A stretch of DNA of 42,997 bases from an uncultured Desulfobacterales bacterium (GTDB lineage Bacteria; Desulfobacterota; Desulfobacteria; Desulfobacterales; UBA11574), in contig CALLDL010000030.1 in the NCBI GenBank assembly GCA_937998305.1, positions 1 to 42,997 on the forward strand, in the 5' to 3' direction. The position numbers and the translations under genes are program-made. The notes below the pieces were generated by a model that was not told where the DNA came from, ran no database searches, and was given only the letters and a program-made list of their open reading frames with translations. Numbering within the stretch: position 1 is the stretch's first letter; every line of letters begins with the position of its first letter. This document shows, piece by piece, positions 1 through 42,997 of the stretch.

Positions 1-366
1 TTTCCTAAATCTTTTAAGTTCTTTTAATAACCACTCAGCACTTAAAAATTCCCGTCCATCGCACCGTACTGTATAGGGCCGGCCGGACATACTGCTTTTT
101 GTCACCGTGTATTTAATAAAATCTTCTCCTGACTTTATCCAGCGTTTCGTATATTCATATTTGTTTTGGATATGCACCAACGTTTCTTTTGTATTGTACT
201 TTTTCCCATTACGAATAAAGGTACATTTGGAATTTTCAATATACTCAATGAGGTGTTTGATCTCTATCTCTGTATCAGCCTGGCTTTCCATGGGGATCAT
301 TACAGTAGCCGCGATAAGTAACAAAGCTATGTGGTGACGTAAAAACAGTCTCTGCATGATTTTCAT
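1..366 (-). CDS. DUF5329-like exported protein, 3' end outside window
   Basis: Reading leftward from an ATG at 366, the frame stays open to base 1 (122 codons, no stop), so the C-terminus lies outside the window. The N-terminus has a basic start, then a hydrophobic segment (about residues 13-25) and an Ala-containing cleavage region, which suggests export. The mature part contains CTFIRNGKKYNTKE, then an HxQxKYEY helix, EDFI, SSMSGRPYTVRC and SAEWLLKEL. These match what I recall of the DUF5329 family, small proteins of unknown function. The ribosome-binding site is weak; a second ATG three codons on is an alternative start. The function is unknown. The family call rests on motif recall, not a search. 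Confidence 0.8.
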   Translation of the reverse strand, partial: MKIMQRLFLRHHIALLLIAATVMIPMESQADTEIEIKHLIEYIENSKCTFIRNGKKYNTKETLVHIQNKYEYTKRWIKSGEDFIKYTVTKSSMSGRPYTVRCDGREFLSAEWLLKELKRFRK

Positions 367-673
367 CTATTTTATTAGTATGGACAAAAAATTCATATAA
401 CAATTTGGTATAACTTGGCAACTGGATATACTTATATTAACGAAATTATTTATTGGTTGAAAGTAATCACAGGCCCTTTGATATAGGAATTTTAGAACAA
501 ATTATGAAAAAACATAACCATCAATATCTCGTAGCCCTTTTTGCATCTCAATCCGTTAAGACAGCGCCTTATCGTGATGGCTATAATTCTTTATTGTTTC
601 TACACAAAATTAAGCCTATAACTAATCATAAACCTTGAAACCAATCCTAATATATTTATAACTCGGAGTTTAA
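367..673. other. Intergenic region, no gene supported
   Basis: This AT-rich stretch separates the leftward DUF5329 gene from the rightward EEP-fold gene, so promoters for both are expected here. A 61-codon frame from a TTG at 453 has no ribosome-binding site and a composition typical of chance translation. I see no strong inverted repeat. Confidence 0.5.
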
Positions 674-1546
674 ATGCATAAACTGATAGTGACTATTACA
701 ATATCAGCAATGTTGACACTTGCCGGTTGTGTCTATGTTATGGAGCAAAATTTAGTAGTGAGCCAAAGGGGTAACAAAAGCACCATAAATATTGCGGAAA
801 ACTGTAGCACCGAACCACTGATGAAACCTATTGTTTCGACCTTAGGGCACGTGGCGGCACTCGATTCCAACGGCTTCAGTCTGTTAAGCTGGAATATGCA
901 GAAAGGGATGAGAGAGGGATGGGAAAAAGATTTTCGTCGCCTTAGTTATAACAAAGATCTGCTTATTATTCAGGAGGTTTACCTTACTGATGCAATGAGG
1001 AGCTTACTGCAGGAAAGGCACCACCACTGGGATCTGTCCCTCGCCTTTGAATACAGGGATAATAAAACCGGTGTGTTGACAGCTTCAAAAGTTGAACCGA
1101 GTTTTTTATGTACCTTCCGGAACAAGGAACCTCTGACCAGAATACCAAAAACCATCCTGATCACCCGATATCCCCTATCCGATGGAAATCAGGTAGTAAT
1201 GGTAGCCAATGTTCATTTAATCAATTATACACTAACGGTTTCACATTTCCGAGCCCAATTGGGACAACTGGAAAAAATACTGTCAAAACACCAAGGCCCA
1301 CTTATAGTTTCCGGTGATTTCAACACCTGGAATGATGAACGCATGGCTGTTGTCGATACTATAGCCAGCAGTCTAGATCTGAAGGCGGTGACTTTTAGCG
1401 AAAACTATCGAACCACCGTCTTTGGCCATAATGTCGACCACATCTACTATCGAGGACTGGAACTCATTAAAGCGCTCTCTGTCAAAATAACTACTTCCGA
1501 CCATAATCCCTTGATAGTTAAATTCAGACTGACAAATGGTCCTTAA
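674..1546 (+). CDS. Endonuclease/exonuclease/phosphatase (EEP) family lipoprotein
   Basis: This 290-residue protein begins with a lipoprotein signal peptide ending in lipobox LAGC (Cys19), so it should be anchored in the envelope. The EEP fold is recognisable from ordered catalytic motifs: SWNMQKG (Asn74), IIQEV (Glu101), GDFNTW (Asp215, Asn217), VDHIYYRG (Asp255-His256) and TSDHNPL (Asp276-His277). EEP enzymes are metal-dependent phosphodiesterases acting on DNA, RNA or phospholipid/inositol phosphates. The layout resembles the YafD-like group, and the substrate cannot be read from sequence. The ATG at 674 is preceded by CGGAG with suitable spacing. It stands alone with no co-directional neighbour. 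Confidence 0.85.
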   Translation: MHKLIVTITISAMLTLAGCVYVMEQNLVVSQRGNKSTINIAENCSTEPLMKPIVSTLGHVAALDSNGFSLLSWNMQKGMREGWEKDFRRLSYNKDLLIIQEVYLTDAMRSLLQERHHHWDLSLAFEYRDNKTGVLTASKVEPSFLCTFRNKEPLTRIPKTILITRYPLSDGNQVVMVANVHLINYTLTVSHFRAQLGQLEKILSKHQGPLIVSGDFNTWNDERMAVVDTIASSLDLKAVTFSENYRTTVFGHNVDHIYYRGLELIKALSVKITTSDHNPLIVKFRLTNGP

Positions 1547-1557
1547 ACAGGGATGAG

Positions 1558-1654
1558 CCTTGCCATAGTCCTCGAAAACTATATCAAAATATCGGTGAGA
1601 ATACAAACTGATAGTCCTTATTTTTTAGAACGGAATCTGATTCAACATACTGAG
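1558..1654. repeat. Diverged direct repeat, copy A
   Basis: Aligned by eye with 2101-2197, it shares CTTGCCATAGTCC at the left, AATACAAAC in the middle and GGAATCTGAT near the right end, with about 70% identity overall. It lies just after the EEP gene. The two copies flank the small membrane-protein gene. No coding frame is conserved between them. Confidence 0.55.
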
Positions 1655-1814
1655 ATTGGAGACTTATCTGAAAAAAATGCAAGGTTTGGTAAATAATGTT
1701 ACACTATTTTTCAGGTCGATTTTGTTGCAGATTTGCTTTGATTTACAGGACTTAATCTTTACCCAATCAGTTTAGTAATTATGCATTGGAAGTTAACGAT
1801 TTGCCGAATGCAAA

Positions 1815-2003
1815 CTACTTTTCCTTTTTCGGTTTAATCCGCTTGAGTAACTCCCAAACTGGTAAAGTTGCCAGTCCGCCAATGGCGCCGGCTATATAAC
1901 TGGGTATTACTATGTTAAATACCGACATCCAAATGGCACCTGCGATAAAGCTAATCGCTAACATTACTAAAACCGTTATAAGTAATCGCTTCCAGAAAGC
2001 CAT
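1815..2003 (-). CDS. Small two-helix membrane protein, function unknown
   Basis: This 62-residue protein has two hydrophobic helices (about 6-28 and 31-50) and a basic tail (KRIKPKKEK) that probably stays cytoplasmic. The start at 2003 is chosen because GGAGG lies five bases upstream; an in-frame ATG four codons earlier has no comparable site. I do not recognise a family. It lies upstream of, and is co-directional with, the lipoprotein gene ending at 2217, but about 210 bases separate them. A diverged direct repeat flanks the gene (1558-1654 and 2101-2197). Confidence 0.7.
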   Translation of the reverse strand: MAFWKRLLITVLVMLAISFIAGAIWMSVFNIVIPSYIAGAIGGLATLPVWELLKRIKPKKEK

Positions 2004-2100
2004 GGATACCTCCAAGTGTTTATCAATTCAGACATAACCAAAGGATGTCTCAAAGAGCACATGTCGTAACGTGCTGTGAAATTGTAATATGTGCTGGACA

Positions 2101-2197
2101 TGCTTGCCATAGTCCCCGGAATCCATATCATAAAACCTGCAAGAAATACAAACAAAAGGCCTCAATTTTAGAATGGAATCTGATGCAATATATTGTG
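2101..2197. repeat. Diverged direct repeat, copy B
   Basis: Partner of 1558-1654, in the same orientation. It sits between the two leftward genes starting at 2003 and 2819. It may be a relic of a local duplication. Confidence 0.55.
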
Positions 2198-2216
2198 GTC
2201 GCCCTTCTATTTATTT

Positions 2217-2819
2217 TCATTTCTTTGGAAGCAGATTGTTTTTTTGTAAATCTTTAATCACCACTTTAATCATATCGTCCATATCTAATGTTTCTGATTG
2301 TCCGGACCATATGAGTTTTTCTGTTTTAACATCGTAAAGATTCGTTACCAAGCGCACGATGGTATCTGTTCTCGAATAACCCGTATTTGGGATATAACCA
2401 TGAGCTCGACCATGGTAGCCGTATTGGCCTCCTGATAGTCGCACGGGACGGGTGTAAGATTCTTTCTCTTCCTTTCCAACCAAATGCGTAATAATTACTG
2501 CATCGTTATTAAATTTATTAACAGCTTTCAATACCTCGTCTTTTTCCAATTCCAAATCTTTAGGAATAGAAATGGCATCCCCACTCGATATGGCCTCAAC
2601 CCCTGCGGCTTTTAGCTGTATAACAAACTTGTCTTCAAAAGATCGCCGAACCTTTTCTTTCTCTTTATAGGTTACCCCTATAACCAGAATGTTCGATACA
2701 GGTTTTCCTCGGTAGGCCTCATCCACCCATGTATGGGGTAGCTTGGTGCCCGCACAGGCAATGATCAGAACAACGATAAGCATTGCCCCAAAAAACCATT
2801 TCAAGGTGATTTGCCTCAT
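2217..2819 (-). CDS. Putative lipoprotein, DUF4136-like
   Basis: This 200-residue protein has a signal segment (residues 8-22) ending in IIACAG, a lipobox with Cys22 that predicts lipidation. The mature part has an SNILVIGV strand, then a segment resembling lipoproteins that carry a nucleotide-independent alpha/beta domain: FEDKFVIQLKAAGVEA, NNDAVIITHLVG, a Gly/Tyr-rich linker and LVTNLYDVKTEKLIWSGQSE. The LIWSGQSET type of ending is shared with proteins annotated as DUF4136 or hypothetical lipoproteins. A GGAGGAAAT-type site precedes the ATG at 2819. Function is unknown. The family assignment is tentative. Confidence 0.75.
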   Translation of the reverse strand: MRQITLKWFFGAMLIVVLIIACAGTKLPHTWVDEAYRGKPVSNILVIGVTYKEKEKVRRSFEDKFVIQLKAAGVEAISSGDAISIPKDLELEKDEVLKAVNKFNNDAVIITHLVGKEEKESYTRPVRLSGGQYGYHGRAHGYIPNTGYSRTDTIVRLVTNLYDVKTEKLIWSGQSETLDMDDMIKVVIKDLQKNNLLPKK

Positions 2820-3181
2820 TGATTTCCTCCTAAATATAAAATGGTAGCTTCTTTTAAATGGATTTGCCCCTGTTCAAAAAGATATCACACGTATTTTACT
2901 AACATTGTGTGTTTGTTTTTATCGAGAATTCGCATGAAAATCTGGCTTGTCAAAACCTGGCATCTCTTACCAGCATTCAAAGTTTGATCTTGTTACAGAT
3001 ATCGAATAATGGTCATTGTCAGGTCAAGTCGATCCTGTGATAGCAAATTAACAGAAGAAACTTTGATGCAACAGCGTTTCCTGTTATGATATACAGGAAG
3101 CCTGTTTGACGATCAAACTGATAATCATATAGCACCCGTTGATTGGTCTTCATCTTCCGCCTATCTTAACTCCCGTTAAAT
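2820..3181. other. Intergenic region with one short hairpin
   Basis: No coding frame is supported on either strand. A hairpin with perfect 7-bp arms (3078-3084 with 3093-3099, TTCCTGT/ACAGGAA) may end transcription of the leftward efflux genes or their remnant, but it lacks a long T tract. Confidence 0.4.
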
Positions 3182-3379
3182 TTACCACTTGGGTTCATTG
3201 AGCAGCTTCACATCTTTACCGGTAGGCGGCGGTGCATTCTTGCTTGATTTCAAATAGGTACATCCCCCGTTTAATTGCTGCACCTGTGGATATTGCTGAC
3301 CGACTGCGCTCCCCAAAAGCGCACGGGATTCAAGAATGCCCAGGCCGGCAACCCGCAGTGAAAGATTCTGTCTATTTAT
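3182..3379 (-). pseudogene. Remnant of RND outer-membrane factor (TolC/NodT type)
   Basis: A frame read leftward from about 3379 to a TAA at 3184-3182 encodes NLSLRVAGLGILESRALLG followed by SAVGQQYPQVQQ. This matches the N-terminal coiled segment of RND outer-membrane efflux lipoproteins, which typically read like NLDLxIAGLRxLEARAQLGIAVGxxYPQxQQ. It then runs into a Pro/Lys-rich stretch and ends in LNEPKW. A TAA lies upstream (3391-3389) and there is no start codon, signal peptide or rest of the barrel, so about 65 of some 480 codons survive. It is immediately downstream of an adaptor-permease pair, exactly where the channel gene of the operon would be. The last 25 residues may be the old C-terminus joined by an internal deletion. 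Confidence 0.75.
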
Positions 3380-3423
3380 AAATATTGTTTATATTATCCT
3401 TTTCAAAAATTTTCATGCAGTTT

Positions 3424-6400
3424 TTAGGCAGCAGATTCTTGCCTCACCTCTGCAGGTGATTCGACCCGGAATAATGTGCAATAAAGCACCGGCACAACCA
3501 CCATGGTAAGCATGGTTCCAAAGGTCAGTCCCGCCATGATCGTCACGGCCATACCGACCCAGAAGACGTCCTGCAGCAAGGGAATGACACCCAGTACGGT
3601 TGTAGCGGCTGCCAGGACTACCGGGCGTAGACGCGAGATAGCCGAATCCATCACTGCCTGGTACTGTCCTTTTCCGGCTTCGATCTGCAGGTTGACTTCA
3701 TCGAGTAAAACTATAGCGTTTTTAATCATCATGCCCGAAAGACTCATGGCACCCAGAAGGGCCAGAAATCCAAAGGGGGTGCCGGTTGCCAGCAGTCCGG
3801 CCGTTATACCGATAGCTGCAAAGGGAATGGTTAAAAGAATGATCAGCGGCGGGCGAGATGCATTAAACAGGGCTACAATAATGAACAAAACGATTGCCAT
3901 AGCCGGTATAGTTCCCGGTATCAGCGATGCCTGGGAGTCCACGGTGTCTTCATACTCACCGCCCCATTCCATGGTGTAGCCCGGCGGAAGCTCGATGGCT
4001 TCAACCTCTTCAAGGACGCTCGCGCGCTGTGCCGGCAGCGTGACACCGAAAATGGGATTGGATTCTATTGTTATGGTTCTGCGACGGTCTCGACGCCAGA
4101 TCAACGGATCTTCCCAGTCCGTGGTGATACCGTCCGTCACCTGAGACATCGGAATGGTGTAGGTTGATGATCCGGGATAAACTTGTAATACACCCATATT
4201 GCTAACGGACTCGCGCTCTTCTGCCACGTGGCGCAATACGATGGGGATGAGATCATCTTCTTCCCGGTATAGACCGATGGAAAGGCCGTCGTAGGCTCGT
4301 TTGGTAGTATTGGCAATGTCTTCCCGCGTCACCACCGCCCGCCGGGCCCGTTCCTGATTGTATTCGGGAACCACTTTTTGTACCCGCTGGCGCCAGTTGG
4401 TGCGCGCATTTGCCGACAGCGGACTGGCCTCTACTATCGAAACTACCTGGTCGGCAAGAGAACGAAGGGTGGCAGGATCGGCAGTCGCGGGACCGCTGAT
4501 GCGCAGTTCAAACTTCCAAGTGTTGCTGGGGCCGACCCCGTATCTGCGCATCGGTATCAGGGCTTGAGGGTATTCTTCATCGAACCATGCGCCCAGTTCG
4601 TTCAAAAGGTCTGTGATGTCCTTAAAATCATTCACGTTTACAATAAACTGAGCATAGGATTGATAGGGAGATTCAGGATCTACCGGGAGATAGAACCGCG
4701 GCGGCCCTGCTCCCATAAAGGTAGCCACACTATCAACTCTTTCGTCGCCAAGAAATTTATTTTCAGCCTTTTTAAGATCCTCTGCTACGGTCTGGATCCG
4801 GGTTCCTTCCGGTGCCCAGTAATCGATCATGAATTTCGTCATGGACGAATCCGGAAAAAACATCTGATCGATCTTTCCAAATCCGATGAGCGCCACAACA
4901 AGAAGGGCAACCAATGTTCCAATGGTGAGGAACCGAACTCGAATGGCCCGTTCCACGATGCGTCGAAATACCCGGTAGAACTTTCCGGCATAAGGATCGG
5001 TGTCTGTTTCATCCTTTTTGGGCTCCGGCAGCATGTCGATGCACTGCAAGGGGGTGATGGTCATGGATATGAGCCAGCTCGTCATCAGCGAGATACCCAC
5101 TACCGTAAACAGCGTGCGACAGTATTCACCGGCACCTTCGAGGGAGGCAAAAATTGGATAAAATGCCATGACCGCAATAACGGTAGCTCCCAACAGCGGC
5201 ATTGACGGCTGGGACGCAGCTTCAATGGCCGCTTTTTTGGGGTCCATCCCTTTTGCCATGCGAACGACAATTCCGTCCGCCACCACAATGGAGTTGTCCA
5301 CCATCATTCCCAGGGCGATCACCAGAGCGCCCAGGGACATGCGCTGCAGGGGAATACCGAAAACCGCCATTAGAATAAAGCTGCCCAGAATAGTCAGAAT
5401 CAGCGACGACCCGATAATCACACCCATTCGCCACCCCATGGCAACAGTCAACACGATCAATACAATGGCAACGGCTTCGCCGAAATTGATCAAAAAACCT
5501 TTCACGGCCTGGTCCACGATGTTCGACTGCCAGTGAAACCGATGAACTTCAATGCCGATTGGAAGCATCGGTAGGATTTCATCAAGGCGCTTGTCGATGC
5601 CTTGACCGACTTTGACAACGTTGACCCCGGAGACATTGGTAATGGAAATGCCGATGGCAGGTTTGCTGTTGTAACGCATCAGGGTCGACGGCGGTTCAAG
5701 ATACCCGCGTTCCACGGTTGCGATATCCCGGATTCGAATCAGTTCGGTCGTGCGTTTATAAGAAACCGGTTTGTCCGTTGCTCCCGCCAGGTTGGAAAGC
5801 TCGTCTCCAAGGGAGGCTCGGATATGCAAATTGGCGATATCCTCGGGAGATTTAAATTCACCTGTAGGCGCAATTCGAAACCGTTTCCTCTGTAAATCCA
5901 CACCGCCGGCGTCCACCACCATGTTTTGCTGCTCCAGGGTAGTGCGGACGCTGGCATCGCTAAGGCCCATTTCGGCAAGCTGGGACTGGGAAACGTTTAC
6001 ATAGATCGCCTTACTTTGAACACCCCAGAGATCCACTCGGGCAACGTCTTTTACCAGGCTGAGCTCTCTCTTGACCTCCTTAGCGTATTCTTCCAGTTCA
6101 GCATACGAAAACCCGTCGCCCACCACGGCCAACTGAAATCCAAATACATCCCCGAAATCATCAGTGACCTCCGGTCTGCCCGCCCCCGGAGGAAGCATGT
6201 GTTCAATGTTTCGAATCTTGCGGCGCAGTTCATCCCAGACCTGAGGCAACTGATCGGACCAGTATTGCGCTTTTAATTCGACTGAAATCAGTGACATACC
6301 TTCGCGGGAAAAGGACTCGAGATATTTAACCTGGGGCATTTCCTGGATGGCGAGTTCAATGCGATCGGTGACTTCAAGCTCGACCTCTTCCGGGCTTGCA

Positions 6401-6558
6401 CCAGGATAGGTGGTGGTAATCACCCCTGTTTTTACCGTGAATTCAGGATCCTCTAATTGACCGAGGCTGAAGAAGGCACCGATACCGCCTACCACCAAAA
6501 GGAAAATGACAAAATAGGTGACCGTCCGCTTTTCGATGGCAATCGCAGCAAGGCTCAT
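3424..6558 (-). CDS. RND efflux permease (AcrB-like)
   Basis: Inner-membrane proton antiporter of the RND superfamily, about 1044 residues, the usual size. It starts at an ATG at 6558 whose ATGA overlaps the stop of the upstream adaptor gene, indicating translational coupling; an in-frame ATG 28 codons earlier lies inside the adaptor gene and is not used. The first helix follows MSLAAIAIEKRTVTYFV. The TM4 motif GMMVDNSIVVADG has one Asp plus an Asn where classic HAE1 pumps have two Asp, a variant seen in related RND subfamilies. TM10 keeps the Lys in MMIKNAIVLLDE. The substrate is unknown. Its outer-membrane partner is only a remnant at 3182-3379, so it must borrow a channel, for example the one at 10788-12233. 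Confidence 0.93.
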   Translation of the reverse strand: MSLAAIAIEKRTVTYFVIFLLVVGGIGAFFSLGQLEDPEFTVKTGVITTTYPGASPEEVELEVTDRIELAIQEMPQVKYLESFSREGMSLISVELKAQYWSDQLPQVWDELRRKIRNIEHMLPPGAGRPEVTDDFGDVFGFQLAVVGDGFSYAELEEYAKEVKRELSLVKDVARVDLWGVQSKAIYVNVSQSQLAEMGLSDASVRTTLEQQNMVVDAGGVDLQRKRFRIAPTGEFKSPEDIANLHIRASLGDELSNLAGATDKPVSYKRTTELIRIRDIATVERGYLEPPSTLMRYNSKPAIGISITNVSGVNVVKVGQGIDKRLDEILPMLPIGIEVHRFHWQSNIVDQAVKGFLINFGEAVAIVLIVLTVAMGWRMGVIIGSSLILTILGSFILMAVFGIPLQRMSLGALVIALGMMVDNSIVVADGIVVRMAKGMDPKKAAIEAASQPSMPLLGATVIAVMAFYPIFASLEGAGEYCRTLFTVVGISLMTSWLISMTITPLQCIDMLPEPKKDETDTDPYAGKFYRVFRRIVERAIRVRFLTIGTLVALLVVALIGFGKIDQMFFPDSSMTKFMIDYWAPEGTRIQTVAEDLKKAENKFLGDERVDSVATFMGAGPPRFYLPVDPESPYQSYAQFIVNVNDFKDITDLLNELGAWFDEEYPQALIPMRRYGVGPSNTWKFELRISGPATADPATLRSLADQVVSIVEASPLSANARTNWRQRVQKVVPEYNQERARRAVVTREDIANTTKRAYDGLSIGLYREEDDLIPIVLRHVAEERESVSNMGVLQVYPGSSTYTIPMSQVTDGITTDWEDPLIWRRDRRRTITIESNPIFGVTLPAQRASVLEEVEAIELPPGYTMEWGGEYEDTVDSQASLIPGTIPAMAIVLFIIVALFNASRPPLIILLTIPFAAIGITAGLLATGTPFGFLALLGAMSLSGMMIKNAIVLLDEVNLQIEAGKGQYQAVMDSAISRLRPVVLAAATTVLGVIPLLQDVFWVGMAVTIMAGLTFGTMLTMVVVPVLYCTLFRVESPAEVRQESAA

Positions 6559-7685
6559 TTTGCCACCTCCTCTGTTGAAGCAGACAGGATGCGCACCTCT
6601 TGGCCTTCTTTCAGATAATGAACACCCGCCGTAGCAATCCACTCTCCGGGTTCGATTCCTTCCCGGACTGTAATACCCGAATCCAGAAGATCACCGGTTT
6701 TGACTTCTCGTTTGCTTACTTTTTTGGACGTTTCATCAATGATCCACACGTAGGTCTTGTTTTCATCCGGTGAAAAAACCGCGGTTTCCGGTATAACCAT
6801 CTGTGACTGGCCTTGCATTCCCGATGGAGGGGCAGTGCTCGCTGCGTTTCCGGCCATGCCCGGCAGGATCTTGATGTCTTCGGGTTGATCCATAATCAGC
6901 GTGACCGGGTAGGTGCGGGTGGTCTTGGATGCTTCTTTGCCGATTTCCTTGATTTGGGCTTCTATTTCACGACCCGGGAACGGATCAAAACGAACCCTAA
7001 ATACTTTACCGGCCTCTTTAAGATAATCCGCATGTGATATCAACACTTCAGGAATATTCGCGATCATTTCGATCTGGGAATTATCGATCAGCCGGACAAT
7101 CGGTTGCTTGGCTTTGACATCCTCGTAGTTTTCGACATATGTAGCGGTGACAATGCCGTCAAACGGCGCTTTCAAAAAGGTATAGCCCAACCGATCTCGG
7201 TCTGAATCCACGGCAGCTTGAAGACTACGAATTTCTGCCCGATTGCTTGCCGCCTTTTGCCGATTGCTGTCAACCAGTGCTTGACTGACAGCTCCCGCGT
7301 CCTGCTTCTGTATCCGAACCACACGTTCGTAATCAGCCTCGGCCCGTTTTAGCGATGCTTTGGCTCGTTCCAACTGTCCTTGAGCACTCCGCAGATCGAC
7401 TTTGTAGTCTCGCGGATCGATCCTGGCAAGCTCCTGGCCCTTTCGGACAGTATCACCGACATTGACAGGCAGTGTAACCAATGGCCCTGCCACCCGAAAG
7501 GACAAATCAACTTCCTGAGTCGCCTTGGCCTGTCCCGGAAACCAGAGTTTTGCAAATTCGGAAGGATCACCGATCTGCATGGCCCGCACAGGCCGGATTA
7601 TTTCTTTTTGCGGGATTTCGTCCTTACATCCCAGCAAAGCAAATAATGCAAAGAACAGCAAAAAACACTTGATTAAAACTTTCAT
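6555..7685 (-). CDS. RND periplasmic adaptor (membrane fusion) lipoprotein
   Basis: This 376-residue adaptor has a lipoprotein signal with lipobox LLGC (Cys20). It has the split lipoyl/biotinyl-like domain (FRVAGPLVTLPVNVGDTVRK and TFLKAPFDGIVTATYV) separated by an alpha-helical hairpin (about residues 95-160), followed by beta-barrel and membrane-proximal segments (residues 190-370). It links the inner-membrane pump at 3424-6558 to an outer-membrane channel. The gene overlaps the pump gene by four bases (ATGA). The upstream neighbour is the repeat protein ending at 7797, 111 bases away and co-directional. The overall layout is the HlyD/RND adaptor family; substrate specificity cannot be inferred. 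Confidence 0.92.
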   Translation of the reverse strand: MKVLIKCFLLFFALFALLGCKDEIPQKEIIRPVRAMQIGDPSEFAKLWFPGQAKATQEVDLSFRVAGPLVTLPVNVGDTVRKGQELARIDPRDYKVDLRSAQGQLERAKASLKRAEADYERVVRIQKQDAGAVSQALVDSNRQKAASNRAEIRSLQAAVDSDRDRLGYTFLKAPFDGIVTATYVENYEDVKAKQPIVRLIDNSQIEMIANIPEVLISHADYLKEAGKVFRVRFDPFPGREIEAQIKEIGKEASKTTRTYPVTLIMDQPEDIKILPGMAGNAASTAPPSGMQGQSQMVIPETAVFSPDENKTYVWIIDETSKKVSKREVKTGDLLDSGITVREGIEPGEWIATAGVHYLKEGQEVRILSASTEEVAK

Positions 7686-7796
7686 AGCATGCCTCGACTC
7701 GCTGTAAAGGTTAATGGTATTTTTTCAATCAGGAAACTCGAAAAACCAACTATACATTTTTGGGTTCGCATATGGATCATTTCTCTTAGCACGCTA

Positions 7797-9983
7797 CTAA
7801 CGGCGGCCACCTCCACCCCGGCCGCCCCCACCTCGGCTTCTGCCGCTGCTTCGGCTGCTGTGGGAACGTCCCTGTGCCTGGTTGTAGCTGCGGGCTCGCT
7901 GCTCACCTTGTTGACGAGCCTGGTAGCTACGGTCGAGCTGCTGATTCTGCCGTTGCTGAGACTTTTGCACTTGGGTTTGGGTTGGCTTGGTCTTTTGTTG
8001 TTGGGTCTTGGCTGGCTGGTCCTTCTCTGATTTCCAGCCGTCTTTGGCCCGTTTCTCCCAGCCTTTATCGGTCTTGCGATGGACATCACCATTACGATCC
8101 GCATAGACATTGTTGGCCCGATGACTCATCCCACTGGCTTTGGCACGCTTGCCGGCAGTGGCGGGGGACTTTGTTGTCCTGGCCTTGTTGCGCTGGCTTC
8201 GATACAGGTTTTGCTGTGCAGCATTGTGACGACCAGCACGGTAGCCGGCATTGCGTCCGTGCCGGTATCCATGACGATACCCGCGCCGATAGCCCCGGTA
8301 ACGCCCCGGACCCCACCACCCGCCGCGATACCATCCGCCACCGCCGATGGTGAATCGAAACGGACCCCATCCATAGCTGAAGCCGAAGCGCCAGCCGGTC
8401 CAGGGATTATAGCGCACGTGAAAGCCCCATGTTGCCGGGCGCGGATAATAATAGCTTCCATACCAGCCGGGATACCAGTAACCCGTACCATAAACAATTG
8501 TGGTGTTGTAAACGTATGTATTGGTATAACCCGGTGTATAGCCAACGTAAACTACATCGTCCGTGACGTGATAAATTCGCACAAATGTCACATGATAAAT
8601 CGGAGATTCCGGCGGAATGGTATAGATCTCATCCGGAACAGAGGTGGCAACTTGCCAGGGCCCGGTCGCCTTACCAGCGATAAACCAGACAGCCTCATCG
8701 CACGCGTAATACTTGTTGTTAGCGTAAATCACCGGTGTGGCCGTGTTGACGGCATACGTCATCTCGGTGCCTTTGATATTCTCGAACTTGGGATCACCAT
8801 CATACTCTACCGTCAACTTGGCTTTCTTGCGATCAACAGCCGCGGTCTGGGGTATTTGCGTATCCAGAACAGCTTCTTTAGCAACATCTGTGTCCGGCAC
8901 CGAATACAATACGGTGCCCATTTCGGCGTCTTCCGGAATCTTTGCGAAATCGGACGGCAGTTTCTCGCCGGGCACATATTGCCACGGCCCTTCCATTTTC
9001 GAACTGGTATACCACCGCCCTGACAGCAGGATAAAGTATTGCTGGTTTTTTATGTGGAACAGGACGTCACTGTCGGTGTTGCTCATGTAGAGCAACAAAT
9101 CAGTCCCGGAAATGGGTGTATACTCCGGTTCGCCTTTGCTGGAGATGAGCTCGGCCGGCTCGGTCACCACAATCACTTTGGGCGGTGGGCCCGGCTCTTT
9201 CTCGTGCTCCGTCGCTTCCTTCTCTCCCGTGTCGGGCTCGGCCTTTGGAGCTCGTTCGGAAACTTCTTTAGGAACTTTTTTGCTAACCGCCCAGTCACCT
9301 TTGATGTCGATAGCGGTATACCAGGTATCTTTATCCGCATACAGATAGTACGTCTTCTCGGAGGGCACCAACAGGATCGTAAACGGGGTATTGATCACCC
9401 GCATAAGTTCAGATCCTTCTTCTTTTTTAAGCTTCGGCTCACCGTCGAGGGTAATCAGAACGGCCGGTTCCGCTACAAACAGTATCTTGGGCGGTTTAGT
9501 ATTGATTTTTTGCGCGGCTTCGGATCGCTGTTCGGCCAGGTCCAGGGTGGTGAGAAGGCGGTCCATGGAAATGGGAAGTTGCCATTTGGGGATCTCTTTT
9601 TCCAGCAATGCCTTAAGTTTTTTACTTTTCTGCTCATCCTGCTCGGGAAATCTTACCTGGGTGACCGTAACATCTGCAATTATGGCGGTGCGTTCCGCGC
9701 GGTCTGTTTCCAGGCGCGCTTCGAACCATACAACGCCAAAGACGGGTTCGGTCGATTCTTTGAGTTCCACTGCAACCGCGGCACGTCCTTTTAGCTGATT
9801 GCCGTCCAGTTTTTCCGGCTGAGGCTGATAGATCACAACGGTGCCTTGAGGGGTGTCAATCTCTCGCGGCCAATCACCGCTTGAATCCTCCTGTGCCCAG
9901 CCCAACGATGCCGCCAGAAGGCAGACCCACAGGAGTGAGACCACCCAACCGATGCTTTGTTTCCCTTTTTTGCTGTGCAACAT
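7797..9983 (-). CDS. Exported triple-repeat protein ('carbohydrate-binding family V/XII' type)
   Basis: This 728-residue protein starts at an ATG at 9983, chosen because AAGGA lies upstream and a clean signal peptide follows (hydrophobic core about residues 12-26, cleavage near GWAQ). An ATG 24 codons earlier lacks this. Three tandem repeats of 65-75 residues lie at about 165-238, 268-339 and 388-451. Each has GEP/GDP, then a block like TPFTILLVPSEKTYYLYAD, then a Trp-rich end (WYTAIDIKGDW, WYTSSKMEGPW, WFIAGKATGPW). A Tyr/Trp/Gly-rich region (446-556) follows, then a basic Gln/Arg/Ser tail ending in GGGGRGGGGRR. Similar deltaproteobacterial proteins carry the automatic label 'carbohydrate-binding family V/XII', which is weak evidence of function. 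It lies between a K+-channel gene and an RND pair. Confidence 0.8.
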   Translation of the reverse strand: MLHSKKGKQSIGWVVSLLWVCLLAASLGWAQEDSSGDWPREIDTPQGTVVIYQPQPEKLDGNQLKGRAAVAVELKESTEPVFGVVWFEARLETDRAERTAIIADVTVTQVRFPEQDEQKSKKLKALLEKEIPKWQLPISMDRLLTTLDLAEQRSEAAQKINTKPPKILFVAEPAVLITLDGEPKLKKEEGSELMRVINTPFTILLVPSEKTYYLYADKDTWYTAIDIKGDWAVSKKVPKEVSERAPKAEPDTGEKEATEHEKEPGPPPKVIVVTEPAELISSKGEPEYTPISGTDLLLYMSNTDSDVLFHIKNQQYFILLSGRWYTSSKMEGPWQYVPGEKLPSDFAKIPEDAEMGTVLYSVPDTDVAKEAVLDTQIPQTAAVDRKKAKLTVEYDGDPKFENIKGTEMTYAVNTATPVIYANNKYYACDEAVWFIAGKATGPWQVATSVPDEIYTIPPESPIYHVTFVRIYHVTDDVVYVGYTPGYTNTYVYNTTIVYGTGYWYPGWYGSYYYPRPATWGFHVRYNPWTGWRFGFSYGWGPFRFTIGGGGWYRGGWWGPGRYRGYRRGYRHGYRHGRNAGYRAGRHNAAQQNLYRSQRNKARTTKSPATAGKRAKASGMSHRANNVYADRNGDVHRKTDKGWEKRAKDGWKSEKDQPAKTQQQKTKPTQTQVQKSQQRQNQQLDRSYQARQQGEQRARSYNQAQGRSHSSRSSGRSRGGGGRGGGGRR

Positions 9984-10080
9984 ATTATTTTTCCTTTTTA
10001 TAGTGTAAAAAAGTGAAGCGGATAAGATGAGAAAAGAAAAGAAGAATTTGTTCAAAAATAAATTGTGGTAGAATATGTTA

Positions 10081-10746
10081 TCATCTTTCTCCAGAACGGC
10101 TTAAGTACTTTCCCACCAGCATGGCAACGAGAATCGTCAAATAAAGCTGTCCGGCGATGGCAATAATAATGGTTAAGGACTTGGCAAAAGCTGAAACCGG
10201 TGTAATATCACCATATCCTAAGGTGGTCAGCGTAACAAAACTAAAATATAGATAATCGTGAAACCCTGCGGCAGCATCACTTGCAAAGTTGATGGCTCCG
10301 GTATCTATGTGGAAAAAAAATCGTTGTGTGATTCCCGTCATTACCAAAAGCACTGCTCCCAATACGCCGATAAGCAAATAACCGTTAATGGAATTGATGA
10401 TAATGGTCAACGTCACCTGTTTACTTCTGGCAATATGCCGAATCATGAACACGGCAATAAACATGTTGAAACAAAAAAATGATAGGAAAGAGAAAAGTTT
10501 TAAAAGGTCGTAGCCGAAGACAAATTCAAGCCAGAACAGTATTATGGTAATGGCTCCGGAAACGATTAATATATTACGGGTTTTTTTTGGAAAATTGAGT
10601 GAATACGTACCAAAGAGAATGATGGCCGTGAAAATGATGTCTCTCATGAGTAATCGTTGCATCGATAAAATGGGATAGAAAAAAATAATGAGGAGTAAGC
10701 AAATCAGAAGAATGATATTGTTTCTGGTTAATTGTTTTTGTGTCAT
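10081..10746 (-). CDS. Potassium-channel-like membrane protein
   Basis: This 221-residue protein has about six hydrophobic helices (near 10-24, 34-50, 57-75, 82-102, 117-138, 185-212). A re-entrant pore loop before the last helix carries the K+ selectivity filter TLGYGD (175-180), in the ion-channel (Ion_trans_2) arrangement. No Arg-rich voltage-sensor helix and no RCK/TrkA_N regulatory domain are visible, so gating is unknown. The last helix is followed by a short basic tail. It lies 41 bases after the outer-membrane channel gene and 97 bases before the repeat protein, on the same strand, so co-transcription with efflux genes is possible. Confidence 0.87.
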   Translation of the reverse strand: MTQKQLTRNNIILLICLLLIIFFYPILSMQRLLMRDIIFTAIILFGTYSLNFPKKTRNILIVSGAITIILFWLEFVFGYDLLKLFSFLSFFCFNMFIAVFMIRHIARSKQVTLTIIINSINGYLLIGVLGAVLLVMTGITQRFFFHIDTGAINFASDAAAGFHDYLYFSFVTLTTLGYGDITPVSAFAKSLTIIIAIAGQLYLTILVAMLVGKYLSRSGER

Positions 10747-10787
10747 AACATCATTGCTTTAACGAACAGAGAAAGAGACCAAAGCTT

Positions 10788-12233
10788 CTATGGTTGTTTC
10801 TTTGGTGTTTCCGGCTGATTTTGTGTCTGTTCCATTTCCGCTTTTGTAAGCCATCCCCCGCCCAGGGCTTTATATAATCTTACATAGGCATTATAGAATT
10901 GTTGTTTTAGTTCGGAAAGCTCCAACCCGACGTCAAACAGTGTTCGTTCCATCTCCAAAACTTCAAGATAGCTGGTTACGCCTTTGTCATATCTCATTTT
11001 TGACAAGGCGGCAGCATTTTCCGCTGCCTTTAATTTTCTCTCCACCGCAGAGATCTGAATTTTGTAGGTTTGAATTTCATTCAAAGCGTCAGAGACCTCT
11101 CGAAAAGCAAACAGCACCCTGTTTTCGTATCGATACAGTGCCTGCTTGGTCCGTTCTTTCTCGATTTCAACCCGCGAGAGGCTCTTTTTAAAATCAAAAA
11201 GAGGCCCCAACAGGCTACCCCCCACCGACCAGATGCCTCCATCGTAGGAGATGGATGTCAATTCGGAGCTGGCTACCCCGAAAAGACCTGTCAGGGTGAT
11301 GGACGGAAACCTCAGCGCTTCAGCAACACCGATTCTTGCTGTTTGGGCTTGGAGCAAATACATCGCTTCAGCAATATCCGGCCTGCGCTCGAGAATATCC
11401 GAAGGTAATCCGCTGGGTATATCGGGAGGTACAACTTGTTGGTTCAGACCATTCCCTGTTTTGATTTCTCCAGGGAATTTTCCCATCAAAATACTCAGCG
11501 CGTTTTCGGTATTGGCAATTAATCGCTTAAATAAAGGAATGGCCCCGGCGGCAATTTCTTTTTGAATTTGCGCCTGGTTCAAGTCAATTTCTGGAATTAT
11601 GCCTTTGTCAAAACGCTTTTGAATAATATCAAGACCGTGAAGCCGTGAAGCAAGGGTCTGTTCGGATATTTCCAATCTCTGATAATAATCCAACAACAAG
11701 AAATAAGTGCTCACAACTTCGGAGATCAAACTGATTTGAACGGTTCTTAGAGAATACTCAGAAGCCATCAATTCAGATATCGCGGCTTCGGTGGATCTGC
11801 GGTATTTACCCCAGAAATCAATCTCCCAGCTCAATACCGGAGCGATAAAGGCGGATTTGTCTGTTGTTGACGATCGTGATATTCCAAAAAAAGTTCCTGC
11901 CTTTGCACCGGCTTCTAAATCCAATCGGGGATATTGATCCGCTTTGGTGAATCCAAGAGCCGCACGGGCTTCTTCGATACGGCTGGCAGCAATCATTGCG
12001 TCTTTATTGTCATTCAATGCCGTGACAACCAATGAATGAAGAACGGGATCATCAAACAATTCCCACCATTTCAAGTTAACCACTTCTTTGGATTCTGCAT
12101 CGGAAAATCTAAAATTATTCGGTGTTTCCACAACAGGTTCTTTAAAATCAGGACCCATTGCACAACCTGTAAAAGATACAATCATCATCAGTGTAACGAT
12201 TCGAGCCAATTTTTTCATTTCAATAACCATCAT
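10788..12233 (-). CDS. RND outer-membrane channel lipoprotein (OprM/NodT family)
   Basis: This 481-residue outer-membrane factor has signal segment MKKLARIVTLMMIVSFTGC, with Cys24 as the lipidation site when counted from the first ATG. The mature start GPDFKEPVV is characteristic of the NodT/OprM family. Two OEP repeats follow, including SPxLSWEIDFWGKYRR-like text, RRPDIAEAMYLLQAQTARIGVA, and a terminal YLEVLEMERTLFDVGLEL to ALGGGW ending. The first ATG (12233) overlaps the stop of the upstream pump gene by four bases; an ATG five codons later, at 12218, is the alternative start. It completes the adaptor-pump-channel operon and is the only intact channel of its kind in the window. Confidence 0.94.
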   Translation of the reverse strand: MMVIEMKKLARIVTLMMIVSFTGCAMGPDFKEPVVETPNNFRFSDAESKEVVNLKWWELFDDPVLHSLVVTALNDNKDAMIAASRIEEARAALGFTKADQYPRLDLEAGAKAGTFFGISRSSTTDKSAFIAPVLSWEIDFWGKYRRSTEAAISELMASEYSLRTVQISLISEVVSTYFLLLDYYQRLEISEQTLASRLHGLDIIQKRFDKGIIPEIDLNQAQIQKEIAAGAIPLFKRLIANTENALSILMGKFPGEIKTGNGLNQQVVPPDIPSGLPSDILERRPDIAEAMYLLQAQTARIGVAEALRFPSITLTGLFGVASSELTSISYDGGIWSVGGSLLGPLFDFKKSLSRVEIEKERTKQALYRYENRVLFAFREVSDALNEIQTYKIQISAVERKLKAAENAAALSKMRYDKGVTSYLEVLEMERTLFDVGLELSELKQQFYNAYVRLYKALGGGWLTKAEMEQTQNQPETPKKQP

Positions 12234-15200
12234 GATTCTTTTGTATCTGGTCCCAATTGAAGATCTCGTTTCTGCTCATATTTGGCAATCTTGCCGATGA
12301 ATACGAACAGCATGGGATAAAAGAAAACCCCTAACAGTGTCGCGATCGACATACCACCCAACAATGCCATACCCATAACGACCCTTGCCTCGGCTCCGGC
12401 ACCGGAAGCGACAACCAGCGGAAAAACCCCTAATATAAAAGAAAAGGCCGTCATCAATATGGGTCTGAATCGCATCTCAGCGGCTTTTACGGCCGCATCG
12501 AACAAAGAAAGGCCTTTGTCAAATTCCAGCTTGGCAAACTCAACGATCAGAATGGCATTTTTTGCCGCCATGGCGATGAGCATCACCAGTGCGATCTGTG
12601 CAAAAACATTGAGCTCATAGCTTTGGCTGAACTGTCGGGAAATAAATAATGCCATGAATGCACCAAAGATTGCAAAGGGTGTCCCCAGCAGGATACTAAA
12701 GGGCAAGGACCAGCTTTCATATTGGGCGGCAAGGATAAGAAATACGAACAACAATGAAAACGCGAAAACAATGGAACCCGTTCCGGAAGCCTTCTTTTCC
12801 TGGAACGACATGTTGCTCCACGCAAAGCCCATATCCCCCGGAAGAACTTCTGCGGCCAATTCTTCAAGGGCATCAAGGGCCTGGACCGACGTATATCCTT
12901 GGGCCGGCGCCCCACTGAGCTCTATGGCTCTGTACAAATTAAATCGATTGGTATAATCCGGCCCGACGATTTCTTTGATATCGACAAATGCCGCTAAAGG
13001 AACGCTTTTGTTCTCTTTATTTTTAACAAAAAAAAGGTTTATCTGTTTCTCATTTTGCCTATACTTGGGTTCTGCCTGAATATAGGCTTTGTAAAGCCTT
13101 CCGAATCTGTTGAAATCATTTACATAGGAACCGCCCAGAAAGGCGCCGACGGTGGTATATATATCATTTAGAGAAATACCCGCTTTGAGGACTTTATCCT
13201 TGTCGATTTCCATGTATCGCTGGGGAACGGTTGATCGAAACGTTGTAAATATACCACCGATTTCAGGTCGTTTCATGGCAGCCTGAACAAAGCTTGCCGT
13301 GTGTTTGGCCAGATAATCCGGTGTATTTCCCCCTTTGTCCTGAATCATCAGTGTAAATCCGGAACCACTTCCCAATCCTGGGATTGCCGGCGGTCCAAAG
13401 GCAAACACCTGCGCTTCATTAATCGCCAAATGAAAATCAACGTTCAATAGTCTAACGATCTCCTTTGCGGTTTTCTCCCGCTCACCCCAATCCTTAAGAG
13501 ATACAAAAATAAAACCGGCATTGGATGAATAGCTGTTTGCAAGCAGACTGAATCCGGTAATTGTGGTAATGTATTCCACTTCATTGTATTTTTTTATAAT
13601 TTTTTCGACTTTTTTGGCAACCACGTCGGATCGCTGCATGGATGCGGCATCAGGCAATTGAATGTTTACCATAAGATACCCCATGTCCTCTTCGGGCATA
13701 AATCCGCCTGGAACTTTTTTCCCTATAAAACCCATGCCAATGGTCACGATAAGGATAAATATCAATCCCCTAACTATTTTGCCAGTCACAATACGGGTAA
13801 ACCCCATATATGCCTCGGTGGACTTGTCAAAGGCGTTGTTAAAAAGACGAAAAAACATACCCAAGGGACCGCCATACGGTTTCTGCTTTCTAAGCAGCAG
13901 AGAGCACAGGGCGGGACTTAAGGTTAAAGCATTAATAGATGAGAAAACCACAGAAACGGCAACCGTAATGGCAAACTGTTGATACAATCTTCCCGTTATT
14001 CCTCCCATGACGGCCACCGGGATAAACACCGCCACCAAAACCAGTGTGGTTGCAATGACCGGAGCGGTGACTTCATTCATGGCATGAATGGTTGCCTCTT
14101 GTGGATTCATACCATTTTCAATATTAACCTGGACAGCCTCCACCACCACAATGGCATCGTCAACAACGATACCGATGGCCAGGACCAGGCCCAGAAGCGA
14201 GAGGACATTGACGGTAAAACCGATCATTGGAAATGCAATAAACGCACCGACCAGAGAAACGGGTATGGCGATAGTGGGAATTAAGGCTGCTCTCCAGTCC
14301 TGGATAAAGATGAAGACAACAAGAATCACCAGCGCCAGGGCGATAAAGAGTGTCTCGATGATTTCATCGATGCCTGCCGTAATGGCCAACGTGGTATCCA
14401 GCGATACGTCGTATCGGATACTCTCCGGAAAAGATTTGGATAGTTCCTCCATGGTCTTTCTGATCTGTTCGGCCAGTTCCACGGCATTGGAACCGGGCGC
14501 CTGATACAGGGCGATGATGGCGCCTGCTTTATCATTTAATCGGGTAAATGAATTGTAAGTCTCAATGCCCAGCTCGACTCGGGCGATGTCTTTGATCTTT
14601 ACCTGAGACCCTCCCTCGGTGGTTCTGATGACAATTTCACTGAATTCTTTTTCAGATTGCAGGCGATCCGGCAATCTGACCGTGTAGGTAAATTCCGTCC
14701 CCGGAGGGGCAGGCTCTGCACCAAATTTACCTCCCGGTACAATGACACTTTGCTCTCGGATGGCATTCACAATCTCGGGCACCGTGATACCCAGGTGGGC
14801 CAATCGGTCGGGCTCTATCCATATGCGCATGGAATAATCACTGGCACCGAATACGTTCACGCGACCGATACCTTTTATACGGGCCAAAATATCTTTAATA
14901 TTGATCAATGAATAGTTTCCAAGAAAATTCTGGTCATATCTGCCGTCTTCTGACGTGAGCGTTACCAGCATCAATATGTTCGGAAGGGATTTCTCTGTGG
15001 TAACCCCTAATCTTTTGACCTCCTCGGGGAGTTTGGCTGTTGCAGCCGCAACCCGGTTTTGGGTAAAAACAGTGTTCATGTCCGGATCGGTACCGATCTC
15101 AAAGGACACCTGAACGGTCATGGTGCCGTCATTTGCGTTGATGGATTTCATGTAGATCATATTGTCCACACCATTGATCTGCTGCTCCAGCGGCGTGGCC

Positions 15201-15382
15201 ACCGACTGCTCCACACTGACGGCATTTGCCCCGGTATAGGTGGCCCGAACTTCCACCACCGGTGGTGTAATGTTGGGATACTGCTCCGTGGGAAGACCTC
15301 CCAAAAACACGACACCCACGATAACCATAAAAATGGCGATGACCATGGCCACAATTGGACGTCTTACAAAAAAATTACCCAT
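12230..15382 (-). CDS. RND efflux pump, HAE1 family (AcrB/MexB-like)
   Basis: This 1050-residue inner-membrane pump begins MGNFFVRRPIVAMVIAIFMV, typical of hydrophobe/amphiphile efflux (HAE1) transporters. The TM4 proton-relay pair is intact (GIVVDDAIVVVE) and TM10 keeps AAKNAILIVEFAK with its Lys. Porter-domain signatures GVDNMIYMKS and DPDMNTVFTQNRV are present. Length is normal. HAE1 pumps export dyes, detergents, bile salts and antibiotics from the inner-membrane outer leaflet and periplasm. The gene follows its adaptor by six bases and overlaps the channel gene by four, a standard tripartite operon. It is distinct from the pump at 3424-6558, which belongs to a different RND branch. Confidence 0.96.
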   Translation of the reverse strand: MGNFFVRRPIVAMVIAIFMVIVGVVFLGGLPTEQYPNITPPVVEVRATYTGANAVSVEQSVATPLEQQINGVDNMIYMKSINANDGTMTVQVSFEIGTDPDMNTVFTQNRVAAATAKLPEEVKRLGVTTEKSLPNILMLVTLTSEDGRYDQNFLGNYSLINIKDILARIKGIGRVNVFGASDYSMRIWIEPDRLAHLGITVPEIVNAIREQSVIVPGGKFGAEPAPPGTEFTYTVRLPDRLQSEKEFSEIVIRTTEGGSQVKIKDIARVELGIETYNSFTRLNDKAGAIIALYQAPGSNAVELAEQIRKTMEELSKSFPESIRYDVSLDTTLAITAGIDEIIETLFIALALVILVVFIFIQDWRAALIPTIAIPVSLVGAFIAFPMIGFTVNVLSLLGLVLAIGIVVDDAIVVVEAVQVNIENGMNPQEATIHAMNEVTAPVIATTLVLVAVFIPVAVMGGITGRLYQQFAITVAVSVVFSSINALTLSPALCSLLLRKQKPYGGPLGMFFRLFNNAFDKSTEAYMGFTRIVTGKIVRGLIFILIVTIGMGFIGKKVPGGFMPEEDMGYLMVNIQLPDAASMQRSDVVAKKVEKIIKKYNEVEYITTITGFSLLANSYSSNAGFIFVSLKDWGEREKTAKEIVRLLNVDFHLAINEAQVFAFGPPAIPGLGSGSGFTLMIQDKGGNTPDYLAKHTASFVQAAMKRPEIGGIFTTFRSTVPQRYMEIDKDKVLKAGISLNDIYTTVGAFLGGSYVNDFNRFGRLYKAYIQAEPKYRQNEKQINLFFVKNKENKSVPLAAFVDIKEIVGPDYTNRFNLYRAIELSGAPAQGYTSVQALDALEELAAEVLPGDMGFAWSNMSFQEKKASGTGSIVFAFSLLFVFLILAAQYESWSLPFSILLGTPFAIFGAFMALFISRQFSQSYELNVFAQIALVMLIAMAAKNAILIVEFAKLEFDKGLSLFDAAVKAAEMRFRPILMTAFSFILGVFPLVVASGAGAEARVVMGMALLGGMSIATLLGVFFYPMLFVFIGKIAKYEQKRDLQLGPDTKES

Positions 15383-15388
15383 ATCTGA

Positions 15389-16540
15389 TTACGTGCTTTC
15401 TTGGTCTGTTGATTCGATTTCTTTTAAAGTGGGTTTCACGACCGCCCCGTCCTTTGCTCTCTGTAATCCTTCGTACACGACGTGTTCACCGGGTTTTAAC
15501 CCTTCGGTGATCAGCCAGAATTGGTTGATCTTCGGACCTACTTTTACGTTTCTTGTTTGAACCTTATCACCATCGCCAACGACATAGACACTGTATTGCC
15601 CCTGCAGTTCCACAACACATCTTTGCGGAATCAGAATGCCGTCTTTAACGATGGTAACAAGAGCTTTTACCTTGGCAAATTGCCCGGGGCGTAACAATTC
15701 CTGGGGGTTGGAAAACGAGGCTTGAACCAGTATGGCGCCGGTGGTGGGATCCACGTTTCGGTCAATAAACTCTGGTTTGCCTTTGTGATCGTACAAAGAT
15801 CCGTCTGCCAGAATCAGTTCCAGGTTTTCTTTTCGGGCATTCTGAACAGCCGGTTCGACCTTCGACAATAAATGCCGGGCCAACTGAAGATATTGCGTTT
15901 CCGTAATAAAAAATTCCACGAGAATCGTGTCGATACGGGAAACTGTATTCAAAATAACCGGATTGGGACTTCGACCGACAAAATCCCCTACTTTGGCTGT
16001 TGTCTTTCCGATAATTCCGGAGATAGGTGAATAAATCTTGGTATAACCGAGTTGGATTCTACTGGCCCTGAGATTCGCCTCGGCAGCTTTCACCGATTCG
16101 ATATACGCCTCATGTTGGGCGACGGCAGAATCCAAATCACTCTCACTGACCGCCTTCTCCTTTGCAAGCGGCTCGATTCTGTCCAAATCGCTTTTGGCTT
16201 TCGCCAACATTGTTTTTGCCCCTGCAACCCCGCTCATTTTTGCCGCAACATCGGCCTCAAACGGCTGACTCTCCAAAGTATAGAGTAGAGCGCCTTTTTC
16301 GACCCGCGAACCTTCCTCAAAATGAATACCTTCTAAAAAACCTTCCACCCTTGCCCGTATGGCGATATCTTTGAAACCGTATATCTGACCGACAAATTCC
16401 TGGTAGATGGGAACGTCTTTTGCTTGTGTAACGACAACGGTGACCTGGGGCGGTGGCGCCTGTGCTTGTTGTTCCTCTTTTTGACCACACGAAAAAAACA
16501 ACAGAAATAAAATGCATAGTAACGTTAATTTTGTTTTCAT
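15389..16540 (-). CDS. RND adaptor lipoprotein (AcrA/MexA-like)
   Basis: This 383-residue adaptor has a short lipoprotein signal ending LFFSCGQ (Cys18), then a Gln/Pro-rich linker. Adaptor motifs include VGQIYGFKDIAIRARVEGFL and HFEEGSRVEKGALLYTLE in the lipoyl half, a helical hairpin (about 85-145), TKIYSPISGIIGKT closing the lipoyl domain, and RPGQFAKVKALV then IPQRCVVELQGQ in the barrel. It is the first gene of the adaptor-pump-channel operon; its promoter lies in the region beyond 16540, where a 14-bp palindrome (16586-16599) is a candidate operator. Confidence 0.94.
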   Translation of the reverse strand: MKTKLTLLCILFLLFFSCGQKEEQQAQAPPPQVTVVVTQAKDVPIYQEFVGQIYGFKDIAIRARVEGFLEGIHFEEGSRVEKGALLYTLESQPFEADVAAKMSGVAGAKTMLAKAKSDLDRIEPLAKEKAVSESDLDSAVAQHEAYIESVKAAEANLRASRIQLGYTKIYSPISGIIGKTTAKVGDFVGRSPNPVILNTVSRIDTILVEFFITETQYLQLARHLLSKVEPAVQNARKENLELILADGSLYDHKGKPEFIDRNVDPTTGAILVQASFSNPQELLRPGQFAKVKALVTIVKDGILIPQRCVVELQGQYSVYVVGDGDKVQTRNVKVGPKINQFWLITEGLKPGEHVVYEGLQRAKDGAVVKPTLKEIESTDQEST

Positions 16541-16585
16541 TTTTTTCTCTTTGTCACGTTAATTAAATTATCCCCGCCATAAACA

Positions 16586-16599
16586 GCAGAATATTCTGC
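16586..16599. promoter_or_regulatory. 14-bp perfect palindrome, candidate operator of efflux operon
   Basis: GCAGAATATTCTGC is a perfect inverted repeat about 46 bases upstream of the adaptor ATG (16540), in the expected promoter zone. TetR- or MarR-type repressors of RND operons bind such sites. No cognate regulator gene is adjacent, so the assignment is inference from position and symmetry. A second palindrome (CCCTTTTAAAAGGG, 16661-16674) lies further upstream. Confidence 0.4.
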
Positions 16600-17337
16600 G
16601 GGATTTTAATAAAACAAGGAATTTTTTTAAAATGAATTGAAGAAATTGGTTGATATCATTCCCTTTTAAAAGGGGGATCAACAAAAGCTTTAACCTAAAG
16701 TGAGCGTTTCAATTTTTTGAAATGGTTAACTTAAGAATATTTTTAAGGAATTCCGCCATTCTGAATTTCAAAAATTTGAAACCCTACGGGATTTCCAATT
16801 TCACCACATCTACTGCGTCAGATGCCGTTCCGCATAGACGACTATAGCAAAACGACATCTTCCTTGTACCTGCGGCAAACTTGAAAATCGCTCAATTTAG
16901 GTTTAAATTATGAATGAAACCTACATAAACCGAAGCATGTGGATGCATCCGATTTTGTCAAGAATTAAAAAATAATGCCACAGGTCATCCGGGATGTCAA
17001 CCGCCACGATATGTGAAACCTCACAATATTATAAACATTTTGGGGACAACGCATCCTTTGATGCCGCAGTCTGTAAATTGAAACATTATTGTATCATGAA
17101 GATGTCTCATGGAAATCTTACACTTTTGCATTTCCCTTTTAATAAAATTTTAAACACGCACAACTCACTAATATATCACATAAATATATTTAATTGAATA
17201 TCTGATGCCATTGGCATAAATTTTGATCTATTAAATTAATGAAGTGTTGGATGAATCTCAAAAATGCTTCTTTGAATGATCAAACAACTCTTTACGAGAC
17301 AATCAATTTTTACTTTGAAATTGAAAGGAAGGTTATC
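16600..17337. other. Long intergenic region between divergent genes
   Basis: It holds the 14-bp palindrome CCCTTTTAAAAGGG (16661-16674), itself flanked by GTTGAT/ATCAAC, and a 14-base word CGCTCAATTTAGGT (16889-16902) that recurs at 38674-38687. A 67-codon frame at 16994-17197 has no clear ribosome-binding site and no recognisable motif, so I do not call it. The segment at about 16780-16890 is richer in GC than its surroundings and could be an old repeat or RNA. Confidence 0.4.
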
Positions 17338-17610
17338 ATGGAAAACGAAGTTCATATATGTAACAGCTGCGGAAAAGTCGCTGGAGATACCGGTCACCTG
17401 TGTGATCCTGTCGAAATGAAAGAAGCTTACGTATGTGAGCACTGTGGTCAGTCAAATGAAGACCCCAGGCATATCTGCAAGCCCAAATTGCAGCACATCA
17501 ATTTCGTTTGCATATCCTGCGGTCGTGTGGCAGAGTTGCCTAAACAGTTATGTAACCCAAGGGATATTGTGCTCATGGCAATGGATGAACCGCCGACGAA
17601 AATCATTTAG
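17338..17610 (+). CDS. Small triple zinc-knuckle protein
   Basis: This 90-residue cytoplasmic protein has three tandem zinc-binding units with an exact 25-residue period. The ligands are C8-C11-H20-C22, C33-C36-H45-C47 and C58-C61-Q70-C72, each of the form C-x2-C-G-x7-H-x-C followed by Asx/Lys-Pro. The third unit has Gln where His is expected and may bind zinc with three Cys. The start at 17338 is chosen because AAGGAAGG lies upstream; in-frame extension to 17239 has no site and no motif. I do not recognise a named family. C2HC knuckles commonly bind nucleic acid or protein partners. It precedes lipB by 200 bases, with a palindromic element between. Confidence 0.8.
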   Translation: MENEVHICNSCGKVAGDTGHLCDPVEMKEAYVCEHCGQSNEDPRHICKPKLQHINFVCISCGRVAELPKQLCNPRDIVLMAMDEPPTKII

Positions 17611-17630
17611 TTTCCACCCAGAAATGGCCC

Positions 17631-17728
17631 TTTTCCGCAATCTCTGCGTCAATCTGCGGAATCACTTGTGCGGCGTACCACTTGTACGCCTCCGCGTAAT
17701 TCCTTGATTTCCTTGATCTTGCGGAAAA
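17631..17728. repeat. 98-bp palindromic element
   Basis: Ten-base perfect terminal inverted repeats TTTTCCGCAA (17631-17640) and TTGCGGAAAA (17719-17728) enclose a central perfect hairpin GGCGTAC-CACTT-GTACGCC (17672-17690). It lies just after the zinc-knuckle gene and could act as a transcription terminator or be a REP/MITE-like repeat. Confidence 0.6.
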
Positions 17729-17810
17729 TTGCTAATTTCTGCATTGGAAACTTAATTTGTGCCCGATGTACATTTATGGATGTCACTATTTAGATTCGGG
17801 AAGATAATTG

Positions 17811-18554
17811 ATGCCTTTAATTAACGGTAAAACGTGTCTTTGTTTAGAGATGCCGCTGAAAGAATACGGGGCATCTCTGGATCTCCAGCGAAATATTGCC
17901 CTTGCCCGACAAACCGGTGTCATCGAAAATGATGTTGTTTTAATTTTAGAGCATCCTCCTGTTTTTACACTGGGTCGAAGGGCTGGTATAGAAAATCTGA
18001 AGGCATCAAGAGCTTTTCTGGAAAGAAAAAAGATTCCGATCATATCCGTTGAACGGGGGGGCGATATTACGTTCCATGGTCCGGGCCAATTGGTCGTTTA
18101 TCCTATCATCGATCTGACCAAAGCCGGGCTGAATGTGATGGATTACGTGGCGAGTCTTGAAGAAATAATGCTTCGAACGGCTTCAGATTGGGGTATACCC
18201 GCAAAGAGGAATTCCGTAAACAGGGGGATCTGGATTGCAAACAAGAAACTTGGCAGCGTTGGCATCTCAGTCCAACGAGGCGTCACATTTCACGGCTTTG
18301 CACTAAACGTCAACTTATCACTGAAACCGTTTAAATGGATCCATCCATGTGGACTAACCGATGTTGGCGTCACATCCATGGCACAGGAGCTATCCCAAAA
18401 AATATCTATGAGTCAAGTGCGAGAGATCGTAATGCATCATTTTGAATCCGTTTTTAGATTTGACCTTGTCAGGGTTGATGATAACAAGCTGGATCATCTT
18501 GTAAGTTGCTGTGCCGCTGAAAACGTTTTTATGAAACGGTCGAGGTCATCATGA
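17811..18554 (+). CDS. lipB: Octanoyl-[acyl-carrier-protein]:protein octanoyltransferase
   Basis: Cytoplasmic enzyme (247 residues) that moves octanoyl from ACP to lipoyl-domain lysines as the first step of lipoate synthesis. The signature RGGDITFHGPGQ is at 82-93. The catalytic pair is present as Lys146 (KKLGSVG) and Cys180 (HPCGLTDVG); their 34-residue spacing equals that of Lys135 and Cys169 in E. coli. The ATG at 17811 follows CGGGAAG; a TTG one codon earlier is less likely. It overlaps lipA by four bases (ATGA). Targets would be 2-oxoacid dehydrogenases and glycine cleavage H protein, none of which are in the window. Confidence 0.97.
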   Translation: MPLINGKTCLCLEMPLKEYGASLDLQRNIALARQTGVIENDVVLILEHPPVFTLGRRAGIENLKASRAFLERKKIPIISVERGGDITFHGPGQLVVYPIIDLTKAGLNVMDYVASLEEIMLRTASDWGIPAKRNSVNRGIWIANKKLGSVGISVQRGVTFHGFALNVNLSLKPFKWIHPCGLTDVGVTSMAQELSQKISMSQVREIVMHHFESVFRFDLVRVDDNKLDHLVSCCAAENVFMKRSRSS

Positions 18555-19432
18555 CATCGCGTAGAGTGGCAGAAGGACAGTGGGGAAAACCATCCTGGCT
18601 TAAGCAGAGGTTGCCGGCTGGATTCATCTGCGAAGAGGTAAGTACTCTGTTAAACAAAGCAAAAGTTCATACCGTTTGCCAGGAAGCACAATGTCCCAAC
18701 ATATGGGAATGCTTTTCCCGTAAGACCGCAACTTTCATGATTATGGGTGATCACTGTACGCGCAACTGTAGGTTTTGTGCTGTTGCCCACGGCCCAAACC
18801 CTTTCCCGGACCCGGAGGAACCGGTCAGGATTGCCGGAATGGTTCAGAATTTGAATCTGGACTACGTTGTCATCACTTCGGTTACCCGGGACGATCTTCC
18901 CGACGGTGGGGCTTCCTTTTTTGTCCAAACAGCAAAAGAAATCCGTCGAAAGATTCCCCATGCACTTGTCGAGCTGTTAATTCCCGACTTTCAGGGAAAT
19001 AAAGATGCGTTAAGAAGTATTACCGAAGTTCGACCGGATGTGTTAAATCATAACATAGAGACGGTTCCCCGTCTTTATACCATCGTCCGGCCGGAAGCAA
19101 TCTATCAGCGTTCCCTTGATCTTTTAAGGCAGGCCGTCACTTTTGATTCCACTATTATTACAAAATCCGGTCTGATGCTCGGACTTGGAGAGCAACCCGA
19201 GGAGATTCTCAACACGCTAAAGGATCTTCTCGATGCGGGATGTCAATTGGTAACCATAGGCCAGTATCTACAACCCACCAAAGCCCATCTTCCCGTTGAA
19301 CGCTATATTCCGCCGAAAGAATTCGATAACTGGCGTAAAATTGCTCTTGAGATGGGATTTGCCGAAGTGGCCGGCGGGCCGTTTGTCCGGAGTTCCTACC
19401 ACGCCAAAAACCTCTACCAGGCTGTTAATTAA
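18551..19432 (+). CDS. lipA: Lipoyl synthase
   Basis: Radical SAM enzyme (293 residues) that inserts two sulfurs into protein-bound octanoyl groups. The auxiliary 4Fe-4S cluster ligands are C43-x4-C48-x5-C54 (CQEAQCPNIWEC). The radical SAM cluster ligands are C69-x3-C73-x2-C76 (CTRNCRFC). The C-terminal RSSY motif, whose Ser binds the auxiliary cluster, is at 280-283. All diagnostic residues are present and length is typical. Translation is probably coupled to lipB through the ATGA overlap. Two hairpins follow the stop within 200 bases. Confidence 0.98.
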   Translation: MTSRRVAEGQWGKPSWLKQRLPAGFICEEVSTLLNKAKVHTVCQEAQCPNIWECFSRKTATFMIMGDHCTRNCRFCAVAHGPNPFPDPEEPVRIAGMVQNLNLDYVVITSVTRDDLPDGGASFFVQTAKEIRRKIPHALVELLIPDFQGNKDALRSITEVRPDVLNHNIETVPRLYTIVRPEAIYQRSLDLLRQAVTFDSTIITKSGLMLGLGEQPEEILNTLKDLLDAGCQLVTIGQYLQPTKAHLPVERYIPPKEFDNWRKIALEMGFAEVAGGPFVRSSYHAKNLYQAVN

Positions 19433-19570
19433 TTTGCGCCTTCTTCTTCAGATCAAAGGAACAAAACCCCTTTGACTTTTTAATCTTTCCAAACAACCCG
19501 GGTTATAGCTGGATCCCGTCTTGACAACCTTTCGGTCATCCTTACTTTTAATTAAATACTCACGCTTCAC

Positions 19571-19602
19571 ACCCTTTATTTTCAGCTACTCCAATAAAGG
19601 GT
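19571..19602. terminator. Hairpin after lipBA
   Basis: A perfect 10-bp inverted repeat, ACCCTTTATT and AATAAAGGGT with a 12-base loop, lies about 140 bases past the lipA stop. It has no T tract of its own but is followed at once by a second hairpin. It is likely part of a transcription end region for lipBA. Confidence 0.5.
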
Positions 19603-19606
19603 ATCA

Positions 19607-19631
19607 GGCCGAAAAAAAATTTGTTTCGGCC
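19607..19631. terminator. Second hairpin with A/T-rich loop after lipBA
   Basis: GGCCGAAA (19607-19614) pairs with TTTCGGCC (19624-19631) around an A/T-rich loop. It lies five bases after the preceding hairpin. The tandem arrangement suggests a strong or bidirectional terminator. Confidence 0.5.
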
Positions 19632-19686
19632 CGCTAAGTCAAAAACTTTTTAACCATATTCGGATAAGAAACTTGAGTAAATAGCT

Positions 19687-19831
19687 ACAAGCCGCCTCAA
19701 AAATGCAGATTACGTTCAAAGACAAGGCGCGAGCCGATGAAAAAGCGGAGCATACATGGGAGTATGTGAGTATTTTGAAGAGGCTCGCAACGCCGTAATT
19801 GGGAGTTAGATGTATTTTTGAGATGGCTTGT
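19687..19831 (+). repeat. 145-bp terminal-inverted-repeat element, copy 1
   Basis: The ends are near-matching inverted repeats (ACAAGCCGCCTCAAAAAT and the complement of ACAAGCCATCTCAAAAAT). Inner complementary blocks (GGCGCGAGCC with GGCTCGCAACGCC; CATAC with GTATG) would fold the whole element into one long hairpin. It is about 94% identical to 40892-41035 by eye and more distantly related to 24241-24387. It ends 20 bases before the ATG of the DsrC-like gene, just before that gene's GGGAGG. It encodes no convincing protein. Confidence 0.85.
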
Positions 19832-19851
19832 ACTACGGGAGGTAACATATT

Positions 19852-20193
19852 ATGACACTTGAACATATAGATCTTAACATCGATTTGGATGATGAGGGAT
19901 ATCTGCGTAAATTTGAAGACTGGAACGAGAATGTAGCCTGTGCGTTGGCAGACAAAGAAGGGGTTTCCCAAGAATGTCCTTTGACCCAGGAAAGAATGGA
20001 GATCCTTAAATTCATGAGGGACTATTACAATAAATTTGAGGCATTTCCCATACTCCGTGCCGTGTGTAAGAATGTCAAGCAAACAAAAGATTGCACTTAT
20101 CAGCAATTCCCTGACCCGGTTATCGCATGGAGAATCGCCGGACTGCCAAAGCCCACTCCAGAGGTACTTGCGAAAATCAAGCACGACGTTTGA
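19852..20193 (+). CDS. DsrC/TusE-family protein lacking both catalytic cysteines (RspA-type)
   Basis: This 113-residue protein has the DsrC/TusE fold signatures: DDEGYLRKFEDWNENVACALA at the start, MEILKFMRDYYNKFEAFPILR in the middle and IAGLPKPT at the end. In sulfite-reductase-partner DsrC the C-terminal arm reads ACKIAGLPKPTGCV. Here the upstream Cys is Trp93, the GC before the final V is PE, and the chain continues for nine more residues. Neither redox cysteine is present, so it cannot carry the DsrC trisulfide or act as TusE. Such Cys-less paralogues have been termed RspA and proposed to be regulatory. Strong GGGAGG precedes the ATG, directly after the 145-bp palindromic element. Cys30, 42, 72 and 81 are not at the conserved sites. 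Confidence 0.85.
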   Translation: MTLEHIDLNIDLDDEGYLRKFEDWNENVACALADKEGVSQECPLTQERMEILKFMRDYYNKFEAFPILRAVCKNVKQTKDCTYQQFPDPVIAWRIAGLPKPTPEVLAKIKHDV

Positions 20194-20304
20194 AGAAGCA
20201 CTCCGCCCAAGGAGCTATAGTCTTATTTTAAGCGACGTCAAAAAAGTATAGCAAACCGGGAAAATTTTTTAAGGTGAAACCATAATTCGGATACGAGACT
20301 TGAA

Positions 20305-20637
20305 TTAAAACATGCTTTTTTCAGAGGGGCGCCGCTCGGGGATATATTCATGAGGGATTTTATTCTGGTTCCACTCTGTTGAAACATAAAGGTTGCAGTA
20401 GCAGCTCCCGTATTCTTCAACATCCGGTTTCCGGTAAACGCATGGGCAGATAATGTCCCTGTCTTTTTCTTTATTACCGGAAGCCAGTCTGCAAGGACAG
20501 GCCATATAGCCATACCTCTCTTTATTAGTAATCAGCGCCTCCAGCAGTTCAAATACTCGTTTTTTATCAATGTTAAAATAGTATCCCTTTGGCTCCTGAT
20601 TTTTTTTTAACATTTCATAAAGTTTTTCGACTTCCAT
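20305..20637 (-). CDS. Ferredoxin:thioredoxin reductase catalytic-subunit-like protein
   Basis: This 110-residue protein has the CPC...CPC...CxC pattern of the FTR catalytic beta subunit: CPC (47-49), CPC (64-66) and CYC (79-81). These supply a 4Fe-4S cluster and a redox-active disulfide. The spacings (14 and 12 residues) differ from the plant/cyanobacterial enzyme (16 and 8), as I recall for FTR-like proteins of anaerobes. No variable (alpha) subunit is nearby. The start codon overlaps the stop of the upstream glutaredoxin-like gene by one base (TAATG), so the two are probably made together, and the glutaredoxin is a plausible substrate. Confidence 0.87.
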   Translation of the reverse strand: MEVEKLYEMLKKNQEPKGYYFNIDKKRVFELLEALITNKERYGYMACPCRLASGNKEKDRDIICPCVYRKPDVEEYGSCYCNLYVSTEWNQNKIPHEYIPERRPSEKSMF

Positions 20638-20891
20638 TACAAACCCAGCGCCTCCTTGATTTTTTCTTCTTTAAACCCTACAATAACCGTATCTCCAATG
20701 ATGATGGTCGGAAAAGAGCATTTCGGGTTGAATTTCCTAACGTCTTCCAATATGGCCTGACGTTCATCTCCTTTTAAAAGATCAACATCGACAAATTCAT
20801 ACAAAACGGTGCAGTCACTTAATAATTTCTTGGTCGATTTACAGTGACTACAAGTGCTCAAAGAATACACTTTAATCGGTATTTCAGACAT
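20637..20891 (-). CDS. Glutaredoxin-like protein with CSHC active site
   Basis: This 84-residue thioredoxin-fold protein has its redox motif CSHC at 14-17, a cis-Pro segment SFPTIIIGD, and a VGFKEEKIKEAL glutathione-site-like ending. It is the size of NrdH/glutaredoxin-type proteins. It is the first gene of a two-gene unit with the FTR-like protein at 20305-20637, sharing one base. This suggests an electron path from ferredoxin through the FTR-like iron-sulfur protein to this small dithiol carrier. That path is inferred from gene order only. Confidence 0.87.
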   Translation of the reverse strand: MSEIPIKVYSLSTCSHCKSTKKLLSDCTVLYEFVDVDLLKGDERQAILEDVRKFNPKCSFPTIIIGDTVIVGFKEEKIKEALGL

Positions 20892-21153
20892 GCGAATTTC
20901 CTTTTATGTGGATTTGGCTACAATTTTTCTTGGCATCACTGCCATTGGATTATAGAATCTTGCCGTCTTTGGTTAAAGTCGTTTAAAATTAAAAGAAGGT
21001 ATCTACTCATAAAGATTTTTGCAAGTTTGTACTGTTAATAAAGGCCCGTATCCTAACTTCTGGTATTCTTTATCTCATATTCAGTGAAATTTTACAACAA
21101 TTTCTTCAAAGGTTTTTCGCCATTTGGGTTGAACCGGCTGAACACCTTTTTTG

Positions 21154-23406
21154 TCAATTTAGCAAGCTCTTGACGGTTTCGGGGTCCGTCACCGGCGGCT
21201 TGCATGTTTTATCTGTACAAACATAAGCCGTTGTTTTGTCGTCGATTTTTTTAACCGATGCGATAAATGGAAGATATTGTGCCAGCCTTTTTTGGGTGGT
21301 GTCATTATCCACCAACATCACAATTTTCCCGGGATAATACACAGAATTTACGGTTTTCAGCATGGATCGCGTTTCCGCAGTGTTCCGTTCTCCGGCAATA
21401 ATCACTTCAACCGGTTGGGTCAGTGATGTGATCAGAGCAACCAGAAGTTCCGGTGCCGAATCCGGCTGAGAATGAATTCTTGCCAAAATACTTCCAAAAG
21501 TTTGCTCCACTATGGCTGAATATCCCTTTGAATCGGCAAACCTTGCAAGGCGCAATCCATTCGACACCGCCACCGATCCGGCTGAAGGTATTACACTGTC
21601 CGTATCCTCCTTGATCCGCAGATCGATCTTTTTATCATGCCCCTTTCGGGTCATAAAAAACCCACCGTTTTCCGCATCGTAAAACAGCTTTATCTGCTCG
21701 TCCATCAGTTCTAGTGCCCATTCGATCCAGCCTGGATCAAAATCGGCTTCATAAAGGTCTATTAAGCCCTGGATCAGAAAAGCATAGTCATCGGCCATAC
21801 CGACGACTTTTCTTTCACCCTGACGCCACCTTTTAAACAATGTGCTGGTCTTGTCATCATAAAGGTTTTTTCTCAAAAATATCGCCGCATTTCTTGCTGC
21901 TTCAAGGTGTCTTTTTTCTCCCAGCACCTGGTAAGATCTGGAAAGAGCGGATATCATCAGTCCGTTCCACGAGGTCAAAACTTTGTCGTCAAGATGCGGC
22001 CGAGATCTTTTTGAGCGTACTGCCAAAAGTTTTAATTTTGACTGAATGAGGGAAGTTTCGATGTCTTCTTTCGACATATCGAACTTTTTGGCAACTTCAT
22101 CAATGGAATGCGCATTGAATAGAATATTTTTCCCTCTAAATTCATTAAAAGGATCCATCTCGGCATTCCCCTCGAGTTTTACGCCATAGCGATATGAAAA
22201 TATTTCTCCTGGAACGTCACCCAATAGATCTTTAATCTCTTTTTGTTCCCACACATAGAATGCGCCTTCAGTTTTCTTATTGTTTGTATCCTCTAAATTC
22301 TTTCCGGAAGGAAGACTGTCTGCATCTTCCGCCGAATAAAAACCGCCGTCAAGGTGGGTCATATCCCGGAGAACATAATCCGCCGTTTCCCTGGCAATTT
22401 TCTCAAAAAACTTGTCACCGGTAATCAAAAAAGCATCCAGATAATTTTTTAACAGTTGGGCATTGTCATACAGCATTTTCTCAAAGTGGGGGACATGCCA
22501 TTTGGCGTCCGTGGAATAGCGATGAAACCCGCCGCCCAATTGATCATAAATGCCTCCGTTTGCCATGGCACGCAGCGTCGCATTGCCCATCAAAAGGGCA
22601 GTTTTGTCTTTTTTGCCACCATTTTGAGCATAAAAATGATAGGTAAATAAAAAATTCTGAATGGATGGAGACGGAAACTTGGGTGCCGGGCTGAACCCTC
22701 CCAAGTGATTATCGAATCTTGAAGAAAAGGCATCCAGGGCTTTATCTATCACATCTGTATTTATGGTGCTGTCTTTTGACGTCCATGATAATGCATTGGA
22801 AATACCATTTTGAAGATTCGAACTGAAAGATTGAAGCTTGTCCCGCTGGGAAGGATCCTTCCAGGCGTTGGCGATGAGTCTTAGAATATCAGGCCATGCC
22901 AGACTACCCTGCCTTGGCATTGGAGGAAAATAAGTGCCGCCAAAAAACGGCTTGAGATCCGGTGTTAAAAATACATTCAAAGGCCATCCTCCAGAACCGG
23001 TTATGGCGGTTACAGCGGTCATGTAAATTTTATCAAGGTCCGGCCGCTCTTCTCTATCCAGTTTAATACAGACAAAGTGGGCATTCATCAGCTCAGCAAT
23101 GTCCGGATTCATAAACGATTCCTCTTCCATAACATGACACCAGTGGCAGGTGGAATAACCGATGGACAGAAGAATGGGTTTATCTTCTTTACGCGCTTTT
23201 TCCAGCGCTTCGTCTCCCCAGGGATACCAGTCCACAGGATTGTATGCATGTTGAAGAAGATATGGACTTTTTTCATGGATGAGGCGGTTTGGTTTCGATT
23301 GATGTTCAGCCATTGTTTTATCCTTATTTTTACCGGCAATTGCAGGAATGCTGAAACTTATAAAAATAACCACTATAATAAAATTGGGCATCGATTTAAA
23401 TATCAT
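21154..23406 (-). CDS. YyaL/SSP411 family protein (DUF255 thioredoxin domain), probably exported
   Basis: This 750-residue protein has an N-terminal thioredoxin-like DUF255 domain (about 38-195) with [14 protein letters not shown] and the CHWC motif at 87-90, then an (alpha/alpha)6 barrel resembling N-acylglucosamine epimerases and glycosidases. The family (bacterial YyaL, human SPATA20) has no settled function. Most members are cytoplasmic, but this one has a hydrophobic leader (about residues 6-24, ending AIAG) that looks like a signal peptide. If translation instead began at Met32 (MAEHQ) it would be cytoplasmic and of usual length. Monocistronic, with about 260 bases before the next leftward gene. 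Confidence 0.88.
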
Positions 23407-23467
23407 AATAACAGGCCCTTAAAACCATTACAAATTAATCTGCTCAAGTTCCACTCCCGAATTATAG

Positions 23468-23520
23468 TTTTACTTTAAAAGCTTTTCCAGCCTGCTTTCT
23501 TTTATTGGCGTTGCCAAAGA
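23468..23520. repeat. Dispersed intergenic repeat, copy A
   Basis: Shares TTTTAC, TTAAAA, TTTTCC, AGCC and TTTTATTGGCGTTGC in order with 29068-29122, where the last word reads TTTTATCGGCGTTGC. It lies about 60 bases upstream of the yyaL-like gene. The repeat is short and degenerate. Confidence 0.45.
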
Positions 23521-23686
23521 TCTTTAGCTCAAAACATGAGAAAGTGCCTTTGAGTAACTTAACGCTTTAATAGATAATAAGATGTATTTTCAACTTGACA
23601 AGGAACAATGTGGTATCTTGCTATTAATAGAAATGGTTATCAACAATAATAATTGATAAAAATGACCTCCTTGCTCTCCAAGCCGG

Positions 23687-24208
23687 CTATTCCAGATCGC
23701 CCTTGCCAAGGCTGGATTGACCACTCCTGAAGCGGCTATTCTCGCTAGACCAGGGTTGCAGGAAGTCTGCGAAACGGTTGGGATGTCCCCGGGTTTGGGT
23801 TTCGAGGCCTGTATGGATAACAGTCACCTTTTCATTGCTGCTTCCGCCATGGTCAAAGAAGGTGGTCTAGGACACAGCATCGCTCAACTGCCGCTGGTCG
23901 GCGCAGCACCCGAGTGGATGAGCGAAAAAGCCATCTGCATCGGTCAGTATTTCGTTGCATCGGGTGTGTTTACCGTTTTCGGCGTAGCCTTCTCTATGAT
24001 TGAAGAGACCAAGTCTCATAAGCTGTTGTTTGAGGGACTGGAAGAACAAGGCCTTGGGAAATGGGGTTTTACAGCCGATCCGTATGAGATAGCAAGCATG
24101 ATGATTGGGCACATCGATAAAAAAAGAAAAGAGCTCGGCTTCCACAAGGCCAGGGAAAGAGTCCTGATGGATATGGCGGATCGCCGGGAAATGGAGGCGA
24201 AATACTAG
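23687..24208 (+). pseudogene. cooS: Truncated nickel CO dehydrogenase catalytic subunit (C-terminal remnant)
   Basis: The frame from about 23687 reads LFQIALAKAGLTTPEAA, then a Cys-Met-Asp-Asn-Ser segment, KEGGLG, APEWMSEKAICIGQYFVASG and MIGHIDKKRKELG. This is the C-terminal quarter of CooS-type anaerobic CO dehydrogenase. Homology begins abruptly with an in-frame TGA at 23663 and no start codon, leaving about 173 of some 640 residues. The surviving part keeps the Cys corresponding to a C-cluster ligand and the Lys of the WMSEK acid-base motif, but the A-, B- and most C-cluster ligands are gone. A TTG at 23717 could start a 163-residue product, but it could not be an active enzyme. Confidence 0.87.
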
Positions 24209-24240
24209 CAGCCCCCAACCCGATGAAACATCTGAATATC

Positions 24241-24387
24241 ATTAGAACCTATCTCAAAAAAATCTAAGTGCCCATGGCGGTGTTGCGAAACGGTTCAAAA
24301 TGCTCACATACTACGTGTATGCTCCGCTTTTTTACCGTTTCGCGCCTTGCCCTGAACCCTAATCTTTTTTTTGAGATAGGTTCTAAT
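24241..24387 (-). repeat. 147-bp terminal-inverted-repeat element, copy 3 (divergent)
   Basis: Perfect 22-bp terminal inverted repeats begin ATTAGAACCTATCTCAAAAA. Read on the minus strand, the interior shows the same order of words as copies 1 and 2 (AAGGCGCG, AAAAAGCGGAGCATACA, AGTATGTGAGCATTTTGAA, CGCAAC). It is therefore a diverged member in opposite orientation. It lies in a convergent intergenic space after the cooS remnant and may terminate transcription from both sides. Confidence 0.8.
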
Positions 24388-24425
24388 TAAAAAAAGCTCT
24401 TTTGGGAGCCTTTCTTAATTATAAT

Positions 24426-25772
24426 TTATCTTCGGGCAACATCAGGGTGGTCGGCCAAAAACCGGTATAGTGTGGCCCGGCCAACACCCAAAATTCTTGC
24501 AGCCTTTGCCTTGTTACCACCGGTTTTTATTAGTGCGGTTTTTACGTTTTCCATATTTAGCTTTCTCGAAGCTCCGCGAGAAGGGCCAAGGATACTCTGA
24601 TTTTTGAGTTCCATTGGAAGATTTTTGGGAAAAATCGTATCACCACTGCAATTCACAATGGCGAACTGTATGGAGTTTTGCAACTCCCGCACATTACCCG
24701 GCCAGTGATACCCCATCATTACGGAAACCGCTTTCTTGGAAATTTTCGGCGGCATATTTTTATGCATCTCTTCTGCTTCCTTTAAAAAATGATCCACAAG
24801 TAGCGGGATGTCGTTTCTCCGCTCACGAAGTGGTGGAAGATGGATAGGAATAACATTGAGCCTGTAAAATAAATCTTTGCGGAATTTTTTTTGCTGAACT
24901 TCCTTTTTGAGATCCTTGTTGGTGGCACTGATCACCCTGACATTCACATGAGCCGTATTTTCTCCCCCGACTTTTTCAAACATACCATCTTGTAAAAAGC
25001 GTAAAAGCTTTACCTGCAAATGTCTCGAAAGTTCAGCGATTTCGTCAAGGAAAATTGTGCCTTTGTCAGCCAGTTCAAAACGTCCTTTTTTGTCCCGAAG
25101 GGCACCTGAAAAGGCACCTTTGACATGACCGAAAAGTTCGCTTTCAATGAGGCTTTCCGGAAGCGCTCCGCAGTTAATCGGAACAAAGGGTGCTCCGCTT
25201 CTGTGACTTTCATTATGAATGGCACTGGCAACCAGTTCCTTTCCGGTACCGGTTTCACCCGATATATGTACCGGATAATCGTAACCGGCAACATCCTGGA
25301 TTTGCCGGAAAACCGTCATCATTTTGCTGTCTTTGGCGATAATGCCTGAAAAGCTGGTCAGTTCATGGGCCTTCATAGAAAGGTTTAAAATTTCGGTAAC
25401 ATCTACTATTGAAGCAAGTACACCGAAGTTCCGACCGTTTTTATCTCTTATATTCGTAACAGACATTTCAACGCGTCGGGATTCACCGGTTTTTGTTACA
25501 ATATTGTTTAAATACTCCCTTTTGTCTTCAAAAGCAGGTTTTTCGCCGGAAAAAGAACATTGTCCTCCGCAAAAAGGCTCTCCAAAAACTTCATGGCAAT
25601 CTTTGCCCAGAACTTCTGTCCTATTGTAACCGGTTATTCTTTCGGCTTCCTTATTGAAATAAAAAATATGACGGTTCAAATCATGGGCGATGATACCGAT
25701 CTTGAGGTTGTCAAGAACGCGCTCCAAATTTTTTTTGTCAGCAAGAATTTTTGATATCATGGCTTCGGACAT
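24426..25772 (-). CDS. PAS-domain sigma-54-dependent transcriptional activator
   Basis: This 448-residue enhancer-binding protein has a PAS sensor (about 12-125), an AAA+ sigma-54 interaction domain (about 142-370) and a Fis-type helix-turn-helix (about 405-445, GNKAKAARILGVGRATLYRF). The ATPase has Walker A GETGTGKE (172-179) and Walker B GTIFLDE (238-244). The sigma-54-contacting loop is GAFSGA (219-224) rather than the canonical GAFTGA. The PAS domain has Cys59, Cys68 and Cys72 (C-x8-C-x3-C), suggesting redox or metal sensing. There is no receiver domain or partner kinase. Its target is unknown; the nearest gene is the cooS remnant, so it may be an orphan of a lost CO-metabolism locus. Confidence 0.93.
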   Translation of the reverse strand: MSEAMISKILADKKNLERVLDNLKIGIIAHDLNRHIFYFNKEAERITGYNRTEVLGKDCHEVFGEPFCGGQCSFSGEKPAFEDKREYLNNIVTKTGESRRVEMSVTNIRDKNGRNFGVLASIVDVTEILNLSMKAHELTSFSGIIAKDSKMMTVFRQIQDVAGYDYPVHISGETGTGKELVASAIHNESHRSGAPFVPINCGALPESLIESELFGHVKGAFSGALRDKKGRFELADKGTIFLDEIAELSRHLQVKLLRFLQDGMFEKVGGENTAHVNVRVISATNKDLKKEVQQKKFRKDLFYRLNVIPIHLPPLRERRNDIPLLVDHFLKEAEEMHKNMPPKISKKAVSVMMGYHWPGNVRELQNSIQFAIVNCSGDTIFPKNLPMELKNQSILGPSRGASRKLNMENVKTALIKTGGNKAKAARILGVGRATLYRFLADHPDVARR

Positions 25773-25805
25773 AATGGGTATATATAAGATATCAGTACTT
25801 TTTTG

Positions 25806-26582
25806 TCAAAGATTATCTATATTCATATCGTCTCTGATCCCAAACCGGGTCAGTACAAAGTCATATTTTACTGGATCATCAGGAATAATTCGTCTAAAAC
25901 CGGTTGTTATCTCAAGGGCGGTGCGCATGTTCGCCTGTTGCTTTGTGGTAAAACCCAACTTCAAACTTATCTTGTGCATGTGAGTATCCAGCGGAATGAT
26001 GAGTTTTGACACAGGCACACCATACCATCCTCCTGGATCGACACGGTCCTTTCGGACCATCCATCTTAAAAAAAGATTCATCCGCTTGCAGGCACTTCCT
26101 TTTTCGGGTAAAGCAATAAGGTGTCCGGGGTTACTGTTCCCGACTGTAAGCGCCGTTGCAAAAAAAATCAGGGCAGGAATGACGGTCCTGTTATCATCAG
26201 ATATCGCACGAACAAAACAGTCGTTTAATGAGCCATATTGGTCGATGACGTTTTTTGCACCCTGAAGTAATGCCGCAAGATGATCTCCATTGGCAAACCT
26301 GTGTTTAAATCCCTTAAAAACTTCACACATGGATGAATGCGTCGATTCCTTAAGAAACAGATAAGGAGAGGGTGTCATCATGTCAAGGACACATGAAACG
26401 CTTTTCAATATTTGTTTCACCCTGCCGTAAGCCAGGGAAGATGCAATCAATCCGACAATCTCCCGGTCTTTAATATCCCTGTATAAATAAAGAAATTCAA
26501 TCGGATCCGGATGAATATATTTTGCTTGATTATATCTTTGATATAAATTTTCCAGTTTGCATTTAATGTTTTTTTGGGGCAT
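25806..26582 (-). CDS. TIGR02757 (DUF2400) family protein
   Basis: This 258-residue protein has family-typical segments: HPDPIEFLYLYRDIKDREIVGLIASSLAYGRV near the N-terminus, KRMNLFLRWMVRKDRVDPGGW, and LIIPLDTHMHKISLKLGFTT. The family is widespread in anaerobes and Bacteroidota, has no established function, and its fold recalls helix-hairpin-helix DNA glycosylases because of the PLDTH-type helix. No membrane segment or signal peptide. It lies 33 bases after the start side of the sigma-54 activator gene, on the same strand, so both may be co-transcribed from a promoter beyond 26582. Confidence 0.88.
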   Translation of the reverse strand: MPQKNIKCKLENLYQRYNQAKYIHPDPIEFLYLYRDIKDREIVGLIASSLAYGRVKQILKSVSCVLDMMTPSPYLFLKESTHSSMCEVFKGFKHRFANGDHLAALLQGAKNVIDQYGSLNDCFVRAISDDNRTVIPALIFFATALTVGNSNPGHLIALPEKGSACKRMNLFLRWMVRKDRVDPGGWYGVPVSKLIIPLDTHMHKISLKLGFTTKQQANMRTALEITTGFRRIIPDDPVKYDFVLTRFGIRDDMNIDNL

Positions 26583-26721
26583 TTTTATTCAGGCTTGTCA
26601 AACACGGGTTTTTTCATATATATATACTCGGGTTGAGTGGTTCAACGTTCAACGTTCCAGGTTGAAAGACTCTAACTGGCTCAAATCAAAAAGATTTCGC
26701 CGCATAGCGGTGATAAGAATG

Positions 26722-26740
26722 TTTCACCCGATGGGTGAAA
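26722..26740. other. Short perfect hairpin in divergent promoter region
   Basis: TTTCACCC and GGGTGAAA form an 8-bp stem with a 3-base loop between the leftward TIGR02757 gene and the rightward TraB-like gene. It could be an operator or a leader hairpin. Nearby tandem GTTCAAC and AACCTTG words are low-complexity repeats. Confidence 0.35.
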
Positions 26741-26848
26741 GAGGCTAATCGGCACATTATATAACAAAGTGAGAGCTGACAAGTAATCACAGCCTTTGAA
26801 CCCTAAACCTTGAACCTTGAACCGATCACTTTATATTATGGAATTCTG

Positions 26849-28012
26849 ATGAAAAACGAAACAAATAACATACATTCCCTCTTTTTTGAAGAAAAAGAAG
26901 TCATACTTGTGGGCACAGCGCACGTTTCCAAAGAGAGTGTTCAACTGGTCAGCGATATCATCGAGACGGAAAAACCGGACACGGTCTGCGTCGAACTGTG
27001 TGAAGCCAGGTATCAGTCTATTCGCCAGAAAGACAAATGGCTGGATACAGACATCATCAAAGTTATCAAAGAGAAAAAATCCTTTTTACTGTTGTCCAAT
27101 CTCCTTCTGGCATCTTTCCAAAAACGGATCGCCGATAAATTTGATATTGTGCCTGGGGCTGAAATGATTAAAGCCATCGATGCCGGTGAAGCCGTCGGTG
27201 CAGATATACATCTAGCCGACAGAAACATTCGCATCACTCTGGCGAAAACCTGGCGTGCCATGGGATTGTGGGGCAAAATCAAGCTGCTGTTTCAACTGCT
27301 TTTGTCCATGGGTGAAATTGGAGACATAAGTGAGGAAGACATTGAAAAAATGAAACAAGAAGATGTACTTGAATCACTCCTTGCCGATGTAGGAAAGTCA
27401 CTTCCTGTTTTAAAGGATATCCTCATCGACGAAAGGGATCAATACCTGACCCATAAAATACGAACAGCGCCGGGGAAAAATATTGTTGCTGTTGTGGGTG
27501 CCGGTCATGTTCCTGGCATTAAAAAATACTGGGAAGCCAAGATCGACGTTGAACGCTTAGATCAGATCCCACCCAAAGGAAAACTATCCGGCATCTTAAA
27601 ATGGATCATTCCTTTAGGTATACTTGTACTCTTTGTACTCGGTTTTTATCATGGCGGAACCCATGCAGGAAAAGATATGATCACATGGTGGGTGATGGCA
27701 AACGGTATTCTTGCAGGTCTTGGCGCGGTCATCGCTCTGGCTCATCCCTTTACAATTCTGTCTTCAATTCTGGCCGCTCCCCTGACCTCTTTAAACCCTA
27801 TGATTGCAGCAGGCTGGGTTTCAGGACTTATAGAGGCCTTTTTACGGAAGCCTAAGGTCAGGGATTTTGAGAATTTGCCCAATGATATCCTCTCCATAAA
27901 AGGTTTCTGGAAAAATAAAATCACACGTATTCTTCTGGTGGTGGTTTTTACAAACCTGGGCAGCTCAATTGGCACCTTTGTTGCCATCCCATTAATGGTA
28001 AAAGTATTGTAA
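26849..28012 (+). CDS. TraB/PrgY-like (GumN-related) membrane protein
   Basis: This 387-residue protein has TraB-family motifs GTAHVSKESV near the N-terminus, VCVELCEARY, and GAGHVPG before the membrane part. Three or more hydrophobic helices occupy the C-terminal third (WIIPLGILVLFVLGF, a long segment around GILAGLGAVIALAHPFTIL, and LLVVVFTNLGSSIGTFVAI). Enterococcal TraB/PrgY reduces peptide pheromone activity, and the fold is related to Tiki/GumN metalloproteases whose GxxH/H motifs bind metal. The role in this organism is unknown. The start at 26849 (GGAAT upstream) is preferred to an in-frame TTG 13 codons earlier that lies in low-complexity DNA. It is followed at 17 bases by purN. Confidence 0.87.
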   Translation: MKNETNNIHSLFFEEKEVILVGTAHVSKESVQLVSDIIETEKPDTVCVELCEARYQSIRQKDKWLDTDIIKVIKEKKSFLLLSNLLLASFQKRIADKFDIVPGAEMIKAIDAGEAVGADIHLADRNIRITLAKTWRAMGLWGKIKLLFQLLLSMGEIGDISEEDIEKMKQEDVLESLLADVGKSLPVLKDILIDERDQYLTHKIRTAPGKNIVAVVGAGHVPGIKKYWEAKIDVERLDQIPPKGKLSGILKWIIPLGILVLFVLGFYHGGTHAGKDMITWWVMANGILAGLGAVIALAHPFTILSSILAAPLTSLNPMIAAGWVSGLIEAFLRKPKVRDFENLPNDILSIKGFWKNKITRILLVVVFTNLGSSIGTFVAIPLMVKVL

Positions 28013-28029
28013 CTATGGAGATGTCTGCA

Positions 28030-28836
28030 ATGAATCAAGATATTCGTATCGGCGCACTGATATCCGGTGGCGGAACAAACCTCCAGGCCATCATGGACAC
28101 CTGTGAATCCGGGCAGATACGCGGCAGCGTTGTATTCATCGGAACGGACAATCCTGGTGCCGCCGGCCTTAAAAAAGGTGAAAGATTTAAAATTCCTTCT
28201 TTTGGCGTTGATTATGGCTCGATTATTCGACGATTTAAAAAATCGCCTGAAAAGGTAAAGCTTCCAGACGATTTTGATTTCAATGAAATCCTTTCAAAAC
28301 AAACCCTCTACACGGTAGATGCCGATAAGGAAAAGATGAAAGCCTTTTTTACCACGCGGGCGATTGCCGAGGCAATGCTCCTTGACAAAATGAAGGATTA
28401 TCCGTTTGACCTTCTGGTACTGGCTGGTTTTATGCGGAATCTGACGCCCTATTTTATCGACAGGGTAAATACGGTTCCCGGCCACCCTAAAATAATGAAT
28501 ATTCACCCCGCACTACTCCCGGCGTTTCCCGGTATTGACGGATATGGAGATACGTTTCGTTATGGATGCAAAATCGGCGGATGTACGGTCCATTTTGTCG
28601 ACTACGGCGAAGATTCGGGTCCCATTATCGGTCAAAGAGCTTATACGATATCAGAAGATGACACCATAGAATCTGTCAGGGAAAAAGGCTTGAAACTGGA
28701 ATGGGCGCTTTATCCGGAATGTGTAAAACTGTTTGCCGAAGGCCGTGTTAAAACTGTCAGGATGTCATATGTTCTTAAAAGCGGAGAAAAAACACACAGG
28801 ACTATAGTGAAGATTTTGCCCTCGCCGAAAGGCTAA
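28030..28836 (+). CDS. purN: Phosphoribosylglycinamide formyltransferase with ~50-residue insertion
   Basis: Third purine-pathway step, transferring formyl from 10-formyl-THF to GAR. The phosphate-binding ISGGGTNLQA is at 11-20. The catalytic triad Asn157, His159 and Asp195 is present in NIHPALLP and VDYGEDSGP with the E. coli spacing (N106, H108, D144). The protein is 268 residues against about 210 normally. The extra 50 residues lie between about 60 and 120, rich in Lys, Asp and Phe, before the TTRAIAEAML helix. The start at 28030 is chosen for GGAG nine bases upstream; ATGs at 28015 and 28021 overlap that site. Probably co-transcribed with the TraB-like gene. Confidence 0.93.
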   Translation: MNQDIRIGALISGGGTNLQAIMDTCESGQIRGSVVFIGTDNPGAAGLKKGERFKIPSFGVDYGSIIRRFKKSPEKVKLPDDFDFNEILSKQTLYTVDADKEKMKAFFTTRAIAEAMLLDKMKDYPFDLLVLAGFMRNLTPYFIDRVNTVPGHPKIMNIHPALLPAFPGIDGYGDTFRYGCKIGGCTVHFVDYGEDSGPIIGQRAYTISEDDTIESVREKGLKLEWALYPECVKLFAEGRVKTVRMSYVLKSGEKTHRTIVKILPSPKG

Positions 28837-29206
28837 CAAATAGTATCTTACTTGAGTTTTGCACCCTTTATTTATAACAACGCCCTCATAGCGCAGTCGG
28901 CCGGGAATTTTTAAAATAAAACATGTCTTTGGCGCCTTAACGTATGACGTAAGAACACAAAGTGACGTCTATATTAAAATATTATGTAAATGTCTGTACG
29001 TTGCATCCTCTTTGCGCCTTGTCCGGATTCATGCTGCTTTTTTAAGTTTAACGATCGAATCTATATTATTTTACCTTAAAAAATTTTCCCAGCCGCCACT
29101 TTTTATCGGCGTTGCTTAAAAATTCAAGTTAAAAAGTGATGCTTTAGCCTTTTGAAATCGATTTGTTGTAAAAAGCTAAACTATTACAAAAAGAAGGGGA
29201 CTATTT
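28837..29206. other. Intergenic region with a dispersed repeat copy
   Basis: No gene is supported. It carries a degenerate repeat (29068-29122) also found at 23468-23520. AAGGGG precedes the CDF gene start at 29207. I see no clear factor-independent terminator after purN. Confidence 0.4.
29068..29122. repeat. Dispersed intergenic repeat, copy B
   Basis: Partner of 23468-23520, sharing the ordered words TTTTAC, TTAAAA, TTTTCC, AGCC and TTTTATCGGCGTTGC. It is about 85 bases upstream of the CDF gene. Confidence 0.45.
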
Positions 29207-30115
29207 ATGTCACATGGTGCTGATTCCGTGAAAAGTATAATTTTTGCTTTATGTGCCAATCTGGCCATCGCTGTTTCAAAACTTATCGCAACGGCTGTTA
29301 CGGGTTCCGGTTCCATGATGGCTGAATCCATTCATTCATTGGCGGACAGCGGCAACCAGCTTCTTTTGCTGCTGGGTATCAAACACGCAAAGCGTCCGCC
29401 TTCACCGGATTACCCTTTGGGTTTCGGCAAGGCGGTTTATTTTTGGTCCTTTATCGTTGCTTTGATATTGTTCAGCATGGGAGGGGTGTTCTCTATTTAC
29501 GAAGGATTCCACAAATGGCGTCACCCTGAACCTCTGACTTATCCCTATGTCGCCATAGGCGTGTTATTGTTTTCCATCATAGCAGAAAGTGTTTCCATGT
29601 GGGGCTGTTTACGGGAGGTAAACAAGGAACGACGGGGAAGAACTTTAAGACAATGGTTTAAAGAAACCCGTCAAAGCGATCTTTTGGTTGTCTTTGGGGA
29701 AGATCTTGCCGCTTTACTCGGTTTAGGCTTCGCATTGATTGCAATTATTCTCACCATTATCACAGGCAATCCAGCATATGATGCCATGGGGAGTATTTCT
29801 ATCGGCGTTTTACTGGTCGTTATTGCGTTTCTCATCGGAATCGAAGTGCAAGCCCTGTTGATCGGCCAGAGTGTGGAACCGGAACAGCGGATTCGAATGC
29901 TCGAGTGTTTACAAAAACAAGAGGAAATCGATCGAGTTTTTAATCTACTGACGTTGCAATTGGGCAAGGATGTGATGGTGGCCGTAAAAGCCAAAATGGT
30001 AAAAATGGATTCTGCTGAGTCTCTTGTAAAGGCCATCAACCGTTGTGAAGTTGCCCTTAAGCAGGCATTCCCTCAGGTGCTGTGGTTGTTTTTTGAACCG
30101 GATTTAGAGGATTAA
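29207..30115 (+). CDS. Cation diffusion facilitator transporter
   Basis: This 302-residue inner-membrane divalent-metal/H+ antiporter has six predicted helices. TM2 carries ESIHSLADSGNQ and TM5 carries GEDLAALLGL, with metal-site acidic/His residues in the pattern of the ZnT9-like CDF branch; the loop HAKRPPSPDYPLGFGK after TM2 is also typical of that group. A short cytoplasmic C-terminal domain follows (about 220-302). The metal is unknown (Zn, Co, Mn or Fe possible). AAGGGG precedes the ATG. Its last four bases overlap the 3' end of the convergent MFS gene. Confidence 0.92.
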   Translation: MSHGADSVKSIIFALCANLAIAVSKLIATAVTGSGSMMAESIHSLADSGNQLLLLLGIKHAKRPPSPDYPLGFGKAVYFWSFIVALILFSMGGVFSIYEGFHKWRHPEPLTYPYVAIGVLLFSIIAESVSMWGCLREVNKERRGRTLRQWFKETRQSDLLVVFGEDLAALLGLGFALIAIILTIITGNPAYDAMGSISIGVLLVVIAFLIGIEVQALLIGQSVEPEQRIRMLECLQKQEEIDRVFNLLTLQLGKDVMVAVKAKMVKMDSAESLVKAINRCEVALKQAFPQVLWLFFEPDLED

Positions 30116-31392
30116 TTTGAGGATCTCGGGATGTAGCCAAACAACAGAAATCCCTGAATGAAAAAACCGATAAGGGTCATGATTGCAGAAGACAGGAAAG
30201 CCATTTGATATGAAAAGACTTCCGATGCGCCATAAGCCATGAGTATATCTGTGATGGGTCCGGCAATGAAGGTTCCGGCGATACCCCAGCTGAGAAAATA
30301 TGTAGCGTTAAATATACTGAAAAGTTTGGCGCGTTTTTTCGGTGGAATCAGAACTGATGCAAATGCATACGAAGATGCAAGAACCACGACTTCAGAACAT
30401 CCTCTCAAAAAATTGCTGACGTAAATAAGCCCCAGATTGCCGGCAATCGCCAGTAAAAAAAGTGATCCCACCGCCAGAGCAGTTCCCAGAAGCAGTGAAT
30501 TCCCATCCCCTATTTTCCTGCCTATCCAACCTGCAACAAGCCCGGTTATAATCATAGCAACCGATTGTGTATTGACAATATAGCTCAGCACCTTGCTGGA
30601 GATCGCAAAACCTGAATCAAGAACCAGGTACTGTGACTGAATAACGGCAATGGAATTTCTGCCGAAATTGATAAAAATCATAGCAATAATAAAAATCGTG
30701 AAAATTTTTCCAGCGGAGGCCGATGCGCCGATTTCCGGAATGGACGCATCCTCAATTTCACGCCGGATACCTCCCTCGGGCACCAACATCATGGGAACAA
30801 CGGAAATAAACATGGCAGCGCCTGCAACAAAAAAGAGCGCACCTTCGTAAAAGCCCCATCCATTATACTTAAGGCCCAATCCATCATACAGCAACCCCCC
30901 GATCCATACACCGGCAATTCGACCGATACCGCCGACACTAGCCAGCCGACCCTGCACTGCATTTCGGTCCTCCTGGCGATAGATATCCGATATTAAAGCG
31001 CTCCATCCCACGTTAGACATCGACCAGAAAATTTCAACAATCGATAGACCTATAATAATCACATATCCTGCCAGGCTTGAATTTTCTGTCAGGGTGTGCC
31101 CATACCACACCAAAACCGTACCGAATCCCGCCAGTATTTCACCGGATATGATCAAGGTCCGCCTGAGTTGAAATTTATCCGAAACCGTGCCCCATACAAA
31201 CGTCTGAAAAATAATATTCATCACCATGGGCAACGTGGCAAACAACGTCGTTTCAGTAACGCTTAAACCCAAAAAATGGCGCAAATAGATGGATAGATAG
31301 CTGTAAAACAATCCGCGCCGGAACATGGCAAGCATCTGAAATGAAGATATCCCGAAAAAAACACGATATGACTTTTGATGTTCCCGATTCAA
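30112..31392 (-). CDS. Major facilitator superfamily transporter
   Basis: This 426-residue membrane protein has about 12 helices in two halves. The loop between helices 2 and 3 (GTVSDKFQLRRTLIISGE) is an MFS motif-A variant, and the halves are joined by a hydrophilic linker (about 208-230, EGGIRREIEDASIPE). No substrate-defining motif is visible. MFS proteins of this type in Desulfobacterota are uncharacterised exporters or sugar/solute carriers. Its promoter lies in the region shared with lnt, next to a short palindrome (31409-31432). Confidence 0.9.
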   Translation of the reverse strand: MNREHQKSYRVFFGISSFQMLAMFRRGLFYSYLSIYLRHFLGLSVTETTLFATLPMVMNIIFQTFVWGTVSDKFQLRRTLIISGEILAGFGTVLVWYGHTLTENSSLAGYVIIIGLSIVEIFWSMSNVGWSALISDIYRQEDRNAVQGRLASVGGIGRIAGVWIGGLLYDGLGLKYNGWGFYEGALFFVAGAAMFISVVPMMLVPEGGIRREIEDASIPEIGASASAGKIFTIFIIAMIFINFGRNSIAVIQSQYLVLDSGFAISSKVLSYIVNTQSVAMIITGLVAGWIGRKIGDGNSLLLGTALAVGSLFLLAIAGNLGLIYVSNFLRGCSEVVVLASSYAFASVLIPPKKRAKLFSIFNATYFLSWGIAGTFIAGPITDILMAYGASEVFSYQMAFLSSAIMTLIGFFIQGFLLFGYIPRSSN

Positions 31393-31408
31393 TTAATATT
31401 CTTCCTTG

Positions 31409-31432
31409 AATAAAATCGTGTTGCGATTTTAT
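31409..31432. repeat. Short palindromic hairpin, copy A
   Basis: AATAAAATCGTGTTGCGATTTTAT has 9-bp arms around a 5-base loop. It is immediately upstream of the MFS gene start. An almost identical hairpin is at 31841-31863. Confidence 0.6.
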
Positions 31433-31840
31433 GAAAACCCCGTCACCTCTGTGCAGCGGGATTGCCGATATGCTACGACAAACTACTGGGTACTTCGGAA
31501 TTTTTATCACAGCACTTTCGACTGAGGTAATGCACTTAAACCTTCTTTATAATGATTGTTAACCATACATTCGGCTTTATCTTTCATTGAATTTAAATTC
31601 GATTATATTATAACGTCAAACGTTCAAAATTATAATGTTTACACTATGCATTTCATTCTTCCTAAAGCAATAATTAGCAGTTCTTTTACGATTGATTTCT
31701 CCGTCCTCTTTTAACATAGAGTATCGTAGAAAGAGAAATCATGGTTGAAGCTTCATGTCGGTTTAAATATTTTTGACTGTGGTTAAGCATACAAGTGAAA
31801 TTTTCCTTGCATGGAGATCGGCGCCAAAGGTATACCCTAA
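31433..31840. other. Intergenic region between divergent MFS and lnt genes
   Basis: AT-rich, with the 12-bp palindrome GAATTTAAATTC at 31589-31600 near the middle and matching hairpins at both edges (31409-31432 and 31841-31863). It must hold both divergent promoters. No gene is supported; an 85-codon frame running leftward over 31253-31510 overlaps the MFS start and has no motif. Confidence 0.45.
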
Positions 31841-31863
31841 ATAAAATCGTGTAACGATTTTAT
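31841..31863. repeat. Short palindromic hairpin, copy B
   Basis: ATAAAATCGTGTAACGATTTTAT matches copy A at 31409-31432 except in the loop. It is followed at once by a second small hairpin (TATCCGC and GCGGATA, 31861-31879), giving two stacked stems just upstream of lnt. Confidence 0.6.
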
Positions 31864-31930
31864 CCGCTTGAGGCGGATAAATGAAACTCTCACAAACAAG
31901 CTTGCGGGATCTTATACGGGAAAATTTATA

Positions 31931-33505
31931 TTGAAAAGAAATAAACTCGACAGACTCAGTTTTTTTTTAGCCGCATCCAGCGGTTTTTTACTGACATTAT
32001 CCTTTCCTAATTTTGACATGTCCTGGCTGGCCTGGTTCGCCTTCATTCCCTTGTTTGTTGCATTAAGAAATCTTTCCCTTAAAAACAGTTTTTATCTTGG
32101 TCTGTTTGCTGGCCTTGTCCACTATTTATCGCTGGTTTACTGGCTGGCACATACCATGTCAGCATATGGTCATCTTCCCTTTTACGTAAGTATACCAATC
32201 CTTTTGCTTTTATCATTCTATCTGGCGCTTTACATCGCGTTATTTTCAATGGCAGTCACCCGCCTGTGCTCAATCCCACTTTCTCTTTTATTTATACCAC
32301 CATTGATATGGGTTTCTTTAGAATATATCCGTTCATTTCTTTTCACTGGTTTCCCGTGGGAACTCATGGGATATACACAGTTCAACATGCTGCATATCAT
32401 ACAAATTTCAGATTTATTCGGTGTATACGGAGTCTCTTTTTGTATTGTCTTAAGTAATGCAGTAGCTTTTCTGATTTATCTTTGCCTGATGGACAAAAAC
32501 TGGCAAGGAAAAAGGGTTCAGACAAAACTGGCTGCCGGAGCGATGGCTGCTTTTGTTGTGATCCTCGGCGCTATATGGTTTTATGGGAAATGGAGAATAA
32601 ATAATATCCATGAACTGGCTGGAATGTCTCCATCGTCTAACGTTACCATTGTTCAGGGTAATATTGACCAGGCAAAAAAATGGGACCCTGCTTTTCAAAA
32701 GTCGTCAACAATGAAATATATTCATCTTTCATCTCTTTCAAAAGACCTTCAACCGGATCTTGTCGTTTGGCCGGAAACGGCAACACCTTTTTACTTTATG
32801 CATGACATCGAACTATCTAAATTGGTCCTCACGGGAATTTATGAGATCGGAACGGACTTTTTAATCGGCAGCCCTGCTTTCACACTGAAAAACAAAAAGA
32901 TTGAGTACTATAACAGCGCCTTTTTGGTCGACGCTGTCGGAAACGTCAACGGCAGGTATGACAAGACCCATCTTGTACCTTTTGGAGAATACGTTCCCAT
33001 GAAAAAATGGCTCCCGTTTGTGAGTAAAATGGTGGAAGGTGTGGGAGATTTTGACACCGGTGAAAAAGGCCAAACCATTAGATGGCAAAAATCCAGTATC
33101 GGAATACTGATCTGTTATGAAATTATTTTTCCGGCCCTTTCCAGGGCCATGGTCCAAAACAATGCATCACTGCTGATCAATATCACCAATGATGCATGGT
33201 ACGGAAGATCCAGCGCACCATATCAGCATTTTTCCATGTCTGTTTTCAGGGCCGTTGAAAACCGGAGATCCATTATCCGAGCTGCAAATACCGGAATCAG
33301 TGGATTTATAGCGCCTTCCGGCAGTGTCATTGAAACCACCCAAATTTTTAAAGATGCCGTGATTACCCAAAAAGTTCCCATACTTCAGGTTGAAACCCTA
33401 TATTCAAGGTTTGGAGATGTGTTTGCAATGGCATGTTTAGGGTTGTCTTTGTTTTTTATTTTCCTTCGGCTACTCAAATTTCGCAAACCACCTTTTAAAT
33501 ATTAA
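31931..33505 (+). CDS. lnt: Apolipoprotein N-acyltransferase
   Basis: Inner-membrane enzyme that N-acylates the lipid-modified Cys of lipoproteins, acting last in their maturation. From the TTG start chosen here it has 524 residues: membrane helices in the first ~220, then the nitrilase-like domain. The catalytic triad is Glu282 (WPETATP), Lys345 (YDKTHLVPFGEYVP) and Cys395 (ILICYEIIFP). The TTG at 31931 has GGGAA at an eight-base spacing; an upstream TTG at 31868 has no site. A 17-codon frame (ATG 31881) with a purine-rich site ends at TGA overlapping this TTG (TTGA), so coupling is possible. The window encodes several lipoproteins that are substrates. Confidence 0.95.
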   Translation: MKRNKLDRLSFFLAASSGFLLTLSFPNFDMSWLAWFAFIPLFVALRNLSLKNSFYLGLFAGLVHYLSLVYWLAHTMSAYGHLPFYVSIPILLLLSFYLALYIALFSMAVTRLCSIPLSLLFIPPLIWVSLEYIRSFLFTGFPWELMGYTQFNMLHIIQISDLFGVYGVSFCIVLSNAVAFLIYLCLMDKNWQGKRVQTKLAAGAMAAFVVILGAIWFYGKWRINNIHELAGMSPSSNVTIVQGNIDQAKKWDPAFQKSSTMKYIHLSSLSKDLQPDLVVWPETATPFYFMHDIELSKLVLTGIYEIGTDFLIGSPAFTLKNKKIEYYNSAFLVDAVGNVNGRYDKTHLVPFGEYVPMKKWLPFVSKMVEGVGDFDTGEKGQTIRWQKSSIGILICYEIIFPALSRAMVQNNASLLINITNDAWYGRSSAPYQHFSMSVFRAVENRRSIIRAANTGISGFIAPSGSVIETTQIFKDAVITQKVPILQVETLYSRFGDVFAMACLGLSLFFIFLRLLKFRKPPFKY

Positions 33506-33616
33506 TTAAAAGGATTGTTGAAACATATAAAAAATCGTATTATAATTACTATTTAAAATCGGATCATTAAATCGTAACCATGATGTTAACAAAACATCTG
33601 CCAAAGGAGGCAACAT

Positions 33617-34715
33617 ATGACCATTGAAATTAAAGAAAATATAAAAGCGTTGTTCGTAAAATTACAAAAGATCAAGGACTATCTTTGACCTGCCCGAAAA
33701 GGAAAAACGGCTTAAGGAAATCGAAAAGCAGATTGCCGAAAAAAGCTTCTGGGAGAAGCCCGAGTCCGGTAAAACAATATTAAAAGAGCGAAAAGTGATT
33801 TCGAATGTCATCAGTAGGTTTAATGACCTTACCAGAAATCTGGAAGATAGCGAGGTACTGTTTGAGCTCGGTGTTGAGGAATCGGACACAGATACGATTG
33901 ATGAAGCCTCACGTCAGATTAGACAGCTGGATAAAAGGATAAAAAAATTTTCCATCGATCTCACGCTGGATGGAGAAGACGATCCGAATAACTCTATCGT
34001 ATCCATTAACGCGGGAGCAGGAGGAACCGAAGCTCAGGACTGGGCTGAAATGCTTTTTAGAATGTATATGCGATGGGTTGATCAAAGAGGATTTAAAATC
34101 AGTATTGTTGATTTTCAGCCTGGTGAAGAAGCAGGGATAAAAAGTGTTACATTTACCGCGTCCGGAAATTATGCTTACGGATATTTAAAGACGGAAACCG
34201 GTGTGCATCGTCTGGTCAGAATTTCTCCATTTAATGCCGGCGGCAAAAGACATACCTCCTTTGCCTCTGTATTTGTTTACCCTGAATTGGACAGTGAAAT
34301 CATGGTCAGCGTCGAGGATAAGGATCTTCGTATTGATGTTTACAGGGCCAGCGGTGCCGGCGGACAGCATGTCAACAAAACAAACAGCGCCGTCCGCATC
34401 ACTCACCTTCCCAGTGGGATTACTGTTCAGTGTCAACAAGAAAAATCGCAGCATAGAAATAAAGACTTGGCCATGAAAGTTTTAAAAGCCAGGTTGCATC
34501 AGCTTGAAAAACAGAAACAGGATGAAAAGCACCAGGAAATGCATGATAGCAAGGATGAAATCGCCTGGGGAAGTCAAATCCGGTCTTATGTCATGCACCC
34601 TTATCAAATGGTTAAAGATCACCGTATCAATATGGAAGTGGGCAATATCAACAGTGTTCTTGACGGCGATCTGGATCCGTTTATTGAAGGGGTGTTACTC
34701 TCGGACAAATCGTAG
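33617..34715 (+). CDS. prfB: Peptide chain release factor 2, programmed +1 frameshift
   Basis: RF2 (365 residues after frameshift) ends translation at UGA and UAA. Frame one starts at ATG 33617 after strong AAAGGAGG and reaches an in-frame TGA at 33686 after 23 codons; reading then shifts +1 to the frame entering at 33687. The full protein has the SPF stop-recognition tripeptide (RISPFNAGG) and the GGQ peptidyl-hydrolysis motif (SGAGGQHVNKTNSA). The first 23 codons alone have no function. The shift is autoregulated: scarce RF2 slows UGA decoding and favours shifting. A long imperfect hairpin follows the stop (34787-34880). Confidence 0.97.
33680..33689 (+). promoter_or_regulatory. prfB: Programmed +1 frameshift site of prfB
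   Basis: The slippery codon and stop read CTT-TGA-C (33683-33689), identical to the bacterial consensus. AAGGAC lies just upstream (33675-33680) and serves as the stimulatory Shine-Dalgarno-like element, although it is weaker than the E. coli AGGGGG. Confidence 0.95.
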
Positions 34716-34786
34716 CCCATATAAAGTGTAACCAAACAATATTGAGAAATGCCCAATCCCTCACGCAAAAGTTATAACGGAATAAG

Positions 34787-34880
34787 GTTGAGCCCGTTGG
34801 CCCGTGTACCTGTTCGCCTGTTATAAAACCAATCAAATACATTAAACAGGTAAACCGGCAAACGGGATAACGGGCTCAAC
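34787..34880. repeat. 94-bp palindromic element after prfB
   Basis: Perfect 12-bp ends GTTGAGCCCGTT (34787-34798) and AACGGGCTCAAC (34869-34880) enclose further matching blocks: CCCGT, ACCTGTT and, on the other side, AACAGGT and AACGGG. The result is a long stem with an AT-rich centre. It may be the prfB transcription end or a REP-type repeat. Confidence 0.65.
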
Positions 34881-34965
34881 TATTTATTTTTAAATCCACA
34901 ACAAACCATATATAAGTTTTGCCACAGCATAAACCGACAAAAGTCGACAAACTTTATTTTTTATT

Positions 34966-35514
34966 ATGAATCCACTTGAAATTATAACCGAATTTTATGA
35001 ACCCGGCTCCGAATCCTTTCAAATTCTTGTAAAACATGGGCAGCAGGTGGCAAATAAAGCCATTAATGTTGCCAAAAGTGTCCCCCATCTTAAACCGAAT
35101 CTTAATTTTATAAATGAAGCCGCCATGCTGCATGATGTTGGTATTTTTGAAACCAACACCCCTGGACTTGGATGTTCAGGACAACATCCATACGTCTGTC
35201 ATGGCTACCTGGGAAGAAAAATTCTGGAAAAAAAAGGTTTGTCGCAACATGCTCTTGTATGCGAACGTCATGTGGGTATCGGCATCACCGCTGAAGAAAT
35301 AAAATTCAACAATCTTCCATTGCCCCAACGGGATATGGTTCCAATATCCATAGAAGAACAGATCATCTGTTTTGCTGACAAATTTTTTTCCAAAAACGGC
35401 AATATGGATATAAATGAAAATTCTGTTGAAGATATCCTAAACACGCTTCGAAGGTATGGCCCTAAAAAAGTAATACGTTTTCAAAAATGGATGCGGCTAT
35501 TCGAAAACCATTGA
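34966..35514 (+). CDS. HD-domain phosphohydrolase-like protein
   Basis: This 182-residue soluble protein has HD-superfamily metal ligands: His24 (VKHGQQV), His56-Asp57 (AAMLHDVGI) and a distal Asp in CFADKFFSK. Additional His residues lie in QHPYVCHGYLG and CERHVGIG. HD proteins hydrolyse nucleotides or phosphate esters. The compact single-domain form with HPYVCHGYLG resembles small uncharacterised HD proteins of anaerobes rather than HD-GYP or RelA types. No c-di-GMP motif is seen. It stands alone, and its ribosome-binding site is weak and AT-rich. Confidence 0.85.
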   Translation: MNPLEIITEFYEPGSESFQILVKHGQQVANKAINVAKSVPHLKPNLNFINEAAMLHDVGIFETNTPGLGCSGQHPYVCHGYLGRKILEKKGLSQHALVCERHVGIGITAEEIKFNNLPLPQRDMVPISIEEQIICFADKFFSKNGNMDINENSVEDILNTLRRYGPKKVIRFQKWMRLFENH

Positions 35515-35543
35515 GAAAAGATAAACCCTACCGTTTTGTAAAT

Positions 35544-36050
35544 TTAGTCTTCCAGAACATGCTTAACAAGATGCCCAATTTCAGGGAAAATTAGGGCTTT
35601 GCAGGCAAGTTTACAAGCCTTGAGACTGCCGGGGATGCAAAAAAGAACGGATTCTCCAATCAGACCGGCCGTTGCACGGGATAAAAGAGCGGCGGAATCA
35701 ATCTGTTCAAAACTTAGCTGGGCAAAAAGGGGACCAAAAGCTGTAAGCTCTTTTGTCAAAAGCGGACGGACGGCTTCAATGGTTACATCTTTGCTGCTGA
35801 TGCCTGTACCGCCGGACAGCAGGACAACCCGGGCATCACCCTCGTTGATAATCTTATGAATTATTTCGGCGATTGCCTCTGCATCATCAGGAACAACCCG
35901 ATGCACGACAACGTCATGCCCCTCCTTCTTAGCTCTTTTACTGATCCACCGGCCACTTTTATCATCCGCCAGCGAGCGGGTGCTTGAAACGGTAACAATA
36001 CCGATGCTAACTTTTCTCGGCGCGCCTGCCTTATGTTTTTTGATACCCAT
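35544..36050 (-). CDS. moaB: MogA/MoaB-type molybdopterin biosynthesis protein
   Basis: This 168-residue protein belongs to the MoCF-binding (MogA/MoaB/Cnx1G) fold that adenylylates molybdopterin before metal insertion. The signature VVLLSGGTGISSKDVTIEAV and the later LLSRATAGL are present, with an extra SVLFCIPGS loop. An N-terminal basic extension (MGIKKHKAGAPRK) precedes the first strand VSIGIVTVSS. It follows pyrR by 11 bases on the same strand, so they form a unit, though the functions are unrelated. Other moa genes lie about 1.1 kb away on the opposite strand. Confidence 0.9.
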   Translation of the reverse strand: MGIKKHKAGAPRKVSIGIVTVSSTRSLADDKSGRWISKRAKKEGHDVVVHRVVPDDAEAIAEIIHKIINEGDARVVLLSGGTGISSKDVTIEAVRPLLTKELTAFGPLFAQLSFEQIDSAALLSRATAGLIGESVLFCIPGSLKACKLACKALIFPEIGHLVKHVLED

Positions 36051-36061
36051 TATACCCTTAA

Positions 36062-36607
<546 letters not shown>

Positions 36608-36747
36608 TTATACCCTATAGTTGCATAAATAACATGACAAAATGGGTTTAAAAGTAATAATTACAAGCCATTCAACCTTTTTTAACTGTTCTGCTGGAAT
36701 GAACTCCAGGTGGCATCCTGAAATCAGTGAAAAGCAGCCATGTTATT

Positions 36748-36895
36748 TACCCTACGGGAAAGCCGATGGCACCGCATCTCCCCGCTATTCACGGGATCTT
36801 CGACCAGCGTTGTCAAGGGCTTGCGGTAAATTACTACAGCTGCACCCTTGGCGCCTTGGATCTGCAGCACCCTCGACTTTTGCAACGTTAGGGTA
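36748..36895. other. GC-rich potential structured element
   Basis: A 148-base segment, visibly richer in GC than its flanks, is closed by complementary ends TACCCTACG (36748-36756) and CGTTAGGGTA (36886-36895, one bulge). It contains an inner CCCG/CGGG hairpin and several GC-rich words. On the minus strand a 77-codon frame spans it, but it has no ribosome-binding site and resembles no family I know. It may be a non-coding RNA or an old repeat between divergent pyrR and mobA. Confidence 0.4.
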
Positions 36896-37116
36896 TAGCT
36901 GAAATTAACACGCTCCGAAAACAAATGTCGGGTAATTTCAATTTTTATATCATGCATAACTGTAAGATCAAGATTAATATAACATTTTATTATAACAGAT
37001 ATAGTGAAGCTTTTGTAAATGGTCTTGATTTTGAGCTATAATTTTCCTATTGTATAAAATAGAATTCTATAATTTTAATGCGTGCAAATAGTATTATATT
37101 TCCTTGAAGGCGATAT

Positions 37117-37141
37117 GGGTCCTGCCGCAGCAGTGTGACCC
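37117..37141 (+). promoter_or_regulatory. Hairpin in the mobA leader
   Basis: GGGTC and GACCC form a stem around CTGCCGCAGCAGTGT, which itself contains a CTGC/GCAG inner pair. It lies about 35 bases upstream of the mobA ATG in otherwise AT-rich DNA, so it stands out as a possible part of a regulatory leader for molybdopterin genes. No riboswitch family can be asserted from inspection. Confidence 0.35.
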
Positions 37142-37176
37142 GAAATTTATAAATTTTTTATAGTTTATATAAAACG

Positions 37177-37794
37177 ATGAAAAACAAGTGTACTGGTGTG
37201 ATATTGGCCGGTGGAAAAAATTCCCGTTTCTCCGGAAAGAACAAGGCATTGGTCCGTATTGGCGGAAAATGCATTCTTGACCGTATCTATGAGGTCTTTA
37301 CTGTCCTGTTTGACAAAATTATTTTGGTGACCAACGATCCGGTACAATATATGGAATGGGATTTTGATATCGTAACTGACATTTTCCCCTTTCGCAGCGC
37401 CTTAACAGGAATACACACAGGTCTTTTTTATATTACCACTCCGCATGCTTTTTTCCTAGCCTGTGATATTCCTTTTATCAAAAAAGAATTGATAGAAATT
37501 ATCCTTGATGGTGTTGAGCCGAGTATTGACATTGTTATCCCTGAAACTTCCAAAGGGGTTGAACCGCTTTGTTCTGTATACTCGAAACGATGTTTTAAGC
37601 CCATAGAAGAACAACTTGAAAAAAAATCTCTCAAAATTCAACGGGTGTTTCAGAAGGTTCGTGTTAAAAAAATTCCTGAAGATATTTTGCGTACTATTGA
37701 CCCGGATCTGGTTTCTCTTCACAATATTAACACGCCGGACGATCTGGCCCGGGCCAAACAAGCTGCAACTTATTTAACCGAGGTGTCACAATGA
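37177..37794 (+). CDS. mobA: Molybdenum cofactor guanylyltransferase
   Basis: This 205-residue nucleotidyltransferase converts molybdopterin to the guanine dinucleotide form used by DMSO-reductase-type enzymes such as formate dehydrogenase. The GTP-binding motif GVILAGGKNSRFSGKNKAL spans about 8-26; IVTDIFPFRSALTGIHTGL and FLACDIPFIKKELI supply the substrate and metal (Asp) parts. Length is normal. The ribosome-binding site is weak. It overlaps the next gene by four bases (ATGA), so translation is coupled in a mobA-moaE-moaC operon. Confidence 0.94.
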   Translation: MKNKCTGVILAGGKNSRFSGKNKALVRIGGKCILDRIYEVFTVLFDKIILVTNDPVQYMEWDFDIVTDIFPFRSALTGIHTGLFYITTPHAFFLACDIPFIKKELIEIILDGVEPSIDIVIPETSKGVEPLCSVYSKRCFKPIEEQLEKKSLKIQRVFQKVRVKKIPEDILRTIDPDLVSLHNINTPDDLARAKQAATYLTEVSQ

Positions 37795-38156
37795 ATTTAA
37801 TTCGAATGGTCGACACCATTAAAAAACACCCTGATTATCACAGGGCGGGAATGATCCTGTGCCATAACGGAATTGTCCGTGGCACATCACGAAACGGGCG
37901 CAAGGTTTCAGGCCTAACGATTTCCGTTGATTATAATAAACTGCGTCATGTCACTGAAACACATAAACAACAGCCCGGAATAATAGAAATACTCGTTGAA
38001 ATTGCCGACAACAGGCACCTGAATGTAGGCGATGACGTTATGCTTCTGGTTGTTGCCGGCGATATTCGCGAAAATGTTATTGCCGTGCTGAATGATACTC
38101 TGAATGCCATTAAAACCAGGGTTACGAGTAAAACAGAATTTTTTATGCCCATATGA
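37791..38156 (+). CDS. MoaE-like molybdopterin synthase subunit, divergent
   Basis: This 121-residue protein aligns to MoaE, the large subunit of molybdopterin synthase: AGMILCHNGIVRGTSRNG corresponds to the GAVVxFxGxVR segment, NVGDDVMLLVVAGDIRENV to the VGDEIVxVxVxxxxR block, and the end to the LKxxxPxWK catalytic region. Lys residues remain in NAIKTRVTSK, but the usual PxWKKE is replaced by TSKTEFF. MoaE is about 150 residues, so this is a short form. No MoaD partner gene is adjacent. Being between mobA and moaC supports a molybdopterin role. Confidence 0.8.
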   Translation: MNLIRMVDTIKKHPDYHRAGMILCHNGIVRGTSRNGRKVSGLTISVDYNKLRHVTETHKQQPGIIEILVEIADNRHLNVGDDVMLLVVAGDIRENVIAVLNDTLNAIKTRVTSKTEFFMPI

Positions 38157-38165
38157 GGTTTTTTT

Positions 38166-38645
38166 ATGTCTGAATTTACTCACATTGACAAACAAGGACG
38201 CGTGAGGATGGTCGATGTTACTGAAAAAAAACCGACCCTGCGTGTTGCGGTTGCCCAAGGAATTGTCTCCATGAATCCGGACACTTTGGATAAAATTATG
38301 AATCAAACCGTACAAAAAGGGAACGTTCTCGAAACCGCACGAATTGCCGGTATCATGGCTGCAAAAAAAACTTCGGAACTGATCCCCATGTGTCATCCTT
38401 TGAACATCACACATATAGCAATCGATTTTTTCCCGGACAAAACAAAAAGTGCCATAAAAATAGAAGGGACGGTCCGTATTATCGATCAGACAGGAGTTGA
38501 AATGGAAGCTCTGACTGCGGTATCCATCGCGGGGCTGACCATCTACGATATGTGCAAATCTTATGATCGTGAAATGATCATTTCTGATATATGCCTAATT
38601 GAAAAATCAGGAGGGAAAAGCGGCGTTTTTATGAGAAAAGAGTAA
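38166..38645 (+). CDS. moaC: Cyclic pyranopterin monophosphate synthase
   Basis: This 159-residue enzyme converts the MoaA product (3',8-cyclo-GTP) to cyclic pyranopterin monophosphate. Family hallmarks are MVDVTEKKPTLRVA, the conserved IPMCHPL, GVEMEALTAVSIAGLTIYDMCK and SYDREM, containing the catalytic Lys and Asp residues. It completes the mobA-moaE-moaC operon, nine bases after moaE. moaA and moaD are not in the window. A 332-base space follows. Confidence 0.97.
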   Translation: MSEFTHIDKQGRVRMVDVTEKKPTLRVAVAQGIVSMNPDTLDKIMNQTVQKGNVLETARIAGIMAAKKTSELIPMCHPLNITHIAIDFFPDKTKSAIKIEGTVRIIDQTGVEMEALTAVSIAGLTIYDMCKSYDREMIISDICLIEKSGGKSGVFMRKE

Positions 38646-38734
38646 CAATTTATATTCCTGTCACTATTTGAAACGCTCAATTTAGGTATGATTATTACAG
38701 CAAATTATCAACCCAACAACGTAACCTTTTAATC

Positions 38735-38946
38735 AGTGGCCATCCATAAGTGATTATTTTTGTTCAAAATCAAGACATGCGAAAAAAATGACCACCCCAG
38801 TACGATCTGCCAGACCTACGAGGCAGGCAGGCATATGTTTAATATTCCGAGGATCATTTTTTGAGCATAACCCCAGAGAAATAGGATCTGCATTTCACAG
38901 GGCAAGCGCTGAGATTGGGCAAAAAAACCATTTATGGATGGCCACT
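38735..38946. repeat. 212-bp element with 15-bp terminal inverted repeats
   Basis: AGTGGCCATCCATAA (38735-38749) and TTATGGATGGCCACT (38932-38946) are perfect complements. T- and A-rich tracts just inside (TTATTTTTG and CAAAAAAACC) extend the pairing. The interior has the repeated words GCAGGCAGGC and no sensible coding frame. It ends 31 bases before the start of the small membrane-protein gene. The structure fits a MITE or palindromic unit; no other copy is in the window. Confidence 0.75.
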
Positions 38947-38977
38947 AACGAGATCTTTATCCAGAAAGGTTAACATT

Positions 38978-39262
38978 ATGTCAAAATTAACAGTTGCCGG
39001 ATTGGTTTCATGGTTTATTGGCGGTCTGCTATTCGGTTTTCAGGCGATAGAAGCACTTGTTCGTTCCGGAGGAGATATGGCCTGGAAAAACTTGATACTT
39101 ATGGATGTCATCGGCAAAAGCCACTTTGATTGGATTGCAGGGATGCCCGAAGGAATCCTTCACAACATCGCTCAATATATTGTTACCATGCCGTTATATA
39201 TATTACTGTTTTGTGTCGGCATTCTATTTTTCATCCTAAACAGCTTAGTGTCTAAATTATAA
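38978..39262 (+). CDS. Small membrane protein upstream of mltA
   Basis: This 94-residue protein has two hydrophobic helices (about 5-28 and 66-92) separated by a loop with VRSGGDMAWKNLILMDV and HFDWIAGMPEGILHN. The start at 38978 follows AGAAAGG; an in-frame extension to 38915 lies inside the palindromic element and is rejected. It directly abuts mltA (the next ATG begins one base after its stop), so a role with the lytic transglycosylase or cell-wall turnover is possible. I do not recognise a named family. Confidence 0.75.
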   Translation: MSKLTVAGLVSWFIGGLLFGFQAIEALVRSGGDMAWKNLILMDVIGKSHFDWIAGMPEGILHNIAQYIVTMPLYILLFCVGILFFILNSLVSKL

Positions 39263-40489
39263 ATGAAGCCCAAATTTTTTATCAGATACACCTCAATTGT
39301 TCTTTTTTTTGTTTTCTTTTCCCTGATTATCGCAGGATGTGGCATCTTCAAAAAAAGACCGCCTGAAATAAAAAAAACTGCGCTGATAAGAATAGATTCA
39401 TCAGCCTATCCGGATTTTTTTGATGATATGGACTATGATAGTTTGGAGAACTGTATTCTTGGAAGTATCTCATATCTTAATCGGGTGCCGCCGACAAAAA
39501 CATACAGGTTTGGACAAGACGTTTTTAACGCGACCCACATGATAAGATCCCTTGAGTATTTTCTCCATTTTATCCAAACAAAACCAATAAAAGATGAGCT
39601 GATACGATACATTAAAAATAACTATCTGGTCTACACCACCATAGGCAGCGATACCCCGGGCCAGGTTTTTTTTACCGGATATTACGAACCTGTTTTAGAA
39701 GGAAGCCTAAAAAAAGACTCTGAATACTTGTTTCCAATTTATGCTCGGCCTGACGATTTGACGACGATTAACCTCTCTCTTTTTTCCCAGCAGTTTAAAG
39801 GGGAAACCATTGTCGGCAGATATATTAATCAAAGTGTTGTGCCCTACTATGACCGAAAAGAAATCGAATACGAAGGGCTTCTGAAAGGTAAGGTCCAAGA
39901 AATCGCCTGGCTTAAGGACCGCCTTGACCTTTTCTTTTTACAGATTCAAGGATCAGGAAAAATTTATCTTGATAACGGTGAAATCATTAATGTCCACTAC
40001 CATGGATCAAACGGCCAGCCTTACCGGAGCATCGGCAAGCTGCTTATTGACGAAGGCAAAATATCCCGTGAAGAGATATCTATGCAAAAAATTCGTGATT
40101 ATTTACGCCGTCACCCTGAAGAAGTCGAAACCGTTTTAAATTATAATCCAAGCTATGTGTTCTTCAAAGTCGAAAAAGAGGGTCCTTTCGGATCTTTAGA
40201 GGTAAAATTAACGCCAGGACGATCCATTGCTTTGGACAGTCGTTTATTTCCTTGGGCCGGTCTGGCTTTTATTGAAACCAAAAAGCCCTTGATTAATGGA
40301 GATGGGACGATTCCCAAATGGATGGCGTTTTCTCGATTTGTTCTGAATCAGGATACCGGTGGAGCCATTCGCGGTCCCGGCCGTGCTGACCTGTTCTGGG
40401 GAAACGGACCATACGCTGAGATCGCAGCCGGTCATATGCAGGAATTCGGCAAACTTTATTTTTTGATACTTAAACCGGACATCCTTTAA
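39263..40489 (+). CDS. mltA: Membrane-bound lytic murein transglycosylase A
   Basis: This 408-residue lipoprotein cleaves peptidoglycan glycan strands, leaving 1,6-anhydromuramic ends. Signal segment 8-25 ends in IIAGCG (Cys26), giving outer-membrane anchoring. The MltA domain includes FFTGYYEPVLEGS, PIYARPDDL and DLFFLQIQGSGKIYLDNG. The C-terminal 3D domain reads DTGGAIRGPGRADLFWGNG (from Asp364), carrying the catalytic Asp. It starts one base after the previous gene stops, with a poor ribosome-binding site, so it relies on coupling. It is followed by a 560-base repeat-rich gap. Confidence 0.94.
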   Translation: MKPKFFIRYTSIVLFFVFFSLIIAGCGIFKKRPPEIKKTALIRIDSSAYPDFFDDMDYDSLENCILGSISYLNRVPPTKTYRFGQDVFNATHMIRSLEYFLHFIQTKPIKDELIRYIKNNYLVYTTIGSDTPGQVFFTGYYEPVLEGSLKKDSEYLFPIYARPDDLTTINLSLFSQQFKGETIVGRYINQSVVPYYDRKEIEYEGLLKGKVQEIAWLKDRLDLFFLQIQGSGKIYLDNGEIINVHYHGSNGQPYRSIGKLLIDEGKISREEISMQKIRDYLRRHPEEVETVLNYNPSYVFFKVEKEGPFGSLEVKLTPGRSIALDSRLFPWAGLAFIETKKPLINGDGTIPKWMAFSRFVLNQDTGGAIRGPGRADLFWGNGPYAEIAAGHMQEFGKLYFLILKPDIL

Positions 40490-40540
40490 TGTGAATCAAG
40501 CCGTGATATTTTTTTCCTTTCCGTTTTGACCGTTTTAAGC

Positions 40541-40814
40541 AGGGTAAACGCATTTGACTTCGGTGCAGCATAGCGACGGCGTGTTTCTCTTTCCAACCGA
40601 CTGACTGTTTGAAGGGCTTTAGCACGCGTTAGACCGAGCCGAACGAAATGATGACTTAAAAAATCAATAGGATAATTTAGCGAAAAATTATTCTAAACAG
40701 CTCAGGCGCGGCTCGGACTTACGGGTGCTTAAGCACAAGTTTCAGTCGGTTGGAAAGAGATATACGCCGTTGCGGAGCTTTTTTTCTGTATTGGGATTCA
40801 AATGAGTTTACCCT
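40541..40814. repeat. 274-bp long imperfect palindrome
   Basis: The outer arms (40541-40557 and 40798-40814) match over 17 bp with one mismatch. A perfect 19-bp inner arm TCTCTTTCCAACCGACTGA (40586-40604) matches 40742-40760, and GACCGAGCCG further in faces CGGCTCGG. The element could fold into one cruciform or RNA hairpin of over 250 bases. No coding frame is supported. It lies between mltA and the 145-bp element copy 2. Confidence 0.85.
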
Positions 40815-40891
40815 GCCGTCTAAGGGTTATATGCTTGACTCTTTTGTATAAAAAATTTATGAGTATTTTTTTGCTTTTATCATTTCTTTCA

Positions 40892-41035
40892 ACAAGCCAT
40901 CTCAAAAATGCAGATTACGTTCAAGGACAAGGCGCGAGCCGATGAAAAAGCACAGCATACAGGGAGTATGTGAGCATTTTGAAGAGGCTCGCAACGCCGT
41001 AATTGGGCGTTAGATGTATTTTTGAGATGGCTTGT
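40892..41035 (+). repeat. 144-bp terminal-inverted-repeat element, copy 2
   Basis: Perfect 18-bp ends (ACAAGCCATCTCAAAAAT and its complement). It differs from copy 1 (19687-19831) at about nine positions, including one deleted base. It has the same orientation and the same position relative to a gene: it ends 18 bases before the tatB ATG, just before AAGGAG. A spurious N-terminal extension of TatB and a minus-strand frame both arise from translating it. Confidence 0.88.
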
Positions 41036-41053
41036 GCTGTTAAGGAGTCACTT

Positions 41054-41392
41054 ATGTTTGGCATTGGCATGCCTGAAATGTTGTTGATTTTGGCAATCGC
41101 ACTGATTGTTATCGGACCTAAAAAACTTCCGGACCTTGCAAAATCATTGGGACGTGCGTTTGCCGAGTTCAAACAGGCGACATCCGAATTAAAAGAATCT
41201 TTTGAAATTGATTCTGAATTAAAAGATATTAAAACAACCTTTAATGACATGAGCAGCGAAATTAAGGAAGCCATCGATGTAGATGTCGATACAAAACCCG
41301 AAGATCAAAATCTTTCTGATAATTCCGAAGAAAAACAACATGAAAATAACATCCAAGAAAAAAAGTCAGACGGTTCAATAAGTAATGGATGA
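41054..41392 (+). CDS. tatB: Sec-independent translocase TatA/TatB-family protein (TatB-like)
   Basis: This 112-residue protein has the single N-terminal helix and amphipathic helix of Tat hinge proteins: [20 protein letters not shown], then [20 protein letters not shown], followed by an acidic, poorly conserved tail. The GPKKLP hinge and long tail favour TatB over TatA, but a single TatA/B gene with tatC can serve both roles. The start at 41054 follows AAGGAG. The preceding leader contains the 144-bp palindrome, so expression may be controlled there. It overlaps tatC by eight bases. Confidence 0.88.
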
Positions 41393-42176
41393 TCAAGATA
41401 AAATCCCTTTTACCGCTCACCTTGAAGAACTCAGAAAACGTCTAATTATCTGTTTTGCCGCCGTCGGCATCGGTTTTGTCTTGTCATACGGTTTTAAGGA
41501 AAAACTGTTTCAAATCTTAACCCGCCCCTTGATCGGGGTCATGCAAACCGGCGACAAACTTATATTTACCGGCCTTCCTGAAGCTTTCTTTACTTACTTG
41601 AAGGTCGCATTTCTCTTTGGCATTATTCTGGCCGCTCCTGTCCTTTTTTATCAGTTCTGGATGTTTGTCGCACCGGGATTGTATGACAAGGAAAAACGTT
41701 TGATGCTCCCCATTGTTTTTCTATCCACCGTTTTCTTTGTCGGCGGTGCATTTTTCGGATATTTTATTGTATTTCCTTATGGCTTTAAGTTTTTTTTAGG
41801 ATTTGCCTCTGAAATTATACGTCCACTCCCATCCATGCGGGAATATTTAAGTTTTGCCTCAAAATTATTACTCGCCTTTGGTCTTGTTTTTGAACTTCCT
41901 TTGATTATTACATTTCTAGCCAAACTCGGTATGGTTTCCGTAAGTTTTTTAAAGAAAAACAGAAAATATGCGCTACTTTTGTTTTTTGTCGGGGCAGCAA
42001 TTTTAACGCCTCCGGATGTTGTAACACAGATTATGATGGCGCTGCCTCTGATGGTGCTTTATGAAATCAGCATTGTCGGCGCGAGAATTTTCGGAAAAAA
42101 GAAACCGGCAGAAGACGATAATAATGAGGTATTTAATAGAGAAAAGAGCAAAGAGGATAAGGGAAACCACGAATAA
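41385..42176 (+). CDS. tatC: Sec-independent protein translocase TatC
   Basis: This 263-residue polytopic protein recognises twin-arginine signals. Diagnostic sites are [13 protein letters not shown] near the N-terminus, [21 protein letters not shown] between helices 2 and 3, [16 protein letters not shown] and [13 protein letters not shown] with six predicted helices. An acidic cytoplasmic tail ends the protein. It overlaps tatB by eight bases. Folded molybdo- or Fe-S enzymes, such as those using the cofactor from the nearby moa/mob genes, would be typical cargo. Confidence 0.97.
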
Positions 42177-42385
42177 ACACGAATAAACACAAATTAAAAT
42201 AATAATATTTATGTTCATTGGCGTCCATTTGCTTGCCCCGCAGGTTCGGCAAATCGTACTGGAGCGGTTATCTATTTTCTATTTTCTAATTCCTATTTTT
42301 AGTATTGACAGATCAATTTCTAGTTGATAGATATCGTTGCGTTTTGTTCGTTACAACTCAAACAGAGAATGAAAGGGGATACCAA

Positions 42386-42883
42386 GTGGTTATGAGCAAA
42401 AAATACTGGATCATTGCAACGATTGCGGTAATAACAACCCTCTTTATTACCACCGGAATCTATGCCGGCAAAGAGGTCAAAGATGAAATCATTATGAACA
42501 ACAAAGCATATGCCAAACACACCAAGAGTATACAAACATTTACACACATGAAACATGCAAAGGAATATGCTGAGAAAAATCCGGAGTTGTATAAAAACGG
42601 CTGCGGAGATTGTCATCATGACAAAGACAACAAACCGCTGAGCAATTTAAAAGAAGGGGACGAAGTCCAAAACTGCATCGAGTGCCACAAAAAACCCGGT
42701 TATATTAAAGGTAAAGAAGCAAAAGAGCTAACAAAAGAGCAAAAACGTGAATATCACGCCAATGCCATACATGACAACTGCAAAGGCTGTCACAAGGATT
42801 TCAACAAAAAAATGAAGTTAAAATCAAAAGATAAAGGCGCTGCTCCTGTAACCTGCAAACAGTGCCATCCCAAAAAGAAATAA
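42386..42883 (+). CDS. Tetrahaem class III cytochrome c (cytochrome c3 family)
   Basis: This 165-residue periplasmic cytochrome has a signal peptide (hydrophobic core about 9-25, cleavage near YAG). Four CxxCH haem sites lie at 73-77 (CGDCH), 97-101 (CIECH), 132-136 (CKGCH) and 157-161 (CKQCH). FTHMKHAKEYAE supplies the distal His residues that give bis-His haems, as in tetrahaem cytochromes c3 of sulfate reducers. These shuttle electrons between periplasmic hydrogenase or formate dehydrogenase and membrane complexes. The start is taken as GTG 42386, seven bases after AAAGGGG; ATG 42392, two codons on, is the alternative. It is followed by a T-tract hairpin. Confidence 0.92.
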   Translation: MVMSKKYWIIATIAVITTLFITTGIYAGKEVKDEIIMNNKAYAKHTKSIQTFTHMKHAKEYAEKNPELYKNGCGDCHHDKDNKPLSNLKEGDEVQNCIECHKKPGYIKGKEAKELTKEQKREYHANAIHDNCKGCHKDFNKKMKLKSKDKGAAPVTCKQCHPKKK

Positions 42884-42905
42884 TCGTATATTAAAAATTT
42901 TAATG

Positions 42906-42945
42906 GGGTAATCGTTTTTTATAAGATGATTGCCCTATTTTTTTT
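42906..42945. terminator. Bidirectional factor-independent terminator
   Basis: GGGTAATC (42906-42913) pairs with GATTGCCC (42928-42935), with one G-T wobble, followed by a run of eight T. An A/T-rich loop separates the arms. It lies just after the cytochrome stop; on the minus strand A-rich DNA would serve the convergent gene at 42935-42997. Confidence 0.8.
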
Positions 42946-42997
42946 GTTTTTTATAAGAAATGGCATTGCGGACCATAGCTTCGGCCCATAAAGGCGT
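42935..42997 (-). CDS. C-terminal end of a gene entering from the right
   Basis: Read leftward from base 42997, an open frame of 20 codons (WAEAMVRNAISYKK in the middle) ends at TAG 42937-42935, inside the terminator hairpin. A Lys-rich helical end beside a terminator is what a convergent gene would show. The fragment is too short to name, and the start lies outside the window. Could be chance. Confidence 0.35.
   Translation of the reverse strand, partial: TPLWAEAMVRNAISYKKQKK

Follow-up and report, generated by a model that had tools for sequence, protein, structure and literature searches.

The window, which is the whole stretch of 42,997 nucleotides analysed here, carries a long palindrome in the spacer between mltA and a tatA/B-type gene that is followed by tatC (Table 1). 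As read from the sequence, its 17-bp outer arms (40541-40557 and 40798-40814) pair with a single mismatch and its inner arms (40586-40604 and 40742-40760) pair perfectly over 19 bp, both as described in the original prediction. The length of 274 bp given there was short by one base on each side: the termini, CAGGG...CCCTG, are positions 40540 and 40815, and the element spans 276 bp with terminal inverted repeats of 18 bp. A check of its open reading frames found none of transposase size inside the element.

Table 1 Features of the mltA-tat locus, with positions counted from the first base of the window.
Feature	Position	Strand	Evidence or remark
mltA, upstream neighbour	39263..40489	+	PF03562 and PF06725 (MltA and 3D domains)
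Left target-site duplication CCGTTTTAAG, decayed	40530..40539	+	7/10 identical to right copy
ISAs1-type MITE, near-complete hairpin, 276 bp	40540..40815	.	multicopy, termini, 10-bp duplications, fold
Terminal inverted repeat, left (A) end, CAGGGTAAACGCATTTGA	40540..40557	+	compared with ISAs1 ends
Terminal inverted repeat, right (B) end, CAGGGTAAACTCATTTGA	40798..40815	-	
Right target-site duplication CCGTCTAAGG, decayed	40816..40825	+	
-35 box TTGACT of the tat promoter	40835..40840	+	19 bp separate its first base from the right end of the element
Likely -10 box TATGAG, 17-bp spacer	40858..40863	+	read from sequence; family-wide -10 signal at the same offset
tatA/B-type gene, downstream neighbour	41054..41392	+	PF02416
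tatC, after the tatA/B-type gene	41385..42176	+	PF00902

Copies, ends and target duplications of the element family

The search of the window genome that had been proposed as a check returned five places in the draft that cover at least 241 of the 274 bp, the four other copies being 82-88% identical to the one in the window. Relatives were found in 18 of 60 genomes, the window genome included, and were concentrated in the same taxonomic family (17/24 genomes, versus 1/36 from other families of the order); the census of copies from this search is a lower bound, counted among the matches listed. Copies less than 80 bp from a contig end, unpaired ends and duplicates by flank were dropped, as were end pairs whose mismatches summed over both ends exceeded 6. 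The aligned copies have common ends (CAGGGYAAACGCATTTGA), varying flanks and 10-bp direct repeats at the flanks: the flanking 10 positions match at 7 or more in 89 of 126 distinct copies, and exact flanking repeats peak only at 10 bp (23/97 copies). The palindrome is thereby one copy of a dispersed, short, multicopy transposable element that has terminal inverted repeats, a target duplication of fixed length and no transposase gene, and the earlier view of it as inserted DNA was right. A scan of named genomes for one end sequence located it, among the matches listed, mostly in uncultured Desulfobacterales and Deltaproteobacteria MAGs, Eth-SRB2, S5133MH16 and BM005 among them. Viral contigs gave two exact matches to one end, and a second end within 3 mismatches was absent.

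Most of the 98 paired copies (64) measure 274-279 bp. Another 25 are only 67-210 bp long yet retain both ends, which fits the expectation that so long an inverted repeat is unstable, and several of the short copies (L049, L082, L111 and L173) are each flanked by a perfect 10-bp duplication. At three shared sites a long copy in one genome corresponds to a short copy in another (L014/L066, L068/L119 and L072/L126), a pattern to be expected if the middle of the hairpin had been lost in place; separate insertions could also have produced it. Five long forms of 401-446 bp hold additional internal DNA, which includes a nested repeat in four of them. By eye, no autonomous partner with MITE ends was seen among the end pairs of the 18 genomes, and the 1420-bp end pair L087 was rejected as a candidate because its extra DNA holds an ORF that does not look transposase-like.

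The ends and duplications point to the ISAs1 family. A search of 29 ISAs1 loci from other genomes of the order, confined to ends beginning CAGG or TAGGG and including many loci that are partial genes or lie at contig ends, found perfect 10-bp duplications together with CAGGG- or TAGGG-type ends at six (L182, L183, L185, L186, L187 and L195). The closest end, CAGGGTAACCGCATTTGG of L185, is identical to the MITE end CAGGGTAAACGCATTTGA at 16 of 18 positions, and the transposase of L182 scores 449 bits against NF033564, with only weak matches to IS1380 and IS4 models. ISAs1-family insertion sequences (NF033564) likewise have CAGGG...CCCTG ends, with the likeness extending to CAGGGTAACCGCATTTG, and a 10-bp target duplication; the window element differs from them in being one long hairpin without a transposase gene. 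Since its ends are closely similar to those of ISAs1 elements of the same order, which make the same 10-bp duplications, we classify the palindrome as an ISAs1-type MITE, a non-autonomous transposon. The 18 draft genomes that carry the MITE yielded no intact ISAs1 transposase, the sole ISAs1 gene among them being partial and interrupted by a stop (in G021). The mobilising enzyme is for this reason deduced from the ends and the duplication length, and we infer from these sequence features that an ISAs1 transposase moved the window MITE. Ends and duplication length thus agree with ISAs1 while a cognate autonomous element is missing from the same genomes, an absence that speaks only weakly against the assignment, since the genomes are drafts; a MITE can also outlive its partner, and the partner may have been lost, missed in the drafts or foreign. 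The element itself is of an ordinary kind, an ISAs1-type MITE family of which we found no description. The Chunjie, Correia and ERIC MITEs, as presented in the available portion of a review of prokaryotic MITEs (PMC10969869), are likewise short, multicopy and mostly intergenic, with terminal inverted repeats and size variants.

Two other repeats were seen in the tat leaders of congeners. The second element that had been noted beside the palindrome is present at 40893-41034, belongs to a repeat family unrelated to the MITE with further copies in the window at 19689-19829 and 24246-24382, and has 34 matches in its own genome. Its ends are (C)AAGCC..GGCTT(G) or close variants, and several of 8 sites are flanked by TA left and right; these TA flanks suggest a MITE of Tc1/mariner or IS630 type. 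In the tat leader this repeat is common to the window genome and G003 and absent from G001 and G004. A third repeat (GAGACCTTTG..CAAAGGTCTC) lies in the tat leader of G004 (L296) and is nested within the long MITE copies L039, L040, L065 and L161; two different repeats occupy the tat leader in different congeners, which makes it a candidate for the insertion hot spot that had been proposed.

Promoter spacing of the insertions

Flanks were read outward from each element end, and a -35 box was scored where at least 5 of 6 positions matched TTGACA. In 71 of 126 copies such a box begins exactly 19 bp away from an element end. This corresponds to 73 of 252 flanks at offset 19, compared to a mean of 1.8 flanks and a maximum of 5 over the other 73 offsets. 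In the discovery set the box was found in 54 of 97 copies, two of them on both sides (56/194 flanks, versus 0-5 elsewhere). Further copies outside the discovery set, drawn from the same group of genomes after removal of 30 flank duplicates, gave 17 of 29 with offset 19 and no more than 2 flanks at each other offset. When one representative was kept per shared insertion site, 62 of 111 sites retained the offset; offset 19 then had 64 flanks, and the other offsets averaged 1.6 and never exceeded 5. No 5/6 match at offset 19 was present in 55 of 126 copies, and we therefore speak of a preference, or of weak or decayed promoters at those sites. In the box-selected flanks, whose TTGACA is present by selection, a C precedes the box and a TATAAT-like box follows after 17 bp; the opposite flanks show neither. 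A downstream ORF lies on the promoter side in 51/62 cases versus 43/67 (p = 0.03), which is a weak test. Insertion in one orientation was rejected, as the end towards the promoter is B in 37 cases and A in 31, with one end unassigned.

At the window's own insertion the mltA-tat spacer was compared in 14 relatives, as had been recommended, and the MITE was found at the same place, with matching flanks, in G001 only. Among the 13 MITE-free relatives CTTGACT precedes tatA in nine (G003, G004, G009, G010, G011, G013, G014, G024 and G026), CTTGACA in G025 and G031, and neither motif in G008 and G012. Because the tat promoter is present in relatives that do not carry the MITE, the spacer sequences indicate that it most likely preceded the insertion. 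MltA of G003 is 90% identical to that of the window versus 85% for G001, and at the position of the MITE other DNA lies in G003 and none in G004. With the MITE at the same site in G001 but not in G003 or G004, the insertion in the tat leader does not appear to be recent, in agreement with its decayed target duplication (7/10) and in disagreement with the original prediction, which had considered a recent insertion.

The same offset recurred in other ISAs1-type elements of the order. G286, a single-contig genome of 7.6 Mb from another family, carries ISAs1-type MITEs of 99-324 bp that commonly end in CAGGGCAATCGCATGTA (regions L335-L377), a separate large ISAs1-type set. From its 70 end matches, only part of them listed, 44 regions were fetched and two listed places left out; eight regions had no paired end, and of the 36 counted, which include a few doubtful pairs without duplication, 19 were at offset 19 (17/28 among those with a duplication of at least 7/10). 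Full-length ISAs1 copies in G267 (about 1.45 kb, some with inserts) were at offset 19 in 7 of 21 distinct elements, derived from 23 loci and including some that span inserts or are without duplication. Among eight ISAs1 elements picked from the 29 loci for their recognisable ends, four were at offset 19 (L182, L183, L186 and L188, the last without a visible duplication), and one of the misses is also in the G267 set. A fixed spacing to putative sigma70 promoters was accordingly seen in the discovery set, in the further copies and in other genomes. Gammaproteobacterial ISAs1 copies from Aeromonas, Photobacterium and Raoultella plasmids, with paired ends in 17 of 18 regions, had offset 19 in only 1/17, and one Photobacterium copy has TTGACA at offset 17. 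The Aeromonas media plasmid (L383-L390) and the Photobacterium plasmid (L391-L398) hold multicopy ISAs1, most with perfect 10-bp duplications, and such copies without promoter spacing form a natural comparison group. Other elements of the phylum, in G650 and G335, gave 0/5, in a small comparison in which a search of 395 genomes at E <= 1e-60 left only two with ISAs1 genes, and offset 19 was also absent from an ISAs1 element on a Nostoc plasmid. Promoter targeting by ISAs1 as a whole is not supported by these three groups, and the targeting belongs to part of the family. In a rough tree of 18 transposases, in which L195 is represented by a fragment and L313 probably by the wrong ORF, the offset-bearing elements are not restricted to one tight group.

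Target recognition and alternative explanations

The fixed offset, its one-sidedness, the -10 signal, the duplications, the family of ends and the repetition in other genomes are established. Very probably, the palindrome belongs to a non-autonomous ISAs1-family MITE that is moved in trans and inserts 19 bp upstream of sigma70-type -35 boxes. The ISAs1 transposase would mobilise the MITE by cutting the target with a 10-bp stagger, and the transposase of this lineage would prefer targets that place the element end 19 bp upstream of the box, so that the duplicated 10 bp would span about -54 to -45. Either end of the element may point to the promoter. Through the duplication of the target, the promoter would keep its own sequence from about -54 on and the gene would be spared, only DNA further upstream being cut off; in the window, the target would be the tat promoter.

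An alternative explanation is that the transposase directly reads a DNA motif (CTTGACA, situated about 9 bp beyond the duplicated target) and that the likeness to promoters is incidental. The strongest signal of all is indeed the TTGACA peak at offset 19, and we regard this explanation as a possible but rather unlikely one. About 17 bp beyond the motif, at some 42-47 bp from the element, the -10 signal is stronger than at other AT-rich TTGAC sites: a -10 match of at least 4/6 was found at 37 of 63 offset-19 TTGAC sites, which include G267 and G286 flanks, compared to 29% of 1088 AT-rich TTGAC sites elsewhere in the same DNA (Fisher's test, p = 3.6e-6). In the flanks of the 43 copies without a 5/6 -35 match, the average match to TATAAT is still highest at offset 42 (2.45, with 2.24 as the next value). 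Target motifs of DDE transposases are usually symmetric, whereas this motif is one-sided, with both sides occupied in 2/97 copies. Both the -10 signal and the one-sidedness speak for recognition of the whole promoter, most plausibly via bound RNA polymerase, and we infer that the transposase senses the promoter complex beyond the letters TTGACA alone.

A palindrome selected in place as a terminator, a small RNA or a regulator of tat is improbable, even if its location between mltA and the tat promoter and its very stable fold would suit such a role. Taken as RNA, 40539-40816 folds at -138.6 kcal/mol compared to -73.0 (sd 4.7) in dinucleotide shuffles (z = -13.9; 0/200 shuffles as good), and the opposite strand reaches z = -11.9. 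The element belongs to a multicopy family whose members are scattered over unrelated sites and flanked by target duplications, it occupies the mltA-tat site in only 1/14 relatives, and a small RNA of an Rfam family was dropped from consideration, as 40300-41200 has no Rfam match up to E = 1. The window MITE may have a secondary insulating effect.

A Mutator-type transposase (ISLre2/ISKra4), for which promoter targeting is already known, is very doubtful as the driver of the MITE. In the accessible text of Guerillot et al. 2014 (PMC3942029), TnGBS/ISLre2 (p-MULT 3) and some ISKra4-group (p-MULT 4) elements, likewise DDE elements, sit at a fixed distance upstream of sigmaA promoters (13-17 bp), and elements whose ends are near-symmetric are inserted in either orientation, like the MITE described here. 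These elements belong to the Mutator superfamily, and their published spacing differs from the 19 bp of the MITE; its ends and 10-bp duplication match ISAs1 elements, and full ISAs1 copies share the 19-bp offset. Random insertion followed by selection for copies that leave promoters intact is the least credible explanation: many copies do sit just upstream of promoters and leave these whole, yet such selection would tolerate many distances and the observed peak is confined to a single base (73 flanks, compared to no more than 5 at each other offset), a precision that disfavours it as the main cause.

The RNA polymerase footprint has its upstream edge near -55. Promoter-directed insertion by an ISAs1 transposase could on this basis mean that an ISAs1 clade, independently of the Mutator superfamily, evolved docking on promoter-bound RNA polymerase holoenzyme, with the element placed at the upstream edge of the footprint, a proposal that we hold to be evenly poised between right and wrong. 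Ty3 targets its insertions through TFIIIB, and docking by ISAs1 would be a bacterial analogue.

The finding here is the fixed 19-bp promoter spacing, which is common to the MITE and to full ISAs1 elements of the order. No report of promoter targeting by ISAs1 was found in the open-licence PMC literature, to which this statement applies; ISAs1 is absent from the main text of PMC3942029 as available, and the available portion of PMC10969869 names neither ISAs1 nor a fixed promoter distance, unlike what is seen for the MITE. If the targeting is true, bacterial DDE transposases would have evolved promoter-directed integration on two or more occasions, and one lineage of ISAs1, a family not known for it, would choose its targets very precisely. 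The insertions would then be natural, base-exact promoter markers in uncultured sulfate reducers. The elements would also lend themselves to studying whether promoter sensing by a transposase relies on DNA letters, polymerase or DNA shape, and a comparison of targeting with non-targeting ISAs1 should indicate the residues responsible.
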